DNA from: Microbacterium sp. W4I20
GTDB lineage: Bacteria > Actinomycetota > Actinomycetes > Actinomycetales > Microbacteriaceae
Assembly (NCBI RefSeq): GCF_030816505.1
Contig: NZ_JAUSYB010000001.1
Span: 2,790,001 to 2,854,000, forward strand
Reading direction: 5' to 3'
DNA: 64,000 nucleotides
In this document: positions 1-64,000 of the stretch, piece by piece
How the letters are laid out: every line of letters starts with the position of its first letter
Position numbering within the stretch: the first letter of the stretch is position 1
Translations under genes and position numbers: made by a program
The notes under the pieces: generated by a model
What the model was told of the DNA's origin: nothing
What the model saw: only the letters and a program-made list of their open reading frames with translations
The model's database searches: none

Positions 1-2
1 TG

Positions 3-3000
3 CAGAAGACGAACCCGATCACGGGTGCGCCCACCGGCACGTCGTTCACGCTCACGGGTGTGACGTCGACCGACCTCGGTTCCTGCGCCAACCCGTCATC
101 CGCCACGGTGGTCACCGGATTCGACGGCCCCCGCGCCCAGGACTCCGACCAGGTGCAGGTCACCGTCGACGGCGGTTCGTACGGTCCGCACGGTTCCACC
201 CCCGACTTCCCGGTGAGCACCTCCGGTGGCGACGGCAGCGGGGTTCCCAGCGAGCCCGGCCTGATCCTGCCGGGCGAGACGTACACGGTCCGCCAGACGC
301 CGGTCGGCACCACTGACCTGAACGACTACCGGACCACCTGGTCCTGCACCGACGCGGACGGCACGGTCGTCGCGAGCGGCACCGGCAACACCGCATCGTT
401 CACGGCCCCGGCCGGCACGGACGGCGCCAACATCGTCTGCGCCTTCGTCAACGAGCTGCCGCCGCCCGTGGCTGTTCCGGATGCTGCGCCGGGCCCCTTC
501 GGCTCCCCGATCACGGTTCCCGGTGCGACGAACGACGAGCCGGGCACCGGCACGATCCTTCCCGAGCAGACCGTGTTCACGTCTCCGGACGCGACCGACG
601 GAGGCAAGCGCCTCGTCACCCCGGACGGTGTCTGGACCGTCGGCACCGACGGGCGCATCACGTTCACCCCGGCACCGGGATTCAGCGGCGACGCCGTCAC
701 CGAGTACCGGATCGTCGACGACAACCGGCAGACGTCGACCACGACCGCGACCGCCACGGTGCGCCCCGGCCCCTCCGCCGCCGCCGACACCGCGACGACC
801 ACGCAGGGGACCAGCATCCAGATCCCCACCCTCGGCAATGACGTGCCCGGGCAGAACGCCGACGGCACGCCGGGGACGATCCCGCCGGCACCCGTCCTCT
901 TCCCGACGACGGGACGGCCGGCCGGAGCGACGGTCAGCGCCGACCGGCGGCGCCTCGAGGTTCCCGGCGAGGGCGTCTACACGATCGACTCGGCCACCGG
1001 CGTCGTCACCTTCGCGCCGGTCCCGACCTTCGATGGCCCGACGACCACCCCGGTCGCCTACGGCTTCACCGACAACCACGGCAACCCGGCATCTTCGACC
1101 ATCACCGTGTCGGTCACCGCGGTGACCCCCACGGCGGTGAACGACTCCGCGAACACTCCCGCCGGCACCCCGGTGACCGTCGATGTCGTCGACAACGACC
1201 TGGCGGGCCCCGGCGGCGCGATCGTGTCGACCTCGACCGTGTTCACCGGCACGGGTGCGACCGACGGCGGCAAGACCCTCGTCACCCCGCAGGGCACGTG
1301 GCGCGTCACGTCCGGGGGCGAGGTCGAGTTCACGCCGGCCGACGGCTTCTCCGGCACGGCGACGACCCCGTACCGCATCACCGACGAGAACGGCCAGCAG
1401 AGCACCGCGAACGTCTCGGTCACCGTGCGCCCGGGCCCCGTCGCCGAGGCCGACGTCGCGTCGACCCCGCAGAACGTCGACGTGGAGATCCCGGTCCTCG
1501 GCAACGACGTGCCCGGTACCACGGCCGACGGAGGCCCCGGCGCGTTCGACCCCGACACGCTGCGGTTCTCCGTGACGCCGGGACTCCCGGCCGGCAGTGC
1601 CGTGAGCGACGGCGGGCGCGGGCTCACCGTGCCCGGTCAGGGTGTCTACACGTTCGATCCCGCGACCGAGAACGTCACGTTCGACCCCGAGCCCGGGTTC
1701 ACCGGCCCCGCGACGCCGGTCACCTACACGGTGACCGACTCGTTCGGGAACGACGCCTCCACGACGGTCGGCGTCTCGGTCATCCCGATCACGCCGACGG
1801 CGACCGGTGACGCGGCGAAGACCCCCGGCGGGGTCGCCGTGACCATCGATATCCTCGAGAACGACGACCCGGGCGCCCCGTCGGCCCCGCTCGTGCCCGG
1901 CTCGGTCGTCTTCCCCTCTCCGGACGCGACCGCGGGCGGCAAGACCCTCGTCGTCCCCGGCGAAGGCACCTGGACCGTCGGCGACGACGGATCGGTGACC
2001 TTCGATCCCCTGCCGTCCTTCGAGGGCGAGACCACCCCCGTCCCGTACCGCGTCGCGGATGAGAACGGCAGCACGACCACCGCGGAGATCCGGGTCGTCG
2101 TCGGAAGCGGCGCGATCGCCACTCCCGATTCGGCATCCACCCGGCAGAACACCCCTGTCGAGCTCGACATCCTCACCAACGACTTCGCCAGCGATCTCGG
2201 CAACCCGTGCGATGCCGGCGAGACCGATGTCCCGGCAGGATGCGACACCGGCGTGCTCGACCCCGCCAGCGCCGGGTTCCCGACGGGTGGCCAGCCGGCC
2301 GGCGCGGTCGTCTCGAACAGCGGCCGCACCCTCACCGTGCCCGGGGAGGGCGTGTACACGGTCGACCCCGCCGACGGCACGGTCACGTTCACGCCTGAGC
2401 CGGCGTTCACCGGCACCGGCACGAGCGTCGTCTACACCGCGGACGACTCGCTGGGCGCCTCGGTCTCCACGACCATCACCGTGACGGTCACCGCCGTCAC
2501 ACCCGTGGCCGCAGACGACAGTGCGAGCACGTCGTTCGGTGTGCCCGTCACGATCGAGCTGCTCGAGGACGACAGCGCGGGCGACGCCTCGGCGCCTCTG
2601 GTTCCGGCCGACACGATCTTCCCGGCCGCGGGACAGCCGGCGGGCGTCACGGTCTCGGCCGACGGCAAGACGCTCACCATCGACGGCCAGGGCACCTTCG
2701 TGCTCGATGCCGCGGGTGCGGTCGAGTTCACGCCTGCCGACGGCTTCAGCGGGACCACGACCCCGGTGGTGTACCGCATCAGGGACACGAACGGCACCAC
2801 CGACGATGCGCGCGTCGAGGTCACGGTGCGCCCTGGTCCCTCGGCGACCCCCGACTCGGACTCGACGCTGCAGGGCGTGCCGGTCACGGTGTCGCCGCTC
2901 GGCAACGACGAGCCGTCGCGCACCGCTGACGGTTCGGCCGGCGAGTGGGACCCCACCACCCTGCGCTTCCCGGCGACCGGGCAGCCCGCGGGCGCGCAGG

Positions 3001-4355
3001 TGCTCGACGGCGGCACGCGCCTCGTGGTGCCGGATGAGGGCACGTACACGGCTGCGGCCGACGGAACGGTCACCTTCACGCCGCTCCCCGCCTTCAGCGG
3101 AGTCGCGAGCGTGGTGTCGTACTCCGGCACGGACGAGGTCGGCAACACCGTCACCTCGACCATCACGATCGACGTGACCGCCGTCGCGCCGACGGCGGCG
3201 GATGATTCGGCGGTGACGCCGTACGCCACCGCGGTGACCTTCGAGTTCGTGGGCAACGACGAAGAGGGTGATCCCGAGGTGCCGCTCGACGTCGCGTCAG
3301 CGGTGTTCCAGGAGACCGGCATCCCCGACGGGCTGACCGCCGAGATCCGCGACGGCGGGAAGACCCTCGATGTCGAGGGCGAGGGCGTGTACTCCCTGCG
3401 CGCCGACGGAACGGTCACGTTCACCCCCGCTGACGGATTCAGTGGTGCGACCACCCCGGTGCGCTACACGATCCGCGACGAGAACGGCTCGGCGGCGACC
3501 GCGGCACTCCGCGTGACCGTGCGCCCGGGGCCGGATGCGGCTCCCGACGCCGAGAGCACGCCGCAGGACGTGCCGGTGACCGTCGACCTGCTGGTCAACG
3601 ACCGGCCGGGTCAGCTCGCCGACGGGGAGGAAGGCGAGCTGGATCCGACCTCCGTGGTGTTCACGGTCGCGGGGGCTCCCGACGGCGCGACCGTGGGGGC
3701 AGGCGGCAAGTCGCTCAGCGTCCCGGGCGAGGGTGCGTACTTCATCGGCGCCGACGGCCGCGTGACCTTCACCCCCCTCCCGACGTTCCGCGGCACGGCC
3801 ACCCCGGTCGGCTACGCGGTGACGGATTCGCTCGGGAACTCGGCCGAGTCGACGCTGACCATCACGGTCGCCGGCGTCGATCCGATCGCGCGGGACAACT
3901 CCTCGACGACTCCGCCGGGAGTCCCGGTGACGATCGACGTGCTCGGTGATGACTCGCCCGGCACCGGGGGTGCCCCGCTCGACCGCGATTCCCTGCGGAT
4001 CGTCGACGCCGACGGTGACCTGATCACCGAGCTCACCGTTCCCGGCGAGGGGATCTGGACGGTCGTGGACGGCACGATCGTGTTCACGCCCGAGCCCGGC
4101 TTCGCCGGGACAACCACACCGATCACCTACTCGGTCGCCGACGAGAACGGCACGCGGGTCACCGCCACCGTGACGGTGACCGTGGTGGATGGCGCGGCCC
4201 CGCCGACGAACCCGCCGACGGACGGCTCGCCGACGACCCCGCCGGGAGGCGCACTGCCGACGACCGGTGGCTCCGTGCCATGGCTCCCGCTGGGTGGCGG
4301 TCTCCTCCTGCTGCTCGCGGGAGTCGTGCTCCTGATCCGGCGGCGGTCGGCCTGA
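3..4355 (+). CDS. LPXTG-anchored surface protein with CshA-type fibril repeats (5' end outside window)
   Basis: The reading frame is open from the first full codon (base 3), so the true start lies upstream. About 150 residues of ordinary surface sequence precede eleven tandem beta-sandwich repeats (465 to about 4194). Their hallmarks are a PxAxxDxxxT opening, an ND(x)PG loop, a V(P)GxGxYT strand, a VTFTPxPxFxG strand and a closing Y..TD. These resemble CshA-type fibril repeats of Gram-positive adhesins. The C-terminus is a Pro/Thr-rich wall segment, the sortase motif LPTTG (4254-4268), a hydrophobic helix and the tail RRRSA, so the protein should be covalently linked to peptidoglycan by a class E-like or class A sortase. 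The sortase gene is not in the window. The likely role is adhesion or surface fibrils; the ligand is unknown. Confidence 0.9.
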   Translation, partial: QKTNPITGAPTGTSFTLTGVTSTDLGSCANPSSATVVTGFDGPRAQDSDQVQVTVDGGSYGPHGSTPDFPVSTSGGDGSGVPSEPGLILPGETYTVRQTPVGTTDLNDYRTTWSCTDADGTVVASGTGNTASFTAPAGTDGANIVCAFVNELPPPVAVPDAAPGPFGSPITVPGATNDEPGTGTILPEQTVFTSPDATDGGKRLVTPDGVWTVGTDGRITFTPAPGFSGDAVTEYRIVDDNRQTSTTTATATVRPGPSAAADTATTTQGTSIQIPTLGNDVPGQNADGTPGTIPPAPVLFPTTGRPAGATVSADRRRLEVPGEGVYTIDSATGVVTFAPVPTFDGPTTTPVAYGFTDNHGNPASSTITVSVTAVTPTAVNDSANTPAGTPVTVDVVDNDLAGPGGAIVSTSTVFTGTGATDGGKTLVTPQGTWRVTSGGEVEFTPADGFSGTATTPYRITDENGQQSTANVSVTVRPGPVAEADVASTPQNVDVEIPVLGNDVPGTTADGGPGAFDPDTLRFSVTPGLPAGSAVSDGGRGLTVPGQGVYTFDPATENVTFDPEPGFTGPATPVTYTVTDSFGNDASTTVGVSVIPITPTATGDAAKTPGGVAVTIDILENDDPGAPSAPLVPGSVVFPSPDATAGGKTLVVPGEGTWTVGDDGSVTFDPLPSFEGETTPVPYRVADENGSTTTAEIRVVVGSGAIATPDSASTRQNTPVELDILTNDFASDLGNPCDAGETDVPAGCDTGVLDPASAGFPTGGQPAGAVVSNSGRTLTVPGEGVYTVDPADGTVTFTPEPAFTGTGTSVVYTADDSLGASVSTTITVTVTAVTPVAADDSASTSFGVPVTIELLEDDSAGDASAPLVPADTIFPAAGQPAGVTVSADGKTLTIDGQGTFVLDAAGAVEFTPADGFSGTTTPVVYRIRDTNGTTDDARVEVTVRPGPSATPDSDSTLQGVPVTVSPLGNDEPSRTADGSAGEWDPTTLRFPATGQPAGAQVLDGGTRLVVPDEGTYTAAADGTVTFTPLPAFSGVASVVSYSGTDEVGNTVTSTITIDVTAVAPTAADDSAVTPYATAVTFEFVGNDEEGDPEVPLDVASAVFQETGIPDGLTAEIRDGGKTLDVEGEGVYSLRADGTVTFTPADGFSGATTPVRYTIRDENGSAATAALRVTVRPGPDAAPDAESTPQDVPVTVDLLVNDRPGQLADGEEGELDPTSVVFTVAGAPDGATVGAGGKSLSVPGEGAYFIGADGRVTFTPLPTFRGTATPVGYAVTDSLGNSAESTLTITVAGVDPIARDNSSTTPPGVPVTIDVLGDDSPGTGGAPLDRDSLRIVDADGDLITELTVPGEGIWTVVDGTIVFTPEPGFAGTTTPITYSVADENGTRVTATVTVTVVDGAAPPTNPPTDGSPTTPPGGALPTTGGSVPWLPLGGGLLLLLAGVVLLIRRRSA
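465..4194 (+). repeat. Eleven in-frame CshA-type repeats in two alternating subtypes
   Basis: Repeat starts read from the translation are 465, 771, 1128, 1437, 1794, 2112, 2502, 2838, 3189, 3531 and 3882. Odd units are mostly 306-342 bases, carry APL after the ND loop, have a D(E)NG turn and end VTVRPGP. Even units are about 351-390 bases, carry an ADG..G.xDP segment and end VTAVTP or similar. Unit 6 has a unique insert with two cysteines (CDAGETDVPAGC). The true period is therefore a two-domain unit of about 220 residues. Confidence 0.85.
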
Positions 4356-4810
4356 ACGCCGTCGCCGCCTGCCGAATCCCAGGAGACGGCGTCGGGACCG
4401 GCCCACTCGGCCGGTTCCGACGCCGCGGACAGCGGGGGCGCCGCGGAGCGGTCGCCCTCGGCGCCGCGCTGCTGGCGGTGATGGTGCTCGGCGGATGCGC
4501 TCCCGCGCAGGGCCCCGCTCCCGCCGTGACGGGTGGGACGAGCGCGCTCGCGGAGCTCACCATCGATGCCTGTCCTCCGGGGAACGGGCCTCTGACTGCT
4601 CGCGGCAGTGTGCGGAACAGCGCCGACTCCGCCGCCGACTATCTCGTGCGGGTGAGCTGGCTCGACGCCGACGGCTCGGTGATCACCGCGGGCTGGGATG
4701 CGATCGAGGGCCTCGAGGCCGGTGACTCCGCCGAGTGGTCGGTCGATGTCGATCTCGGCGACGTCGACGCGAACAGCTGCACGGCGGCGGTCACGCGCGG
4801 CCGTCTCTGA
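4280..4810 (+). CDS. small secreted lipoprotein, function unknown
   Basis: The mature part begins at a lipobox (VLGGC, Cys codon 4496-4498) after a hydrophobic stretch preceded by an Arg-rich n-region, so it is a membrane-anchored lipoprotein. The remaining roughly 100 residues look like one small beta-sandwich, rich in Asp and Ser, resembling FxLYD-type domains (my inference). The only canonical in-frame start before the signal peptide is ATG 4280. It lies 76 bases inside the LPXTG gene and gives an unusually long n-region. A CTG at 4352 would give a more normal signal peptide. The start is therefore uncertain; the downstream two thirds is convincing. Confidence 0.6.
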   Translation: MAPAGWRSPPAARGSRAPDPAAVGLNAVAACRIPGDGVGTGPLGRFRRRGQRGRRGAVALGAALLAVMVLGGCAPAQGPAPAVTGGTSALAELTIDACPPGNGPLTARGSVRNSADSAADYLVRVSWLDADGSVITAGWDAIEGLEAGDSAEWSVDVDLGDVDANSCTAAVTRGRL

Positions 4811-4844
4811 CGCTCGGCCCGCATCCGCGGACCACGGCCGACCG

Positions 4845-5315
4845 CTACAGTGCCGCCGTCACCCCGGGGAGCAGCTTCGACAGGATGCCGCGGAGCTGCA
4901 TCCGCTCCTCCTCGCTGAGCGGGTCGAGCACGAGCTCCCTGATCTGCGCGACGTGGACCGGCGCGGCAGATCGCAGCAGCTCACGGCCGGCCGGAGTGAG
5001 CGTGGCCGAGAGCGTGCGCTTGTCGCTGCTGCACGACGTGCGCGCCACCCAGCCGCGTTCCTCGAGCGAGTCCAGCGCGTGGCTCAGGCGCGACCGGCTC
5101 AACCCGGCGATGCGGGCGAGCTCGGTCATCGACACCGTGCCCCCGCTGTCGCCGCCGACGGTGCCCGCCAGCGTCACGAGGATCGCGTAGTGGGCGTGGT
5201 TCAGGCCGGTCTCCTTCTTGAGCGCGCGATCGAGCACCTGGGGCAGCAGCTGCACGAAGCGGATCGTCGGCAGCCACGTCTCCATCTCGGAGTCGTCGAG
5301 CCGTCGGTCGCTCAT
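4845..5315 (-). CDS. MarR-family transcriptional regulator
   Basis: A 156-residue winged-helix protein with the MarR pattern: an N-terminal dimerisation helix, then HAHYAILVTLA, then a recognition helix in MTELARIAGLSRSRLSHALDSLEERGWV and a wing ending SSDKRTLSATLTPAG. The ATG at 5315 overlaps the stop codon of ribA (TGATG), so the two are translationally coupled and ribA comes first. MarR proteins usually repress their own operon in response to a small ligand. A candidate operator is the palindrome at 5959-5970 at the start of ribA. The ligand cannot be told from the sequence. Confidence 0.85.
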   Translation of the reverse strand: MSDRRLDDSEMETWLPTIRFVQLLPQVLDRALKKETGLNHAHYAILVTLAGTVGGDSGGTVSMTELARIAGLSRSRLSHALDSLEERGWVARTSCSSDKRTLSATLTPAGRELLRSAAPVHVAQIRELVLDPLSEEERMQLRGILSKLLPGVTAAL

Positions 5316-5974
5316 CACGCGGCGGACAGGTCGAGTGTGTGGGAGGTGTGATCGCGCTTCGCGCGCAGGTACCGCGAGTTCGCGTCCGACAGGTGCACGC
5401 CCGTGGGGATGCGGTCGGTGACGCGGATGCCGAGGGCCTCGAGCTGCAGCGCCTTGTCGGGGTTGTTGCTGAGCAGACGGATGCCGTCGACCCCGAGGGT
5501 ACGCAGCATCTGCGCCGCGACGGTGTAGTCGCGCTCGTCCTCGCCGTGGCCGAGGGCGACGTTCGCTTCATAGGTGTCGAGTCCGGCATCCTGCAGCGCG
5601 TAGGCGTCGAGCTTCGCGTACAGGCCGATGCCGCGCCCCTCCTGACGCAGGTACAGCAGGAAACCGCCCTCGTCGGAGATGCGCTCGACGGCTTCGCGCA
5701 GCTGAGGACCGCAGTCGCAGCGCTCCGAGCCGAAGACGTCGCCGGTCAGGCACTCGCTGTGCGGGCGCACCAGGGGTGCGACGCCACCGGCATCCGCTCG
5801 CTCCATCGCCGCGCGCCAGTCGCCGAGGCCGAGCAGCAGGTGCTCGCGGCCGTCGACAAGGCCGTCGAAGGTGACCACGTCGGCGGTGGTGGCGAAACCG
5901 TCCGGGAACCGCATCGGCACCCGCACCCGGGTGCGCTCGGAGGCGACCGGAACGACCGTTGAAGTTTCAATCAT
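5315..5974 (-). CDS. ribA: GTP cyclohydrolase II
   Basis: It opens the imidazole ring of GTP to give 2,5-diamino-6-ribosylamino-pyrimidinone phosphate, the first step of riboflavin synthesis. The zinc ligands are visible as C75, C86 and C88 in HSECLTGDVFGSERCDCG. The catalytic region LRQEGRGIGLYAKLDAYALQ and the C-terminal LLSNNPDKALQLEALGI are intact. At 219 residues it is the stand-alone form, not a RibBA fusion. No other rib gene is nearby, and it is coupled to a MarR regulator. It may therefore supply a specialised flavin or formamide product rather than bulk riboflavin; this is inference. Confidence 0.93.
   Translation of the reverse strand: MIETSTVVPVASERTRVRVPMRFPDGFATTADVVTFDGLVDGREHLLLGLGDWRAAMERADAGGVAPLVRPHSECLTGDVFGSERCDCGPQLREAVERISDEGGFLLYLRQEGRGIGLYAKLDAYALQDAGLDTYEANVALGHGEDERDYTVAAQMLRTLGVDGIRLLSNNPDKALQLEALGIRVTDRIPTGVHLSDANSRYLRAKRDHTSHTLDLSAA
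5959..5970. promoter_or_regulatory. candidate MarR operator
   Basis: TTGAAGTTTCAA is a palindrome with 5-base arms and a 2-base centre. It lies in codons 2-5 of ribA, the first gene of the ribA-marR pair. The size and TTGAA..TTCAA form suit MarR-family boxes, but such short palindromes arise by chance. Confidence 0.4.
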
Positions 5975-6083
5975 GTGTGGTGCAACGCACGACCACGGAT
6001 GCTATTCCCCGCCGCCGCGCACGACCGGCGCTCCGCAGATGACGAATGTGTCGCCCCGGAAGCGTTCGCGATCGGCGACTGGG

Positions 6084-6089
6084 TAGCCT
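6084..6089 (+). promoter_or_regulatory. -10-like element of a predicted leaderless mRNA (sseA)
   Basis: TAGCCT ends six bases before the ATG at 6096, which would place the transcription start on the start codon itself. No good -35 was seen. Confidence 0.4.
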
Positions 6090-6095
6090 CTCAGG

Positions 6096-6947
6096 ATGAG
6101 CAACTTCGTGAGCGTCGACGAACTGGATGAGCTGCTGACCCGCGGTGGTGCGGACGGCGGGGCCCCGGTGCGCGTGATCGATGTGCGGTGGCGCCTCGAC
6201 CGTCCCGACGGCCATGGCGAGTACCTCGCCGGGCACATCCCCGGAGCCGTGTTCGTGCCGCTCCATACCGAGCTCGCGACGCACGGCGAGCCGTCGGAGG
6301 GGCGGCATCCGCTCCCCTCCACCGAGACGCTGCAGGCGGCCGCCCGTCGTTGGGGCGTGAACCGGGGGGACATCGTCGTGGCCTACGACGACGCCAAGGG
6401 CCTCGGCGCCTCCCGCGCGTGGTGGCTGCTGCGCCAGGCCGGCGTCGACGCCCGCGTGCTCGACGGCGGCGTGCGCGCCTGGTCGGCGGCCGGGAAGGAT
6501 CTCGCCACCGACGACGTCGTGCCCGAGCCCGGCGACGTCGTGCTCGAGGACATCGGCGCGCAGGTGCTCAGCATCGACGAGGCCGCCGCGTTCCCGGCAT
6601 CCGGCATCCTCCTCGACGTGCGTGCTCCCGAGCGCTACCGCGGCGAGACCGAACCGCTCGACCCGGTGGCGGGGCACATCCCCGGCGCGCTCAACGTGCC
6701 GATGGCGGCGCACCTCGCCGTCGACGGCACGATCCTCGATGTCGAGACCCTGCAGCGCACGTTCGCCGAGGCGGGCGTGACGGCCGGGACTCCCGTCGCC
6801 GCCTACTGCGGTTCCGGGATCACCGCCGCGCACACAGCTCTGGTACTCGCCGAGATCGGCATCGACGCGAAGGTGTTCCCCGGATCGTGGAGCCAGTGGT
6901 CGAACACCCCGGGGCGCCCGGTCGCCGTCGGCGATCAGCCGGGCTGA
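6096..6947 (+). CDS. sseA: 3-mercaptopyruvate/thiosulfate sulfurtransferase (rhodanese)
   Basis: A 283-residue tandem-rhodanese enzyme that moves sulfane sulfur from mercaptopyruvate or thiosulfate to a thiophilic acceptor. The N-terminal inactive domain carries VIDVRW and YLAGHIPGAVFV. The C-terminal domain carries LLDVRAPERYRGETEPLDPVAGHIPGA. The active loop is CGSGITA with catalytic C238; a CGSG loop is more typical of mercaptopyruvate than of thiosulfate enzymes (CRKG). There is no Shine-Dalgarno at usual spacing; a -10-like TAGCCT at 6084 suggests a leaderless transcript. It is monocistronic and divergent from ribA. Confidence 0.9.
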   Translation: MSNFVSVDELDELLTRGGADGGAPVRVIDVRWRLDRPDGHGEYLAGHIPGAVFVPLHTELATHGEPSEGRHPLPSTETLQAAARRWGVNRGDIVVAYDDAKGLGASRAWWLLRQAGVDARVLDGGVRAWSAAGKDLATDDVVPEPGDVVLEDIGAQVLSIDEAAAFPASGILLDVRAPERYRGETEPLDPVAGHIPGALNVPMAAHLAVDGTILDVETLQRTFAEAGVTAGTPVAAYCGSGITAAHTALVLAEIGIDAKVFPGSWSQWSNTPGRPVAVGDQPG

Positions 6948-6977
6948 CCCGCGCCGCCGGCTACGCTGACTCCGCGA

Positions 6978-7907
6978 TCAGTCGGGCTGGCCGGCTTCGT
7001 CCCGCGGGCCGTATCCCCATCGCAGCTCGACCACCCCGGGACCGAACGCCCGGTAGAGCTGGTGCACCGATCCGCTGCGGTTGACCGACACGGGCGTGAT
7101 GGTGACGCCCGCTGGGGTCTCCACTCGCTCCTCGCACCAGTCCGGGAGGGCGTCGGGGTGGAATCTCGTCCACACCAGCAGCTCGCGGCACTGGCGGGAC
7201 ACCGCATGCCCGGTCTCATGCGTCGGCGGATACCCGGGCGGGTAGGCCACCGACCACTCGACGATCGTCGTGTCCGGCGCGGTCAGCGGTGCGTCCAGCT
7301 CGAACAGCACGCCGTGCACCTCACCGCTGGAATGCGAGTACTTCCCGGTGATCCGTCCGCCCGACACCGCGGAGAAGATCGGCGACGTGGTGCGCACCCC
7401 GGGGGTGAGTTCGAGGAACGGCGTCGCCCGCACGGTTCCGCTGGTCGCCTGGATCACGCTCCTGGTCACGCTGTACGACAGATTGCCCTCGGCGTCGACG
7501 TCGGTCACGGAGTGCGTGGTCACCTCGCGCGTCGGGTCCGGGTAGGCCGTGTCGAGGGCGGCGAACGCCTCCTTGACGGCCTGTTCGACACCCTCCTCGT
7601 CGATCGGGAACTGGCTCGGCCCGAGCGGCCCCGTGCGCTTCGTGGACCGCAGGCGCTTGGTGAGGTGCCCGTCCTCGAGCCCGAGGAGCTCTTCGATGTC
7701 GGAGAGTGCGGCGAGCGACTGGGCGCCTTCGGGGCGCCGCGCCCCTGAGCGCCAATAGCTGAGCGTGGCCATCGAGACGCGGTTGCCGCGCCGCTTCAGA
7801 CGCTGCTGCAACCACGACAGCGTCACCTTCTTCGCGTTGATCGCGTCGCGCAGCGCAGCCGCGAAGGCGTCGGCGACGGCCCCGTTCTCGTCATATTCGA
7901 AAGTCAT
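6978..7907 (-). CDS. helix-turn-helix DNA-binding protein, function unknown
   Basis: The first 85 residues look like an XRE/lambda-repressor-type domain: LRDAINAKKVTLSWLQQRL, then VSMATLSYWRSGARRPEGAQSLAALSDIEELL. The remaining about 220 residues are a beta-rich region I do not recognise, with repeated Thr/Ser-Val-Thr strands and three Cys. ATG 7907 was chosen because AGGAGG lies eight bases upstream; the longer frame to 7964 has a cysteine- and arginine-rich leader with no ribosome site. It faces away from the next gene and may be a ligand-sensing regulator. Length is 309 residues. Confidence 0.75.
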   Translation of the reverse strand: MTFEYDENGAVADAFAAALRDAINAKKVTLSWLQQRLKRRGNRVSMATLSYWRSGARRPEGAQSLAALSDIEELLGLEDGHLTKRLRSTKRTGPLGPSQFPIDEEGVEQAVKEAFAALDTAYPDPTREVTTHSVTDVDAEGNLSYSVTRSVIQATSGTVRATPFLELTPGVRTTSPIFSAVSGGRITGKYSHSSGEVHGVLFELDAPLTAPDTTIVEWSVAYPPGYPPTHETGHAVSRQCRELLVWTRFHPDALPDWCEERVETPAGVTITPVSVNRSGSVHQLYRAFGPGVVELRWGYGPRDEAGQPD

Positions 7908-8212
7908 CACACGCCTCCTCCGGTATGTGAAGCAAACATCCTTAGAGTGAGCATACGGCCGCACACGCGCACCTCAGGGGACCGGGTGGGCGAGTGAGGT
8001 CTTCCAGCTGTGTCGTCGAAGGGCAGGGTGCCCGACCTTGCGGACGACCAGTTCACACAGTGGAGCCCCCCTCGCTGTGTACGTCGTGAAGCCCGGTGAT
8101 CGATCTGGGGAGATCCACCGGGCTTCACGAACACCTTCGGCACCTCCCGACGCGACGGCTCCTTGCCCCCGCGTAGACTGGAGGCAACACCCCCGGAGGA
8201 CTCTGGATCGTC
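7908..8212. other. divergent intergenic region with a 14-bp perfect hairpin
   Basis: These 305 bases hold the promoters of the two flanking divergent genes. The clear structure is a perfect 14-bp inverted repeat (8085-8098 and 8116-8129, arm CGTGAAGCCCGGTG) around a 17-base loop. A TAGACT at about 8174 may be a -10, and GGAGG at about 8195 is the ribosome site of the membrane protein. No small ORF is convincing. Confidence 0.5.
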
Positions 8213-8917
8213 ATGTCTGCCCCTGCTCGCGCATTCACCATGCGACACGTTCAGCTGCTGCGCGCGCTGTTCGCCGCCGTCGCGGCGCTGATGATCACCT
8301 TCTCCTCCGACCACTCCGCTCCCGTCGGCCTCTCGGTCTTCAGCGGCTTCGTGCTGGTCACGGCTCTCGTGCAGGTGCTGGCCGCCTGGCTGGTGCTCCC
8401 GGCGGGTTCTCGCTGGTCGTCCGTGCTCCTGGCCGCGATCGGCATCGTCGCCGGCATGGTGAGCGGCATCCCTATCTGGCGCAACGACGACGTGTTCTTC
8501 GTCGTCGTCTCGTCCTGGGCGATCCTCAGCGGCGGCGTCGAGCTGCTCTCCGGCATCCGCTCGCGCCGCACGGGTGATCAGCTCTCCCGCGACGCGATCA
8601 CGGTGGGTGCCTTCGGCATTCTGCTCGGCGTCGTGCTCCTGCTGATCCCCGCCGGGTTCGTCCAGGAGTACACGATCGACAAGGCCGGCACGTTCCTGCT
8701 CTCCGGCATCATCCTCGGCGTCGGCATGCTCGGCGGCTACGCGGCGATCGTCGCCGTCTTCCTCGGCATCGCGGGACTCACTCCGCAGCGCGCGGATGCC
8801 GTCGGCGGCACGACCGGAACCGTCGGCGGAGCCGACGGCGATGAGGCGGCGGGCGCCGCCGCGGCATCCGGTTCAGATCACAGCGCAGCCTCGGCGGAGC
8901 GCGGAGGAGAGCGATGA
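8213..8917 (+). CDS. integral membrane protein, HdeD/DUF308-like
   Basis: A 234-residue protein with about six hydrophobic helices (roughly residues 13-35, 40-62, 68-88, 92-112, 128-150 and 162-188) and a disordered Gly/Ala/Asp-rich cytoplasmic tail. The paired-helix pattern is reminiscent of the HdeD/DUF308 family, but no diagnostic motif is visible, so the family call is tentative. It is preceded by GGAGG and overlaps the next gene by ATGA. The two probably form a membrane complex or a co-translated pair of unknown role. Confidence 0.7.
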   Translation: MSAPARAFTMRHVQLLRALFAAVAALMITFSSDHSAPVGLSVFSGFVLVTALVQVLAAWLVLPAGSRWSSVLLAAIGIVAGMVSGIPIWRNDDVFFVVVSSWAILSGGVELLSGIRSRRTGDQLSRDAITVGAFGILLGVVLLLIPAGFVQEYTIDKAGTFLLSGIILGVGMLGGYAAIVAVFLGIAGLTPQRADAVGGTTGTVGGADGDEAAGAAAASGSDHSAASAERGGER

Positions 8918-9267
8918 ACGACGAGAAGCCGACCCGTCGGGACATCCTGCGACCGCTGCACCTGCTCGGCATCGCGCTGGGCTGCGGGATCTTCGCGATG
9001 ATCGTCACCCTGGTCACGACCGGAGCGTTCACGTCGCGCGTCAACATCGCGATCGCGAACGGTTCGTACGACGGCCTCACGCCGGTCGCGCTCGGCCTCG
9101 TCGTCGGCGGCGGCGCCTTCATCGCGACGCTGCTGATCCTCGCGATGCTGATGCTCGCCGTCGACCCGGCCGACGTCACGAAGACGATCGACCGCCCCGT
9201 GCTGTACGACCCGGAGTCCGACGACGACGCCGGTTCGGAGAAGCCGGGTCCGGTCGCCTCGTCGTGA
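8914..9267 (+). CDS. small membrane protein with two transmembrane helices
   Basis: A 117-residue protein whose ATG overlaps the upstream stop codon (ATGA). Helices are at about residues 17-38 and 60-85, flanked by a charged N-terminus (NDEKPTRRD) and an acidic C-terminal tail (DPESDDDAGSEKPG). It resembles the amino-acid-transporter-like or unknown small membrane proteins common in Microbacteriaceae. No function can be assigned. Coupling to the preceding membrane protein suggests joint function. Confidence 0.75.
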   Translation: MNDEKPTRRDILRPLHLLGIALGCGIFAMIVTLVTTGAFTSRVNIAIANGSYDGLTPVALGLVVGGGAFIATLLILAMLMLAVDPADVTKTIDRPVLYDPESDDDAGSEKPGPVASS

Positions 9268-9328
9268 TCCGGCATCCGGCATCGCGGCCGGAAGGCCGAT
9301 CCGGAATAGTCCAGGCCACGACGGGCTT

Positions 9329-10771
9329 GTGCCAAGAATGACTGCCTCCGTCGACCGCGCCTCCATCGGACTGCGGTCGGAGCGCGGTCCGGTGCTCGGT
9401 GCCCTGATGCTCGCCACGGGGCTGATCGCGGTCGACGCCACGATCCTCGCCACCGCGGTCCCGAGCATCGTGCGGGATCTCGGCAGTTACCAGCAGTTCC
9501 CGTGGCTGTTCTCGGTCTATCTGCTGGCGCAGGCCGTGAGCGTGCCGATATACTCGCGGTTCGCCGACACCATCGGTCGCAAGCCGATCATCATCCTCGG
9601 CATCGCCCTGTTCCTCCTCGGCTCCGTGCTCTGCGGGTTCGCCTGGAGCATGCCGGCGCTGATCGTGTTCCGCGTCATCCAGGGCCTCGGCGCCGGTGCG
9701 GTCGCGCCGATGTCGATGACGATCATCGGCGACATCTACACGGTCGCCGAGCGCGCCAAGGTGCAGGGATACGTCGCGAGCGTCTGGGCGGTCTCGTCGG
9801 TGGTCGGCCCCGCCCTCGGCGGTATCTTCTCGCAGCTCGACGCCTGGCGGTGGATTTTCTGGGTCAACATCCCGCTCTGCCTGATCGCCGGATGGATGCT
9901 GCTGCGCAACTACCACGAGAAGAAGCAGACCCAACGGCACCGGATCGACTACGCCGGCGCTGTGCTGCTCACCATCGGACTCACCGGAATCATCCTCGGG
10001 ATGCTGGAGGGCGGTAATGCCTGGGCCTGGGTCTCGGTGCAGAGCGTCCTCTGCTTCGGCGTCGGCATCCTGGCGCTGGCGGGGTTCGTGCTCGTCGAGC
10101 GCCGCGCCCCGGAGCCGATCGTCGACCTGCGGCTTGCCGCCCGGCCGCTGATCCTCACGACGACCCTCGTCTCGCTCGGGGTCGGCGCGCTGATGATCGG
10201 CGTCACCAGCTTCGCGCCCGCCTACCTCGAGGGCTCGATCGGCATCGCGCCGCTGCTGTCCGGCCTCGCCGTGGCGGCATTGACCCTCGGCTGGCCGCTC
10301 TCCGCAGCGAACGCCGGCCGCCTGTATCTGCGGATCGGCTTCCGCCGCACCACGCTGATCGGGATGAGCATCGCCACGGTGGCGGCCATCGCGCTCGCGG
10401 CGGTCTCGCCGTGGCCGAACCCGTTCACCGTCGCCGCGGTGGCCTTCCTGTTCGGCTTCGGCCTCGGGTGGAGTGCCGCTCCCACTCTGATCGCCGCGCA
10501 GGCCTCGGTCGGCTGGGGCGAGCGCGGCGCGGTCACGGGGATGAACGCGTTCGCGCGGTCGGCCGGCAGTGCGGTCGGCGTCGCCGTGTTCGGGGCGATC
10601 TCGAACTCGGTGATCGCGCAGGGGCGCGGCCCCGACGATCCGGACACCATCATCGCGGCATCCGTCTGGGTCTTCGTCGCGGTGGCGGTGACTGCGGTGC
10701 TGACTCTGCTCGCGGCGGCGTTCATGCCGAAGGACTCGGTGCCGGAGCGGTCGGGCGAGGTCGACGAGTAG
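9329..10771 (+). CDS. MFS drug/metabolite exporter, DHA2 (EmrB/QacA) type
   Basis: A 480-residue multipass transporter with about 14 helices. It has the DHA2-type first helix with LMLATGLIAVDATILATAVPSIV, motif A variant FADTIGRKP in loop 2-3, motif B RVIQGLGAGAVAP and motif C WAVSSVVGPALGG. These mark proton-coupled export of drugs or small amphipathic compounds. The start is GTG 9329 or ATG 9338, three codons later; the ORF is otherwise clear. It is monocistronic and followed by a repeat-rich gap. Confidence 0.85.
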   Translation: MPRMTASVDRASIGLRSERGPVLGALMLATGLIAVDATILATAVPSIVRDLGSYQQFPWLFSVYLLAQAVSVPIYSRFADTIGRKPIIILGIALFLLGSVLCGFAWSMPALIVFRVIQGLGAGAVAPMSMTIIGDIYTVAERAKVQGYVASVWAVSSVVGPALGGIFSQLDAWRWIFWVNIPLCLIAGWMLLRNYHEKKQTQRHRIDYAGAVLLTIGLTGIILGMLEGGNAWAWVSVQSVLCFGVGILALAGFVLVERRAPEPIVDLRLAARPLILTTTLVSLGVGALMIGVTSFAPAYLEGSIGIAPLLSGLAVAALTLGWPLSAANAGRLYLRIGFRRTTLIGMSIATVAAIALAAVSPWPNPFTVAAVAFLFGFGLGWSAAPTLIAAQASVGWGERGAVTGMNAFARSAGSAVGVAVFGAISNSVIAQGRGPDDPDTIIAASVWVFVAVAVTAVLTLLAAAFMPKDSVPERSGEVDE

Positions 10772-10870
10772 CGGTTCGAGTCGCCCTCGCCCTGCATGAC
10801 TCAGCAAGAATCGGTCGACGGCTGGCGGTTCGAGCCGCCGGCGCCGTGCACAACTCAGCAAGAATTCGGC
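10771..10870 (+). repeat. degenerate direct repeat, two copies of about 45 bases
   Basis: The segment at 10771-10815 (starts GCGGTTCGAG, ends TCAGCAAGAATCGG) is repeated with a 54-base offset at 10825-10870. The second copy contains the left arm of the palindrome at 10846-10943. The first copy begins at the stop codon of the MFS gene. Confidence 0.7.
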
Positions 10871-10943
10871 CGGAAGGTGCGCGGCGTCGCGGAACGACGC
10901 GGACCCCGGTTCCCGACGAGGGCAATCTTGCTGAATTGTGCAC
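10846..10943. repeat. palindromic element, family A, copy 1
   Basis: The left arm GTGCACAACTCAGCAAGAAT (10846-10865) pairs with the right arm at 10925-10943 (ATCTTGCTGAATTGTGCAC), separated by about 60 bases. A second element with the same arms is at 19659-19744. It sits between the convergent MFS gene and purB. It may act as a bidirectional terminator, but there is no U run. Confidence 0.75.
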
Positions 10944-10979
10944 GCACGACCGGCGCGACCGGCGCCGCCCGGACCGGGT

Positions 10980-12362
10980 TCAGCGCGCGAGCTGCTCCGC
11001 GATGCCGGTGTACGTCGCGGGCGTCAGGGCGAGGAGGCGCTCCTTCGCGGCATCGCCGATCTCGAGACCCTCGACGAACGCGGCAAGGTCGGCCCCGCCG
11101 ACGCGGTGTCCGCGGGTGAGCTCCTTGAGCAGCGCGTAGGGGTCGCTGATGGTCGAACGCCCGGCCACGACCTCGGCGCGGATGACCGTCTGGATCGCTT
11201 CCGCGAGGACTTCCCAGTTCACGTCGAGGTCGGCGAGCAGCACGTCGCGAGACAGCGAGATCGCGTTGAGGCCGCGGCGCAGGTTGTCGAGGGCGAGCTG
11301 CGAGTGCCCGAAGGCCACGCCGATGTTGCGCTGCGTGGTCGAGTCGGTGAGGTCGCGCTGCAGGCGGCTCGTGACCAGTGTCTGCCCGAGCGAGGCGAAC
11401 AGCGCCCCGGCGATCTCGAGGTTCGCCTCGGCGTTCTCGAAGCGGATCGGGTTGATCTTGTGCGGCATCGTCGACGAGCCGGTGGCCCCTGCGACCGGGA
11501 TCTGCGCGAAGTAGCCGAGCGAGATGTAGGTCCAGATGTCGGTGGCGAGGTTGTGCAGGATGCCGCCGGCGTGACGCACGCGGTCGTAGAGCTCGACCTG
11601 CCAGTCGTGCGACTCGATCTGCGTGGTGAGCACGTTGAAGCCGAGCCCGAGGCCCTCGATGTACTCGCGGGCGATGGTCGGCCAGTCGGCATCCGGATCG
11701 GCGGCGAGGTGGGCCGACCAGGTGCCGGTCGCGCCCGAGAACTTCGCCAGATACTCGGATGCTGCGATCTGACCGCGCACGCGCTCGAGACGCCACGCGA
11801 AGACCGCGATCTCCTTGCCCATGGTCGACGGCGTCGCAGGCTGGCCGTGCGTGCGGGAGAGCATCGCGGCGTCCGCGTGCTCGACGGCGAGTTCGCGGAG
11901 CTTCGCGATCACCGTGTCGAGCGCCGGCAGCCAGACCTGCTCGACGGCGCGCTTCACGGTGAGGGCGTAGGAGGCCGAGTTGATGTCCTCGCTCGTGCAG
12001 GCGAAGTGCGTGAGCTCGGCGATGGAGTCCAGCCCGAGGGCCGAGAGCCGGTCGCGCACGAGGTATTCGATCGCCTTGACGTCGTGCTGCGTGACGGCTT
12101 CCTTCTCGGCGAGCCAGTCGATCTCGTCCTGACCGAAGTCGCGGTAGAGGGCGCGGAGGCGCTCTTTGTCGGCATCCGGCAGCGGCGTTGTCTCGAACAG
12201 CGACCGGTCGGTGAGGGCGATCAGCCACTCCACCTCGACCTCGACACGTGCGCGGTTGAGGCCCGCCTCGGAGAGGAAGTCGGCGAGTCCGGTGACGGCG
12301 CCGCGGTAGCGACCGTCAAGCGGGCTCAAGGGCTGCGGCGGGAGCGAAGGCTGGAAAGTCAG
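10980..12362 (-). CDS. purB: adenylosuccinate lyase
   Basis: It catalyses two fumarate-releasing steps, SAICAR to AICAR and adenylosuccinate to AMP. The family signature GSSTMPHKINPIRFENAEAN, the substrate loop SPLDGRY, the catalytic His region SRTHGQPATPSTMGKE and TSEDIN are intact. The usual bacterial sequence begins a few residues before SPLDGRY. The in-frame CTG at 12362 fits best: it is preceded by AGGAGG with six bases spacing and overlaps the stop codon of the phosphatase gene (CTGA). The next start, TTG at 12329, lacks a ribosome site. From CTG the protein is 460 residues. Confidence 0.92.
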   Translation of the reverse strand: MTFQPSLPPQPLSPLDGRYRGAVTGLADFLSEAGLNRARVEVEVEWLIALTDRSLFETTPLPDADKERLRALYRDFGQDEIDWLAEKEAVTQHDVKAIEYLVRDRLSALGLDSIAELTHFACTSEDINSASYALTVKRAVEQVWLPALDTVIAKLRELAVEHADAAMLSRTHGQPATPSTMGKEIAVFAWRLERVRGQIAASEYLAKFSGATGTWSAHLAADPDADWPTIAREYIEGLGLGFNVLTTQIESHDWQVELYDRVRHAGGILHNLATDIWTYISLGYFAQIPVAGATGSSTMPHKINPIRFENAEANLEIAGALFASLGQTLVTSRLQRDLTDSTTQRNIGVAFGHSQLALDNLRRGLNAISLSRDVLLADLDVNWEVLAEAIQTVIRAEVVAGRSTISDPYALLKELTRGHRVGGADLAAFVEGLEIGDAAKERLLALTPATYTGIAEQLAR

Positions 12363-12898
12363 GGGAGTCCTCCTGATGAGGCCCCGGAGATTCGGGGCGA
12401 GCGGGGGAGACGAAGAGCGGGTTGGAGCTGACGGAACAGGCCCTGAGTCGCCGCCTCAATCATACCGAGCACGGAATCGAACATCTCCGCCCCGGCGTAG
12501 TAGGGATCGGGCACGTCGTGCGTCGATGCGTTCGGGTCGAACGCGAGCAGGAGCGTGACCTTCCCCTCTTCATCCTCGTCGCGGGCCCACTCGCGCAGGA
12601 TCCGTTCGTGGGTGCGATCGAGCGCGACGACCAGGTCGTTGTCGGCGAAGGAGGCCTCGGTGAACTGCCGGGCCCGGTGCTGGGATCCGTCGTACCCGCG
12701 TCGCGCCAGGGAGTCGATCGTGCGGTGGTCGGCGCGCTCGCCGAGATGCCAGTCGCCGGTGCCGGCGCTGCGTGACACGATGCGGGACCCCAACCCGTGC
12801 CGATCGGCGAGATCACGGAAGACGACCTCGGCCATCGGCGAGCGGCAGATGTTCCCCGTGCAGACGAAGATCACGCGGAAGGGAACCGGGGACGTCAC
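12359..12898 (-). CDS. low-molecular-weight protein-tyrosine phosphatase
   Basis: A 179-residue enzyme that dephosphorylates protein tyrosine or, in some relatives, small phosphoesters. The P-loop CTGNICRS (nucleophile C13, R19) is near the N-terminus, and the general acid Asp is in DVPDPYYAG. The length is slightly above the usual 150-160 because of a basic, Pro/Ser-rich tail (RLPRSPRISGASSGG). It overlaps purB by CTGA, so purB is probably translated from the same mRNA. No kinase or capsule gene is adjacent, and the substrate is unknown. Confidence 0.9.
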   Translation of the reverse strand: MTSPVPFRVIFVCTGNICRSPMAEVVFRDLADRHGLGSRIVSRSAGTGDWHLGERADHRTIDSLARRGYDGSQHRARQFTEASFADNDLVVALDRTHERILREWARDEDEEGKVTLLLAFDPNASTHDVPDPYYAGAEMFDSVLGMIEAATQGLFRQLQPALRLPRSPRISGASSGGLP

Positions 12899-13043
12899 TC
12901 ATCCATTGTGCCCGCCCGCGGGTGTCCTGCACAGCGCGAACGCGTATCCCGGTTCCTCTCCACAGGGCGGGGATGCCGTCCGCTGTCCACGGGTCGCGGG
13001 AATCGGCGCCGGTGGGGGCGTGCGGACGACGGATGCTGGAGCC

Positions 13044-13307
13044 ATGTACTCCTTCGCGAACGTGGACACCGTGTCGACCGACGAACTGCTGGCGTGTTTC
13101 GCCGCCGCCCGACTGATCGAGGCGGCCATCGGGGCGCTCGAGAGGGCGGGGGCCGCGCTGGTCCCGCTCATCGACGACTCCGACTGGCAGTCCGAGGCGG
13201 TGCGATCGCTGCACGGCATCCTCCTCCTTTTCACCGACCGCACGAGGGTGGAGATCGGCGGTCTGCGACTGCGCCAGAGCGAGTTGGAAACGGTGGAAGT
13301 CGCATGA
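13044..13307 (+). CDS. small WXG100-like protein
   Basis: An 87-residue mostly helical protein. Two helices flank a turn with DDSDWQSEAVRSL, which resembles the W-x-G/W-x-x-x-A turn of WXG100/ESX-type secreted proteins, although the Gly is replaced. ATG 13044 was chosen because the longer frame has an Arg/Ser-rich leader typical of non-coding sequence. Its stop overlaps the next start (ATGA), so it is probably a partner of the hydrolase downstream. I see no ESX ATPase in the window. Confidence 0.65.
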   Translation: MYSFANVDTVSTDELLACFAAARLIEAAIGALERAGAALVPLIDDSDWQSEAVRSLHGILLLFTDRTRVEIGGLRLRQSELETVEVA

Positions 13308-14593
13308 GCGGCGACCTGGAGATCGATCACGGCGGGGTCATCGCGGTCGACTCCGATCAGCTGCGGGATGTCGGGCAGCGTGTGATGGCGCTGGCGTCGA
13401 TGTATGCGGACGCACGTGACTCGATCGAGCGGGCGCACGAGATCATCAGCGGTCTGCCGACGCTCGGCGGGTATGTCTACCTGGATGGTCTGCGCGTCAA
13501 CGGACAGCGAGCCGACGAGCTGCGGGTCGACGCCGAGAAGGCGGGGGCGGCGACGCTGCTCACGGCCGATGTGTTCCACGTGGTCGAGCTGCGCGCGCGA
13601 GCCGACGCGCTGGAGCTCACCGACGCAGCGGCGGCAGCGGCTCTGCACGCGCGCGTGGATCGGCTCCTCGCGGCCGATGAGCGCCTCGGGCCCATCGCTG
13701 ACGATCTCTTCGCCGAATGGGAGGCCGAGCGCTTCGAGGGCCTGGGAAGCCAGTGGGACGTCGGCGGCCTGCTGGCTCCCTTCTTCACACTCGGCGCATT
13801 GGTCGGCGTGGCGTCGAGGCACGGGCTGATGCTGCCCGGCAAGCCGATGACGGGAACGGCCGATCCGGTGAAGGTCACGCCCGTGAAGACGTCGCATCCC
13901 TCCAGTCCGCTGGCGAGTGCCGAAGGAGCATTGAAGCGGATGCCGACAGCGCCCGGGGCGCAGGTCGCGGTCGAGAAGTACACGATGCCCGGCGGCGGGG
14001 TCCGCTATTTCGCGTATCTCAAGGGCACGCAGAACTTCCTCCCCTGGGAGGCGGGCGGATCGGAACCGTGGGACATGAAGTCGAACGCCGAGCTGTACAC
14101 CGGTGCGACCTCGGCGTCGTATCAGGCGACCGTCGAGGCGTTGGAGGCGGCGGGTGCGGGGCCGGGCGATCATGTCGACCTCATGGCCCACTCGCAATCC
14201 GGGCTCATCGCCGGTCGCCTCGCGATGGAGAGCGAGTTCGACGTCAAGCTGGTGATGACGGCGGGGAGCCCGGGCGCCCCCACGCTCGAAGAGGATCAGA
14301 CTCTCGTCCAGCTCGGCCACACCGATGACATGGTCGTCGGCTTCGCCGGTGGCGGGTGGCCGAGCGGAACCGGTTCGCCCGACAGCTTCATCGCCACGCG
14401 CGTGGGGGACCCGACCCCCGGGTTGCAGGATGTCATGCTGCGCAGCCACCACGTCGACACCTATCTCGAGACGGCGAGGATGGTCGACGAGTCGAATGAC
14501 CCTCGGGCTGAGGCGCTCGACGCCTATTGGACTGAACTCGGCACGGCCGTCGACGTCGAGCGCACCGAGTACCACGCCGAGCGGAAGGGGTGA
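13304..14593 (+). CDS. alpha/beta-hydrolase (lipase-like) with WXG-like helical N-terminus
   Basis: A 429-residue protein. Residues 1-150 are a predicted helical bundle ([29 protein letters not shown]) similar in layout to WXG/LXG proteins. Residues about 220-420 form an alpha/beta-hydrolase domain with the nucleophile elbow AHSQSG and a conserved GSPGAP strand following it. There is a possible acidic residue in HTDD and a late histidine in RSHHVDTY. It could be a secreted esterase or a contact-dependent effector. No signal peptide is present; export, if any, would rely on its WXG-like partner. It is adjacent to vapBC. Confidence 0.7.
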
Positions 14594-14615
14594 CGCGATG
14601 GTTCTCTCCGCGGAC

Positions 14616-14643
14616 GGTGTACACAAGGTGTATAACTGGTGTA
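14616..14643 (+). promoter_or_regulatory. vapB promoter/operator with three GGTGTA repeats
   Basis: GGTGTA occurs at 14616, 14627 and 14638, exactly 11 bases apart. TATAAC (14631-14636) is a good -10 six bases before the ATG at 14643, so the mRNA should be leaderless. The third repeat overlaps the start codon. The likely reading is an operator for the VapBC complex. Confidence 0.6.
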
Positions 14644-14861
14644 TGGCTCGTACCAACATCGACATCGACGAAGAACTGGTCCGCGAGGTCATGCGTCGCT
14701 TCGACCTCTCGACGAAGAAGGAGGCAGTCGACCTCGCACTCCGCCGGCTCGTCGGTGTGCCGCTCACGACCGAGTTCCTCCTGAGCATTCGAGGCAGCGG
14801 CTGGAGCGGTGACCTCGATTCCCTGCGGAACGACGCCCCCGCGGCGTGGGGCGCCGAGTGA
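14643..14861 (+). CDS. vapB: VapB-type antitoxin
   Basis: A 72-residue ribbon-helix-helix protein. [37 protein letters not shown] is the typical VapB beta-strand plus two helices, followed by a tail with a GSGWSGDLD motif that usually threads into the toxin active site. ATG 14643 was chosen because the longer frame runs back into the hydrolase gene in a different frame. The stop overlaps the vapC GTG (GTGA). Autoregulation by toxin-antitoxin conditional cooperativity is expected. Confidence 0.87.
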
Positions 14862-15262
14862 TCCTGGTCGACTCGTCCGTGTGGATCGGGTACTTGCGCG
14901 ACGATGCGACGCCGGCGGTCGAGGCTCTGGCTTCGCTGCTGTCTGAACCGGCCCAAGTGGGCATCACCGAGCCCGTGATGATGGAGCTGCTCGCCGGGGC
15001 GCGACGATCGAACGAGTTGAGGATCGTTGAGGCGGTCGTCAACGGACTACCGCGAATCCCGCTCGCTCCCGCGACCGACCTCTTGGACGCCGCGAGTCTC
15101 TGCCGTGCCTCGGCGATGAACGGACATCCGATCCGCAGCATGGTCGACTGCATGATCGCTGCCGTGGCGATCCGGCGCGCGGTGCCGCTTCTGCAGCAGG
15201 ATCGTGACTTCACGTTCCTCGCCGAGATCAGCCCGCTGCGCCTTCACCCGATCCCGGGCTGA
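14858..15262 (+). CDS. vapC: VapC-type PIN-domain ribonuclease toxin
   Basis: A 134-residue PIN-domain protein. Its acidic metal ligands are visible: Asp in [12 protein letters not shown] near the N-terminus, Glu in [11 protein letters not shown], Asp in [11 protein letters not shown] and Asp in LLQQDRDF. VapC toxins cut specific tRNA or rRNA loops and arrest translation until bound by VapB. GTG 14858 overlaps the vapB stop codon, giving translational coupling; a longer frame from 14846 would overlap vapB by sixteen bases. The target RNA is unknown. Confidence 0.9.
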
Positions 15263-15268
15263 GGCACG

Positions 15269-15676
15269 TCAGTCCCGGCGACGGGCCTTCTTGCTCTGCG
15301 GGCGGAGAATGAAGCCGAAGATGCCGTTGATCACCGAGATGATGAGGGCTGCGAGCACGCCCCACCAGAAGTCGCCGACGGTCAGGCCCCAGCCGAAGCC
15401 GCTGGTGATCCACGCAGTCAGCCACAGCAGGAACCCGTTGATGATCAGCCCGATCAGGCCGAGCGTGATGATGTAGAGCGGGAATGCGACGATCTTCACG
15501 ACCGTGCCGATGATCGTGTTCACGAGCGCGAAGATCGCGGCGACCGCCAGCAGCGTCAGCACGAGCTGCAGCGTCTCGCCGGGCGGGAACGCGGTGATCA
15601 CCACCTGCAGGGCAGGGATCAGCGTGACCACCCAGAGGGCGAAGGCGTTGACGACGACTCGGATGATGAAGCGCAT
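15269..15676 (-). CDS. phage-holin-4-like membrane protein
   Basis: A 135-residue protein with four hydrophobic helices (about residues 4-24, 37-57, 62-86 and 103-125) and a basic C-terminus (RPQSKKARRRD). It matches the PF04020-type family (holin superfamily IV or YvlD-like), which is widespread in actinobacterial chromosomes and is not evidence of a prophage. It lies between two toxin-antitoxin pairs, convergent with vapC with a gap of only six bases. Function unknown. Confidence 0.8.
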   Translation of the reverse strand: MRFIIRVVVNAFALWVVTLIPALQVVITAFPPGETLQLVLTLLAVAAIFALVNTIIGTVVKIVAFPLYIITLGLIGLIINGFLLWLTAWITSGFGWGLTVGDFWWGVLAALIISVINGIFGFILRPQSKKARRRD

Positions 15677-15728
15677 GGTGCGTCCAGTGTCGCACGGTCA
15701 CCCCGGCTTGTCAGGGAGGAGGCGCAGG

Positions 15729-16094
15729 TCAGCGAATGTGCTCGGCGATGAGGCGGGCGATCTCGCTCAGGTCGATCCGGCTCTGCGCCACATCGAGGAC
15801 AAGATCGAACGCCTCGTCGTTGGTGAATGTCACTTCGTACCCGTTGAGCTCGATGAAGATGAACGTCAGATACAACGAGATCCGCTTATTGCCGTCGAAG
15901 AGCGCATGGTTCTGCGCCACCGAACTGATGAGAGCGGCGGCCTTCTCCGGAAATGTCGGGTATGCGTCGACTCCGAACATCCCTGCGGACGGCCGGGCGA
16001 GTGCCGAGAAGAGAAGCCCTTCGTCGCGAACATGCAGTCCGAGCTTCGCGATCAGGGCGAGGGCCTGCTCTGGCTCGATGTACTCCGTCGCCAT
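15729..16094 (-). CDS. doc: Doc-type Fic-fold toxin (death on curing)
   Basis: A 121-residue protein with the Fic/Doc core motif HALFDGNKR, where the Doc form uses a kinase-like reaction to phosphorylate EF-Tu. The N-terminal IEPEQALALIAKLG and the C-terminal FTNDEAFDLVLDVAQS match Doc length and order. The upstream antitoxin gene ends three bases before this ATG. Translation is likely coupled to the antitoxin. The target has not been tested here. Confidence 0.88.
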   Translation of the reverse strand: MATEYIEPEQALALIAKLGLHVRDEGLLFSALARPSAGMFGVDAYPTFPEKAAALISSVAQNHALFDGNKRISLYLTFIFIELNGYEVTFTNDEAFDLVLDVAQSRIDLSEIARLIAEHIR

Positions 16095-16097
16095 GGG

Positions 16098-16304
16098 TCA
16101 GGCGTCCTCGAGACGCGTGATCGTGTCCGCATACCGTTCGGTGATCCGGTCGGCGATGGAGAGCACGCGATCAGTCTTGCTCTCAGTGTTCGCGAAGCGC
16201 GCCGCAGCCTCGATGATCACCGCGTGCTTCGAGATGTGCCGCGCGCGCGCGATCGCCTCGAGCTGAGCGTCGAGTTCTGCCGGGAGCCGCACCGTCATAG
16301 CCAT
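16098..16304 (-). CDS. ribbon-helix-helix antitoxin of the Doc pair
   Basis: A 68-residue protein: [37 protein letters not shown] is a CopG-like ribbon-helix-helix fold, and the acidic tail (TITRLEDA) would cover the toxin. ATG 16304 (or 16298) was chosen because the longer frame is Arg/Gly-rich non-coding sequence. TGGTA occurs at both sides of the start (for example in TGGTACCA, about 16312-16319), a candidate autoregulatory site. It is not a Phd-fold antitoxin, which is the partner of the classical P1 Doc. Confidence 0.8.
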
Positions 16305-16352
16305 ACCAGAATGGTACCACCAGGCCCCTGACGCGCGCCATCGCCGCCCTCG

Positions 16353-16358
16353 TAGAAT
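16353..16358 (+). promoter_or_regulatory. -10-like element of a predicted leaderless mRNA (hisC)
   Basis: TAGAAT lies seven bases before the GTG at 16366. No ribosome-binding site is visible at usual spacing. Confidence 0.4.
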
Positions 16359-16365
16359 CAAGCTC

Positions 16366-17433
16366 GTGACCGACCCGATTCTTCCCCGCATCCGCCCCGC
16401 CATCGCCGCCCTCGCGCCGTACCGCCAGGGCAAGCAGGCCGGTCCCGATGCGTTCAAGCTGTCGAGCAACGAGAACCCGTTCGACCCGCTTCCCGCGGTG
16501 GCCGCGGCGCTGCAGCACACGACGCCGATCAACCGCTACCCGGATGCGACAGCCGGGCGGCTCCGCGCGCGCCTCGCCGAGCGCTACGGCGTCGAGCCCG
16601 ACCAGGTGCACGTCGCGGCGGGCAGCGTCTCGATCCTGCACCAGCTGATCCTCGCGACAGCATCTGCCGGCGATGATGTCGTCTACGCCTGGCGCTCGTT
16701 CGAGGCGTACCCGAGCCTTCCCCTGGTCGCCGGAGCGACCGGCGTGCAGGTGCCCCTGACCCCCGATTCCCGTCACGACCTCGACGCGATGGCGGATGCT
16801 GTCACCGACCGCACCCGCGCGATCATCCTCTGCACCCCCAACAACCCGACCGGTCCGATCATCGACAGCGCCGAGTTCGCGGCGTTCGTCGCGCGCGTTC
16901 CGGCCGACGTGCTGATCATCCTCGACGAGGCGTACGCAGAGTTCGTGACGGCACCGGGTGCGGTGAACGGCCTCGCGGAGCGCGCCTTCGAGCAGCATCC
17001 GAACGTCGTGGTGCTGCGCACGTTCTCCAAGGCCTACGGGCTCGCCGGGCTGCGGATCGGCTACGCGATCGGACACGAGAAGGTGCTGGATGCCGCGCGC
17101 ACCACCGGCATCCCCCTCTCGGTCACGTCGGCCGCAGAGAACGCCGCGATCGCGAGCCTCGACGCCGAGCCGGAGCTCCTCGAGCGCGTCGCCGTGATCG
17201 TCGAGCGCCGCACCCGTCTCGTCGAGGGCCTCCGCGCCCAGGGCTGGGATGTGCCGGACGCGCAGGCGAACTTCGTGTGGCTCCCGACAGGGGAGCGCAC
17301 CGACGAGGTCGCGGCCGCCTTCGTCGAGAACGACCTCATCGTCCGGCCGTTCTCGGGCGACGGCATCCGCATCTCCGTCGGTGAAGAGGCCTCGATCGAG
17401 CGCGTGCTGGAGGTCGCGGCCTCGGTCCGCTGA
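16366..17433 (+). CDS. hisC: histidinol-phosphate/aromatic aminotransferase
   Basis: A 355-residue fold-type I PLP enzyme. The lysine that binds PLP is K222 in [32 protein letters not shown] and the N-terminal LSSNENPF are all present. HisC converts imidazole-acetol phosphate to histidinol phosphate, but no his gene is nearby. The APYRQGK opening and solitary context suit the Pat-type phenylalanine/aromatic aminotransferases of actinobacteria. Immediately downstream are 2-oxoacid dehydrogenase genes, which would accept transaminated branched-chain or aromatic substrates. The exact amino acid is uncertain. Confidence 0.85.
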
Positions 17434-17526
17434 CCTGTCGCCTGTCGCGGGAAGCCCGGGATTCTCCGGTTTCCCGGCAGATACAAGGGCGTCCTAGGTA
17501 TGCGTGACCGGGCATGCCGGCGCAGG

Positions 17527-17532
17527 TAGCGT
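17527..17532 (+). promoter_or_regulatory. -10-like element of a predicted leaderless mRNA (E1 alpha)
   Basis: TAGCGT ends six bases before the GTG at 17539. No Shine-Dalgarno is present in the six bases between. Confidence 0.4.
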
Positions 17533-17538
17533 GTACCC

Positions 17539-18666
17539 GTGACCTCGTCAGAGACTGAACTCGTCCGCGTCCTGGATCAGGACGGTCGCTTCGCGCCCAG
17601 CCCTGCCGCCGAGCAGTATCTGCCGCTGATCGAGGCGATCAGCGATGCGGAGCTCGAGCAGCTCTATCGCGACATGGTGATCATCCGCGCGATCGACACT
17701 CAGGCGACGAACCTGCAGCGTCAGGGGCAGCTCGCGCTCTGGCCGCCGAGCCGCGGGCAGGAGGCGGCGCAGGTCGGCTCCGCTCGTGCCGCACGCACCC
17801 AGGACACGTTCTTCCCGTCATACCGCGAGCACGCCGTCACCCGCATCCGCGGCGTGGATCCGGTCGACATCATCAAGCTCATGCGCGGCGTCTCGCACGG
17901 CGGCTGGGACCCGACCGACCCGAAGAACGGCAACACGCGCCTCTACACCCTCGTGCTCGGATCGCAGGTGCTGCACGCCACCGGCTACGCGATGGGGCTG
18001 TCGTTCGATGGACGCACCGGCACGGGCGACCCCGACCGCGACGAGGCCGTCGTCGTCTACTACGGCGACGGTGCGTCCAGCCAGGGCGACGTGCACGAGG
18101 CGATGGTCTTCGCCGCCAGCTACCAGGCGCCCGTCGTGTTCTTCCTGCAGAACAACCACTGGGCCATCTCGGTGCCCGTCACCACGCAGTCGCGCGTGCC
18201 GCTCGTGGAGCGGAGCGCCGGGTACGGCATCCCCAGCATCCGCGTCGACGGCAACGACGTGCTCGCCAGCTACGCCGTGTCCCGGGTCGCGTTGGAGGAG
18301 GCCCGCAGCGGCCAGGGCCCCCGGGCGATCGAGGCGGTCACCTACCGGCTCGGCGCGCACACCACCAGTGACGACCCCACGAAGTACCGGCACACCGACG
18401 AAGAGGACATCTGGGCGCTGCGCGACCCGATCGTGCGGATGCGCACCTTCCTCGAGGGCCGCGGCGCCGCGGCATCCTTCTTCGACGATGTGGATGCCGA
18501 GGGGGCGGATGCCGCAGAGGACCTGCGCGCCCGCACGGTCGAACTCGGGCCACCCCCGGTGAGCCGGATGTTCGACCACGTGTACAGCGAGCCGCATCCG
18601 CTGATCGAGGAGCAGAAGGCCTGGCAGGCGCGATACGAAGCGTCATTCGAAGGAGACAGCAAGTGA
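17539..18666 (+). CDS. 2-oxoacid dehydrogenase E1 component, alpha subunit
   Basis: A 375-residue thiamine-diphosphate subunit that decarboxylates a 2-oxoacid. The cofactor motif is GDGASSQGD followed by NNHWAIS. RMQGQ is replaced here by LQRQGQLALWPPSRGQEA, and the regulatory-loop-like segment YRLGAHTTSDDPTKYR is typical of the branched-chain type. With E1 beta and E2 it should form a branched-chain 2-oxoacid or pyruvate dehydrogenase; the E3 gene is not in the window. The stop overlaps the beta-subunit GTG by four bases. Confidence 0.9.
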   Translation: MTSSETELVRVLDQDGRFAPSPAAEQYLPLIEAISDAELEQLYRDMVIIRAIDTQATNLQRQGQLALWPPSRGQEAAQVGSARAARTQDTFFPSYREHAVTRIRGVDPVDIIKLMRGVSHGGWDPTDPKNGNTRLYTLVLGSQVLHATGYAMGLSFDGRTGTGDPDRDEAVVVYYGDGASSQGDVHEAMVFAASYQAPVVFFLQNNHWAISVPVTTQSRVPLVERSAGYGIPSIRVDGNDVLASYAVSRVALEEARSGQGPRAIEAVTYRLGAHTTSDDPTKYRHTDEEDIWALRDPIVRMRTFLEGRGAAASFFDDVDAEGADAAEDLRARTVELGPPPVSRMFDHVYSEPHPLIEEQKAWQARYEASFEGDSK

Positions 18667-19643
18667 CCCTCGAGACGATGCCGCTCAGCAAGGCCATGAA
18701 CGCGGGCCTGCGGAAGGCCATGGAGAACGACCCGAAGGTCCTGCTCATGGGCGAGGACATCGGCAAGCTCGGCGGTGTGTTCCGGGTGACCGAGCACCTG
18801 CAGCGCGACTTCGGTGAGAAGCGGGTGCTCGACACTCCGCTCGCCGAGTCGGGCATCGTCGGCACCGCGATCGGCCTCGCCATGACCGGGTTCCGGCCCG
18901 TCATCGAGATCCAGTTCGACGGCTTCGTCTTCCCGGCGTTCGATCAGATCACCACGCAGCTCGCGAAGCTGACGAACCGCCACGAGGGAAAGCTATCGCT
19001 GCCGATCGTCATCCGCATCCCCTACGGCGGACACATCGGCGCGGTCGAGCACCACCAGGAGAGCCCGGAGGCGTACTTCACGCACACGCCGGGACTGCGG
19101 GTGGTGTCCCCGTCGACGCCCAACGATGCGTACTGGATGATCCAGGAGGCGATCGCCTCGAACGACCCCGTGATCTTCATGGAGCCGAAGAGCCGCTACT
19201 GGCCCAAGGGCGAGGTCGAGCTCGACGCCTCGGCCGCCCCGCTGCACGCGTCGCGGGTCGTGCGCACCGGCACCGACGTGACACTGGTCGGTCACGGCGC
19301 CATGGTCACGACGCTGCTGCAGGCGGCCGCGCTCGCCGAGGCCGAGGGCACGAGCTGCGAGGTCGTCGACGTGCGCTCGCTCTCGCCGGTCGACTACGCC
19401 CCGATCCTCGACTCGGTCCGCAAGACCGGGCACATGGTCTACGCCCAGGAGGCGCAGGGATTCACGAGCCTCGGCAGCGAGATCGCCGCGACCGTGATGG
19501 AGCGCGCCTTCTATGCCCTCGAGGCGCCGGTGCTGCGCGTCTCGGGCTACGACACCCCGTTCCCGCCCGCGAAGCTCGAGGGCGTGTACCTGCCGGATGC
19601 CGACCGCATCCTCGAGGCCGTCGACCGCTCCCTGGCCTACTGA
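18663..19643 (+). CDS. 2-oxoacid dehydrogenase E1 component, beta subunit
   Basis: A 326-residue transketolase-like beta subunit: LMGEDIGKLGGVFRVTEHL near the N-terminus, GFRPVIEIQFDGFVFPAFDQI, and the C-terminal domain (DVRSLSPVDYAPILDSV, then EAQGFTSLGSEIAATVME). It pairs with E1 alpha to form the alpha2-beta2 active sites. The GTG start at 18663 lies in GTGA with the upstream stop. A palindromic element follows sixteen bases after its stop codon and separates it from E2. Confidence 0.9.
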   Translation: MTLETMPLSKAMNAGLRKAMENDPKVLLMGEDIGKLGGVFRVTEHLQRDFGEKRVLDTPLAESGIVGTAIGLAMTGFRPVIEIQFDGFVFPAFDQITTQLAKLTNRHEGKLSLPIVIRIPYGGHIGAVEHHQESPEAYFTHTPGLRVVSPSTPNDAYWMIQEAIASNDPVIFMEPKSRYWPKGEVELDASAAPLHASRVVRTGTDVTLVGHGAMVTTLLQAAALAEAEGTSCEVVDVRSLSPVDYAPILDSVRKTGHMVYAQEAQGFTSLGSEIAATVMERAFYALEAPVLRVSGYDTPFPPAKLEGVYLPDADRILEAVDRSLAY

Positions 19644-19658
19644 CACCGGCTCGCCCAT

Positions 19659-19744
19659 GTTCACAATTCAGCACGAATCAGCGCGGAACCCACGATTCCG
19701 CGGTGCGAAGGCGTCCGCCGGAGAATTCTTGCTGAGATGTGAAC
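19659..19744. repeat. palindromic element, family A, copy 2
   Basis: The left arm GTTCACAATTCAGCACGAAT (19659-19678) pairs imperfectly with the right arm at 19725-19744 (ATTCTTGCTGAGATGTGAAC). The arms match the copy at 10846-10943 (shared TCAGCAAGAAT). It lies inside the E1-E2 operon, where it could attenuate or stabilise the mRNA. Confidence 0.75.
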
Positions 19745-19769
19745 GCAGCACCTTCCGAAAGGCACGCTC

Positions 19770-21113
19770 ATGAGCACGCAGAACTTCAACCTCCCTGACG
19801 TCGGTGAGGGTCTGACCGAGGCCGAGATCGTGGCCTGGAAGGTGGCGCCCGGCGACACCGTCGCGATCAACGACGTGATCTGCGAGATCGAGACGGCCAA
19901 GTCGCTCGTCGAGCTTCCGTCGCCGCACGCCGGAGTGGTCAGCGAACTGCTCGCCGCAGAAGGCGCGACGGTCGAGGTCGGGTCGCCGATCATCACCTTC
20001 ACGACGGCGGATGCCTCGGCAGCGCCGGCGGTCGCCGTGGTCCCGGCTCCCGAGGAGGGCGGCGGCTCCGTGCTCGTCGGCTACGGCACCGGGGGAGGAG
20101 CGACCTCGCGCCGCAAGCGTCCAGCCGAGCGGGCTGTGCGCTCGTCGGTCGGCGTCATCGCGAAGCCTCCGATCCGCAAGCTCGCACGCGACCTCGGGGT
20201 CGACCTCACCGCCGTCGCCCCCACCGGCGCCGACGGCGAGGTCACGCGCGACGACGTCGTCAAGCATGCGTCGCAGGCGAGTGTGTTCCGCAACATCGAG
20301 ACCCCGGAGTGGGGCGAGGTGCGCGAGGAGACGGTCCCCGCTCCGCAGAGTGCCCCCGCCGGACTCGCCCGCGGCTTGGCACCCGCGACCGCTGCCGGCA
20401 CGTCGACCGACGGCCGCACCGAGTCCATCCCGGTCAAGGGCGTCCGCAAGGCCACCTCGTCGGCGATGGTGCAGAGCGCCTATTCCGCCCCGCACGTCAC
20501 GGTGTGGAAGGAGATCGACGCGAGCCGCACGATGGAGCTCGTGAAGCGCCTCAAGGCCTCGCCCGACTACGCCGACATCCGCGTCTCGCCGCTGCTGATC
20601 ATGGCGCGCGCCGTGATCTGGGCGGCCCGCCGCACGCCGATGGTGAACGCCGCGTGGATCGAGACGGATGCCGGAGCCGAGATCTCCGTGCGCCACTACG
20701 TGAACCTCGGCATCGCCGCCGCGACTCCACGCGGCCTGCTCGTCCCGAACATCAAGGACGCCCAGGACCTCGGCATGAAGGACCTGGCGCGGGCGCTCAA
20801 CCGCCTCACGCTCACGGCGCGCGAGGGCAAGACCTCGCCGGCCGACCAGCAGGGCGGCACCATCACGATCACCAACATCGGCGTGTTCGGGATGGATGCC
20901 GGAACCCCGATCATCAACCCCGGTGAGGCCGGGATAGTGGCCATGGGCACGATCAGCCAGAAGCCGTGGGTCGTCGACGGCGAGGTGCGCCCCCGCTGGG
21001 TGACCACGGTCGCAGGGTCCTTCGACCACCGCGTGATCGACGGCGACGGCATGAGCCGGTTCATCGCCGACGTGGCATCCGTCCTGGAAGAGCCGGCGCT
21101 GCTGGTCGACTGA
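19770..21113 (+). CDS. 2-oxoacid dehydrogenase E2 component (dihydrolipoamide acyltransferase)
   Basis: A 447-residue E2. The single lipoyl domain (residues 1-78) has the lipoylated K44 in [15 protein letters not shown] Pro/Ala linker leads to the E3-binding domain (about 130-165, [21 protein letters not shown]). The catalytic acyltransferase domain (about 215-447) ends with the DHRVIDGDG motif containing the active-site His and Asp. It transfers the acyl group from E1 to CoA. One lipoyl domain and the E1 alpha/beta type point to the branched-chain complex more than to the PDH of actinobacteria, which uses a single-chain E1; this is inference. Confidence 0.92.
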
Positions 21114-21139
21114 ACGGCGAGGCTGCGCTCCGTCACCCG

Positions 21140-21215
21140 GAACGGAGGAGATCTCGCGCTTCGGAGGAGAGAATTCGGCGGATGCTCATCCCATCCGTGA
21201 GATCTCCTTCGTTCC
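21140..21215. repeat. palindromic element between convergent genes
   Basis: Imperfect 20-base arms (21140-21159 and 21196-21215, 18 of 20 pairing; core GGAGATCTC) flank a 36-base spacer. It lies between the convergent E2 and ROK genes and may serve as a two-way terminator. It resembles other palindromes in the window in layout but not in sequence. Confidence 0.65.
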
Positions 21216-21259
21216 TTGCGACCCCTGAGCGGATGCTGCGCCTCCGGACTGCCGCGGGC

Positions 21260-22480
21260 CTACGCCCGCAGGCTCAGCCGGTGCTCCGCCAGCCGCGGCA
21301 CGGCCCGTTCCCGCGCGGCTTTCCGCGCGGTCGCCACGGCCCCGACCGAGACGACCTCAGCGCCCAGCGTCGAGGCGAGGATCTCCGGTGCCGGCAGGTG
21401 CAGCTCACCCGGCAGGATGCGACGGGCCGCGGCGAGCACGGGTTCGATGCTCTCGGCGACCGCCCCGCACACGATGACGCGCGAGGGGTCGTACATGCTG
21501 CCCAGCACGCCGACCACGCGGGCGAGCGTCGCCCCGACGCGCTCGGTGATGAGCACGGCATCCGGATCGCCTGAGGCGGCCAGGGTCAGCACCAGTCGGG
21601 GATCGATGCGGTCCTCCGCGGTGAGCCGTCCGAGGGCGCTGTCCGCGTCGATCTCTCCGCTCTCGACGGCGGAGCGCGCCTCGTCCTGCACGGCGTACCG
21701 CAGCCCGAAGGCCGAGCCGACGCCGACGATGTGGTCGAACACCACGCCTTCGCCGACGCCGCCGTGGGCGCCATGCAGCACGTGTCCGTCGACGACCACC
21801 CCGCCGCCGAACCGTTCGCTCGCGAGCAGGGCGACGTAGTCCCGGCATCCGATCGCGGCCCCGACCGCTCCCTCCGCGACCGCGGCCAGCTGCGAATCGT
21901 TCTTGATCTCGACGACGGGAGCCCAGTCGCGCAGCGCCTCGGCGAGGCCCGGGTTGGTGCGTTCCCAGAAGCCCTCGGGATGCGGCGGCGAGATGCCGTT
22001 GCGATTCACCGGTGCCGCGACGCCGACGCAGAGCGCGAGCACGTCCTCCCGCGCCACCCCCGCTTCGTCGAGTGCCGCGCCCAGGGCGGCGATGATCGTC
22101 GCGCGTCGATCGTCTGCTGTGTGCGTCGGATCCACCTCGACGCGGTGATGCACGAGGGTGCGCTCGAGCGGATCGGCGACGGTGACCGCGAGGTGCGTGT
22201 CTCCGGCATCGATGCCGACCACGACGCCCAGATCTTCCGACAGTGCGAAGCGGCGCGCGGGTCGACCGGAGCGGTAGCTGCCCACGGCTCGAGCGTTGGG
22301 GAGTTCCCGCAGCACCTCGGCGTCGAGCAGCGTGTCCATCGCGTCGATCGCGGTGGAGCGGGTGAGGGAGGTGCCGGCCATGACCTCGGTCGCGGTGAAC
22401 TCGCCGGCCGCCCAGGCGAAGTCGAGCACCGCTCCGACGCTCGCGCGTCCGGTACCGAGATCCGCTGAGACCTGTGTCAC
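21260..22480 (-). CDS. ROK-family transcriptional regulator
   Basis: About 406 residues from the GTG at 22480. An N-terminal winged helix (FTATEVMAGTSLTRSTAIDAMDTLLDAEVL) precedes a ROK sugar-kinase-like domain (VVVGIDAGDTHLAVTVAD, then ALCVGVAAPV). The ROK zinc signature CxCGxxGCxE is absent: after GAHGGVGEG the sequence runs VVFDHIVGVGSAFGL with no cysteines. It faces away from the sugar ABC importer genes and probably represses them until a sugar or sugar phosphate binds. The start is uncertain because GGGGA abuts the GTG; longer in-frame starts reach 22600. Confidence 0.82.
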   Translation of the reverse strand: MTQVSADLGTGRASVGAVLDFAWAAGEFTATEVMAGTSLTRSTAIDAMDTLLDAEVLRELPNARAVGSYRSGRPARRFALSEDLGVVVGIDAGDTHLAVTVADPLERTLVHHRVEVDPTHTADDRRATIIAALGAALDEAGVAREDVLALCVGVAAPVNRNGISPPHPEGFWERTNPGLAEALRDWAPVVEIKNDSQLAAVAEGAVGAAIGCRDYVALLASERFGGGVVVDGHVLHGAHGGVGEGVVFDHIVGVGSAFGLRYAVQDEARSAVESGEIDADSALGRLTAEDRIDPRLVLTLAASGDPDAVLITERVGATLARVVGVLGSMYDPSRVIVCGAVAESIEPVLAAARRILPGELHLPAPEILASTLGAEVVSVGAVATARKAARERAVPRLAEHRLSLRA

Positions 22481-22578
22481 TCCCCTTGACCTTTCTGTCG
22501 TGCCAATGAGAGAGTACCTCTCGACGAAGTAAATTCGCTCACTAGATTTAGTAACCGGATATACGGATCGGAAGGACG
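22481..22578. promoter_or_regulatory. divergent control region of ROK gene and sugar ABC operon
   Basis: An AT-rich island in GC-rich DNA. It holds two short palindromes: GAGAGAGTACCTCTC (about 22509-22523) and TAAAT...ATTTA (about 22530-22550). Both are candidate ROK sites. GGAAGGA precedes the ATG of the binding-protein gene. Confidence 0.45.
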
Positions 22579-23925
22579 ATGATGTCTGCGAGACGAACAC
22601 GTGCGGTGCGGATGGTTGCGGGAGCCCTCGGGCTCACGCTCGTCGGCGCCGCCCTCACGAGCTGCGCTGCCGGCTCGGGAGCGGAGACGATCCGCTTCAC
22701 CTTCAGCAAACGCGAGGCCATCGAGTTGATGACCGAACTCGTCGCCGAATACAACTCGTCGCAGGACAAGGTGAAGGTCGAGATCGACACCTCGGGCGTC
22801 GACGTCGTCTCCGCGAGCTTCGTCCGCGGGAACCCGCCCGACATCATGCTCGCGAACTACAACTACGAGATCGCTCGGTTCGTGCAGCGCTGCGCGCTCA
22901 CCGATCTCTCCGAGACGAAGGCCGCGGACAGCATCCGCGACGATCTCGGACCGCTCCTCGACCAGTACGGCTCCTGCGAGGGGCGCACCAGCGCCCTGCC
23001 GTACTCCGTGATGGCGGCATCCGTCATCTACAACAAGGAGATCTTCGACGAGCAGGGCCTCGAAGTCCCCCAGACGTGGGATGAACTCCTCGCCGTCTGC
23101 GACCAGCTGAAAGAGGCGGGCATCGACCCGTTCTACGGCACCTTCAAAGACGACTGGACCGTCGCGCAGGGCTGGTACGACTACACCGCCGGCGGATCGG
23201 TCGACGTGATCGAGTTCTTCGACGCGCTCGCCACCGAAGGCGCCGACGTCGGCGCCGACTCCCCGGTCTCGTTCCAGCAGGACTTCGCCGAGCCGATGGA
23301 GCGGATGAAGAAGCTGGTGAGCGAGTACACCAATGCGGATGCCGCGAGCCGCGGCTACGGCGACGGCAACCTCGCGTTCGGCAAGGGCGAAGCGGCGATG
23401 TACCTGCAGGGGCCATGGGCGTTCAGCGAGATCGAGAAGACCGCGCCCGACCTCGACCTCGGCACCTTCCCGCTGCCGATGACCGACGACCCGGCCGAAC
23501 TCGGCGTGCGCGTCAACATGGACCTCGCCGCGATGATCCCCGAGGAGTCGAACCACCCCGAGGCCGCCCGCGACTTCCTGGAGTTCCTGTACCTGCCGGA
23601 GAACATCCAGGCGTACAACGACTCCCAGCTCGGCTTCACCCCGACGACGGATGCCGCACCCCCGGACGATCCCCGCGTCGAGGGAATGATCGAGTACTAC
23701 GAGAACGGTCAGATCTACCAGGGCCCGTCCGTCCTCGTTCCGAGGACCCTCCCGGTCTTCAACTACGCGCAGGCGATGGTGCTCGGCGCGTCGACCGAGT
23801 CCACCCTGCGGACGATGGACGCCGACTGGGCGCGCATCGCCTTCCGCGCACCGATCCCCACCACCGAGGATTCCGCATCCGGCGAGACACCCACATCCGG
23901 CGAGACGGAGGAGTCCACGCCATGA
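22579..23925 (+). CDS. sugar ABC transporter substrate-binding lipoprotein
   Basis: A 448-residue family 1 solute-binding protein. Its lipobox ends at C29 (ALTSCAAG). The mature protein has the expected ADLTDLS-like and GKGEAAMYLQGPWAFSEIEK strands, where the latter is the hallmark of MalE/UgpB-type binders. It captures a sugar or oligosaccharide outside the membrane and feeds the two permeases downstream. The ATG at 22579 (or 22582) has a ribosome site. The stop overlaps the permease start (ATGA). The ATPase is probably a shared MsmK-like subunit encoded elsewhere. Confidence 0.92.
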   Translation: MMSARRTRAVRMVAGALGLTLVGAALTSCAAGSGAETIRFTFSKREAIELMTELVAEYNSSQDKVKVEIDTSGVDVVSASFVRGNPPDIMLANYNYEIARFVQRCALTDLSETKAADSIRDDLGPLLDQYGSCEGRTSALPYSVMAASVIYNKEIFDEQGLEVPQTWDELLAVCDQLKEAGIDPFYGTFKDDWTVAQGWYDYTAGGSVDVIEFFDALATEGADVGADSPVSFQQDFAEPMERMKKLVSEYTNADAASRGYGDGNLAFGKGEAAMYLQGPWAFSEIEKTAPDLDLGTFPLPMTDDPAELGVRVNMDLAAMIPEESNHPEAARDFLEFLYLPENIQAYNDSQLGFTPTTDAAPPDDPRVEGMIEYYENGQIYQGPSVLVPRTLPVFNYAQAMVLGASTESTLRTMDADWARIAFRAPIPTTEDSASGETPTSGETEESTP

Positions 23926-24893
23926 CCAGCACCGCTGCGCCGAATCCGGCCGCATCCAACCTCACGAAACCGAACAGCGCGACGACCGACACCACCGCGA
24001 TCGTCACGGGTGCCTCTCGGAAGCTTCCTCGCAAGAGCAAGCGCGTCGAGCCGATCTACTATCTGTTCCTGCTGCCGACCCTTGTGATCTTCACTCTCGC
24101 GATCACGGTCCCCGCGGTGATGGGCATCTTCTTCAGCTTCACCGACTCGATCGGCATCGGCGCGTGGAGCTTCAACGGGCTCACCAACTACGTCGCGATG
24201 TTCAGCGACCCGGCGATCCTGCAGAGCTACCTGTTCACCTTCGGCTTCTCGATCGCGACCGTGATCGTGGTCAACGTCGTCGGGTTCCTGCTCGCTGTCG
24301 GGCTGACCTCGCGCATCCGCTTCAAGACCGGTCTGAGGACGATCTTCGTGATCCCGATGGTGATCTCGGGCATCATCATCGCCTACGTCTTCAACTTCCT
24401 GTTCTCGAACTCGATCCCGGCCGCGGGTGCGGCCACCGGCATCCCGTGGCTCACGACGAGCCTCCTGGCGAATCCCGACCTCGCCTGGGTCGCGATCGTG
24501 ATCGTGACGGCCTGGCAGGCCGTGCCCGGCACGCTGCTCATCTACATCGCCGGGCTCCTGTCGGTGCCGGGTGAGGTCTACGAGGCCGCCAGCATCGACG
24601 GCGCCAACAAGACGCAGCAGCTCTTCCGCATCACACTCCCGCTCGTCGCCGGTTACGTCGTGATCAACGTGATCCTCGGATTCAAGGGCTTCCTGAACGC
24701 CTACGACATCATCGTCGGACTCACCAACGGTGGCCCCGGCACCTCGACCCGCAGCGTCGCCATGACGATCATCGCGGGCTTCAACGGCGGCGACTACGCC
24801 TATCAGATGGCCAACGCGACCATCTTCTTCATCGTCGCCGTGCTCATCTCCCTCCTTCAGCTCTCGCTGACGCGCGGAAGGAACGCCCTCTGA
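23922..24893 (+). CDS. sugar ABC transporter permease (MalF type)
   Basis: A 323-residue inner-membrane subunit with six predicted helices and the cytoplasmic EAA loop EAASIDGANKTQQLFRITLPL that contacts the ATPase. The N-terminal 35 residues are Ala/Thr-rich and disordered. ATG 23922 overlaps the preceding stop codon; the frame extends further upstream only as an antisense-like shadow. Its last base is shared with the next start (TGATG). Confidence 0.92.
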   Translation: MTSTAAPNPAASNLTKPNSATTDTTAIVTGASRKLPRKSKRVEPIYYLFLLPTLVIFTLAITVPAVMGIFFSFTDSIGIGAWSFNGLTNYVAMFSDPAILQSYLFTFGFSIATVIVVNVVGFLLAVGLTSRIRFKTGLRTIFVIPMVISGIIIAYVFNFLFSNSIPAAGAATGIPWLTTSLLANPDLAWVAIVIVTAWQAVPGTLLIYIAGLLSVPGEVYEAASIDGANKTQQLFRITLPLVAGYVVINVILGFKGFLNAYDIIVGLTNGGPGTSTRSVAMTIIAGFNGGDYAYQMANATIFFIVAVLISLLQLSLTRGRNAL

Positions 24894-25768
24894 TGTCGAC
24901 GCAGACCATCACCACCCAGACCGCGGGGAAGAAGCTCCGCATCAAGATGGAACGGCCGAACTGGTCGGGCACGATCATCCTGATCCTGTGCGCGGTCACC
25001 GTTCTCCTACCGCTCTACGTGACCATCTCGATGGCGTTCAAGACGACGACGCAGGCGGTCGACGGCAATGCCTTCTCGCTTCCGGCGCCGTTCAGCATCG
25101 ACGGATTCGTCCAGGCCTGGAACCTCACCAAGTTCCCGGTCGGCGCCGGCATCTCGCTGCTGGTCACCGCCGGCACCGTGATCGCGACGATCGTCCTCGC
25201 GGCGTTCGCGTCGTACGCCATCGTGCGCAACTGGGACCGCAAGCTGTTCCGCTGGTCGTTCTTCTACCTGCTGGCGGCGATGTTCATCCCGTTCCCGGTG
25301 GTCGCGCTGCCGCAGATCCAGCTCACGGGTCGCGTCGGGCTCGACAACCCCTTCGGCGTGATCATCCTCGCGACGATGTTCCAGTTGAGCTTCAGCGTGC
25401 TGCTGTTCACGGCGTTCCTCCGGTCGATCCCGATCGAACTGGAGGAGAGCGCGCGCATCGACGGAGCCACGACCTGGCAGACGTTCTGGCAGCTGATCTT
25501 CCCGCTGCTCGCGCCGATGAGCGCGACGGTCGGCATCTTCGCGTTCCTGTACGCCTGGAACGACTTCATGATGCCATCGTTGATCATCTCGGATCCGGCG
25601 ATGCAGACGCTCCCGGTGCGGCAGAACCTGTTCCAGAGCCAGTTCAGCAACAACTACAACGTCTCATTCGCCTCGTACCTGATGGCGATGGCCCCTGCGA
25701 TCCTGGCGTACCTGTTCACGCAGCGCTTCGTCATGGAGGGTGTCACGCAGGGCGCCGTCAAGGGTTAG
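24893..25768 (+). CDS. sugar ABC transporter permease (MalG type)
   Basis: A 291-residue partner permease. It has six helices and the EAA motif EESARIDGATTWQTFWQLIFPLL. The ATG shares one base with the upstream stop. It ends with the usual short VMEGVTQGAVKG tail. A palindromic repeat cluster starts two bases after the stop codon and separates it from the glucosidase gene. Confidence 0.92.
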   Translation: MSTQTITTQTAGKKLRIKMERPNWSGTIILILCAVTVLLPLYVTISMAFKTTTQAVDGNAFSLPAPFSIDGFVQAWNLTKFPVGAGISLLVTAGTVIATIVLAAFASYAIVRNWDRKLFRWSFFYLLAAMFIPFPVVALPQIQLTGRVGLDNPFGVIILATMFQLSFSVLLFTAFLRSIPIELEESARIDGATTWQTFWQLIFPLLAPMSATVGIFAFLYAWNDFMMPSLIISDPAMQTLPVRQNLFQSQFSNNYNVSFASYLMAMAPAILAYLFTQRFVMEGVTQGAVKG

Positions 25769-25770
25769 AC

Positions 25771-25857
25771 CCTTCGTCTCGCGGGCTCGCTCAGGGACCG
25801 GATCTTCAGCGGGCTCGCTCAGGGACCGGTTCCTGAGCGAGCGAAGCGAGACGAAGG
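25771..25857. repeat. family C repeat cluster (inverted pair plus a partial copy)
   Basis: A left inverted copy (25771-25800) and a right copy (25828-25857, GGTTCCTGAGCGAGCGAAGC then GAGACGAAGG) flank a 21-base partial copy (25809-25829). The same unit occurs at 28690-28812 and 42911-42943. The first base is two bases after the permease stop codon. Confidence 0.85.
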
Positions 25858-25895
25858 ACCGCAAGACCAACGCAACAAGAAGGAGTTCTCCCCTC

Positions 25896-27578
25896 ATGAC
25901 CGACGCGCTTCTCGTCGAGACCCGCAAGGCCGATGCCGCCGCATGGTGGCGACAGGCCGCCGTCTACCAGATCTACCCGCGGAGCTTCGCCGACGCGAAC
26001 GGTGACGGGCTGGGGGACATCCCCGGCATCGTCTCCCGCGCCGACTACCTCGCCGACCTCGGCATCGATGCGGTGTGGCTGAGCCCGTTCTACCCGTCTG
26101 CGCTCGCCGACGGCGGCTACGACGTGGCCGACTATCGCAACGTCGACCCGCGCCTCGGCACGCTCGACGACTTCGACGCCATGGTCGAGGCGCTGCATGC
26201 CCGCGGCATCCGCGTGATCGTCGACATCGTGCCGAATCACAGCTCCGACCTGCACGAGTGGTTCCAGGAGGCGCTCACCGCCGGACGCGGTTCTGCCGCC
26301 CGCGAGCGCTACATCTTCCGCGAGGGGAAGGGTGTCGACGGCTCCGAGCCGCCCACCGATTGGGGCGCGGCGTTCGGCGGCGCTGCGTGGGAGCGCGTGG
26401 AAGACGGCCAGTGGTACCTGCACAGCTTCGCCGTGGAGCAGCCCGACCTGAACTGGGATCATCCCGAGGTGCGCGCGGACTTCCTCGACACCCTGCGCTT
26501 CTGGTCGGACCGCGGGGTCGACGGCTTCCGCATCGACGTCGCGCACATGCTCACGAAGGATCTCACCGAGCCGCTGCCCAGCCAGGCGGAGCTCGACGCG
26601 ATGGACCGCACCTCGGGGCGGCATCCGCTGCTCGATCGTGACGAGGTGCACGAGATCTACGCTGAATGGCGGGCGGTGTTCAACGAGTACGACCCTCCGC
26701 GCACCGCGGTGGCCGAGGCCTGGGTGGAGACGCCCGAACGTCGCGCGAAGTACGCCTCCGCCGACGGCCTGGGCCAGGCGTTCAACTTCGACCTGCTGGT
26801 GGCGGAGTTCTCGGCGGAGGAGTTCCGCACCGTCATCGCCGACAACCTCGAGCAGGCGCAGGCCAGCGGATCGTCGACGACGTGGGTGCTGTCGAACCAC
26901 GACGTGACCCGTCACGCCACCCGCTACGGACTGCCGTCGCTGCGCGGTCGCGCGGTCAAGCAGGGCACGGAGTGGGTCGCGGCGGGCGGTCCTGCCGAGC
27001 AGCTCGATCGTGAAGGCGGGCTGCGCCGGGCGCACGCCGCGACCCTCATGCTGCTCGGGCTCCCCGGCAGCACCTACCTGTACCAGGGCGAAGAGCTCGG
27101 GCTGCACGAGGTCGCGCAGATCGCGGCCGAGCAGCGTCAGGACCCGGCGTTCCTCCGCGAGGAGGCGTTCGACGGTCTCGGGCGGGACGGATGCCGCGTG
27201 CCGATCCCCTGGACGGCATCCGGCTCGTCGTTCGGCTTCGGTTCGGGTGACGCGCACCTTCCGCAGCCGACGTGGTTCGCCGAGTACGCGGTCGATGTCG
27301 AGGAGTCCGACCCGTCGTCGACGCTGTCGCTGTACCGCGAGGCGCTGAGGCTGCGGCACCTGCTGCAGAGCGAGGAGCGCCTCGAGTGGGTCGAGACCGG
27401 TCGCACCGACGTGCTGCGCTTCGCGCGGCCGAACGGCTGGCAGATCGTGACGAACTTCGGTGCGGAACCGTTCGACCTGGGTGCGGATGCCGATGACGTG
27501 GTGCTCGGCACGGTCGTCGACGGTGCTGTGCCGGCGGAGAGCACCGTCTGGATCGCGCCGGCGGGTCTCGTCGACTGA
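25896..27578 (+). CDS. GH13 alpha-glucosidase / oligo-1,6-glucosidase
   Basis: A 560-residue glycoside hydrolase that cleaves alpha-glucosidic bonds in short oligosaccharides in the cytoplasm. The GH13 blocks are present: VDIVPNHSS, nucleophile D214 in GFRIDVAH, acid E274 in AEAW and D336 in SNHD. There is no signal peptide. ATG 25896 has AAGGAG upstream; the longer frame to 25740 would translate the repeat cluster and overlap the permease. It probably digests what the upstream transporter imports, for example maltose, isomaltose or trehalulose-type sugars. Confidence 0.9.
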   Translation: MTDALLVETRKADAAAWWRQAAVYQIYPRSFADANGDGLGDIPGIVSRADYLADLGIDAVWLSPFYPSALADGGYDVADYRNVDPRLGTLDDFDAMVEALHARGIRVIVDIVPNHSSDLHEWFQEALTAGRGSAARERYIFREGKGVDGSEPPTDWGAAFGGAAWERVEDGQWYLHSFAVEQPDLNWDHPEVRADFLDTLRFWSDRGVDGFRIDVAHMLTKDLTEPLPSQAELDAMDRTSGRHPLLDRDEVHEIYAEWRAVFNEYDPPRTAVAEAWVETPERRAKYASADGLGQAFNFDLLVAEFSAEEFRTVIADNLEQAQASGSSTTWVLSNHDVTRHATRYGLPSLRGRAVKQGTEWVAAGGPAEQLDREGGLRRAHAATLMLLGLPGSTYLYQGEELGLHEVAQIAAEQRQDPAFLREEAFDGLGRDGCRVPIPWTASGSSFGFGSGDAHLPQPTWFAEYAVDVEESDPSSTLSLYREALRLRHLLQSEERLEWVETGRTDVLRFARPNGWQIVTNFGAEPFDLGADADDVVLGTVVDGAVPAESTVWIAPAGLVD

Positions 27579-27605
27579 TCCCCGTACGAGCGGCGAGGGG
27601 CCGAG

Positions 27606-27641
27606 TTGATAACGGTTCTCATTAGCACGTAGAGTGAGAGC
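27606..27641 (+). promoter_or_regulatory. znuA promoter with Zur operator
   Basis: A -35 TTGATA (27606-27611), 18-base spacer and -10 TAGAGT (27630-27635) place the transcription start at the ATG, so the mRNA is predicted to be leaderless. The near-palindrome TGATAACGGTTCTCA (27607-27621) overlaps the -35 and fits the actinobacterial Zur box pattern. Repression by zinc-loaded Zur is expected. Confidence 0.75.
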
Positions 27642-28655
27642 ATGAACAAGCCCCTCGCCGCTCTCACCCTCGCCTCCGTCGCTGCACTGGCGCTCGCCGG
27701 GTGCGCGGGCACCCCTGCGTCGGGCGGCAGTGACGACGGCAAGGTCCAGGTCGTGGCGAGCACGAACGTCTACGGCTCGCTCGCCGCGCAGATCGGCGGC
27801 GACCGCGTCGATGTGACCTCGATCATCACCTCTGTCTCGCAGGATCCGCACTCGTACGAGGCATCCGCACGCGATCGCCTCACTCTGCAGAAGGCCGACC
27901 TGGTCATCGAGAACGGTGGCGGATACGACGCCTTCATCGAACCCCTGCTCGAGGGGGTCGAGGGGGCGGCTGTCGTCACGGCTGTCGAGTACGCCCACGA
28001 CTACCCCGGAGGCGATGCCCACGATGAGCACGCCGACGAGGAGCATGCCGACGACGAGCAGGCGGAAGAGGGCGGCGAGGCGAGTGAGGAGCACGCCGAC
28101 GAAGGGCACGAGGGTCACGACCACATCGAGGGCTTCAACGAGCACGTCTGGTTCGATCCCGACGCGATGATCCACGTCGTCGAGGAGATCGCCCACGAAC
28201 TGGGTGAGCTCGACCCGGACGGCGCGGCCGACTTCACCGCTTCCGCTGACGAGATCATCACCGAGCTGGAGGGCTTCGAGGCCGATCTCGACACGATCAA
28301 GACCGACGCCGACGGCGCGAACGTCGTCATCACGGAGCCACTGCCGGGCTACATCTCCGAGGCGGCCGGTCTGACCGACGTCACCCCCGAAGGATTCGCC
28401 GAGTCCGTCGAAGAGGGCTCCGATGTGGCGCCCGCCGTACTGCTCGGCACCCTCGAGGTCATCGCCTCGGGCGATGTGGCCGCGGTGCTCACGAACGCGC
28501 AGACCGGTGGGACCGAGACGGAGCGCGTCGAGCAGGCGGCGAAGGATGCCGGCATCCCGGTCGTCGGATTCACCGAGCTGCTCGAGGACGGATCGTCGTA
28601 CTCTGAGTGGATGCGTGACGCGATCCAGAGCCTCGCCGCCGCCGTCCAGCCGTGA
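27642..28655 (+). CDS. znuA: zinc ABC transporter substrate-binding lipoprotein
   Basis: A 337-residue cluster A-I metal-binding protein. A signal peptide with lipobox LAGC is followed by the metal-site blocks DPHSYEAS, GGYDAF, EHVWFDP and a Glu near ITEPLPGY. The His/Asp/Glu-rich loop at about residues 120-165 is the mark of zinc-specific members. It hands Zn2+ to the ZnuB channel. It is preceded by a strong Zur operator. The stop codon overlaps the GTG of the ATPase gene. Confidence 0.93.
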   Translation: MNKPLAALTLASVAALALAGCAGTPASGGSDDGKVQVVASTNVYGSLAAQIGGDRVDVTSIITSVSQDPHSYEASARDRLTLQKADLVIENGGGYDAFIEPLLEGVEGAAVVTAVEYAHDYPGGDAHDEHADEEHADDEQAEEGGEASEEHADEGHEGHDHIEGFNEHVWFDPDAMIHVVEEIAHELGELDPDGAADFTASADEIITELEGFEADLDTIKTDADGANVVITEPLPGYISEAAGLTDVTPEGFAESVEEGSDVAPAVLLGTLEVIASGDVAAVLTNAQTGGTETERVEQAAKDAGIPVVGFTELLEDGSSYSEWMRDAIQSLAAAVQP

Positions 28656-29623
28656 GCGGGGCGGTCCCCGAGCGGCCGACGCCCCCCTCTCCGGTTCCTG
28701 AGCGAGCGCAGCGAGACGTTCCGGTTCCTGAGCGAGCGCAGCAAGACCTTCCGGTTCCTGAGCGAGCGCAGCAAGACCTTCCGGTTCCTGAGCGAGCGCA
28801 GCGAGACGAAGGACGCCCTGTCCTGGAGATCGCCGGTGCCTCTCTGCACCGGAACGACCGCGAACTGTGGTCGGGGCTCGACCTGACCGTGCAGCCCGGC
28901 GAGTTCATCGCGGTGCTCGGGCCTTCGGGGTCCGGCAAGACCACGCTGCTGCGCAGCATCCTGGGCCTGCAGCCCTTGTCGTCGGGCACCATCCGGGTCG
29001 CGGGATCGCCCGTGCATCGGGGCAACGCGCGCATCGGGTACATCCCGCAGCAGCGCTCGCTCGCTCCCGACACCAGCATGCGGGCGCGCGACCTCGTGGC
29101 GCTGGGCGTGCAGGGGAGCCGCTTCGGGCTGCCGATCCCGCACCGCGGCGACCGAGCCAAGGTCGACCGTCTGCTCGAATCGGTCGGAGCCTCGCATTTC
29201 GCGGATCGCCGTGTCGGTCTGCTCTCCGGCGGGGAGCAGCAGCGGCTGCGCGTCGGACAGGCGCTCGCCGACGAGCCCTCCCTGCTGCTGTGCGATGAGC
29301 CGCTGTCGAACCTCGACCTCGCGAATCAGGTCGCCGTGACCGACATCATCGATCGGCAGCGGCGCGAGCGCGACGCCGCGGTGCTCTTCGTGACGCACGA
29401 CATCAACCCGATCCTGAACCGCGTCGACCGCATCCTGTACATCTCCGGCGGTCGATTCCTGCTCGGCACACCCGAAGAGGTGCTGCAGACCCGTGTGCTC
29501 ACCGACCTCTACGGCACTCCGGTCTTCGTGCTGCGCGCCGGTGATCGCCTGGTCGTCGTGGGTGTGCCGGATGCCGAGCCGCATCACGATCACGGCGACC
29601 ACGAGCACGGAGGCGACGCATGA
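28652..29623 (+). CDS. znuC: zinc ABC transporter ATP-binding protein with translated-repeat N-terminus
   Basis: A 323-residue ATPase that powers zinc import. Walker A is GPSGSGKTT (K96), the signature is LSGGEQQRL, Walker B is LLLCDEPLSN, and the switch His is in VTHD. The C-terminus has HHDHGDHEHGG, a possible zinc sensor. ATPase homology only begins near residue 52. The first 50 residues are almost all translation of four 30-base repeats (28690-28812) giving VPERAQRDVP-like decamers. The GTG at 28652 overlaps the znuA stop and no later start codon precedes the core, so the repeats are really in the gene. It is coupled to znuB. Confidence 0.9.
   Translation: MSGAVPERPTPPSPVPERAQRDVPVPERAQQDLPVPERAQQDLPVPERAQRDEGRPVLEIAGASLHRNDRELWSGLDLTVQPGEFIAVLGPSGSGKTTLLRSILGLQPLSSGTIRVAGSPVHRGNARIGYIPQQRSLAPDTSMRARDLVALGVQGSRFGLPIPHRGDRAKVDRLLESVGASHFADRRVGLLSGGEQQRLRVGQALADEPSLLLCDEPLSNLDLANQVAVTDIIDRQRRERDAAVLFVTHDINPILNRVDRILYISGGRFLLGTPEEVLQTRVLTDLYGTPVFVLRAGDRLVVVGVPDAEPHHDHGDHEHGGDA
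28690..28812 (+). repeat. four tandem family C repeats inside znuC
   Basis: Four head-to-tail 30-base copies of the unit (CCGGTTCCTGAGCGAGCGCA plus GCGAGACGTT or GCAAGACCTT) keep frame, each adding ten residues (PVPERAQ(R/Q)D(V/L)). The two inner copies are identical to each other. The unit is the same as at 25828-25857 and 42911-42943. Confidence 0.9.
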
Positions 29624-30477
29624 TGCCGATGGTCGACTGGAGCGACGTCTTCTCGTTCCAGGACTACGGCGAGCTCGTCGCCCTGCTCGCGAACTCGATC
29701 ATCGCCGGCGCGGTGCTGGGCATCGTCGGCGGACTGATCGGCGTCTTCGTGATGCAGCGCGACCTGGCCTTCGCCGTGCACGGCGTGAGCGAGCTGTCGT
29801 TCGCGGGTGCGGCGGCAGCCCTGCTGCTCGGCGGGAGCGTGGTCTTCGGCTCCCTCGGCGGCGCGCTCGTCGCAGCGATCCTGATCGGCGTGCTCGGCGC
29901 CAAGGCCCGCGACCGCAACTCGATCGTCGGCGTGCTGATGCCGTTCGGCCTCGGCCTCGGCATCCTGTTCCTGTCGTTGTACGACGGCCGCAGCGCCAAC
30001 CGCTTCAGCCTGCTCACCGGGCAGATCGTGTCGGTCTCGAGCCCGAACCTCACCTGGCTGATCGGCATCAGCGTCGTGGTGCTGCTGGGCCTTCTCGTGA
30101 TGTGGAATCCGCTGCGATTCGACTCGCTCGACCCCGAGTCGGCCGCCGCGCGCGGAGTGCCGACGCGCGCCGTGAGCCTCATCTTCATGGTGCTGCTCGG
30201 ACTCATCGTCGCCGTCAGCGTGCACATCATCGGGGCGCTGCTGGTGATGGCTCTGCTGGTGACCCCTGCCGCCGCCGCGATGCGGATCGCGGCGGGGCCG
30301 GTGTCGGTGCCACTCCTCGCCGCGCTGTTCGGGTTCGTCTCGGCGGTCGGCGGCATCCTGCTCGCCCTCGCAGGCACCCTCCCGGTGAGCCCGTACATCA
30401 CGACCCTGTCGTTCACGATCTACGTCGTGTGCTGGATCGTGCAGAAGGCGCGAGCGCGTGTGCGGCGGGTGGGCTGA
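29620..30477 (+). CDS. znuB: zinc ABC transporter permease
   Basis: A 285-residue protein of the ABC-3 metal permease family with about eight helices. The N-terminal SIIAGAVLGIVGGLIGVFVMQRDLAFAVHGVSELSFAGAA and GVPTRAVSLIFMVLLGLIVAVSVHIIGALLVMALLVTPAA are family hallmarks. Start ATG 29620 or 29623 (double Met) overlaps the znuC stop. It forms the channel for Zn2+ with ZnuA and ZnuC. Confidence 0.92.
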   Translation: MMPMVDWSDVFSFQDYGELVALLANSIIAGAVLGIVGGLIGVFVMQRDLAFAVHGVSELSFAGAAAALLLGGSVVFGSLGGALVAAILIGVLGAKARDRNSIVGVLMPFGLGLGILFLSLYDGRSANRFSLLTGQIVSVSSPNLTWLIGISVVVLLGLLVMWNPLRFDSLDPESAAARGVPTRAVSLIFMVLLGLIVAVSVHIIGALLVMALLVTPAAAAMRIAAGPVSVPLLAALFGFVSAVGGILLALAGTLPVSPYITTLSFTIYVVCWIVQKARARVRRVG

Positions 30478-30555
30478 GCGGGTCTGCCCGGCTGTCGGCG
30501 GGAACGAAGGATGCGGATGCCGCGATGCTCCCAGCCCTCGCCAACCCCCGCCGCC

Positions 30556-30561
30556 TAGACT
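30556..30561 (+). promoter_or_regulatory. -10-like element of a predicted leaderless mRNA (zur)
   Basis: TAGACT ends six bases before the ATG at 30568. There is no ribosome-binding site between. This suggests that zur also has its own promoter besides any readthrough from znuACB. Confidence 0.4.
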
Positions 30562-30567
30562 TGACCC

Positions 30568-30984
30568 ATGGCTCAGCGGAACACCTGGCAGCGCGAACGC
30601 GTGCGCGAAGCACTCGCCGACGCGCGCGGTTTCGTGAGCGCGCAGAACCTGCATGCCTCGCTGCGGGACGACAACACCGGCATCGGCCTCGCGACCGTGT
30701 ATCGCGCGCTCGCCGGGCTCGCAGCATCCGGAGACGCCGACTCGCTGCAGAGCCCCGAGGGTGAGGCCCTCTACCGCGCCTGCACCACGCAGGGCCATCA
30801 CCACCACCTGATCTGCCGATCCTGCGGGCTGACCGTCGAGATCGAGGCTACCGACGTCGAGCAGTGGGCTCACCGGACCGCCGCGCTCCACGGATTCACG
30901 GAGGCCGCCCACGTGGTCGACATCTTCGGGCTGTGCACCCCCTGCACCAACAAGCGCGACGCCGAACGGGCAGCGACGGCGTGA
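30568..30984 (+). CDS. zur: Fur-family regulator, zinc uptake regulator
   Basis: A 138-residue Fur-type repressor. The N-terminal winged helix (RVREALADARGFVSAQNLHASLR, TVYRALAGLAASG) is followed by a dimerisation domain with the structural zinc site CRSCG and C-TPC (GLCTPCTNK). The regulatory site uses HHHHLICRSC. Zinc-specific members lie beside znuACB as here. It is expected to repress the zinc island at the 27607 operator. Its stop overlaps the permease GTG (GTGA). Confidence 0.88.
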   Translation: MAQRNTWQRERVREALADARGFVSAQNLHASLRDDNTGIGLATVYRALAGLAASGDADSLQSPEGEALYRACTTQGHHHHLICRSCGLTVEIEATDVEQWAHRTAALHGFTEAAHVVDIFGLCTPCTNKRDAERAATA

Positions 30985-32028
30985 GTTCCCCCGCAGGCAC
31001 GGCGACCCGGCCGGGTCAGCGGCACTCGCATCGCCCGACCCGATCTCCACGCTCCGCCTGGGTCGGGGTGAGCCTCGGCGTCGTGATCATCGCCGCCCTG
31101 TTCCTGGTCGATCAGTTCCTGCCCGCGCTGTTCCCGGCGTCACTGCCGTCTCGCGCGCAGGACGGCCTCACCCTCGCCCTGAGCGTGCTGATCGAAGCAC
31201 TGCCGTTCGTGATCCTCGGCGTGCTGCTGTCCATCGTGGTGCAGGTCTGGCTCCCGGCCGATGTCATCCACCGGTGGCTCCCGCAGCGGGCGTGGGCTCG
31301 TCGCGCCGTGCTGTCGCTGCTCGGAATGCTGATCCCGGTGTGCGAATGCGGCAACGTGCCGTTCGCCCGCGGACTCATGATGCGCGGGCTCGCCCCTGCC
31401 GAGGCGCTGACGTTCCTGATCGCCGCGCCCATCGTCAACCCGATCGTGATCCTCACCACGCATGCGGCGTTCGGCTGGGACGGCGGCATCCTCATCGCCC
31501 GCCTGGTCGGCGGCTATCTGATCGCCAACCTGATCGGCTGGATCTACAGCCTGCACCCCTCGCCCGATGCGCTGCTGACCCGGCGCTTCGTCGACACCTG
31601 CGACCGCGTCGCTCACGAGCCGGGCACGCCCGTCAAGCGCAGCCTCACCCAGTTCCTGATCGAGCTGCGCGCGGTGATGCCGGCCCTCGTGATCGGATCG
31701 GCGCTCGCCGGAGCGGTGCAGGTGCTGATCCCGCGAGACATGCTGCTCGCGATCGGCTCCAACCCGGTGCTGTCGATCGTCGCCATGATGGTGCTCGCGA
31801 TGACCGTCGCGATCTGCTCCAATGTCGACGCCTTTTTCGCGCTGTCCTTCGCGTCGACGTTCTCGTCGGGCGCGCTCGTCGCCTTCCTGCTGGTCGGGCC
31901 CCTCGTCGACATCAAGATGCTGGCGCTCATGCGCACGACCTTCACCGGCCGCACGCTCGCCGGGATCGTCGGCGTCGTCGTGGCAGCGGCCTTCGCGATC
32001 GGGATCGGGGGTGAACGTCTTTGTCTGA
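30981..32028 (+). CDS. PF03773-type permease (apparent +1 frameshift at its last codons)
   Basis: About 348 residues after correction. A hydrophobic protein with eight helices and the family hallmark LIPVCECGNVPFARGLMMRGLAPAEALTFLIAAPIVNPIVI, conserved cysteines included. GTG 30981 overlaps the zur stop. The frame then runs on: as written it continues to 32567 as low-complexity Arg/Ser sequence, a shadow of the next gene. Dropping one G from the run at 32007-32011 gives the expected end IGVNVFV and a TGA at 32026-32028, next to the following start. It forms a pair with the TIGR03943 protein, often near zinc genes. Confidence 0.8.
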
Positions 32029-32818
32029 TCAGGCTCCTTCCCGCGCGCGGGCGCTCGGCACTCGCTGGCTCGGCGTCGGCCTGGCGACCCTCATCGCCGT
32101 GGTCACGCTCGGCCTCGGCGTCACCGGACGTCTCACGCTCTACATCAGCCCCGAGTCGGTGTGGTTCGCGTGCGCTGCGGCTGTGGTCACGCTCGCCGGC
32201 GCCATCTGGTCGTGCACCCTGCCGCTCGGCGAGGAAGTCGACCACGGGCACGATCACGGAGACGTGGCGGATGCTGCGGACGACGGGCATCCCGCCCGTC
32301 GCTCTCCCCGCCGCACCCTCACCGTCGTCGGCGCCGTCACCGGCGGTGTCGTGGCCTCGGGTGTGGTGGCCGCTGCTCTCGTGCTGCCCCCGGCATCCCT
32401 CTCGGTCGAACTGGCGATGTCGCGCGCCGGAGAGCAGACCGCGCTCTTCGCCGGGGCCGACACGGTCGCGCTCGGCGTCGCCGACACCTCGACGTTCGGC
32501 GTGGGCGACTGGGCGAGCGTGTTCGCTACGGCGACCAACACCACCGCCTACGACGGCGCCGAGGTGAAGCTCATCGGCTTCGTCACGCCCGAGGAGTCGA
32601 GCGACGACGGGGTCAACCTCACGCGACTGGTGATCACGCACTGCGTCATCGACGCCCAGACCGCGGCGCTGCCGGTCGCGGTGGATCCGGGTGACTACAA
32701 GACCGGCCAGTGGGTCGAGGTCACCGGCACCGTGAAGGCGGATGCCGACGGCGAGCTCCGCATCGATCCGACCGACGTCGTCGCGATCGATGAGCCGAAG
32801 GACCCGTATGAGTACTGA
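32021..32818 (+). CDS. TIGR03943-family permease-associated protein
   Basis: A 265-residue protein with two N-terminal helices, a His/Asp-rich loop (HGHDHGDVADAADD, a likely metal site), a further helix and a C-terminal extracytoplasmic domain with DDGVNLTRLVITHCVIDAQ. This layout fits the partner of the upstream permease. It starts at TTG 32021, overlapping the corrected permease stop by eight bases. It probably belongs to the zinc regulon by position. The biochemical role of the pair is not settled. It overlaps the next gene's start by eleven bases. Confidence 0.8.
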   Translation: MSDQAPSRARALGTRWLGVGLATLIAVVTLGLGVTGRLTLYISPESVWFACAAAVVTLAGAIWSCTLPLGEEVDHGHDHGDVADAADDGHPARRSPRRTLTVVGAVTGGVVASGVVAAALVLPPASLSVELAMSRAGEQTALFAGADTVALGVADTSTFGVGDWASVFATATNTTAYDGAEVKLIGFVTPEESSDDGVNLTRLVITHCVIDAQTAALPVAVDPGDYKTGQWVEVTGTVKADADGELRIDPTDVVAIDEPKDPYEY

Positions 32819-34781
32819 CGACGACCGCCCCGAGGTGCCCGCCGTCCCGCGCACCCGCGCGGAGATGCGCGCCGCCCGCGAGGCCGCCGAGGCGGAGGAG
32901 GCGGAGCGGATCAGTCGCGCGGCCGCACCCGCCGAGCAGGCCGCAGAGCCCGTGGATCAGACGGATGCCGGGCAGGACGAGACTGCTGCCCGTGAAGCTG
33001 CTGCCCGTGAGGCTGCTGCCCGTGAAGCTGCTGCCCGTGAGGCTGCTGCCCGTGAAGCCGCCGTGCGCGAGGCCGGCGACCGCGAGATCGCGGAACAGGA
33101 AGCTGCCGCGCGAAAGATGGCCGCCTTCGAGGCGGCCGCGCGGGAGGATGTCGAGGCGACCGCGGCTGCTGAGGCCCGCGTCGTTTCCGAGGCTCCTGTC
33201 GTTCCCGAGGCCCCCGTCGTTCCCGGGGCTCCCGTCGTTCCCGAGGTCCCGGTCGCCCCCGAACCCGTGCTCATCGGGGCCGAGCCGGCCGCACAACCCG
33301 CAGCCGCACGTCCCATTCCGGGGGCCGACACGCCAGATGTCGGACCGGATGCCGCGAAGCGTCCGACATCCGGCGTGTCGTCCGGCGCCGGAACGCCGGC
33401 CCCTCGGAGCTCCGCCCCGTCCCGCCGCTTCCTGCTCACGCTGACCGCGGTGATCGCCGCCCTCGTGGTCGTCGGCACGGGCCTCGGCGTCGCGAGCCTG
33501 CTGCAGGGACCGCGGCTCTCGGAGGTGCAGGTCGAACCCCGCCAGGCGATCGAGTCTTCGGGCAGCAGGGTCATCCTCACCGCCAACCAGGCGCTCGCCG
33601 AGATCGACCCGGAGCAGGTCACGGTCGAACCGGCGGTGCCCTTCACGGTCGATGCCTCCGGCCGCGGCATCGGCGTGCGCTTCACGGTGCCGCTCGACGA
33701 TTCGACGAAGTACACCGTGCGGGTCAAGGGCGTCACCGGAGCGGGCGGCGGGCCGACGACGGCCCTGACCACGAGCTTCACGACCCCCGCCTCGAGCTTC
33801 TTCCTGCTGCGCCGCGACGTCGACGGCGAGGACAAGATCTTCCGCACCGATCTCGCCGGGGACGGGAAGGCGGTGTTCGCGCACGAGCAGATCAACGACT
33901 TCCGCGCGACGTCGACGCAGCTGGTGGTCGCGGTGGCCGACGACGACGGCTCGCGGCTGCTGGTGATGGACCGCGACGGCGGGAACGAACGCGAGCTCGA
34001 GCTTCCCGGCGACGGATACGTCGGCGCGATCCAGGTCTCCGAGCGTGGCGGACTCGTCGGCTACAACTACTCCGACCGCGAGCTCAGCGACACCGAGGGG
34101 CGCGCCAGCGTGCTCGTCACCCAGTCGCTGAGCGGCAAGGACGAGCCGCAGATCATCGAGGTCGGCGACGCCGAGGCGAGCGTGTTCGCCTGGCAGTTCG
34201 TGCCCGACAGTTCAGCCGTGCTGTTCATCGACTTCGACGGCGCGCTGTCGCTGGTCGACCGTTCCACCGATGCCGGCGTGCAGTCACTCGGCCTCGCGGC
34301 GACCATCCAGGGGATCTCCCGCGGCACCTACACCGCGATCGTCGAACGACTCGACGGGGCCGTGGTCGAGTTGAACCTGGCCGACGGATCCGAGGAGCCG
34401 CTCGCGGCATCCGATCCCGACTACGGCACGGCCACCTCGATCACCCCCTACCCGGGCGGCACGCTGCGCCACGTGGTCGCCCGCGACGATTCCGGCATGC
34501 CGGTCGGCCAGGCCGTCGTGCGCGTCGACGACGACGGTGCCGCGACCCCGCTGGTCGAGGTGGGGTCGACCGACTCGATCCTCCAGGCGTGCGCGTCTCC
34601 GAGCGGTCAGTATGCGGCGGTCGTCGTGGCGCCCGACCTCGCGAACAACCCCTATGACGGCATGCTGCTGCCGCTGCCCGAGTCGGTGGAGACGCACCTG
34701 ATCGACATGGAGTCCGGCAAGGAGATCGTCGCCCTGACCGGGTTCGACGCCTCCTGGTGCCAGACGGCTCCCCGGTTCTGA
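32808..34781 (+). CDS. bitopic membrane protein with Ala-rich repeat N-terminus and extracytoplasmic beta domain
   Basis: A 657-residue protein. Residues 1-205 are cytoplasmic, disordered or helical: a run of EAAAR pentapeptides (about residues 59-85), then PVVPEAPVVPGAP-type repeats. One transmembrane helix (about 212-238) follows. The outer region starts with an Ig/Big-like domain (VEPRQAIESSGSRVILTANQALAEIDPEQVTVEPA) and ends in beta-propeller-like repeats of GGNERELELPGDGYV type. It resembles actinobacterial LpqB-like or WD40-like sensors but no diagnostic motif is visible. ATG 32808 overlaps the upstream stop. Function unknown. Confidence 0.75.
   Translation: MSTDDDRPEVPAVPRTRAEMRAAREAAEAEEAERISRAAAPAEQAAEPVDQTDAGQDETAAREAAAREAAAREAAAREAAAREAAVREAGDREIAEQEAAARKMAAFEAAAREDVEATAAAEARVVSEAPVVPEAPVVPGAPVVPEVPVAPEPVLIGAEPAAQPAAARPIPGADTPDVGPDAAKRPTSGVSSGAGTPAPRSSAPSRRFLLTLTAVIAALVVVGTGLGVASLLQGPRLSEVQVEPRQAIESSGSRVILTANQALAEIDPEQVTVEPAVPFTVDASGRGIGVRFTVPLDDSTKYTVRVKGVTGAGGGPTTALTTSFTTPASSFFLLRRDVDGEDKIFRTDLAGDGKAVFAHEQINDFRATSTQLVVAVADDDGSRLLVMDRDGGNERELELPGDGYVGAIQVSERGGLVGYNYSDRELSDTEGRASVLVTQSLSGKDEPQIIEVGDAEASVFAWQFVPDSSAVLFIDFDGALSLVDRSTDAGVQSLGLAATIQGISRGTYTAIVERLDGAVVELNLADGSEEPLAASDPDYGTATSITPYPGGTLRHVVARDDSGMPVGQAVVRVDDDGAATPLVEVGSTDSILQACASPSGQYAAVVVAPDLANNPYDGMLLPLPESVETHLIDMESGKEIVALTGFDASWCQTAPRF
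32982..33062 (+). repeat. in-frame 15-base repeats encoding AAREA units
   Basis: Five near-perfect 15-base units (GCTGCTGCCCGTGAA alternating with GCTGCTGCCCGTGAG) make a 30-base alternation. They encode a helical, salt-bridged EAAAR segment, a rigid spacer. The third-base alternation suggests 30-base duplication. Confidence 0.8.
33327..33379 (+). repeat. 19-base inverted repeat inside a coding region
   Basis: Arms 33327-33345 and 33361-33379 match at 18 of 19 positions (arm starts GACACGCC, ends GTCGGAC) around a 15-base loop. They lie in the disordered segment just before the transmembrane helix of the 32808 gene. Such a hairpin within a gene is unusual and could pause translation before membrane insertion. 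Confidence 0.75.
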
Positions 34782-34796
34782 GCGACGGGTGATCGG

Positions 34797-35525
34797 ATGC
34801 CGCAGCACGAGCTCCTGCGCCGGGCGACCCGCGCGGACCTGAACCACTCGGCCGTCGAGGTCGCCCCGCGGCTTCTCGGCGCGGAGCTGCGCACCTTCGT
34901 CGTGCCGGACGGTGTCGCACCGGATGCCGCGCCCGTCGAGGTGCGGCTGCGTGTCACCGAGGTCGAGGCGTATCACGGGCAGGGAACCGGCGAGTTCGCT
35001 GACCCGGGCTCGCACGCGCGGATGGGGCCGACGGCGCGCAACGCGACGATGTGGGGCGAGCCGGGGCACCTGTACGTGTACCTCAGCCACGGCATCCATT
35101 CCTGCGTCAACGTTGTGGCGGGTCCCGAGGGGCAGGGCGATGGCATCCTGCTGCGGGCCGGCGAGATCGTCTTCGGGACGGATGCCGCGGCTCGGCGTCG
35201 CGGTGCGGCGCTGCCGCTCGGCCGCATCGCTCTCCGCGACCTCGCCCGCGGGCCGGGGCGCCTCGGTCAGGCCGTCGGCCTCCGGCATCCGCTGCACGAC
35301 GGGATCGACGCGATCACCGGGGAGAAGCGGCACGGAGCGCGCGCGGAGCTGTGGCTCGGGAGCCCGCGCAGCGATGTCGCGACAGGTCCTCGGGTCGGCG
35401 TCGCGGGGATCGCAGGAACTGCGGCGTTCCCCTGGCGATTCTGGATCGACGGCGACCCGACCGTGTCGCCGTTCCGGTGGGGTCGCGGAGCGGCCGAAGC
35501 GGCAGCATCCGCCGTGCTAGACTGA
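34797..35525 (+). CDS. 3-methyladenine DNA glycosylase (AAG/MPG type)
   Basis: A 242-residue base-excision repair enzyme that removes alkylated purines such as 3-methyladenine and hypoxanthine. It has the conserved catalytic Glu region [26 protein letters not shown], the [19 protein letters not shown] block (here [23 protein letters not shown]) and [10 protein letters not shown]. Start ATG 34797 is sixteen bases after the upstream stop codon. A -10-like TAGACT at 35518 lies at its end, possibly for the ribosomal protein operon. Confidence 0.92.
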
Positions 35526-35533
35526 CTCTTTGT

Positions 35534-35555
35534 CTGCGCACACTCCTGTGCGCAG
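35534..35555 (+). terminator. perfect 9-bp hairpin after the glycosylase gene
   Basis: CTGCGCACA and TGTGCGCAG (35534-35542, 35547-35555) pair perfectly around a 4-base loop (CTCC), eight bases after the stop codon. No U run follows, so it could be a weak terminator or a leader structure of the downstream ribosomal protein mRNA. Confidence 0.5.
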
Positions 35556-35570
35556 TTCGCATGCCGTGTG

Positions 35571-35593
35571 GGTTCCTGAGCTTGTCGAAGGGC
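35571..35593 (+). repeat. short intergenic repeat of the TTCGACAAGCTCAGG type
   Basis: GGTTCCTGAGCTTGTCGAAG followed by GGCC. It shares GGTTCCTGAGC with family C elements. This sequence type is scattered between genes of many actinobacteria (established observation, recalled, not checked here). Confidence 0.6.
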
Positions 35594-35661
35594 CCGTGGC
35601 GTGCAGACAAGGGATCTTGGGTGGGGCCGTCCGGCCTCACGGTATAGAAGGAGTCACCATC

Positions 35662-35897
35662 ATGGCAGCAGTGTGCCAGGTGACCGGAGCTGTTCCCGGT
35701 TTCGGTCACAACGTCTCGCACTCGCACCGCCGGACGAAGCGCCGCTTCGACCCGAACGTGCAGAAGAAGACCTATTTCGTCGCTTCGCTCGGTCGTAAGA
35801 TCACGCTCAACGTGTCCGCCAAGGGCATCAAGGTGATCGACGTCCGCGGCATCGAGAACGTGGTCAAGGACCTCCAGGCGAAGGGCGTGAAGCTCTA

Positions 35898-35898
<1 letters not shown>
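35662..35898 (+). CDS. rpmB: 50S ribosomal protein L28, zinc-independent form
   Basis: A 78-residue L28: [30 protein letters not shown]. The zinc-binding form has CxxC at its start (such as CDIC); here only one Cys is present, so this is the C-minus paralog. ATG 35662 has AGAAGGAG upstream. Its stop shares a base with rpmG (TAATG). In mycobacteria and Streptomyces such copies are Zur-repressed, but I see no Zur box here. Confidence 0.93.
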
Positions 35899-36068
<170 letters not shown>

Positions 36069-36071
36069 TCA

Positions 36072-36377
36072 ATGGCTAAGAAGAGCAAGATCGCTCGCAA
36101 CGAGCAGCGCAAGGTCATCGTGGAGCGTTACGCCGAGCGTCGCGCCGAGCTGAAGAAGACCCTGGTCGACCCGAACGCGACCGACGAGGCCCGCGAGGCC
36201 GCACGCGTCGGACTGCAGAAGCTGCCGCGCAACGCGTCGCCGGCTCGCGTGCGTTCGCGCGACGTCATCGACGGCCGCCCCCGCGGTGTCCTCACGAAGT
36301 TCGGCATCTCGCGTGTCCGCTTCCGTGACATGGCACACCGCGGCGAGCTGCCCGGCGTGACCAAGTCGAGCTGGTAA
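36072..36377 (+). CDS. rpsN: 30S ribosomal protein S14, zinc-independent form
   Basis: A 101-residue long-form S14 with [49 protein letters not shown]. The zinc form carries CxxC motifs in the short version; this long form has none. It is the third gene of the rpmB-rpmG-rpsN operon. A strong terminator follows. Confidence 0.95.
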
Positions 36378-36391
36378 GCACCCGTACGACG

Positions 36392-36425
36392 AAAGGGGCG
36401 AGGATCTTCGGATCCTCGCCCCTTT
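36392..36425 (+). terminator. intrinsic terminator of the rpmB-rpmG-rpsN operon
   Basis: A perfect 15-bp stem (AAAGGGGCGAGGATC, 36392-36406, with 36411-36425) closed by a TTCG tetraloop, the most stable loop type. The right arm ends in TTT, giving a short U run. Confidence 0.9.
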
Positions 36426-36509
36426 CGCGTACCCCGGGGGATGTGCCTGTACCCGGGGGTTGTGCGCCCGCAGCATCCGGGCCTCGCAGCATCCGGGAGG
36501 AGAACGCGC

Positions 36510-36567
36510 CGTTGGGCTGAGTCCTGAGCCCGCGGCCTCAGCCCCAGCGCGCGAAGTCAGCCCGACG
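36510..36567. repeat. family B palindrome, copy 1
   Basis: GTTGGGCTGAG (36511-36521) pairs with GTCAGCCCGAC (36556-36566), with a nested CCTGAGCCCGCGGCCTCAG centre. Its right arm shares CGCGAAGTCAGCCC with copy 2 at 37556-37630. The two copies flank the DUF559 gene in the same orientation. Confidence 0.7.
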
Positions 36568-36718
36568 ATGAGACGGGGGCGGATGCTGCGGAGGGGCCCC
36601 CGCGCGAGCGTGATCTGTCGTGCACACCGGGTGCCGGTCGTGCTGCTGTGCACACATCGTGCGGTTCACGGCCGAAGGCCCGGCGGGAGAGCGGTCGAGT
36701 CCTGCAGCATCGGTCGGC

Positions 36719-37543
36719 ATGGATGCGATATCTGCCCTGAGGGCGCGCGACGGCGTGGCGAGGATCAACACTCTGCGGCGGGCCGGCGTGAGCGATCACG
36801 CACTGCGTTCGGCACGCGAGCGAGGGATGATCTTCTCGGTGTGCCGCGGGTGGGTGGCGCTGCGCGGCGCCGATCGGATGCTGGTCGCCGCGGCACGCCG
36901 CGGTGTGGTGCTCAGTTGTGTGACGCTCGCAGCGCGGAGGGGGCTGTGGGTGACCGAGGACTCTCAGCCTCACCTCGCCGCGCCGCCGAGTTCCGGGCAC
37001 GCGTCCGCTGCGCGGGGAGTCCTGCACTGGAGCAAGCCGGTCTTCCCGCGGGACCCGGACTCCTGCGAGGACTCGCTCGAGAACGCCCTCGTGCTCGTGG
37101 CGCGATGCCAGCCGCAGGAGAACGCTCTGGCGACGTGGGAGTCGGCGCTGCGCCTGAAGCTCATCGATCCGGGTGTGCTCGCGAGGGCTCCGCTTCCCGC
37201 TGCCGCTCGGCGGATGCTGATCGAGGCGCGACCGTTCGCGGACTCCGGCACCGAGACCATCTTCTTCACGCGGCTCGCCTGGCTCGAGGTGGCGATCACC
37301 CCGCAGGTGTGGCTCTTCGGACATCGGGTGGACTTCCTGATCGGGGATCGGCTCGTGGTGCAGATCGACGGCGGGCATCACGTCGGCAGTCAGCGGACGA
37401 GCGACATCGCGCACGACGCGTTGCTGAAGCTGCACGGGTACCACGTGATCCGGATCGGGTACGAGCAACTCATGAACGGGTGGCCCGAGGTGCAGCGCGT
37501 GATCCTGGCTGCCATCGGTCAGAGACTGCACCTGGCGGGCTGA
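36719..37543 (+). CDS. DUF559-type nuclease-fold protein with AbiEi-like N-terminus
   Basis: A 274-residue protein. Residues 1-70 have a winged-helix-like pattern (GVARINTLRRAGVSDHALRSARERGMIFSVCRGWVAL), as in the AbiEi antitoxin domain. The C-terminal part is the DUF559/Vsr-like endonuclease fold: FGHRVDFLIGDRLVVQIDGGHHVGSQRTSDIAHDALLKLHGYHVIRI, with the D-x(n)-E/D-x-K-like arrangement (D in VDF, D in QIDGG). ATG 36719 was chosen as the start; 36620 would add a Cys-rich leader. The role may be DNA repair or defence. It is flanked by palindromic repeats. Confidence 0.8.
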   Translation: MDAISALRARDGVARINTLRRAGVSDHALRSARERGMIFSVCRGWVALRGADRMLVAAARRGVVLSCVTLAARRGLWVTEDSQPHLAAPPSSGHASAARGVLHWSKPVFPRDPDSCEDSLENALVLVARCQPQENALATWESALRLKLIDPGVLARAPLPAAARRMLIEARPFADSGTETIFFTRLAWLEVAITPQVWLFGHRVDFLIGDRLVVQIDGGHHVGSQRTSDIAHDALLKLHGYHVIRIGYEQLMNGWPEVQRVILAAIGQRLHLAG

Positions 37544-37859
37544 GGTGCTCGCAGCGTGGGGCTGAGATCGCCTCGTGGGGAGGATCGTCGGCCCCGAATC
37601 CTCCTCCCCACCCCGCGAAGTCAGCCCCACACGGGGTGCGGCAGCCCCGAGCGCCCGACGCCGTCGACCTCTGAAACCGGCTGAAATCTGTGACTGGAGT
37701 GACGAAAGTGACGTGACACGCCCAGTAATTGCCCAAAACCCGCGAAATGACGCGGAAATGTGGGTGGTGGTTGATACATTCGAGGCGGTCGTAAGACCAG
37801 GAGCATCCGCTCCGAACACCCACAACGATGCGACGGGATCTCGTCGCTGGAGGAGTGAC
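37544..37859. other. intergenic region: repeat and HU promoter
   Basis: Besides the family B palindrome (37556-37630) this 316-base gap is unusually AT-rich near 37680-37780. TACATT (about 37777) after TTGA may be a -10, and CCGCG-AAATGA-CGCGG (about 37739-37754) is a short inverted repeat nearby. This leaves an untranslated leader of about 80 bases for HU. GGAGGAG precedes the ATG. Confidence 0.5.
37556..37630. repeat. family B palindrome, copy 2, nested
   Basis: GTGGGGCTGAG (37556-37566) pairs with GTCAGCCCCAC (37620-37630). Inside it GTGGGGAGGAT (37575-37585) pairs with an opposite CCTCCTCCCCAC (about 37600-37611). It begins thirteen bases after the DUF559 stop. Confidence 0.7.
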
Positions 37860-38147
37860 ATGGCTGACAAGTCCATCACCAAGACCGAGCTCGTCGCGAG
37901 CATCGCAAGCGCCACGGGCCAGAGCCAGGCCACCGTCTCCGGTGTCCTCGACGCGCTGTTCTCCACGGTCTCCGACGCTGTTGCCAAGGGCAGCAAGGTC
38001 TCGATCCCGGGCTGGATCTCGTTCGAGCAGGTCGACACCGCAGCCCGCACGGGCCGCAACCCGCAGACCGGCGCCGAGATCAAGATCCCGGCCGGCAAGC
38101 GCGTCAAGGTGACCGCTGGTTCCAAGCTCAAGGCTGCCGTCAAGTAA
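37860..38147 (+). CDS. hup: nucleoid protein HU
   Basis: A 95-residue HU: MADKSITKTELVASIASATGQSQATVSGVLDALFSTVSDAVAKG and the DNA-binding arm RTGRNPQTGAEIKIPAGKRVKVTAGSKLKAAVK. It is the short form without the Lys/Ala/Pro-rich tail found in mycobacterial and Streptomyces HupB/HupS. ATG 37860 has GGAGGAG upstream; longer starts would translate the leader. Confidence 0.95.
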   Translation: MADKSITKTELVASIASATGQSQATVSGVLDALFSTVSDAVAKGSKVSIPGWISFEQVDTAARTGRNPQTGAEIKIPAGKRVKVTAGSKLKAAVK

Positions 38148-38162
38148 TCAGACGCACCTTCA

Positions 38163-38209
38163 CGAAGGCCGCCGCCCCCGTATTCCGATACGGCGGGCGG
38201 CGGCCTTCG
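38163..38209 (+). terminator. terminator after HU
   Basis: A long GC-rich hairpin: CGAAGGCCGCCGCCC (38163-38177) pairs with the inverse ending at 38209, with an inner CGTAT/ATACG pair and a small loop. It follows the stop by 15 bases. Confidence 0.85.
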
Positions 38210-38248
38210 GCGTTCTCCCGCCGGTCGGCCAGGACGGATGCCGCGGCT

Positions 38249-38254
38249 TAGGCT
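38249..38254 (+). promoter_or_regulatory. -10-like element of a predicted leaderless mRNA (ctaG fusion)
   Basis: TAGGCT ends six bases before the GTG at 38261. The intervening GGAGGG is directly against the start and so is too close to act as a ribosome site. Confidence 0.35.
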
Positions 38255-38260
38255 GGAGGG

Positions 38261-40273
38261 GTGACCTCCCGCGCCGAGACGACGACCCGGTCCTCGGCGT
38301 ATCGTGTCGCCGGGATCGCGATCCTCCTCGTCGCGGCGGTGATCGCCGTCGTGGTGGCGCTGCTCGTGGGCGGGGGAGCGAAGGCGCCGCTGCTGCAGGA
38401 CCCGGGTGTCCTCGTGCTCTGGGGCACGCCCCTGGCGCGGCTGATCATGAACCTCGCGGGCGCGGCGATGCTCGGATCCCTCGTGCTCGCCCTGTTCGCC
38501 CTGCGAGCCGGCGAGCGCTCGTTCGACGCCGCACTCAACATCGCCTCCGTGGGCGCAGCCGTCTTCACCGTCGCATCGGGCCTGGCCGGGTTCTTCGCCT
38601 TCATGGCGGCGTTCAACCCGAAGCTCAGCATCGAGCGGGAGTTCGGCGCCCAGCTCGGACGCTTCCTGCTCGAGCTGCCGATCGGCCAGTCGTGGCTCAT
38701 CACCACCATCTTCGGCGCTGTGATCACGGTGCTCGCATTCGCCTGGCGCACCTGGACCCCGACCCTCATCACGGCGGGGCTCGCCGCGGCATCCTTCCTC
38801 CCGCTGGCCACGCAGGGCCACGCGGGCGACCTCGCCGGTCACAACATCGCCGTGAACTCGATCCTGCTGCACACGATCGGCGCGGCCGTCTGGCTCGGCG
38901 GTCTGCTGCTTCTGGTGCTGCTGCGCGGCCGCGACGACGTCGACGTCCCGCGGCTGGTGGCACGGTACTCGACCCTCGCGATCGCGGCCTTCGCGGTCGT
39001 GGCGGTCTCCGGCGTCACCCGCTCGTTCGTCGCCGTCGGTACCTGGGACGCGCTCTGGACGACCCCGTACGGCGCGATCGTGCTCGCGAAGGTCGTACTG
39101 CTCGTCGGCATGGGTCTGCTCGGCGCCTGGTATCGCACCCGCCTCATCCCGAAGCTCGAGGGCGCACGTGCGACGCGCTGGTTCTGGATGCTGGTGCTCG
39201 GCGAAGTCGCACTCATGGGCCTCGCGTCCGGGGCGGCCGCGGCACTCGCTCGCACGCCACCCCCGACGGGTGAGAGCGCGACGTTCGCGCAGACGCCGGC
39301 ACAGATCCTGACCGGAGCGACCCTCCCGCCGGAGTTCACCCTCGACCGCTGGTTCTCGGCGTGGAACATCGACGTGCTCTGGCTCGTGGCCGCAGGCTTC
39401 GGCCTCTCGTTCTACCTGGTCGGCGTCCTCCGCCTGCACCGCCGGGGCGACCGCTGGCCGATCCACCGCACCGTCTTCTGGGTGCTCGGCGTGCTGATGC
39501 TGTTCTGGGTGACCAGCGGCCCCATCAACGCGTACCAGGAGTACCTGTTCAGCGTGCACATGATGGGGCACATGATGCTCTCCATGGCCATCCCGCTGCT
39601 GCTGGTCTCGGGGGCTCCGATCACCCTCGCACTACGCGCCATCCGCAAGCGCGACGACGGCACGCGCGGCGGTCGTGAGTGGATCATGTGGGCGGTGCAC
39701 TCCCCGTTCGCCCGCGTCGTGACGCATCCGTTCGTGGCGGCGGCGATCTTCATCCTGTCGCTCTGGGCCTTCTACTTCACCGACCTGGTGCGCTGGTCGA
39801 TGTACGAGCACCTGGGTCACGAGTGGATGGTCGTCCATTTCCTGCTCTCGGGCTACCTGTTCGTGATGAGCCTGATCGGCATCGATCCCGTCCCCTACCG
39901 GCTGCCGTACCCCGGTCGACTCATCACCCTCATCGCGATCATGGCCATGCACGCGTTCTTCGGCATCGCGATCATGATGCAGGAGGGACTCATGGTCGCC
40001 GACTGGTTCGGCGCGATGGGCCGCGACTGGGGACCCTCGCCGCTGGAGGATCAGTACATCGGCGGCGGCATCGCCTGGTCGATCGGCGAGATCCCGACAC
40101 TGATCCTGGCGATCACCGTCGCCATCCAGTGGAGCCGCGACGACACGAGGCTGCAGCGCCGCAGCGACCGGAACGCCGACCGCACGGGTGACGCCGAGCT
40201 GGAGGAGTACAACGCCCAGCTCGCCGCCCTCGCCGAGCGCGACCGGCGCTCCGCCGAGCGCCAGGCCCGCTAG
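38261..40273 (+). CDS. CopD-CtaG fusion, copper and caa3-oxidase assembly membrane protein
   Basis: A 670-residue membrane protein with about fourteen helices. The N-terminal part (to about 330) is CopD-like: GHAGDLAGHNIAVNSILLHTIGAAVWLGGLLLLVLL and RFSALA-type helices. The C-terminal part (about 360-640) is caa3-type CtaG: HMMGHMMLSMAIPLLLVSGAPITLALRA, THPFVAAAIF, YEHLGHEWMVVHFLLSGYLF, with conserved His likely to bind copper. The family helps insert copper into cytochrome oxidase and import copper. The long charged C-terminus is cytoplasmic. It is monocistronic and convergent with the next gene (6-base gap). Confidence 0.88.
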   Translation: MTSRAETTTRSSAYRVAGIAILLVAAVIAVVVALLVGGGAKAPLLQDPGVLVLWGTPLARLIMNLAGAAMLGSLVLALFALRAGERSFDAALNIASVGAAVFTVASGLAGFFAFMAAFNPKLSIEREFGAQLGRFLLELPIGQSWLITTIFGAVITVLAFAWRTWTPTLITAGLAAASFLPLATQGHAGDLAGHNIAVNSILLHTIGAAVWLGGLLLLVLLRGRDDVDVPRLVARYSTLAIAAFAVVAVSGVTRSFVAVGTWDALWTTPYGAIVLAKVVLLVGMGLLGAWYRTRLIPKLEGARATRWFWMLVLGEVALMGLASGAAAALARTPPPTGESATFAQTPAQILTGATLPPEFTLDRWFSAWNIDVLWLVAAGFGLSFYLVGVLRLHRRGDRWPIHRTVFWVLGVLMLFWVTSGPINAYQEYLFSVHMMGHMMLSMAIPLLLVSGAPITLALRAIRKRDDGTRGGREWIMWAVHSPFARVVTHPFVAAAIFILSLWAFYFTDLVRWSMYEHLGHEWMVVHFLLSGYLFVMSLIGIDPVPYRLPYPGRLITLIAIMAMHAFFGIAIMMQEGLMVADWFGAMGRDWGPSPLEDQYIGGGIAWSIGEIPTLILAITVAIQWSRDDTRLQRRSDRNADRTGDAELEEYNAQLAALAERDRRSAERQAR

Positions 40274-40279
40274 CGCCGG

Positions 40280-41350
40280 TCAGTCCTCGCTGGGATCCCC
40301 CGGGGATCCCACCCGAATCGACGCCGATCCGTCGGGCAGGATCGTGATGGTCCCGTTCACCTGGAACGGCACGTCTTCCGCGACCGGTTCGATGGACCCG
40401 TCGAACAGCGACTGGATCTCCACCTCGACGTGCGCCACGGCATCCGCCGCCGGGATCTGCCAGTATCCGCCGTCCGGGGCGACGGTGACCTTCGGCTGCT
40501 TCGCGATCGACCACTTCGGCGGTGACGTGATGCGGTTCACGACCTGCAAGCCGAACGGGCAGGCGGTCGGCTGCAGGACCTCCTGGGTCGTGCACTGCGT
40601 GAGGAACTCCTCGACCCGCTTCTGCACGACGTCCACGAACTCGTCGGTCGGGGTCGTCTGCACGTCGAGCGGTGTGACGGCGAGCGGGGTGTCGGCCAGC
40701 ACGCCGGTGCCGGACGATTCCGCGATGGGGGTGTCGACGGTGACCGAGTAGAGTCCCGGCGTGAAGACCAGCAGGGGCAGCGGGTCGAGCGGGGCAGCGG
40801 TCGCCCCCGCGGCCGACACCTGACGGCGATCCACCTCGAACCCGTTCACCGCGAAGCGATCCGCGCCGCGCACCGTGAGCTCGACGACCGCCAGCGGGCT
40901 GTTCGTGAAGCGCCAGTTCGGAGTCACACCCGCCCAGCCGTCCTGCTCGATCAGGAAGGTGGTGGTGCCCGCATGGCCGCTCGCCTTGTAGCTCACGGTC
41001 ACGGCGGTCTTCCCGTCGGCGGGCTTCTCGGACTCGACCTTGACGTCGGTCAGCGGGGCGAGCGCGTCGTGGCGGAGCATCGCCTCGGATGCCGCGACGT
41101 CGATGTCCGCCTCGTCGAGCGTCTCGCGGTCGACGGCGACGCCAGGCACCCGCAGCGCATCGGCCGCGCGGCCCGAGGAGAGCAGATCGAGGTACCGGGA
41201 CACGAACGCGGAGGGGCCGTAGAACTGCTGGTAGAGCGTGATGCCGCCGGCGCCGAGAGCGGCGATCAGCAGCACGCCGATGACGGCGAGCATGGCCAGG
41301 TCGGCGCCGAGACGGGCGCGTCGTGGCGCCTTCGTCTCCACCTGCAGCAT
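40280..41350 (-). CDS. membrane-anchored extracytoplasmic protein, unknown
   Basis: A 356-residue protein with one N-terminal helix (about 18-42) and a large outer region of mixed beta structure. It contains two Cys (CTTQEVLQPTACPFG), a likely disulfide. The pattern FYGPSAFVSRYLDLLSSGRAADAL is reminiscent of NTF2/DUF4878-like domains followed by Ig-like repeats. No motif permits a functional call. It is divergent from the PIF1-like helicase. Confidence 0.7.
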   Translation of the reverse strand: MLQVETKAPRRARLGADLAMLAVIGVLLIAALGAGGITLYQQFYGPSAFVSRYLDLLSSGRAADALRVPGVAVDRETLDEADIDVAASEAMLRHDALAPLTDVKVESEKPADGKTAVTVSYKASGHAGTTTFLIEQDGWAGVTPNWRFTNSPLAVVELTVRGADRFAVNGFEVDRRQVSAAGATAAPLDPLPLLVFTPGLYSVTVDTPIAESSGTGVLADTPLAVTPLDVQTTPTDEFVDVVQKRVEEFLTQCTTQEVLQPTACPFGLQVVNRITSPPKWSIAKQPKVTVAPDGGYWQIPAADAVAHVEVEIQSLFDGSIEPVAEDVPFQVNGTITILPDGSASIRVGSPGDPSED

Positions 41351-41464
41351 GGCGTCAGTCTAGAAGGGCGTCCTGGGATGACGCCGAGCGTCGGCGATCG
41401 TGAACGGATGCCGGGACGTAGCATGGGTGGGCGCCCGTGTCCGACCGCTGCCCCTGTGAGAATC

Positions 41465-42886
41465 GTGTCCCTTCCCGCCCTGTCCGAGGAGCAGCAAGAG
41501 CTGTTCCGGCTCATCGAGGACACCGGCGAGCATGTGTTCATCACCGGCCGCGCCGGAACCGGCAAGTCGACGTTGCTGCAGCACTTCGCGTGGAACACGA
41601 AGAAGCAGATCGCGATCTGCGCCCCGACCGGCGTCGCTGCGCTGAACGTCGAGGGGCAGACGATCCACTCGCTCTTCCGCCTGCCGATCGGGCTCATCGG
41701 CGATGCCGACATCGATCAGAACGATGCCACCCGCCGCATCCTGAACGCGATCGAGACGCTGGTGATCGACGAGATCTCGATGGTCAACGCCGATCTGATG
41801 GATGCCATCGACCGTTCGCTGCGCCAGGCGCGGGGGCGCCGCGGTGAGCCGTTCGGCGGCGTGCAGGTCGTCATGTTCGGCGACCCGTATCAGCTGGCGC
41901 CGGTCCCGCCGCGGGGCGATGAAGCGCGCTACGTGCAGGACCACTACCGCTCGTTCTGGTTCTTCGACGCGAAGGTGTGGGCGGGTCCGTGGACCGGGTC
42001 CGGCACGAGGGCGGAGGCCCACGGCTACGGCTCGTCCGATCAGGCCGGGCTGTTCGAGGTCGACACCAGGGCCGAACTGCACGTGCGCGAGCTCGTCAAC
42101 ATCCACCGGCAGTCGGACGACGGGTTCAAGGCGATGCTGAACGCCGTCCGCTACGGACGGGTGACCGCCGAGATCGCGGGCGTGTTGAACGCGCAGGGCG
42201 CGCGCACACCTCCGGATCCGGAGCCGGGCGAGGTGCCGATGATCACGCTCGCGACCCGCAACGACATCGTGAACAAGATCAACAGCCAGCATCTCGCCGC
42301 CCTGCCCGGCAAGGAGCAGACGGCGAGGGCCGAGGTCAGCGGCGACTTCGGTCGGGGGGAGGCCTCGCTGCCCGCGGAGTCGGAGCTGAAGCTCAAGGTC
42401 GGCGCCCAGGTGATGTTCCTGCGCAACGACACGGCGATGTCGGGGGAGCCGCCGCGGTGGGTGAACGGCACGATCGGCACGGTGATCCGCATCCTCGGGG
42501 GAGCGGTGCGCGTCGATATCGACGGCGAGGAGGTCGACGTCGAACCCGCGGTCTGGGAACGGTTCCGCTACGCCTACGACCAGAACACCAAGAAGCTCTC
42601 CCGCGACGTGGTGGCCGAGTTCACCCAGTTCCCGTTGCGGCTCGCGTGGGCGGTCACGATCCACAAGTCGCAGGGCAAGACATACGAGCGCGCCATCATC
42701 GACCTGGGATCGGGCGCGTTCGCCCCCGGTCAGACCTACGTGGCGCTGAGTCGGCTCACGTCGCTGGAGGGGCTCTACCTGTCGCGGGCGCTGCGCCCCA
42801 CCGACATCCGCGTGGACGAGGACGTGCGCCGGTTCATGCGCGAGGCCTGGCTCGCGAAGACGACGCCGGAACTCCCGACGGGCTGA
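41465..42886 (+). CDS. PIF1-like DNA helicase / AAA ATPase
   Basis: About 473 residues. Walker A is GRAGTGKST near the N-terminus, APTGVAALNVEGQTIHSLF is the PIF1 motif Ia region, Walker B is LVIDEISMV, motif III is VVMFGDPYQLAPV, and the C-terminal motifs V/VI are AVTIHKSQGKTYERAIIDLG and YVALSRLTSLEGLYLSR. This fits a superfamily 1B 5'-3' helicase acting on replication or recombination intermediates. The start is uncertain: GTG 41465 matches the conserved SLPALSEEQ; GTG 41456, ATG 41423 and 41408 are in frame too. Monocistronic. Confidence 0.88.
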   Translation: MSLPALSEEQQELFRLIEDTGEHVFITGRAGTGKSTLLQHFAWNTKKQIAICAPTGVAALNVEGQTIHSLFRLPIGLIGDADIDQNDATRRILNAIETLVIDEISMVNADLMDAIDRSLRQARGRRGEPFGGVQVVMFGDPYQLAPVPPRGDEARYVQDHYRSFWFFDAKVWAGPWTGSGTRAEAHGYGSSDQAGLFEVDTRAELHVRELVNIHRQSDDGFKAMLNAVRYGRVTAEIAGVLNAQGARTPPDPEPGEVPMITLATRNDIVNKINSQHLAALPGKEQTARAEVSGDFGRGEASLPAESELKLKVGAQVMFLRNDTAMSGEPPRWVNGTIGTVIRILGGAVRVDIDGEEVDVEPAVWERFRYAYDQNTKKLSRDVVAEFTQFPLRLAWAVTIHKSQGKTYERAIIDLGSGAFAPGQTYVALSRLTSLEGLYLSRALRPTDIRVDEDVRRFMREAWLAKTTPELPTG

Positions 42887-42910
42887 GGCACGGCACGCGC
42901 AACGACCGTC

Positions 42911-42943
42911 CCGGTTCCTGAGCGAGCGCAGCGAGACGAAGGG
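42911..42943. repeat. family C repeat, single copy
   Basis: CCGGTTCCTGAGCGAGCGCA then GCGAGACGAAGGG. It ends exactly at the stop codon of the heme oxygenase gene, which is read leftward. It is identical over its length to the last znuC unit. Confidence 0.85.
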
Positions 42944-43591
42944 CTAGGCGGCCGCGCGCGCCCGGTCGAGGTCTTCGAAGAGTTCGGTGTTGAAGCGGTA
43001 GGCGAGGAGCACCTCGGCGATCACGCGCTCCCGCTCGGCGTCGTCCCACGGCGCGGCGTCGAGCTGCTCGCGGTATACGTCCTTGAACGCCGACGGGTCG
43101 GCGATGTCGTCGAACAGGTAGAAGCCGATGCCGTTGGTCTCGAAGCCGAAGCGGCGTGCCATCACGCGGCCGATGAAGATGCCGCCGGAGAGGTCGCCGA
43201 GATAGCGCGTGTAGTGGTGGGCGACGAAGCCGCCGGCCCAGGTCGCCCCGACCTGGCGGATGCGCTCGACGTAGCGCTGCGTGGTGGGGAGGGGCGTGAT
43301 CCGCTCCCGCCAGTCGGGCCCGAGGAGGAACTCCAGGTCGGCCTCGAGTGCGGGCAGGCGCGTGAGCTTGTCACTGAGGAAGACGGATGCCACCGGATCC
43401 TGGCGCATGCGCTCGCCGGCGCCTTCGAGGGCGTCGTAGATGAAGTAGTGCTGCGCGACCAGCGAGATGTAGTCCTCGCGCGACCCTTCGCCCTTCATCA
43501 GGTCGGACATGAAGCCAGCGCCCTCGCTGCGGGAGTGCGATCCGGAGGAGCGTTCGCGCAGGGCAGCGGAGAAGGAGAGGATCTCGGACAT
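42944..43591 (-). CDS. hmuO: biliverdin-producing heme oxygenase
   Basis: A 215-residue enzyme that opens heme to biliverdin, CO and Fe2+ for iron acquisition. Proximal ligand H19 lies in SGSHSRSEGAGFMSDL, and the distal helix YLGDLSGG is intact, as is RFGFETNGIGFYLF. It is preceded by an IdeR/DtxR-like box and by a DUF2470 gene on the same strand. Regulation by iron is expected. Confidence 0.94.
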   Translation of the reverse strand: MSEILSFSAALRERSSGSHSRSEGAGFMSDLMKGEGSREDYISLVAQHYFIYDALEGAGERMRQDPVASVFLSDKLTRLPALEADLEFLLGPDWRERITPLPTTQRYVERIRQVGATWAGGFVAHHYTRYLGDLSGGIFIGRVMARRFGFETNGIGFYLFDDIADPSAFKDVYREQLDAAPWDDAERERVIAEVLLAYRFNTELFEDLDRARAAA

Positions 43592-43601
43592 GAGATCAGT
43601 G

Positions 43602-43620
43602 TAAGGGTTACCTAACCTTG
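43602..43620 (-). promoter_or_regulatory. IdeR/DtxR-type iron box
   Basis: On the minus strand CAAGGTTAGGTAACCCTTA fits the 19-base DtxR consensus at about 14 positions. It lies 10 bases upstream of the hmuO ATG, suited to repression by iron-loaded IdeR. Confidence 0.7.
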
Positions 43621-43642
43621 CGCGGAAGTCCCGCGAGGCAGG

Positions 43643-43957
43643 TCACGCGTGCGGACGCGGCTCGATTCCCAGCCGCGCACACGCCGCGTCGTACACGGCG
43701 ACGACCTCGCGGCGCACTGCGGGGCGGTCGGAGATGGGGCCGCCCGGCCACTCGACGCGCAGCTCGGAGACCGCGCCGCCGCGGGTGACGTTCCACACCC
43801 CGGTTTCGCCGTCGAACCCGGTCATCTCGGCATCCGTGATCTCGGCATCCGAGGACTCGGCGAAGGCACGAGCGATGAGGAGGTTGTCGTCGGTGTGATC
43901 GCCGTTCATGTGTCGCAGGACGGCGGTGATCACGTCGGCATCGAAGATGTGGGGCAC
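43643..43957 (-). CDS. DUF2470-domain protein
   Basis: A 104-residue protein, HMNGDHTDDNLLIARAFAESSDAEITDAEMTGFDGETGVWNV, the pattern of DUF2470 domains also found at the C-terminus of HugZ-type heme-degrading proteins. The conserved HMN-DH segment has been linked to heme in related proteins. It precedes hmuO on the same strand by about 50 bases and likely acts in heme iron use. The iron box lies between the two genes. Confidence 0.85.
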   Translation of the reverse strand: MPHIFDADVITAVLRHMNGDHTDDNLLIARAFAESSDAEITDAEMTGFDGETGVWNVTRGGAVSELRVEWPGGPISDRPAVRREVVAVYDAACARLGIEPRPHA

Positions 43958-44054
43958 CCTGTCACCCTAGGACGAGACGGCGGCGGTGGGCACAATGCCG
44001 ACTTTCAGCATCCGCGTCTTAGACTCGGGAGACACGTCTTCGGGGGTTCTTTCC

Positions 44055-45342
44055 ATGCAACTTCTCTCGTCGCGCCGCTGGCGCGCCGCAGCGGCCGGTG
44101 CGGCGCTTCTCGGTCTGGTCCTCACCGGCTGTGCCGCCGAGGACTCGTTCAGCTACCAGCCGCCTGCTCAGGTCGACGGTGCTCTGCCGGATGACACGGT
44201 CGCCGCGATGCAGGCGGCGGTCGACAACGCGCTGGTCTCGTCGGGCGCCTCCGGCGCGATCGTGGGCGTGTGGGTGCCCTGGAGCGGCAGCTGGGTGACC
44301 GGCGTCGGAACTCAGGGTCGCGACGGCGGCAAGGTCGACACCGACATGTCGTTCCGCATCGGCGACGTGACCCGCCTGATGACTTGCGACGTGCTGTACG
44401 CCCTCGCCGACGAGGGCACGATCAAGCTCGACGCGAAGGTCACGAAGTATGTCTCGGGCGTCGCCGACGCGCAGATGAAAGAGGTCACGCTCCTCGATCT
44501 CTGCAACGGCACCAGCGGTGCCGGCTCCTCCGAGCCGACGGTCAAGTCGGCCTGGCTGAACACGCCCGAACGCGTCTGGGCGCCGCTCGAGCTCGCCGGC
44601 TTCGGACTGGGCCGGGATCGCGTGGCTCCGCACACCACGTTCCGGGACTCCGACGCCGGCTACCTCGTCCTCGGGCTCGCACTGGAGCGAGCCACCGGGA
44701 AGACGGCATCCGAACTGATCGCCGAGTACGTGACCGAGCCGCTCGGACTCACCGCGACCGCACTCCCCGGGGCGACTCCCGCAGCGCCGTCGGATGGTCC
44801 CGTGCTCGACGGGCACTATCTGCCGGCCGTCGAGGGCGGCTACAGCTGCGCCGCGCCGGTCGACATCACCACCCTGTCCGCGAGCTCCGGATTCACCGAC
44901 TCCGGCGTGGTCTCGACGATCTCCGACCTGGGTCGCTACATGCAGGCGGAAGCAAAGCAGGTGCTGCGCACCGAGAAGACGCCCGACCGCTTCGGAGCCC
45001 CACTCCCGGGTGAGCGCCAAGTCGCCGTCCTGGTATCAGGCCACGGGTGGCGCGTACCTCGTCGGCTCGATGGTCGGCCAGCACGGCTGGACGCCCGGCT
45101 ACGCCACGGCCGCCTACTCCGACCCCGCGACAGGGTTCACAGTAGCCGTCGTCCTGAACGACTCCACGGGCGGCGCCTCCTTCGCGCAGAAGCTCTCGTG
45201 GGAGCTCGCGGCGATCGCGTCGAAGTCGCCGGCGGCGTCAGGTGAGACGGTTCCGGAGTTCGGACTGCCGTTCACGGCCGAGGAATACCGCGATTCGATC
45301 ACCAAGGCAGCGGTCGCCTGCGTGGCCCCTCCGGTGGAGTGA
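44055..45342 (+). pseudogene. serine beta-lactamase-fold lipoprotein, frameshifted and without the catalytic SxxK
   Basis: A lipoprotein (lipobox LTGC in MQLLSSRRWRAAAAGAALL...) with a class C/EstB-like domain: FRIGDVTRLMTC stands where SxxK would be, so the nucleophile Ser is Asp and the Lys is Arg. The late motif is GQHGWTPGY. Frame 1 ends with APLPG then nonsense to 45245; removing one G from the run at 45008-45010 joins it to VSAKSPSWYQATGGAYLVGSMVGQ, ending at 45342. ATG 44055 fits the signal peptide. It may be a non-catalytic binding protein if the indel is an error, otherwise a pseudogene. A -10 TTAGACT is at about 44018. Confidence 0.8.
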
Positions 45343-45374
45343 GCCCGCCGGACGGCGACAACGAAAGAGGCACG

Positions 45375-46391
45375 ATGGCCATCATCGACAACGCGATCTA
45401 CGTCGACGGCCACCGCACGGAGAACCCGCAGAGCCTGAGCGAGACGTTCGAGCGCATGCGCGAGCGCGGGGGGATGAGCTGGATCGGCCTCTATCGCCCG
45501 AACGAGGACGAGATCCGCGAGGTCGCCGACGAGCTCGGCATCCACGCCCTCGTCGTGGAGGACGCGCTCTCCGGTCATCAGCGCTCGAAGCTCGAGCGCT
45601 ACGGCGACGTGCTCTTCATGGTGCTGCGACCCGCGCGCTACCTCGACGACGTCGAAGAGGTGGAGTTCGGCGAGGTGCATGTGCTCGTCGGGCCCGACTT
45701 CGTCGTCACCATCCGGCACGCCGAGGCGCCCGATCTCGGCCGGGTGCGACGCCGGCTGGAGGACGACCCCGACCTGCTCCGGCACGGTCCGGAGGCGGTG
45801 CTGTACGCGATCCTCGATGAGGTCGTCGACGAATACGCCCCGGTCCTCGCCGGCCTCGAGAACGACATCGACGAGATCGAGAGCCAGCTGTTCGAGGAAG
45901 ACGTGGACGCCACGCAGCGCATCTACGACCTCGGCCGGGAGGTCATCGACTTCCAGCGTGCGACGCAGCCGCTGTCGGGGATGCTGGAGGCGCTGCTGCG
46001 CGGATCCGACAAGTACCGTGTGAGCGAGGAGCTGCAGAAGTACCTGCGCGATGTGCTCGACCACACGCTGCGGGTGACCGACCGGGCGACGACGTTCCGC
46101 ACGGTGCTGGACAACGCCCTCACGGTGGAATCGACCATCGTCGCTCGCCGGCAGAACGAGGAGATGCGGCGGATGACGGAGCTCGGCATCCGGCAGAACG
46201 ACGAGGTGAAGAAGATCTCCGGGTGGGCGGCGATCCTGTTCGCCCCGACGCTCGTCGGCACCGTGTACGGCATGAACTTCGATCACATGCCCGAGCTGCA
46301 CTGGGCGCTCGGCTACCCGATGGCGATCGGTCTGATGGTCGTGATGGGCGTCGGTCTGTACGCCGTCTTCAAGCGCAAAGGCTGGCTCTAG
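45375..46391 (+). CDS. corA: CorA magnesium/cobalt transporter
   Basis: A 338-residue channel subunit. The cytoplasmic domain of about 270 residues ends in two C-terminal helices with the selectivity motif YGMNF (followed by DHMPEL) between them. The short basic tail KRKGWL is typical. ATG 45375 has AAAGAGG upstream. It lies 33 bases after the corrected lipoprotein stop and may share a transcript. Mg2+ influx is expected. Confidence 0.92.
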   Translation: MAIIDNAIYVDGHRTENPQSLSETFERMRERGGMSWIGLYRPNEDEIREVADELGIHALVVEDALSGHQRSKLERYGDVLFMVLRPARYLDDVEEVEFGEVHVLVGPDFVVTIRHAEAPDLGRVRRRLEDDPDLLRHGPEAVLYAILDEVVDEYAPVLAGLENDIDEIESQLFEEDVDATQRIYDLGREVIDFQRATQPLSGMLEALLRGSDKYRVSEELQKYLRDVLDHTLRVTDRATTFRTVLDNALTVESTIVARRQNEEMRRMTELGIRQNDEVKKISGWAAILFAPTLVGTVYGMNFDHMPELHWALGYPMAIGLMVVMGVGLYAVFKRKGWL

Positions 46392-46545
46392 ACCGCCCGA
46401 CGTCCGCGCGACCGTGGAACGTTTGCACATTCCCGCTCCGTCACTGTGGACGATCGCCCCATGGTCGTGACTTCCTCGCCGCCCGCACACTGACAGCAGC
46501 GAGCCGGTGGCAGACGCCGGACGCCGCGAGAGAAGCGGAGCATCC

Positions 46546-47715
46546 ATGGAGTCGTTCGAGGTGGCTGTCGTCGGGATGGGGGCGATCGGGAGTGCGACCG
46601 CGTACCATCTGGCACGCCGCGGCGCGAAGGTGGTGGCGCTCGAGCAGTACGAGCTCGGCCATGTGCGCGGGGCCTCGCACGACACCTCGCGGATCGTCCG
46701 CACCTCGTACGGCGCCTCCGCCTACGTGCGTCTCGCGCAGTCGGCCTACCGCGACTGGGCCGACCTCGAAGAGGAGTCCGGCGAGCGGCTGCTGACCGTC
46801 ACCGGCGGCGTGATCCTCATCCCGACGGACGGGCCGTACTCGGCATCCGACTTCACCGTGGCGCTGACCGAATGCGGCGTCGAGCACGAGCTGCTCTCGC
46901 CCGCCGAGGTGCAGGCGCGTTGGCCGCAGTTCCGGGTGCCGGAGAACGTCGAGACCGTGTACACGGCCGACACCGGCATCGCCCACGCCTCGCGCACCGT
47001 CGCGACACTGCAGATGCGCGCCCGGATGCACGGCGCCGACATTCGCGACCGCACGGCGGTGCTGTCGCTGACCCCGGATGCCGAGGGCGTCGTCGTGCAC
47101 ACCGCGAACGGCGATATCCGCGCCGGCAAGGTGATCGTCGCCGCCGACGCCTGGACCAACACGCTGCTCGAGCCCCTCGGCGCCGCGATCCCGCTCGACA
47201 TCATGCAGGAGCAGGTCACCTACTTCCACCCGGAGGACCCCGACGACTACGACCGCGCGCGCTTCCCGGTGTGGATCTGGGAGGACGACGAGTGCTACTA
47301 CGGCTTCCCCACCTTCGGTGAGCCGAGCATCAAGGCGGCTCGCGACGTGTCCGAGAACCGGATGACCCCGGAGCAGCGGTCGTTCGTCCCGTCCCCTGAG
47401 CTCACGGCCCAGCTGTCCGAGTTCATGGACGGCCTGATCCCCGGGAAGGGACCGGAGCTGCGCACCGTGACCTGCCAGTACGCGCTGACGAAGGACCGCC
47501 GGTTCGTGCTCAGCGCGCTGCCGCAGCATCCCGACATCATCGTCGGTCTCGCCGCAGGTCACGGCTTCAAATTCACGCCGACACTGGGTCGGGTGCTGGC
47601 CGAGTTGGCCCTGGACGGCGAATCGACCGACGACCTCAGCGAGTTCGACGCGGCGGATTCGATGGTCCGCGAGCTCGCGGGCGGCGCCGTCAGCCCGTTC
47701 CACACCGAGGGGTGA
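46546..47715 (+). CDS. monomeric sarcosine oxidase-like flavoprotein
   Basis: A 389-residue amine oxidase. GMGAIGSATAYHLARRGAKVVALEQ is the FAD-binding Rossmann motif; C310 in TVTCQYALT matches the cysteine that carries covalent FAD in MSOX; GLAAGHGFKFTP is the substrate-site segment. It oxidises an N-methyl or secondary amino acid to the amine, aldehyde and H2O2. The substrate (sarcosine, N-methyl amino acid, pipecolate) is uncertain. It is followed within seven bases by a peptide ABC importer, which probably brings in the substrate. Confidence 0.85.
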   Translation: MESFEVAVVGMGAIGSATAYHLARRGAKVVALEQYELGHVRGASHDTSRIVRTSYGASAYVRLAQSAYRDWADLEEESGERLLTVTGGVILIPTDGPYSASDFTVALTECGVEHELLSPAEVQARWPQFRVPENVETVYTADTGIAHASRTVATLQMRARMHGADIRDRTAVLSLTPDAEGVVVHTANGDIRAGKVIVAADAWTNTLLEPLGAAIPLDIMQEQVTYFHPEDPDDYDRARFPVWIWEDDECYYGFPTFGEPSIKAARDVSENRMTPEQRSFVPSPELTAQLSEFMDGLIPGKGPELRTVTCQYALTKDRRFVLSALPQHPDIIVGLAAGHGFKFTPTLGRVLAELALDGESTDDLSEFDAADSMVRELAGGAVSPFHTEG

Positions 47716-47722
47716 CCCGCGG

Positions 47723-48673
47723 ATGACCCGATACATCATCTCCCGCGTCTTCTCCTCGCTCTTCGTCCTGCTCGTCCTGTCGGTCCTGGTCTTCTCGATG
47801 GTCCGGATCATCCCGGGCGATCCGCTGGCCGCCTTCGCGGACCCGGCGAACCCCGACCCCGAGAAACTCGACGCGCTGCGGACGCAGCTGGGGCTGGACC
47901 AGCCGTGGATCACGCAGTACTTCGTCTGGCTGCTCGGCGTCGTCCAGGGCGACTTCGGCCGCGCGATCACGATCCCCGGCGAGGTGTCCGGCCTGATCGC
48001 CACCCGGCTTCCGCTGAGCCTCACCCTCGCGGTGATGGCGACGGTGATCGGCACCGCGCTCGGCATCCCCGCGGGTGTGCTCGCCGCGACGCGGTGGCGC
48101 CGGCTCCCCGACACGGTCGTGCGCGGACTCTCGTTCGTGCTCCTCGCCACGCCGCCGTTCGTGCTCGGAACCGTGCTGATCCTGGTCAACTCGCTCACCC
48201 TGCGGCTCCCGCTCGTCGGGTACGCCGGCGCCGCGAACGATCCCCTCCGCGCGTTCGGGGTGCTGCTGCTGCCCGCGCTCCTGATCGGCATCGTGCTGGC
48301 GGCGATCATCGCCCGGTACACCCGCGGCACGCTGCTCGACACGCTCGGGCAGGACTTCGTGCGCACGGCCAGGGCCAAGGGCGCCTCGCCCGGGCGCCTC
48401 GTCACGCGGCACGCGCTGCGCAACGCCCTCATCCCGGTCACCACGGTCATCGGCATCGAGCTCGCAGCGCTCGTCGGCGGGACGGTCGTGATCGAGGCGG
48501 TCTTCTCACTTCCCGGCATGGGCTCGCTGCTGCTGACCGGCATCCGCTCGTCCGACTACCCGATCATCCAGGCGACGGTCCTCCTCATCGGCGTCGTCTA
48601 CGTCGTGATCAATTTCGCCGTCGATCTGCTCTACCCGCTGATCGACCCCAGAGTGAGGGTGCACACGCGATGA
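47723..48673 (+). CDS. peptide/opine ABC transporter permease (DppB type)
   Basis: A 316-residue permease with six helices, MTRYIISRVFSSLFVLLVLSVLVFSMVRIIPGDP and the EAA-like loop ARAKGASPGRLVTRHALRNALIPV. It starts seven bases after the flavoprotein stop and overlaps the next permease by ATGA. Substrate class is peptides, opines or nickel; the oxidase context favours amine-containing molecules. Confidence 0.92.
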   Translation: MTRYIISRVFSSLFVLLVLSVLVFSMVRIIPGDPLAAFADPANPDPEKLDALRTQLGLDQPWITQYFVWLLGVVQGDFGRAITIPGEVSGLIATRLPLSLTLAVMATVIGTALGIPAGVLAATRWRRLPDTVVRGLSFVLLATPPFVLGTVLILVNSLTLRLPLVGYAGAANDPLRAFGVLLLPALLIGIVLAAIIARYTRGTLLDTLGQDFVRTARAKGASPGRLVTRHALRNALIPVTTVIGIELAALVGGTVVIEAVFSLPGMGSLLLTGIRSSDYPIIQATVLLIGVVYVVINFAVDLLYPLIDPRVRVHTR

Positions 48674-49677
48674 CCGTCACACGAGAACTCGCCCTCGCGA
48701 AGGTCGCGGGCAAGCGCCCGGCCCGCCGCCGCTTCGGCCCCGCGTTCTGGGGCGGCGCCGGCATCCTCGGCGTCATCCTGATCCTCGCCGGCTGGATGAG
48801 CTTCTGGCCGATGCACGATCCGTTCGCGGCCTCCGGCCTGCCCCTCACCGGACCCTCGGCCAAGCACTTCCTCGGCACCGACAACCTCGGCCGGGACACC
48901 TTCACCCGCCTCGCGCTCGCCGCCAGGACCAGCCTCATCATCTCGGGTGCTGCGGCTCTGCTCGGCGCCGTGATCGGCACGTTCTTCGGCCTGATCGCCG
49001 GCTACGTCGGAGGGTGGGTCGACGCGGTCATCATGCGCGTGGTCGACGCCATCCTCGCCCTTCCCGCCATCCTCGTCGCGCTCGTCGTCGGCGTCGTGAT
49101 CGGGAACGGGCCCTGGCCGCTGATCCTCGCCCTCGGTCTGGTGTTCGCTCCGGGATTCGCCCGGGTCATGCGGGCGCCGGTCATCGCGCTGCGGGAACGC
49201 GACTTCGTGCTCGCCGCCACCCTCAGCGGGGTGCGGCCCCACCGGGTGATCGCCGAGCACCTGCTGCCCAACGTGCTCACACCGCTGTTCGTGCAGTTCG
49301 CGTCGGTCGCCTCGCAGGTCGTCCTGATCGAGGCCGCCCTCAGCTACCTGGGCCAGGGCGTGCAGGCGCCGGAGCCGTCGGCCGGTCGCATGATCAGCGA
49401 GTTCACCCGCTTCATGCAGCTGCAGCCGCTGCTCATCATCCTCCCGTCGCTCGTGATCATCCTGCTCTCGGCGGGGTGGAACCTCCTCGCCGACGGGATG
49501 CAGGACTACCTCGCGCCGCGCCGCGAACCCGCGTTCTCGCTCGGCGGACGCTCGAAGCGCCGTTCCGCGCGCCGATCGACGTCCGCCGCATCCGACCGCT
49601 CCACCCCTTCCGCGCACGACACCCGAACCGAGCAATCCCGAACACAGCAGTCCCGAACCGAGAAGAGGCCCTCATGA
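48670..49677 (+). CDS. peptide/opine ABC transporter permease (DppC type)
   Basis: A 335-residue permease with HFLGTDNLGRDTFTRLALAARTSL and the EAA-like loop LAATLSGVRPHRVIAEHLLPNVLTPLFVQ. The C-terminal 45 residues are an unusual basic, Ser/Thr/Gln-rich tail with SRTQQSRTEK repeats. ATG 48670 overlaps the dppB stop; its own stop overlaps the next start (ATGA). Confidence 0.92.
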   Translation: MTVTRELALAKVAGKRPARRRFGPAFWGGAGILGVILILAGWMSFWPMHDPFAASGLPLTGPSAKHFLGTDNLGRDTFTRLALAARTSLIISGAAALLGAVIGTFFGLIAGYVGGWVDAVIMRVVDAILALPAILVALVVGVVIGNGPWPLILALGLVFAPGFARVMRAPVIALRERDFVLAATLSGVRPHRVIAEHLLPNVLTPLFVQFASVASQVVLIEAALSYLGQGVQAPEPSAGRMISEFTRFMQLQPLLIILPSLVIILLSAGWNLLADGMQDYLAPRREPAFSLGGRSKRRSARRSTSAASDRSTPSAHDTRTEQSRTQQSRTEKRPS

Positions 49678-51251
49678 ACAGACGATCCTGGGCAGGGACG
49701 GCGGCAGCACTCGCCGTCGTCACCCTGACGATCTCCGGATGCTCCGCCGGTGGCGGCGGCAACGGTGCCGAAGAGCCCGCGGGCGATCCGGTCGCCGGCG
49801 GCACCCTCACCTGGGGAGTGCCCGCGGAGCCCTCGGCCGGTGGCGTCGACCCGATGGTCGCCTCGGCCATCGCCGCTGAGGTCATCTACTCGATGGCCTA
49901 CGACACGCTCCTCACCCGCGACGACGACAACAAGATCGAGCCCGCGCTCGCCACTGAGTACGAGCAGGTCGACGAGCTCACCTGGGTGTTCCAGCTGCGC
50001 GACGACGTGACGTTCTCGGACGGCACGCCCTTCGACGCGGGAGACGTGGTCTACTCCTTCGAGACGCGCAAGGACGGCGGCACGAACGCCACCTACCTCA
50101 GCCTCATGGAGAGCGTGGAGGCGACCGGCGACCACGAGGTCACGTTCCACTTCAGCGCACCGGACGGCACGTTCCTCGACGCGGTCTCGGCCCGCCAGAC
50201 GTTCCTCATCGTCAGCGAAGAGGGCTACGGCAACGCGACCGAGGAGGAGCGTCAGACCACCAGCTTCGGCACCGGCGCCTACCAGGTGACCGACTGGAGC
50301 CAGGGCGTCTCCGTCACGATGGAGAAGAACGAGGACTACTGGGGCGAGGAGCCCTACCTCGACGAGATCGTCTTCGAGCTCTACCCCGACGAGAACACGC
50401 TCCTCGCCGCCGTGCAGCAGGGCAGCGTGCAGGCCGCGTCGTTCATCGACGGCAGCCTCGCCCAGCAGGCCGAGCAGTCGGGCTTCACGCTCGGCGACGC
50501 CGCGTTCCGCCAGAACCTCGCCATCTACGTGAACCCCGAGGCGGGTCCGCTCGCCGACGTGAACGTGCGCCGCGCCTTCTCGCTCGCGCTGGACCGCCAG
50601 GCCCTCGTCGACACGGCCATGCTGGGCAATGCGGGCGTCTCGTTCGTGCCCCCGGCCGGCGACCCCGGAGCGACCGACGCGACGAAGCTGCCGTACCACC
50701 AGCGCGATGTGGATGAGGCGAAGCGCCTGCTCGAAGAAGCCGGCCAGCCGAACCCCGAGATCACGCTGAGCTACATGGGCGACGTCGCCCAGGCCCACCA
50801 CCCGGTCTACGAGATGATGCAGCAGCAGCTGGCCGAGGCGGGGATCACGCTGAACCTCAAGTCGACGCCGCTCGCCGAGATCGCGCCGATCTTCACCACG
50901 GGCGAGTCCTGGACCGACCTGGTCGCCATCCCCGGCAGCCCGCGTGCCTCGGCCGCGTTCTACCTGGAGCCGGTCCTGCTCGAGGGCGGCGTGTACAACC
51001 ACTGGGACGGCAACCCCGACGCCGACAAGGCGCGCGAGCTGCTGAAGGCCGCGAAGTCCGCGGCATCCCCCGAGGAGTACACCGACCTCGTGGCGCAGCT
51101 CGCGACCGAGGCGGCCGACCAGGCGCTCGAGTTCGTGCCCGCCGCGGTCCCGGTGTACTTCGAGGTCTGGGACGCGAACAAGCTGCACGACTACGAGAAC
51201 GACGCGTTCTACTCGCGCTCGGCTCTCGATCGCGCCTGGCTGTCGCAGTGA
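49674..51251 (+). CDS. peptide/opine ABC transporter substrate-binding lipoprotein
   Basis: A 525-residue family 5 binding protein. Lipobox LTISGC; a disordered Gly/Glu spacer; then GGTLTWGVPAEPSAGGVDP. FRQNLAIYVNPEAGPLADVNVRRAFSLALDRQALV is the family hallmark. ATG 49674 overlaps the permease stop. It determines the substrate specificity of the transporter. Its stop is followed by a strong stem-loop. Confidence 0.92.
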   Translation: MNRRSWAGTAAALAVVTLTISGCSAGGGGNGAEEPAGDPVAGGTLTWGVPAEPSAGGVDPMVASAIAAEVIYSMAYDTLLTRDDDNKIEPALATEYEQVDELTWVFQLRDDVTFSDGTPFDAGDVVYSFETRKDGGTNATYLSLMESVEATGDHEVTFHFSAPDGTFLDAVSARQTFLIVSEEGYGNATEEERQTTSFGTGAYQVTDWSQGVSVTMEKNEDYWGEEPYLDEIVFELYPDENTLLAAVQQGSVQAASFIDGSLAQQAEQSGFTLGDAAFRQNLAIYVNPEAGPLADVNVRRAFSLALDRQALVDTAMLGNAGVSFVPPAGDPGATDATKLPYHQRDVDEAKRLLEEAGQPNPEITLSYMGDVAQAHHPVYEMMQQQLAEAGITLNLKSTPLAEIAPIFTTGESWTDLVAIPGSPRASAAFYLEPVLLEGGVYNHWDGNPDADKARELLKAAKSAASPEEYTDLVAQLATEAADQALEFVPAAVPVYFEVWDANKLHDYENDAFYSRSALDRAWLSQ

Positions 51252-51257
51252 CACCCC

Positions 51258-51297
51258 GCCCGGGCGTCGGCGCGAACATGCGCGCCGGCGCCCGGGC
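51258..51297 (+). terminator. stem-loop between binding protein and ATPase genes
   Basis: GCCCGGGCGTCGGCGCG (51258-51274) pairs with 51281-51297 with one mismatch and a six-base loop (AACATG). It starts six bases after the stop codon. No U run follows; it probably stabilises or attenuates the mRNA so that the binding protein is in excess, as in many ABC operons. Confidence 0.75.
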
Positions 51298-51342
51298 ATC
51301 CACTACTTCTTCTTCCGCACCAGAGAGAAAGCCGGGTCGCGC

Positions 51343-52212
51343 ATGACCGACGACGTCGACGCCCTCCGCGTCGAAGACCTCAGCATCTCCTACGGCACCG
51401 CCCCGCCGTCGGTCTCCGGTGTGTCCCTGCGCGTGCGCAAGGGCGAGATCGTCGGAGTGATCGGCGAATCCGGCAGCGGCAAGTCCAGCATCGCGCTGGC
51501 GATGATGGGGCTGCTGCCCGACTCGGCCCGCGTGACGGCCGACCGTATGACGGTCGCCGGCGCGGAGATGCAGGATGCGACGGAGCGTGACTGGGGGCAG
51601 GTGCGCGGCGTGAAGGCGTCGATGGTCTTCCAGGAGCCGATGGCGGCCCTCAACCCGTGCATGCGCATCGGCGCCCAGATCGCCGAGGTGCTGCAGATCC
51701 ACGGCAAGGCCGACAAGAAGCAGGCCAGGGCGCGCGCCCTCGAGATCCTGCAGCTGGTGCAGATGCCGGATGCCGAGAAGCGGCTGAACTACTATCCGCA
51801 CCAGCTCTCCGGCGGTCAGCGTCAGCGCGTCGTCATCGCGATCGCCGTGGCCGCAGGCCCCGATCTGCTCGTGGCCGATGAGCCGACGACCGCGCTCGAC
51901 GTGACCGTGCAGGCGCAGATCCTCGAGCTCATCAAGAGCCTCCGCGACGAGACCGGCATGGGCGTGCTGTTCATCAGCCACGACCTCGGCGTGATCGGAC
52001 AGCTCTGCGAACGGGTCGCAGTGATGTACCGCGGCCGGGTCGTCGAGTCGGGCTCGGCGCGACGCGTGCTGGAGGATCCGCGGCATCCGTACACCCGCGC
52101 GCTGCTCGAGAGCATCCCCCGCCCGTCGGTGCCGGTGCGCTCACCGCTCGCGGTGATCCCGGCGCTCAATGACTTCGCCGAGGCGCCCGCCGAACTCGAG
52201 GAGGCCTCATGA
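51343..52212 (+). CDS. peptide ABC transporter ATPase (DppD type)
   Basis: A 289-residue ATPase. Walker [10 protein letters not shown], signature LSGGQRQRV and Walker B LVADEPTTALDVT. The C-terminal part (HPYTRALLESIPRPSVPVRSPL) is the oligopeptide-type extension but lacks the four-Cys iron-sulfur motif of classical DppD/DppF. Its start is ATG 51343. It overlaps the next gene by ATGA. Confidence 0.93.
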   Translation: MTDDVDALRVEDLSISYGTAPPSVSGVSLRVRKGEIVGVIGESGSGKSSIALAMMGLLPDSARVTADRMTVAGAEMQDATERDWGQVRGVKASMVFQEPMAALNPCMRIGAQIAEVLQIHGKADKKQARARALEILQLVQMPDAEKRLNYYPHQLSGGQRQRVVIAIAVAAGPDLLVADEPTTALDVTVQAQILELIKSLRDETGMGVLFISHDLGVIGQLCERVAVMYRGRVVESGSARRVLEDPRHPYTRALLESIPRPSVPVRSPLAVIPALNDFAEAPAELEEAS

Positions 52213-53024
52213 GCGGCGTGCTGACCGACGGCGTGCGGACCGACGACGTGCGGAGCGATGACGTGCTCCGGGTGAAGAACATCACGCAGCGCTTCGGGCA
52301 CGGCGACAACGCCATGATGGCGCTCGACGACGTGAGCCTGTCCGTCCCCCGGGGCGAGACTCTGGGCCTGGTCGGCGAGTCGGGCTCGGGCAAGAGCACG
52401 CTCGCCCGCGCGATCCTGCTGATGCGCAAGCCCACGTCCGGAACCATCGAGTTCGACGGTGAAGACGTGACCGGGCTGCGCGGCCGCGCGCTGCGCACCC
52501 ACCGCCGCCGCATCCAGATGGTGTTCCAAGACCCCAACGACTCGCTCGACCCGCGGTTCACGGTCGCCCGGTCGATCTCGGAGCCGCTCGTCGCCGCCGG
52601 TATCGGAGCCAAGGAGCGTCGCCGCCGTCTCGCGGATGCGCTGGATCGCGTCGGACTCCCGATGGACTCGGCCGAGCGCTACCCGCACGAGTTCTCCGGC
52701 GGACAGCGTCAGCGCATCGCGATCGCCCGCGCCATGGCCGCCGAGCCCGAGTTCGTCGTGCTCGACGAGCCGACGTCGGCCTTGGACGTCTCGGTGCAGG
52801 CGCAGGTGCTGAACCTGCTCGTGCAGCTGCAGAAGGACACCGGCGTCACCTACCTCTTCATCACGCACAACCTCGCCGTCGTGCACCACCTCGCCCATCG
52901 CGTCGCGGTCATGCACCAGGGCAAGGTCGTCGAGGAGGGCACCGGCGCACAGGTCATGAACGCGCCGCAGCATCCGTACACCCAGCGTCTGCTGGAATCG
53001 ATGCCGGTGCTGTACCGGACCTGA
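52209..53024 (+). CDS. peptide ABC transporter ATPase (DppF type)
   Basis: A 271-residue partner ATPase: GESGSGKST, signature FSGGQRQRI and Walker [14 protein letters not shown]. Its ATG overlaps the dppD stop. The first 20 residues repeat T-D-(D/G)-V-R (from repeated GACGGCGTGCGGACC-like bases). The C-terminus is short, ending at [15 protein letters not shown]. Confidence 0.93.
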
Positions 53025-53026
53025 TC

Positions 53027-53452
53027 ATGAGGATTCAGCGAGCGGGCGACAACGCCCACGTCTGGGAGCTGTACGACGGTGCGGGCCGCATCGGCATCGA
53101 GTGGTACTTCCAGGAGACCTCTGCCCTGCCGATCTCGGTCATGCGGTACCACCTCGAACCGGGCGCGGAGGAGGGGCAGCACCACCACCTGGAGGGGGAC
53201 CCGGACAGCTGCTCGACGAACAGCTCCGACGAGATGTACATCGTGACGCGGGGTGAGGTCGTGATCACCGCGGGCGAGGATCGGCGGACGCTGCGCGCAG
53301 GTGATGCCTTCTACGCCCCGGAGGGCATGCAGCACGGGGTGCGAAACGAGTCGGATGCCGTCGCCGAGCTCGTGCTCGTGTTCGGCCCGCGCGGGCAGCA
53401 TCCGTTCTCCCAGACCGGGGTCGAGGCCTTCGACGCGGAGGCGGAGCGGTAG
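53027..53452 (+). CDS. cupin-domain protein
   Basis: A 141-residue single-domain cupin: motif 1 with HHHLEGDPD...DEMYIVTRGEV and motif 2 APEGMQHGVRNES. The His cluster would bind Fe, Mn or Zn. It begins two bases after the ATPase stop and is the last gene of the transporter operon. It may process the imported substrate or sense it. Function not determined. Confidence 0.85.
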   Translation: MRIQRAGDNAHVWELYDGAGRIGIEWYFQETSALPISVMRYHLEPGAEEGQHHHLEGDPDSCSTNSSDEMYIVTRGEVVITAGEDRRTLRAGDAFYAPEGMQHGVRNESDAVAELVLVFGPRGQHPFSQTGVEAFDAEAER

Positions 53453-53461
53453 GGTTCCGCT

Positions 53462-53540
53462 GCGTCGGGCTGAGAACTCTTCGTCGGGCTGAGGTCTGCG
53501 GCTGGATCCTCAGCCCACGCGTGCGTTCTCAGCCCGACGC
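53462..53540. repeat. family B nested cruciform, copy 3
   Basis: Outer 16-base arms GCGTCGGGCTGAGAAC (53462-53477) and their exact inverse (53525-53540) enclose a second inverted pair, GTCGGGCTGAGG (53483-53494) with CCTCAGCCCAC (53508-53518). The element starts nine bases after the cupin stop codon. It lies between convergent operons. Confidence 0.85.
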
Positions 53541-53591
53541 TGTGGGCGCACAAGGCCACGACCGACCGCCCGACCGACGCAGAACCCGCGC

Positions 53592-55505
53592 TCAGCCCTG
53601 CCCGCCCTGCAGCCTCTCGCGCAACTCGTCGAGTCGCACGGCGATGCCGAGCCGGAACATCCGCTCGTCGTCGCGCCAGTCCGCGCCGAGCACGTGGTCG
53701 AGGCGGTCGAGCCGCTGCAGGATCGTGTTGGTGTGGAAGTTGAGGGCTCTCGCGGTGCGGGTGGGGCTCGCGTTGTTGCGCACGAACGCGCGGAGCGTGC
53801 CGATCAGGTCGGCGTTGCGCTCGGCGTCGTACTGCCGCACGGCGCCGATCGTGTCGCGCAGGAACGACGACAGCCCGTGGGCGTCGGTGTCGAGCACGGC
53901 CGAGTAGGGGAGGAAGTCCTCGACGTGCGCGGTGAGGTCGGTGAGTTCGAGCGCCGCGAGCAGACGAGCCGTGCGCCGGGCGGACAGGAACGCCGCGGGC
54001 AGCGGCCCCTTCGCCGGCGGGGGCACGACGACCGCGACCGATCCCTGGATGGCGGATGCGACCTGCGTGCGCAGCCGGTCGGGCTGGACCTCGCCGCGCC
54101 CGCCCGCATACGCGGCGACGACGAATCCGCGGTACTCGCCGACCAGGACGCGATCGTCGAACTGCCGCATGACCGCTCGCGCCGCGGGGGTCTGCTGGTC
54201 TCCCGCGACGGCCAGTACCAGGAGCGAGTCGAGCGCGGCGAGGTCGACGCCGAGCCGGCGGGCGCGTCGCTCGACGTCGGCCCGCCGCTCCGGGACGTCG
54301 TCGAGGATGTCGGCGATCAGCTCGCTGCGCACGCGATGATCGGCACCGGATGCCGCCTCCTGCTGCAGTTCGAGCAGGGCGCCGACCTGGGCCGCCCGTT
54401 CGATCGTGCGGAGGTCGACCGCACCGAGCTCGAAGTCGCCGTCGCCGAGCAGCAGCGCCCCGAAGTGGCGGCTGCCCGCGGTGAGGGCCGACACCGCCCG
54501 GACACCGCTCCCGGCGACCGGCACGCAGTGACCGTGACGGCGGCTCTCGGCGAGGGCGTCGCGCACCGGCTCGTCGAGCGACAGCATCCCGGGGGAGAGG
54601 GGCAGCCCCGCCGCGGCGATCACGTTCTCCTGCGCGTCGATGATCGCCACCGCGCGGCCGAGCGCCGAGGCGAGCGTCTCGGCGACCGGGCCGAAACCGC
54701 CCCCGGCGAGCACGGCCTGCACGAGCTCCTGATGCACGGTGTTCGCGCGATCGCGCTCGACCAGGTGTGCCGTGAGGCTCTCGAGGGTGCGACGGCTGGC
54801 GTCTTCGGAGAGCTGCAGGTCGCGCAGCGTCTGGGTCGTCTGCAGGATGACGGACGCGTGGTCGGCGACGGCCGACAGCAGTGCGACCTCGTCGGGGGAG
54901 AAGCTCTTCTTCTCGCGGTTCGCGACGAAGAGCACGCCGAGCACGTCGTCGCTGGTCAGCATCGGAACGCCCAGCAGTGAGACCAGGCCCTCCGCCGAGA
55001 CCGCGTCGTCGATGCCCGCGTCGTGCCGGTCGGCGGCGTAGGCGGTGTAGTCGGCGACCCAGTGCGCGGTGCGCGACTCGACGACGACGCTGGCGAGCCC
55101 GCGTCCCGGCGGCACCCGGAGCGTCTGGAACGACGCGCTCACCGACCCGCTCGTCTCGCGGACCCGCAGCTCCCGCGTGTCCGGATCGAACTCCGAGAGG
55201 TAGGCCAGGTCGACGCCCATCATCTCCCTGGCGCGCTGTACCAGCCGCGCGAGCACGGCGTCGCTGTCGCGCAGCTCGGCCAGCTCCCTGGCGCTGGAGA
55301 ACAGCGCGGTCAGCTCGTGCTCGCGGCGCCGCAGGCGCGACAGCTCGCGCTGCGCACGCCCGACCCGCTCCGCCAACGCGGTGGCGGCATCGTCGGTCGC
55401 GCCCAGACGCTGCAGCGCATCGCTGACCGCGGTGGGTCCGACCAGCTCGGGGTCGTACGCGGCGTCGAGCAGCGCGGCGATCGCTTCGGTGTCCTCGGGC
55501 ATCAC
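53592..55505 (-). CDS. GAF-domain PucR-family transcriptional regulator
   Basis: A 637-residue regulator. A GAF sensor domain (about 70-215, TSDDVLGVLFVANREKKSFSPDEVALLSAVADHASVIL) is followed by a middle GGDEF-like/CdaR domain and a C-terminal PucR HTH (AFVRNNASPTRTARALNFHTNTILQRLDRLDHVLG). Such proteins activate catabolic genes when an aromatic or other ligand binds. The start is GTG 55505 or ATG 55502. Thirty bases separate it from the hydrolase gene upstream on the same strand. It likely controls the divergent HMG-CoA cluster or the peptide operon. Confidence 0.87.
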   Translation of the reverse strand: MMPEDTEAIAALLDAAYDPELVGPTAVSDALQRLGATDDAATALAERVGRAQRELSRLRRREHELTALFSSARELAELRDSDAVLARLVQRAREMMGVDLAYLSEFDPDTRELRVRETSGSVSASFQTLRVPPGRGLASVVVESRTAHWVADYTAYAADRHDAGIDDAVSAEGLVSLLGVPMLTSDDVLGVLFVANREKKSFSPDEVALLSAVADHASVILQTTQTLRDLQLSEDASRRTLESLTAHLVERDRANTVHQELVQAVLAGGGFGPVAETLASALGRAVAIIDAQENVIAAAGLPLSPGMLSLDEPVRDALAESRRHGHCVPVAGSGVRAVSALTAGSRHFGALLLGDGDFELGAVDLRTIERAAQVGALLELQQEAASGADHRVRSELIADILDDVPERRADVERRARRLGVDLAALDSLLVLAVAGDQQTPAARAVMRQFDDRVLVGEYRGFVVAAYAGGRGEVQPDRLRTQVASAIQGSVAVVVPPPAKGPLPAAFLSARRTARLLAALELTDLTAHVEDFLPYSAVLDTDAHGLSSFLRDTIGAVRQYDAERNADLIGTLRAFVRNNASPTRTARALNFHTNTILQRLDRLDHVLGADWRDDERMFRLGIAVRLDELRERLQGGQG

Positions 55506-55535
55506 TTCACTGTACGGCGCGATGTGCGACCCGCG

Positions 55536-56387
55536 TCAGCGGGCGGCGACGGCATCCGCTCTGGCGGCCGTCCGCAGGAGAGCTGCGGCGAGGTCGGGCC
55601 ACAGCTCGTGCGGGATGAGGTGCCCCATGTCGGCGTGCACCTGCAGCTCGGCGCCGGGGATCGCCTCGGCGATGTCGACGGCCGACGCCCAGTGCAGCAC
55701 GTCATCCTCCCGGCCGTGGAAGACGACGGTCGGCACGGTCACGGCCGTCAGCGACTCCAGCCGTTCCGGCGCGCGGAACAGCGCCGCCCACTGCCGCCAG
55801 AAGCCCTCGGGGAAGTACCCGCGGTCGTACGCTTCGCCGGCGGCTGCACGGTGCCACTCGACCTGCGGATCGAAGGAGCCGAGCCGGGTCGACTCGGCGT
55901 AGAGCCCGGCGAACTCCACCGCCTGCTCGCGCGAGACGCGCATCGGAGGAGTGCTCAGGTCGGGCCGCTCGTGCAGCACGTACCGCGGCGACTGCCCGGG
56001 GATGGTCGAGAGCAGCCCGAGGCTCAGAACGCGCTCCGGATGCTGGATCGCCAGCATCTGCGCCATCATCCCGCCCATCGAGTGCCCCGCGACGTGGGCC
56101 GCGGCGACGCCGAGGTCGTCGAGGATCCGCAGCACGTCCTCCGCCATGTCGGACAGGTCGTACCCGCCGTCGAAGTCATCGTCGCCGCCGAAGCGCGCCG
56201 AGAACCCGGTGTCGCGGTTGTCGAAGCGCACCACGCGCAGGCCGCCTTCGGTCAGCATCCGGATGAATCGCGGGTCCCACGAGAGCAGCTGCGCGCCGCC
56301 GCCCGAGATGAGCACGAGCACCGGGGCGTCGTCGTCGCCGAACACCTCGTAGTAGAGGCGCACATCGGCGGCTTCGGTGTAGGGCAT
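55536..56387 (-). CDS. alpha/beta-hydrolase
   Basis: A 283-residue hydrolase: oxyanion region LISGGGAQ, nucleophile in VAGHSMGGMMAQ, acid Asp in FHGREDDVLHW and a final His in HADMGHLIPHE. The lid region is short. It might hydrolyse an ester or lactone, for example a mevalonolactone or another ester feeding the divergent HMG-CoA operon (inference). It is read away from mvaA. Confidence 0.82.
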   Translation of the reverse strand: MPYTEAADVRLYYEVFGDDDAPVLVLISGGGAQLLSWDPRFIRMLTEGGLRVVRFDNRDTGFSARFGGDDDFDGGYDLSDMAEDVLRILDDLGVAAAHVAGHSMGGMMAQMLAIQHPERVLSLGLLSTIPGQSPRYVLHERPDLSTPPMRVSREQAVEFAGLYAESTRLGSFDPQVEWHRAAAGEAYDRGYFPEGFWRQWAALFRAPERLESLTAVTVPTVVFHGREDDVLHWASAVDIAEAIPGAELQVHADMGHLIPHELWPDLAAALLRTAARADAVAAR

Positions 56388-56465
56388 CGGATCTCCTCAC
56401 GCGCAGCGGACGCGAGCGACCGCGGTCCGGGATGTGGTGCGAGTCTAGGTCGGCCACCGCCGCAG

Positions 56466-56482
56466 GCGGATGTGTCATCCGC
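56466..56482. promoter_or_regulatory. 17-base palindromic operator candidate
   Basis: GCGGATGTGTCATCCGC is a perfect 7-base inverted repeat with a 3-base centre in the divergent region between the hydrolase and mvaA genes. It is a plausible site for the PucR regulator. A TAGTGT at about 56552 may be the mvaA -10. Confidence 0.4.
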
Positions 56483-56599
56483 ATACAGCGAGACGCATGC
56501 GGTGAGCTTTCCACCCATCGTCGCTCGCCGGTGGCCGCTCCTAGTGTCGAGGTGACCACAGCGCCGAGGATCCGGATGCTGTCACGAAAGAAGGTGGCG

Positions 56600-57880
56600 A
56601 TGTCGACCAACAGCCGAATCTCCGGTCTGCGTGACCACACGCCCGACGAGCGGCTCGCTCTCGTCGCGCGCAGCGCGGAGCTCGACCCCGACGTGCTCGA
56701 CGCGCTCCGGCCCGACGGTGGGCTCGGCCTCGCCCAGGCCGATCACATGATCGAGAACGTCGTCGGCATGATCGGCATCCCCGTCGGCGTCGCCACGAAC
56801 TTCACGATCGACGGTCAGGATCGCCTGATCCCGATGGCCACCGAGGAGCCGAGCGTCGTCGCGGCCGCCTCGAACGCGGCCCGCATGGCGCGGGCGCACG
56901 GCGGTTTCACCACCTCGTACACCGGCGATGTGATGATCGCGCAGATCCAGGTGCTCGACGCGGTCGACCCGCACGGCACCCGGTTCGCGCTGCTCGAGGC
57001 GAAGGACGAGCTGCTCGCGCTCGCGAACGAGCAGGACCCGATGCTGGTGTCGGTCGGCGGCGGCGCCTTCGACATCTCGGTGCGCGTGCTCCCCACCCGC
57101 GCCGGGGTGCAGGTCATCCTGCACTTGCACGTCGACGTGCGCGACGCGATGGGCGCGAACGCCGTGAACACGATGGCCGAGGCGATCGCGCCGCGCATCG
57201 CCGAGGTCGCGGGCACGCGCACGCTGCTGCGCATCCTGACCAACAAGGCCGAGCTGCGCGTCACCCGCGCCCGCGCCGTGTTCGACGCCGAACTGCTCGG
57301 CGGGGCGCAGGTGGTCGACGACATCGTCGCCGCGAGCGCCTTCGCCGAGGCCGACCCGTACCGGGCGGCGACCCACAACAAGGGCATCATGAACGGCATC
57401 ACCGCAGTGGTGCTCGCGACCGGCAACGACACCCGCGCGGTCGAGTCGGGCTGCCACTCGCACGCCGCCCGCAGCGGGCAGTACGCGGCGCTGTCGCAGT
57501 TCGAGAAGGATGCCGACGGCAACCTCGTCGGCACCCTCGAGGTTCCCCTCGCGGTCGGTCTCGTCGGCGGCGCGACCCGCGCCCACCCGACGGCCCAGGC
57601 ATCCGTGAAGCTTCTCGGCGTGCAGACCGCGCGGGAGCTCGCCGCCGTGATCGCCGCGGTCGGGCTCGCGCAGAACCTCGCCGCGTGCCGGGCGCTCGCC
57701 GCCGAGGGCATCCAGCGCGGCCACATGACCCTGCACGCCCGCACGATCGCCGCGAGTGCCGGCGCCGAGGTCGACGAGATCGGCGCGGTCGCCGCGCGCA
57801 TCGTCGCCGACCGCCGCATCCGCGTCGAGTACGCGAAGGAAGTGCTCGAGGAGCTGCGGGCCGGCGGAGCGGGCGCATGA
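56600..57880 (+). CDS. mvaA: class II (degradative-type) HMG-CoA reductase
   Basis: A 426-residue enzyme interconverting HMG-CoA and mevalonate. Catalytic residues are visible in their class II settings: E83 in TEEPSVV, K261 in THNKGIMNG, D277 in TGNDT and H375 in RGHMTLHAR; E52 is in ENVVG. Spacing matches the Pseudomonas mevalonii enzyme. In a cluster with HMG-CoA lyase it should run oxidatively, mevalonate to HMG-CoA. ATG 56600 has AAGAAGG upstream. It overlaps the next gene by ATGA. Confidence 0.92.
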   Translation: MSTNSRISGLRDHTPDERLALVARSAELDPDVLDALRPDGGLGLAQADHMIENVVGMIGIPVGVATNFTIDGQDRLIPMATEEPSVVAAASNAARMARAHGGFTTSYTGDVMIAQIQVLDAVDPHGTRFALLEAKDELLALANEQDPMLVSVGGGAFDISVRVLPTRAGVQVILHLHVDVRDAMGANAVNTMAEAIAPRIAEVAGTRTLLRILTNKAELRVTRARAVFDAELLGGAQVVDDIVAASAFAEADPYRAATHNKGIMNGITAVVLATGNDTRAVESGCHSHAARSGQYAALSQFEKDADGNLVGTLEVPLAVGLVGGATRAHPTAQASVKLLGVQTARELAAVIAAVGLAQNLAACRALAAEGIQRGHMTLHARTIAASAGAEVDEIGAVAARIVADRRIRVEYAKEVLEELRAGGAGA

Positions 57881-58854
57881 GCGTTCCCGCCCCGACCGTG
57901 ATCCGCCAGGACGGCCTGCCCTCCCGGGTGACCGTGTTCGAGGTCGGTCCGCGCGACGGTCTGCAGGCCGAGACCGACATCATCCCCGCCGACATCAAGA
58001 CGCAGCTCTGCCGCCGGCTGTACGCCGCGGGCAGCCGCGACCTCGAGGTCACGAGCTTCGTGCCGCCGACCTGGATCCCGCAGCTCGCCGACGCCGAGGA
58101 GGTCGTCGCCGGCCTCGAGGTGCCGGAAGGTGCCCGCGCGGTGGGCCTCGTGCCGAACCTCCGCGGCCTGCAGCGCGCGATCGACGCCGGCATCCGCGAG
58201 GTCTCGGTCGTCGTCAGCGCCACCGAGTCGTTTGCGCAGGCGAACCTCAACACCACCAGGGCGGGCGCGATCGACCGGGCCGTCGAGGTCATCGGCGCGG
58301 CGACCGCGCAGGGCATCCTGGTGCGCGGCTACGTCTCGATGGTGTTCGGCGACCCCTGGGAGGGGTCGGTCTCTCCGGATGCCGTCGTCGAGGCGGCCGC
58401 CGCGCTCCACCAGGCGGGCGCGCGCACCATCGCCCTCAGCGACACGATCGGCGTCGCCACCCCCGGCCACACCGTCGGGGTGATCGAGGAGGCCCTCGCC
58501 GTCGGCATCCCCGTCTCGGCGATCGCCCTGCACCTGCACGACACCTACGGGCAGTCGCTGGCCAACGTGCACGCCGCGCTGCAGTACGGCGTCGCCGAGT
58601 TCGACGCGTCGGTCGGCGGTCTCGGTCGGTGCCCGTACGCGAAGGGCGCGACCGGTAACCTCGCCACAGAGGACCTCGTGTGGATGCTGCACGGGCTCGG
58701 CATCGAGACCGGACTCGATCTCGGTGCCCTGGCCGCGACCACGCTCTGGCTCTCACGCATCCGCAACGTGCGCCCGGCGTCGAATGTCGCCCGGGCGTTC
58801 GCGGCGGCCGGAATCGATGCTCCCGAACCCGCCCAGGAGGTCACGCCCGCATGA
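57877..58854 (+). CDS. mvaB: hydroxymethylglutaryl-CoA lyase
   Basis: A 325-residue TIM-barrel lyase that splits HMG-CoA into acetyl-CoA and acetoacetate. It has EVGPRDGLQ at the start, metal ligands in LHLHDTYGQ, and the catalytic Cys in GGLGRCPYAKGATGNLATED. The usual GGCPYAPGASGN is slightly altered (R for G, K for P), so a related substrate such as citramalyl-CoA remains possible. It is coupled to mvaA and to the CoA-transferase (ATGA). Confidence 0.92.
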   Translation: MSVPAPTVIRQDGLPSRVTVFEVGPRDGLQAETDIIPADIKTQLCRRLYAAGSRDLEVTSFVPPTWIPQLADAEEVVAGLEVPEGARAVGLVPNLRGLQRAIDAGIREVSVVVSATESFAQANLNTTRAGAIDRAVEVIGAATAQGILVRGYVSMVFGDPWEGSVSPDAVVEAAAALHQAGARTIALSDTIGVATPGHTVGVIEEALAVGIPVSAIALHLHDTYGQSLANVHAALQYGVAEFDASVGGLGRCPYAKGATGNLATEDLVWMLHGLGIETGLDLGALAATTLWLSRIRNVRPASNVARAFAAAGIDAPEPAQEVTPA

Positions 58855-60080
58855 TCGACACCACGCTCCCCGCACCCGGTGCGCTCGCCGGGGTCACCGT
58901 GATCGACCTGTCGCGCGTGCTGGCCGGCCCGTACGCCGCGCAGATGCTCGCCGACCTCGGGGCGACCGTGATCAAGGTCGAGAACCCGCGGGACCCCGAC
59001 GTGTCGCGCGGCTTCCCGCCGTACCTCACCGACGGCGACGAGGAGTTCAGCGCCTACTACGCCCAGTACAACCGCGGGAAGCTCGGCATGGGACTCGACC
59101 TCGCCACCCCCGAGGGCAAGGAGGTGCTGAAGGACCTGGTCCGGAACGCCGACGTGCTGGTCGAGAACTTCCGCCCCGGCACCATGGAGAAGCTCGGCGT
59201 GGGATACGAGGTGCTGCGCGAGGTCAACCCGCGGCTCGTCTACACCGCGATCTCCGGCTACGGCCGCACCGGGTCGCGCAGCAAGCGCCCCGCCTTCGAC
59301 AACACCGCGCAGGCGGCGGGCGGCATCTGGTCGATGAACGGCTACGCCGAGCATCCGCCCGTCCGCGTGGGCGTCACGATCGGCGACCTCTCCGCCACCC
59401 TGTTCGCGGTCGTCGGCACGCTCGCCGCGCTCCGTCACGCCGAGGCGACCGGCGAGGGTCAGGTGGTCGACGTCGCCCAGGTCGACAGCATCGTCGCGCT
59501 CACCGAGACCGCGGTCGTCGACTACACCGTGAACGGTACGGTGGCCTCACCGCAGGGGAACGCGCACGCGTGGGTGCGGCCGTATGAGCTGTTCGACTGC
59601 GCCGACGGGCAGGTCTTCTTCGGCGCGTACACCGACAAGCTCTGGAACGCGAGCTGCGACCTGTTCGGCACGCCCGAGCACAAGGACGACCCCGAGATCG
59701 ACACCATGCGCAAGCGGTTCGAGACCGAGGTGTATGAGCGCCGGGTCAAGCCGATCGTGGCGGGCTGGCTCGCCTCGCGCACCAAGAAGGAGCTCGAGGA
59801 GCTCGCCGGCGACGTCGTGCCGCTCACCGCGGTGAAGACGATCGGCGAGGTGGTCGAGGACCCGGGAACCGCCGAGCGCGACATGATCGTCGAGGCCGAC
59901 TACGGCGACCTGGGCGTGCTGCGCATGTTCGGCCAGCCGATCAAGCTCTCGGCGACGCCGGCGATCCCGTCCCGCACGGCCAACCGCTTCGCCGAGCATG
60001 CCGACCAGGTGCTCACGCAGTTCGCCGGCTACGACGCCTCCCGCATCGCCGAGCTGCGTGCCGCAGGAGCACTTCCGTGA
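58851..60080 (+). CDS. class III (CaiB/BaiF) CoA-transferase
   Basis: A 409-residue CoA-transferase. DLSRVLAGPYAAQMLADLGATVIKVENP is the N-terminal hallmark; the catalytic Asp probably lies in FDNTAQAAGG. It moves CoA between carboxylates, for example onto mevalonate, HMG or a dicarboxylate using acetyl- or succinyl-CoA. Its start overlaps the mvaB stop; its stop overlaps the next GTG. Placed in a mvaA-mvaB operon it could activate mevalonate to mevalonyl-CoA (inference). Confidence 0.9.
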   Translation: MIDTTLPAPGALAGVTVIDLSRVLAGPYAAQMLADLGATVIKVENPRDPDVSRGFPPYLTDGDEEFSAYYAQYNRGKLGMGLDLATPEGKEVLKDLVRNADVLVENFRPGTMEKLGVGYEVLREVNPRLVYTAISGYGRTGSRSKRPAFDNTAQAAGGIWSMNGYAEHPPVRVGVTIGDLSATLFAVVGTLAALRHAEATGEGQVVDVAQVDSIVALTETAVVDYTVNGTVASPQGNAHAWVRPYELFDCADGQVFFGAYTDKLWNASCDLFGTPEHKDDPEIDTMRKRFETEVYERRVKPIVAGWLASRTKKELEELAGDVVPLTAVKTIGEVVEDPGTAERDMIVEADYGDLGVLRMFGQPIKLSATPAIPSRTANRFAEHADQVLTQFAGYDASRIAELRAAGALP

Positions 60081-60925
60081 GTGCTCCCACGAGCCCGTCC
60101 GCCAGCGAAGTCCGTACCGAGCGGATCGCGGCATCCACCGTCGAGGCCTATCGCGGCACCTTCGCCGCCGTCGATCCGGCGCTTGCCGACGGCGATGTGC
60201 TGCCGGCCGGCTGGGAGGGCGTCTTCTTCCCGTTCGATGCCGCGCTCGCCGACCTGCGCGCCGACGGCACGCCCGCCCGCGACGGCATCATCCCCGAGAT
60301 CGACCTGCCGCGGCGGATGTATGCGGGCGAGACGACGGAGTTCCTGCGCCCCATCCGCGTGGGTGACGACGTCACGCGCACCGCGTCGCTCGGCAGCATC
60401 GTGGAGAAGAACGGTGCCCGCGGACGCCTGGTCTTCGTCGACGTCGAGCGCGAGTACGCGGTGGGCGGCGAGACGGCCGTGAGCACGGTCTGGCACGACG
60501 TCTTCCTCGAGGCGGCGGATCCGGATGCTCCGGCGCGGACGCCCCGGCCCGACCCGGCCGTCGTGGCCGAGGCCGACTGGCAGGAAGAGCTGACTCTCGA
60601 CGCGCGGCAGCTGTTCCGCTTCTCGGCGCTCACGTTCAACACGCACCTCATCCACTACGACCGCGCCTGGGCCCGCGATGTCGAGGGGCTGCCCGACCTC
60701 CTCGTGCACGGCCCGCTCACCCGCATCCTGCTGATGGATGCTGCGCGGCGGAACACCCCGGGCCGCGTGCCCGTCCGTCTCGACGTGCGGGCGACCGCGC
60801 CGGTGCTCGTCGATCGGCCTCTGCGCATCGTCGGTCGCACGACCGGCGACACGACCCGGGTGACCGCCGTCGACTCGGACGACGTGGTGCTGGCGACCGC
60901 CGACATCACTTTTCGAATCGCGTGA
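60077..60925 (+). CDS. MaoC-like hydratase (FAS1/mesaconyl-CoA hydratase type)
   Basis: A 282-residue hot-dog fold protein. The N-terminal half has PRRMYAGETTEFLRPIRVGDDVTRTASLGSIVEKNGARGRLVFV; the C-terminal half has the hydratase motif RFSALTFNTHLIHYDRAWA, then VHGPLTRILLMDA. It adds or removes water on an enoyl-CoA such as 3-methylglutaconyl-, mesaconyl- or itaconyl-CoA. GTG 60077 overlaps the upstream stop. Its last five codons and stop lie inside the palindrome at 60909-60973. Confidence 0.85.
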   Translation: MSAPTSPSASEVRTERIAASTVEAYRGTFAAVDPALADGDVLPAGWEGVFFPFDAALADLRADGTPARDGIIPEIDLPRRMYAGETTEFLRPIRVGDDVTRTASLGSIVEKNGARGRLVFVDVEREYAVGGETAVSTVWHDVFLEAADPDAPARTPRPDPAVVAEADWQEELTLDARQLFRFSALTFNTHLIHYDRAWARDVEGLPDLLVHGPLTRILLMDAARRNTPGRVPVRLDVRATAPVLVDRPLRIVGRTTGDTTRVTAVDSDDVVLATADITFRIA

Positions 60926-60973
60926 ATGGGGTGAAGATCGCCCGTTTAGCCCCCATTCACGCGATTCGAAAAG
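60909..60973. repeat. perfect 23-bp palindrome across the end of the hydratase gene
   Basis: Arms 60909-60931 and 60951-60973 are exact inverse copies (core GAATCGCGTGAATGGGG) with a 19-base loop. It includes the stop codon of the hydratase gene and ends 32 bases before the next start. It may be a terminator-like element or a mobile palindrome. Confidence 0.9.
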
Positions 60974-61004
60974 CTGTGGACCCCACCGACGACCTGGAGC
61001 AGTG

Positions 61005-61643
61005 ATGAGACACACCCCCGACTACGTGCTCGACGATGTCGAGGCGATCCGCGCGCTCGTGCGCGAGAACCCGTGGGCGACGATCGTGACCCACGTGCCC
61101 GGCGAGGGCCTCGTCGCCTCGCACTACCCGATGCTGCTCGATGAGGATGCCGACGGCATCGTGCTCCTGAGTCATGTCGGCCGCCCCGACGAGCGGCTGC
61201 ACCGCCTCGGAGATCACGAGACCATGGTCATCATCTACGGACCGCAGGGCTACGTCTCACCCGGCTGGTACGACGTGTCACCGGCCGTGCCCACGTGGGA
61301 CTTCGCCGTGGCGCACCTGCACGGCACCCCCGAGATCCTCTCCGACGCGGAGAACCTGCAGGTGCTCGACCGCCTCGTCGCGTGGTTCGAGACCCCGCTG
61401 CCCGAGCCGTTCCTGATGCATCGCACGCTGGAGAACACCGCGTACGCGGAGCGGATCGTGCACGGCACGGTCGGATTCCGCCTGCGCGTCGACCGGTTCG
61501 AGGCGAAGAACAAGATGAGCCAGGACAAGCCCGCCGAGGTGATCGCGAAGATCGTCGCGGCGCTGCGGCGGCCCGGCCCCTACGAGAACCCGAAGCTCGC
61601 CGATCGCATCGCGAGCACCAATGGACAGGAGGTGACGGCATGA
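61005..61643 (+). CDS. PaiB-family FMN-binding protein
   Basis: A 212-residue split-barrel flavin-binding protein: NPWATIVTHVPGEGLVASHYPMLLD, HVGRPDERLHRLG and the C-terminal KNKMSQDKPAEVIAKIV are PaiB hallmarks. Some members repress sporulation genes in Bacillus; others are probable oxidoreductases. ATG 61005 has GGAG upstream; GTG 61002 is also possible. It overlaps the next gene (ATGA). Its role next to the HMG-CoA genes is unknown. Confidence 0.87.
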   Translation: MRHTPDYVLDDVEAIRALVRENPWATIVTHVPGEGLVASHYPMLLDEDADGIVLLSHVGRPDERLHRLGDHETMVIIYGPQGYVSPGWYDVSPAVPTWDFAVAHLHGTPEILSDAENLQVLDRLVAWFETPLPEPFLMHRTLENTAYAERIVHGTVGFRLRVDRFEAKNKMSQDKPAEVIAKIVAALRRPGPYENPKLADRIASTNGQEVTA

Positions 61644-62668
61644 CCGCATTCGTGGGAGTGGCCGACATGGTGGAGTGGATCTCGCGCCGCGGCGCGGAGA
61701 CGATCATGACCGAGATGGCCGACACGATCGAGGCCGACTTCCGTCGCTGGGAGTCGTTCGACAAGAGCGAGCGCGTCGCGAACCACACGCCCTTCGGTGT
61801 GATCGAACTCATGCCGATCAGCGACCCCGACATCTACGCGTTCAAGTACGTCAACGGCCACCCGTTCAACCCCGGCCGTGGGTACCAGACGGTGACGGCG
61901 TTCGGTGTGCTCGCCGACGTGCACAACGGCTACCCGGTGTTCCTCGCCGAGATGACGCTGCTCACGGCGCTGCGCACCGCGGCGACGTCGGCGATGGTGG
62001 CGCGCAAGCTCGCACGTCCCGAATCGACCACGATGGCGATGATCGGCGCGGGCAGCCAGGCGGAGTTCCAGGCGCTCGCGTTCCGCGGCGTGCTCGGCAT
62101 CCGCACCCTGCGCATCTACGACGTCGACCCCGCGGCATCCGAGAAATTCGTCCGCAACCTCGGCGCGCGCGGCTTCGACATCACGGTGTGTGGTTCCGCA
62201 TCCGAGGCGGCATCCGGTGCCGACATCGTCACGACCTGCACGGCTGACAAGGCGGTGGCCCAGGTGCTCACCGATGCCGACGTCACCCCCGGCATGCACA
62301 TCAACACGATCGGCGGCGACTGCCCGGGCAAGACCGAGCTGGACCCGCGCATCCTCGACCGGGGTCCGGTTTTCGTGGAGTACACACCGCAGACGCGTGT
62401 CGAGGGCGAGATCCAGAACGTCGCGGCGGACTTCCCGGTGACCGAGTTCTGGCAGGTGCTCGCCGGCCTCGCGCCCGGACGCACCTCGGCCGATCAGGTG
62501 ACGATCTTCGACTCGGTCGGGTTCGCGATCGAGGACTTCTCGGCACTGCGGCACCTGCGCGCCGACCTCGCAGGCTCCGGCCTCGACACCGAGATCGACC
62601 TCGTCGCCGCGCCCGAAGACCCGAAGGACCTCTTCGGCTTCGCGCACTCGCCCGTGCCCGCGCTCTGA
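61640..62668 (+). CDS. ornithine cyclodeaminase/mu-crystallin family protein
   Basis: A 342-residue NAD-binding protein: substrate region AFKYVNGHPFNPGRGYQTVTAF, catalytic-side TALRTAATSAMVARKLARPE, and the Rossmann motif GAGSQAEFQ. It may cyclise ornithine to proline with loss of ammonia, or reduce a cyclic imine as related proteins do. AGGAGG seven bases upstream and overlap with the previous stop support ATG 61640. Alternatives include alanine dehydrogenase and ketimine reductase activity; the sarcosine-oxidase and OCD pairing suggests imino acid metabolism. Confidence 0.87.
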   Translation: MTAFVGVADMVEWISRRGAETIMTEMADTIEADFRRWESFDKSERVANHTPFGVIELMPISDPDIYAFKYVNGHPFNPGRGYQTVTAFGVLADVHNGYPVFLAEMTLLTALRTAATSAMVARKLARPESTTMAMIGAGSQAEFQALAFRGVLGIRTLRIYDVDPAASEKFVRNLGARGFDITVCGSASEAASGADIVTTCTADKAVAQVLTDADVTPGMHINTIGGDCPGKTELDPRILDRGPVFVEYTPQTRVEGEIQNVAADFPVTEFWQVLAGLAPGRTSADQVTIFDSVGFAIEDFSALRHLRADLAGSGLDTEIDLVAAPEDPKDLFGFAHSPVPAL

Positions 62669-62708
62669 CACGCGCCCTTCTGCCGTCCATCCGATCGATC
62701 GGAGCACC

Positions 62709-64000
62709 ATGACCGAGCCCGTCACCCTCGCCGGCGTCCGCCCGTACGACGGCGGCGAGCCCGTCGATCTCGTGCTGCGCGACGGGCTCATCGCGTCGAT
62801 CACTCCGGCGGGTGCCGCCCCGCATGAGGGTGAGGTCGTCGACGCCGGTGGCCGCTGGGTGGGTCCGGGCCTCTGGGACGCGCACGTGCATTTCACGCAG
62901 CACGTGAACCGCCGTCGCCGGCTCGACCTGACCGAGACCCGCAGCGCCGACGACGTGCTCGACATCGTGCGACGGGCGCGGGCGGCGGATGCGCCGCTGA
63001 CCAACGGGATGCTGATGGGCTACGGCTTCCGCGACGGCCTCTGGCCGGTACCGGCGACGCTCGATGCGCTCGATGCGGCGGTCTCCGACATGCCGGTCGT
63101 GCTGGTGAGCGGCGACCTGCACTGCGGCTGGATGAACCGCGCGGCGGCGCGCCGGTTCGGTCTCGCGCTCGACGAGACCGGACTCCTGCGGGAGGGCCCG
63201 TGGATCGAACTGCTGCACTCGTTCGACGAGGCCTCGTCGCTGCCGCTCGACGCCTACCGCGAGGCTGCCGACGCGGCATCCGCTCGGGGAGTCGTCGGGA
63301 TCGTCGAGTACGAGAAGACCGACAACGTCACGGAGTGGTCGGAGCGCACCGCGAGCGGGCTCACGAACCTCCGCGCCGACATCGCGGTGTGGCCCGATCT
63401 GCTGGAGGCGGTCATCGCCGACGGTCGCCGCACCGGCGACGTGGTCGACGAGCACGGGCTCATCACCTTCGGCCGCCTCAAGGTCGTCGTCGACGGCTCG
63501 CTGAACACGCGCGCACCGCGTGGTGCTGGGATCCGTATCCGGGCATGGACCCCGGTCACCCGCACGCGTGCGGGATGGAGAGCGTGCCGATCCCCGAACT
63601 GCGGCGACTGCTGGAGCGCGCCCGGGGCGCCGGGATCGAGGCCGCCGTGCACGCGATCGGCGACCGCGCGAACACCGAGGTGCTCGACACGTTCGAGGCG
63701 CTCGACATGAAGGGCGTGATCGAGCACGCCCAGCTCGTGCGCGACGACGATTTCGCCCGGTTCGCCGCTCTCGGGCTGATCGCCAGCGTGCAGCCCGAGC
63801 ACGCGATGGACGACCGCGACGTGGCCGACCGGCACTGGGCCGGGCGCACCGGTCGAGCCTTCGCGTTCGGCTCGCTGCACCGTTCCGGCACCGCGCTGCG
63901 CCTCGGGTCGGATGCACCGGTCGCCCCGCTCGACCCGTGGGTCTCGCTCAGCGCCGCGACCGCGCGCAGTCGCGGGGAGCGCGAGGCATGGCATCCGGAG
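62709..64000 (+). pseudogene. YtcJ-like amidohydrolase (2-base frameshift; runs off the window)
   Basis: The first about 268 residues are a metal-dependent amidohydrolase: GPGLWDAHVHFTQH contains the HxH metal motif, and VVVDGSLNTR is the usual strand before a TAWCWDPYPG-type loop. As written, the frame then turns to nonsense, stopping at 63710. Omitting the two bases GC at 63513-63514 restores TRTAWCWDPYPGMDPGHPHACGMESVPIPELRRLL and continues to the window end (...HAIGDRANTEVLDTFEALD, LRLGSDAPVAPLDPWVSL). It might hydrolyse an N-acyl or cyclic amide substrate. The indel may be a sequence error. The end of the gene is outside. Confidence 0.85.

Follow-up and report, generated by a model that had tools for sequence, protein, structure and literature searches.

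Among the closest described systems, the Rickettsia palindromic elements (RPEs) are dispersed repeats whose in-frame insertions in unrelated protein genes are read as peptides (PMC10969869, PMC3733652). The GTAG and CGTC repeats (REPs) surveyed by Di Nocera and colleagues in 2013 are small and mostly intergenic, some of them lying in frame and sometimes grouped; their GTAG or CGTC tag is unpaired, the stem spans 5-13 or 8-9 bp, and the CGTC class is reported there without a dedicated transposase (PMC3733652). According to the same survey, intragenic REP clusters encode 43-82 residues, and different REPs are found near the same recB site in two Xanthomonas species (PMC3733652). PARCELs are tandem coding repeats of variable number, thought to be mobile or shuffled (PMC2996958), and the enterobacterial RU elements are intergenic repeat units that are read as protein in gene loci (PMC2759123).

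Here, we analyzed a window, the whole stretch of 64,000 nucleotides from a Microbacterium genome, in which a dispersed repeat lies in frame near the 5' end of znuC, a zinc-transport ATPase gene. In the literature on repeats of Microbacterium, Microbacteriaceae or Actinobacteria, nothing on point stood among the matches listed, most subscription journals being outside the scope of the search, and literal searches for six repeat strings gave no occurrence.

Results

A 30-base tandem array in the znuC frame

The genome of the window (G000) comprises 4.31 Mb in 2 contigs, and its znuA, znuC and znuB genes each overlap the next (Table 1). The NCBIfam ZnuC model PRK09544 scored 109 bits, under its cut-off of 306, and therefore the name ZnuC is taken from the gene context, an ABC ATPase gene between the ZnuA and ABC-3 permease genes (PF00005, PF01297 and PF00950 adjacent). 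The nearest named ZnuC loci belong to Microbacterium (e.g. M. galbinum, 92%; M. algeriense, 93%; aligned part only), and for one close locus the label stops at Microbacteriaceae. An ORF 3' of znuB (30568-30984, + strand) resembles, by eye, a regulator of the Fur family, which from its context may be Zur. The imperfect palindrome TGATAACGGTTCTCATTA upstream of znuA (27607-27624) looks like what we take to be a Zur box.

The sequence-only reading had reported four head-to-tail 30-base copies in znuC that keep the frame, and the array (28692-28811) bears this out, with start-to-start spacings of 30, 30 and 30. The decapeptide proposed for each copy, PVPERAQ(R/Q)D(V/L), holds for copies 1-3, whereas copy 4 ends differently. 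Copies 1 and 4 differ from copies 2 and 3 at two core bases. The repeat core, CCGGTTCCTGAGCGAGCGCAGCGAGACG, is 28 bases long and reaches 30 with two flank bases, and AAGGACG, the tail of the single dispersed copies, is present in the array after copy 4 only. The array is free of stops in five of six frames, and its copy number was read in one strain of the species.

Table 1 Features of the znu locus and type-A repeat copies in the window
Feature	Position	Strand	Basis
Single intergenic repeat copy, 1 mismatch	25827..25853	+	Core search
znuA, zinc-binding protein, 337 aa	27642..28655	+	Pfam PF01297 ZnuA, E 2.7e-53; ORF
znuC, ATPase gene (323 aa) carrying the repeat-derived leader	28652..29623	+	ORF; PF00005 residues 75-218
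ZnuC leader, 56 codons ahead of conserved ATPase start VLEI	28652..28819	+	Comparison with relatives; model
Possible half repeat CGGTCCCCGAGCGGCCG (VPERP), resembling GGTCCCTGAGCG in relative G115 (G115 leader p 0.020)	28662..28678	+	
Copy 1, PVPERAQRDV	28692..28721	+	
Copy 2, PVPERAQQDL	28722..28751	+	
Copy 3, PVPERAQQDL, identical to copy 2	28752..28781	+	
Copy 4, PVPERAQRDE, continuing into repeat tail AAGGACG	28782..28815	+	
znuB, permease	29620..30477	+	PF00950 ABC-3, E 1.1e-42
Single intergenic repeat copy between convergent genes	42912..42938	+	Core search

The repeat is dispersed and largely avoids genes

The repeat, termed type A, is about 33 bases long and close to CCGGTTCCTGAGCGAGCGCAGCGAGACGAAGGGC. 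Its 27-base core, searched with up to 3 mismatches, was found at 6 places in the window, the four in znuC and two singles, and at none in 100 shuffles. The singles agree with the earlier description of the unit as an ordinary intergenic element: one follows an ORF with its end at 25768 and precedes the likely ATG (by eye) of an amylase-family ORF at 25896, and the other is flanked by two convergent ORFs, whose ends are at 42886 and 42944. The ORFs around the latter copy appear, by eye, to be helicase-like (40973-42886) and heme-oxygenase-like (convergent, 42944-43591).

A genome-wide search for all copies of the unit gave 42 places with at most 1 mismatch, while the reversed-pattern control gave 0. 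A codon-model rule assigned 5 of the 42 as read through within genes and 7 as close to gene ends, although this automatic rule misses the znuC array itself and the N-terminal case L019 (SDR-like by eye). In the random-position control for 30 type-A loci, 411 of 600 positions were called internal. For a second dispersed repeat, type B (CCCTTCGACAGGCTCAGGGACC), 30 of its 87 places were assessed: 3/30 sites were internal and 7/30 terminal, as compared with 358/600 internal at random positions. Since the site counts fall below the random-position controls, the repeats avoid genes, without wholly sparing them.

The Y1 transposase that marks GTAG REP/RAYT systems was found in 0 of 12 genomes by a search for Y1_Tnp (PF01797) only, with the control search positive in 5 of 14 named genomes; a REP/RAYT origin is thus unsupported. 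On the reverse strand, the repeat tail contains CGTC (CGTCTCGCT) with no adjoining stem, and the ends of the type-A unit lack sharp definition. Instead of the 8-9 bp stem and 4-5 base loop of CGTC REPs, the longest uninterrupted stem of the units has 4 pairs, and the four consensus units fold with at most 6 pairs round a bulge and an 11-base loop, none forming a strong hairpin (z +0.85, -1.42, +0.10 and +0.06). The published survey lists CGTC repeats for five phyla, a list from which Actinobacteria are absent (PMC3733652).

A probable leader start at a GTG overlapping the znuA stop

The znuC GTG at 28652 overlaps the znuA TGA (GTGA) and is the sole in-frame ATG, GTG or TTG upstream of the ATPase part, as expected from the earlier claim that no other start is plausible. 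The next in-frame canonical start lies 3 codons ahead of the Walker block, at about residue 80, within the fold (strand 70-80). ATPase homology does begin after the repeats; the residue formerly given for it, about 52, requires revision, since the stretch common to relatives starts at about residue 57 (VLEI) and the Pfam ABC_tran match at residue 75. In an AlphaFold2 model based on an alignment of 27 sequences, residues 1-51 have pLDDT values below 50 nearly throughout and no secondary structure, and the first strand starts from residue 58. From the start codon, the frame and the comparison with relatives, we infer that the leader is translated; read from the GTG overlapping the znuA stop, it most likely forms a floppy Pro/Arg/Glu-rich N-terminal tail, as the model predicts.

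Leader length varies in whole codons across the genus

A ZnuC match at E <= 1e-70 was obtained in 145 of the 149 genus genomes drawn (G000 included). We read 50 junctions, those of the first 30 loci listed and of the 20 that followed in rank. An NTGA-type start was present at 49/50, and in 48/50 its TGA terminates a reading frame that is free of stops over 50 or more codons upstream. Among the named loci, 78/80 were readable, of which 77 had an NTGA-type start and 72 a stop-free upstream frame of that length; the two sets overlap in species. The genus leaders span 2-56 codons (n=49, leaving out L116, which has no NTGA-type start), the window's being the longest, and those of the named loci span 3-39 aa. 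Leader lengths differ in whole codons, while the stop-overlapping start is mostly kept.

Compared with dinucleotide shuffles, 12 of the 49 leaders, including the window's, resemble dispersed repeats at p <= 0.025, where about 1 would be expected; these p values carry no additional multiple-test correction. Seven leaders (L039, which is the window's, L041, L050, L051, L053, L066 and L099) scored better than all 300 shuffles, and five further ones (L044, L052, L059, L067 and L110) had p values of 0.010-0.023. The other 37/49 leaders had no significant dispersed-repeat match.

The type-A array of the window occurs in no other leader read, in either the genus or the named set. When znuC was compared with related Microbacterium loci in a tree of 30 junctions, the window's closest neighbours were without the array, the fork support being 90/92 and hence outside the well-supported forks. 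The ZnuC protein P0002 (JGI source) has a leader that ends with PVPERGAERRDEGRP before VLEI, which corresponds to one copy of a longer type-A variant. A search for the exact 30-base array gave no match in a genome contig collection that possibly does not include the window's own genome. Together with the identity of copies 2 and 3, the array-free nearest relatives and the single copy in P0002 favor the insertion at the znuA-znuC junction and later tandem expansion that had been suggested for this site.

Different repeats occupy the same leader

The type-B repeat is present in leaders L041 and L050. In L041 (G087), the type-B head occurs once and is followed by 4 x 24 bases, each comprising a repeat part and flank and together read as (AQGPxGAx)4; the leader of M. 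oxydans BEL4b (L240) is the same. L050 has two such units with a spacer different from that in L041. A further variant is found in L066, where it reads CGCTGAGCCCGTCGAAGCG, and in M. aerolatum (L273). Exact type-B counts were 46 in G000, 212 in G087, 65 in G116, 42 in G078, 12 in G115, 83 in G005, 3 in G098 and 0 in G053, with a control count of 0 in all 8 genomes. The tree of 30 junctions fits either one old type-B insertion with losses or several insertions. The G087 leader shows the putative mechanism, a dispersed-repeat head and then an apparent in-frame duplication of the repeat part plus flank. Repeats other than type A thus recur in the ZnuC leader.

The repeat is read in other genes, and their linkers vary among species

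In the window's own genome, the type-A repeat is read in frame in ZnuC, the tail of a VWA protein, HrpA, an FAH-family protein, a DsbD/CcdA-like protein, a response-regulator-like protein and the L020 protein. The VWA protein (L031; PF13519) ends in four 10-residue repeats, PRSLSERSEP, which are type-A DNA read in a different frame and repeating every 30 bases, the first unit being decayed. HrpA matched TIGR01967 with 970 bits (cut-off 723) and the FAH-family protein PRK12764 with 813 bits (cut-off 444). The DsbD/CcdA-like label comes, by eye, from one weak match below the cut-off, the response-regulator-like host has matches below the cut-off among the matches listed, and the fifth internal host is an unnamed 402-aa protein. 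Besides its tail array, L031 (1287-2540) contains a 21-residue stretch that reads as two type-B repeats (2483883 and 2483914).

We compared the HrpA linker, PGPERAQRDEG in the window's genome, with those of 8 relatives. It is STSSGTSG in G005, read by eye as type B, and STGSGTQ-ATGSGTQ in G116; the linker is short in G066, G115, G002, G087 and G148, and G022 has a different one. The VWA tail, also compared in 8 relatives, contains three 21-residue units of another type-A variant in G022, two copies in G005, one each in G115 and G066, two read as type B in G087, and no repeats in G116, G002 and G148. Tandem peptides occupy the VWA loop in G116 and G087. The gene for the 402-aa protein was found at E <= 1e-50 in 3/8 relatives, and their linkers differ. 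Where compared, one linker carries different repeats, or none, across species.

Tandem arrays across the genus

Tandem copies of the type-A core at periods of 21-30 were found in 72/366 genomes, and arrays by a wider pattern in 39/149, both with a control of 0. The 43 arrays considered come from 40 regions picked by hand among the matches listed, with the window's and L031 added, two of the arrays having two copies only. By open frame and codon score, six arrays were read as coding: ZnuC, the VWA tail, an MFS loop and a two-ATPase protein (period 30 each), a DnaX linker (27) and an ABC exporter tail (45), the two-ATPase and exporter identities being assigned by eye. Periods divisible by three occur in 6/6 coding arrays versus 10/37 others (hypergeometric about 0.001, by hand), a contrast with some circularity, as the coding class required an open frame, and L186 (PucR-like by eye) among the 37 may be coding as well. 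A frame-blind test of 41 arrays gave a weak difference, with divisible-by-three periods in 9/15 arrays with a coding-like flank versus 5/26 without (p 0.015), and a strict version, requiring the two flanks to share a coding frame, did not reach significance (p 1.0).

Some candidates were rejected as coding arrays. The period-23 array L163 (G236:C2:400000-403000), called coding by the test, is intergenic, as a TGA in its first copy closes the upstream frame. L157 and L176, considered as N-terminal arrays, were counted as intergenic, with a possible start ATG 3' of the array.

The DnaX array (L152, G170:C10:270000-273000) has four 9-residue units and a further copy in a proline-rich linker. A PfkB kinase of Microbacterium sp. 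NPDC057650, seen as protein only, has six copies at 9-residue spacing that end with PAPERAQRDEGRPVL, much like ZnuC, and its Pfam kinase domain is found in two stretches. In some arrays not read as coding (e.g. G086 and G090), the spacer is duplicated along with the unit, a pattern that favors duplication in situ over repeated insertion. G221 has 32 type-A tandem pairs, the highest number among the genomes listed; the 10 pairs listed all have a spacing of 28 with GAAACG between the copies.

Discussion

Like the RPEs in their published description, the type-A repeat lies in frame in several unrelated genes. In contrast, RPEs are about 150 bases long and palindromic by name (PMC10969869), while the units here have 23-34 bases and no strong hairpin, the host is an actinobacterium, the units are duplicated in tandem in frame, and the same linkers carry different repeats across species. 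PARCELs are described as amphipathic domains of 25 residues within ORFs whose function is unknown (PMC2996958), whereas the present units of 7-21 residues lie in linkers, several of them in housekeeping proteins. RU elements are MITE-like and have 103-168 bases, and their abstract makes no mention of tandem growth (PMC2759123). What is unusual here is the in-frame tandem growth and the occupation of one linker by different repeats according to species, neither being wholly without precedent.

We consider it probable that a mostly intergenic repeat entered the znuA-znuC junction, was tolerated as a disordered leader and grew by in-frame tandem duplication in a nearly neutral manner. The type-A repeat would have been inserted into the overlapping junction in this Microbacterium lineage and tolerated as part of the disordered ZnuC leader, since five of the six array frames are open. 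A 30-base block, two flank bases plus the repeat through GAGACG, would then have been duplicated locally to give four copies; these limits are suggested because the core plus two flank bases makes 30 and only copy 4 runs into AAGGACG. Only steps in multiples of three would keep the ATPase in frame, and the GTG overlapping the znuA stop would start a leader whose tail is most likely near-neutral. We infer the order of events, the duplication mechanism and the near-neutrality from the comparisons above.

Other explanations differ mainly in whether the array acts as protein. The array might be an untranslated spacer, with ribosomes restarting at the CTG of VLEI, CTG being a rare start codon, and using the AAGGA of the last copy as a Shine-Dalgarno-like site, which we regard as improbable. 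AAGGA does lie 9 bases 5' of this in-frame CTG, and the REP survey cautions that N-terminal REPs may be untranslated, with the true start downstream (PMC3733652). However, some relatives (e.g. L042, L046 and L047) have CTC at that leucine, the stop-overlapping start is kept in 48/50 and 72/78 junctions, and the leaders are open in whole codons over many lengths. An RNA- or DNA-level role, for instance in setting the ZnuA:ZnuC ratio, seems to us no likelier. REPs between binding-protein and transporter genes can set their ratio, the array sits between the binding-protein and ATPase genes, and the repeats are otherwise mostly intergenic. On the other hand, the array folds no better than shuffled sequences (z +0.75; 158/200 fold at least as well), its single units are without a strong hairpin, and it occurs in no other leader read.

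The sequence-only reading had favored a special domestication on a zinc-transport ATPase. This does not fit well with the type-A repeat being read in frame, and in other frames, in several other genes, and it is further weakened by the other repeats that the ZnuC leader hosts and by the finding of no sign of function or selection. A true domestication, in which the length or charge of the leader adjusts the activity of ZnuC or its binding to partners when zinc is limiting, has little to recommend it in our estimation: although the frame is kept open and at least two lineages have lengthened the same leader with different repeats, some relatives manage with 2-6 residues, the leader is disordered in the model, and the same repeats occur in unrelated proteins. 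That the array is an assembly error is hardly credible; short tandem repeats may be mis-assembled, but the copies are distinguishable at defined positions, another gene holds a 4 x 30 array of type A as well, and similar arrays occur in other genomes.

The insertion and near-neutral in-frame growth of a dispersed repeat looks like a recurring route to new protein linkers rather than a one-off, since relatives and other genes show likewise with different repeats. More tentatively, and in our judgment rather doubtfully, at least two dispersed families may keep entering the ZnuC leader, the HrpA linker and the VWA loop and tail and growing in frame, to give species-specific hypervariable linkers whose copy number may vary by strain and tune function. 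The comparative series from no repeat to one, decayed repeats and a tandem array traces how dispersed and mostly intergenic DNA turns into protein sequence in free-living actinobacteria. With several species holding different repeats in the same linkers, the tolerance and evolution of linkers are directly testable by species comparison and deletion.
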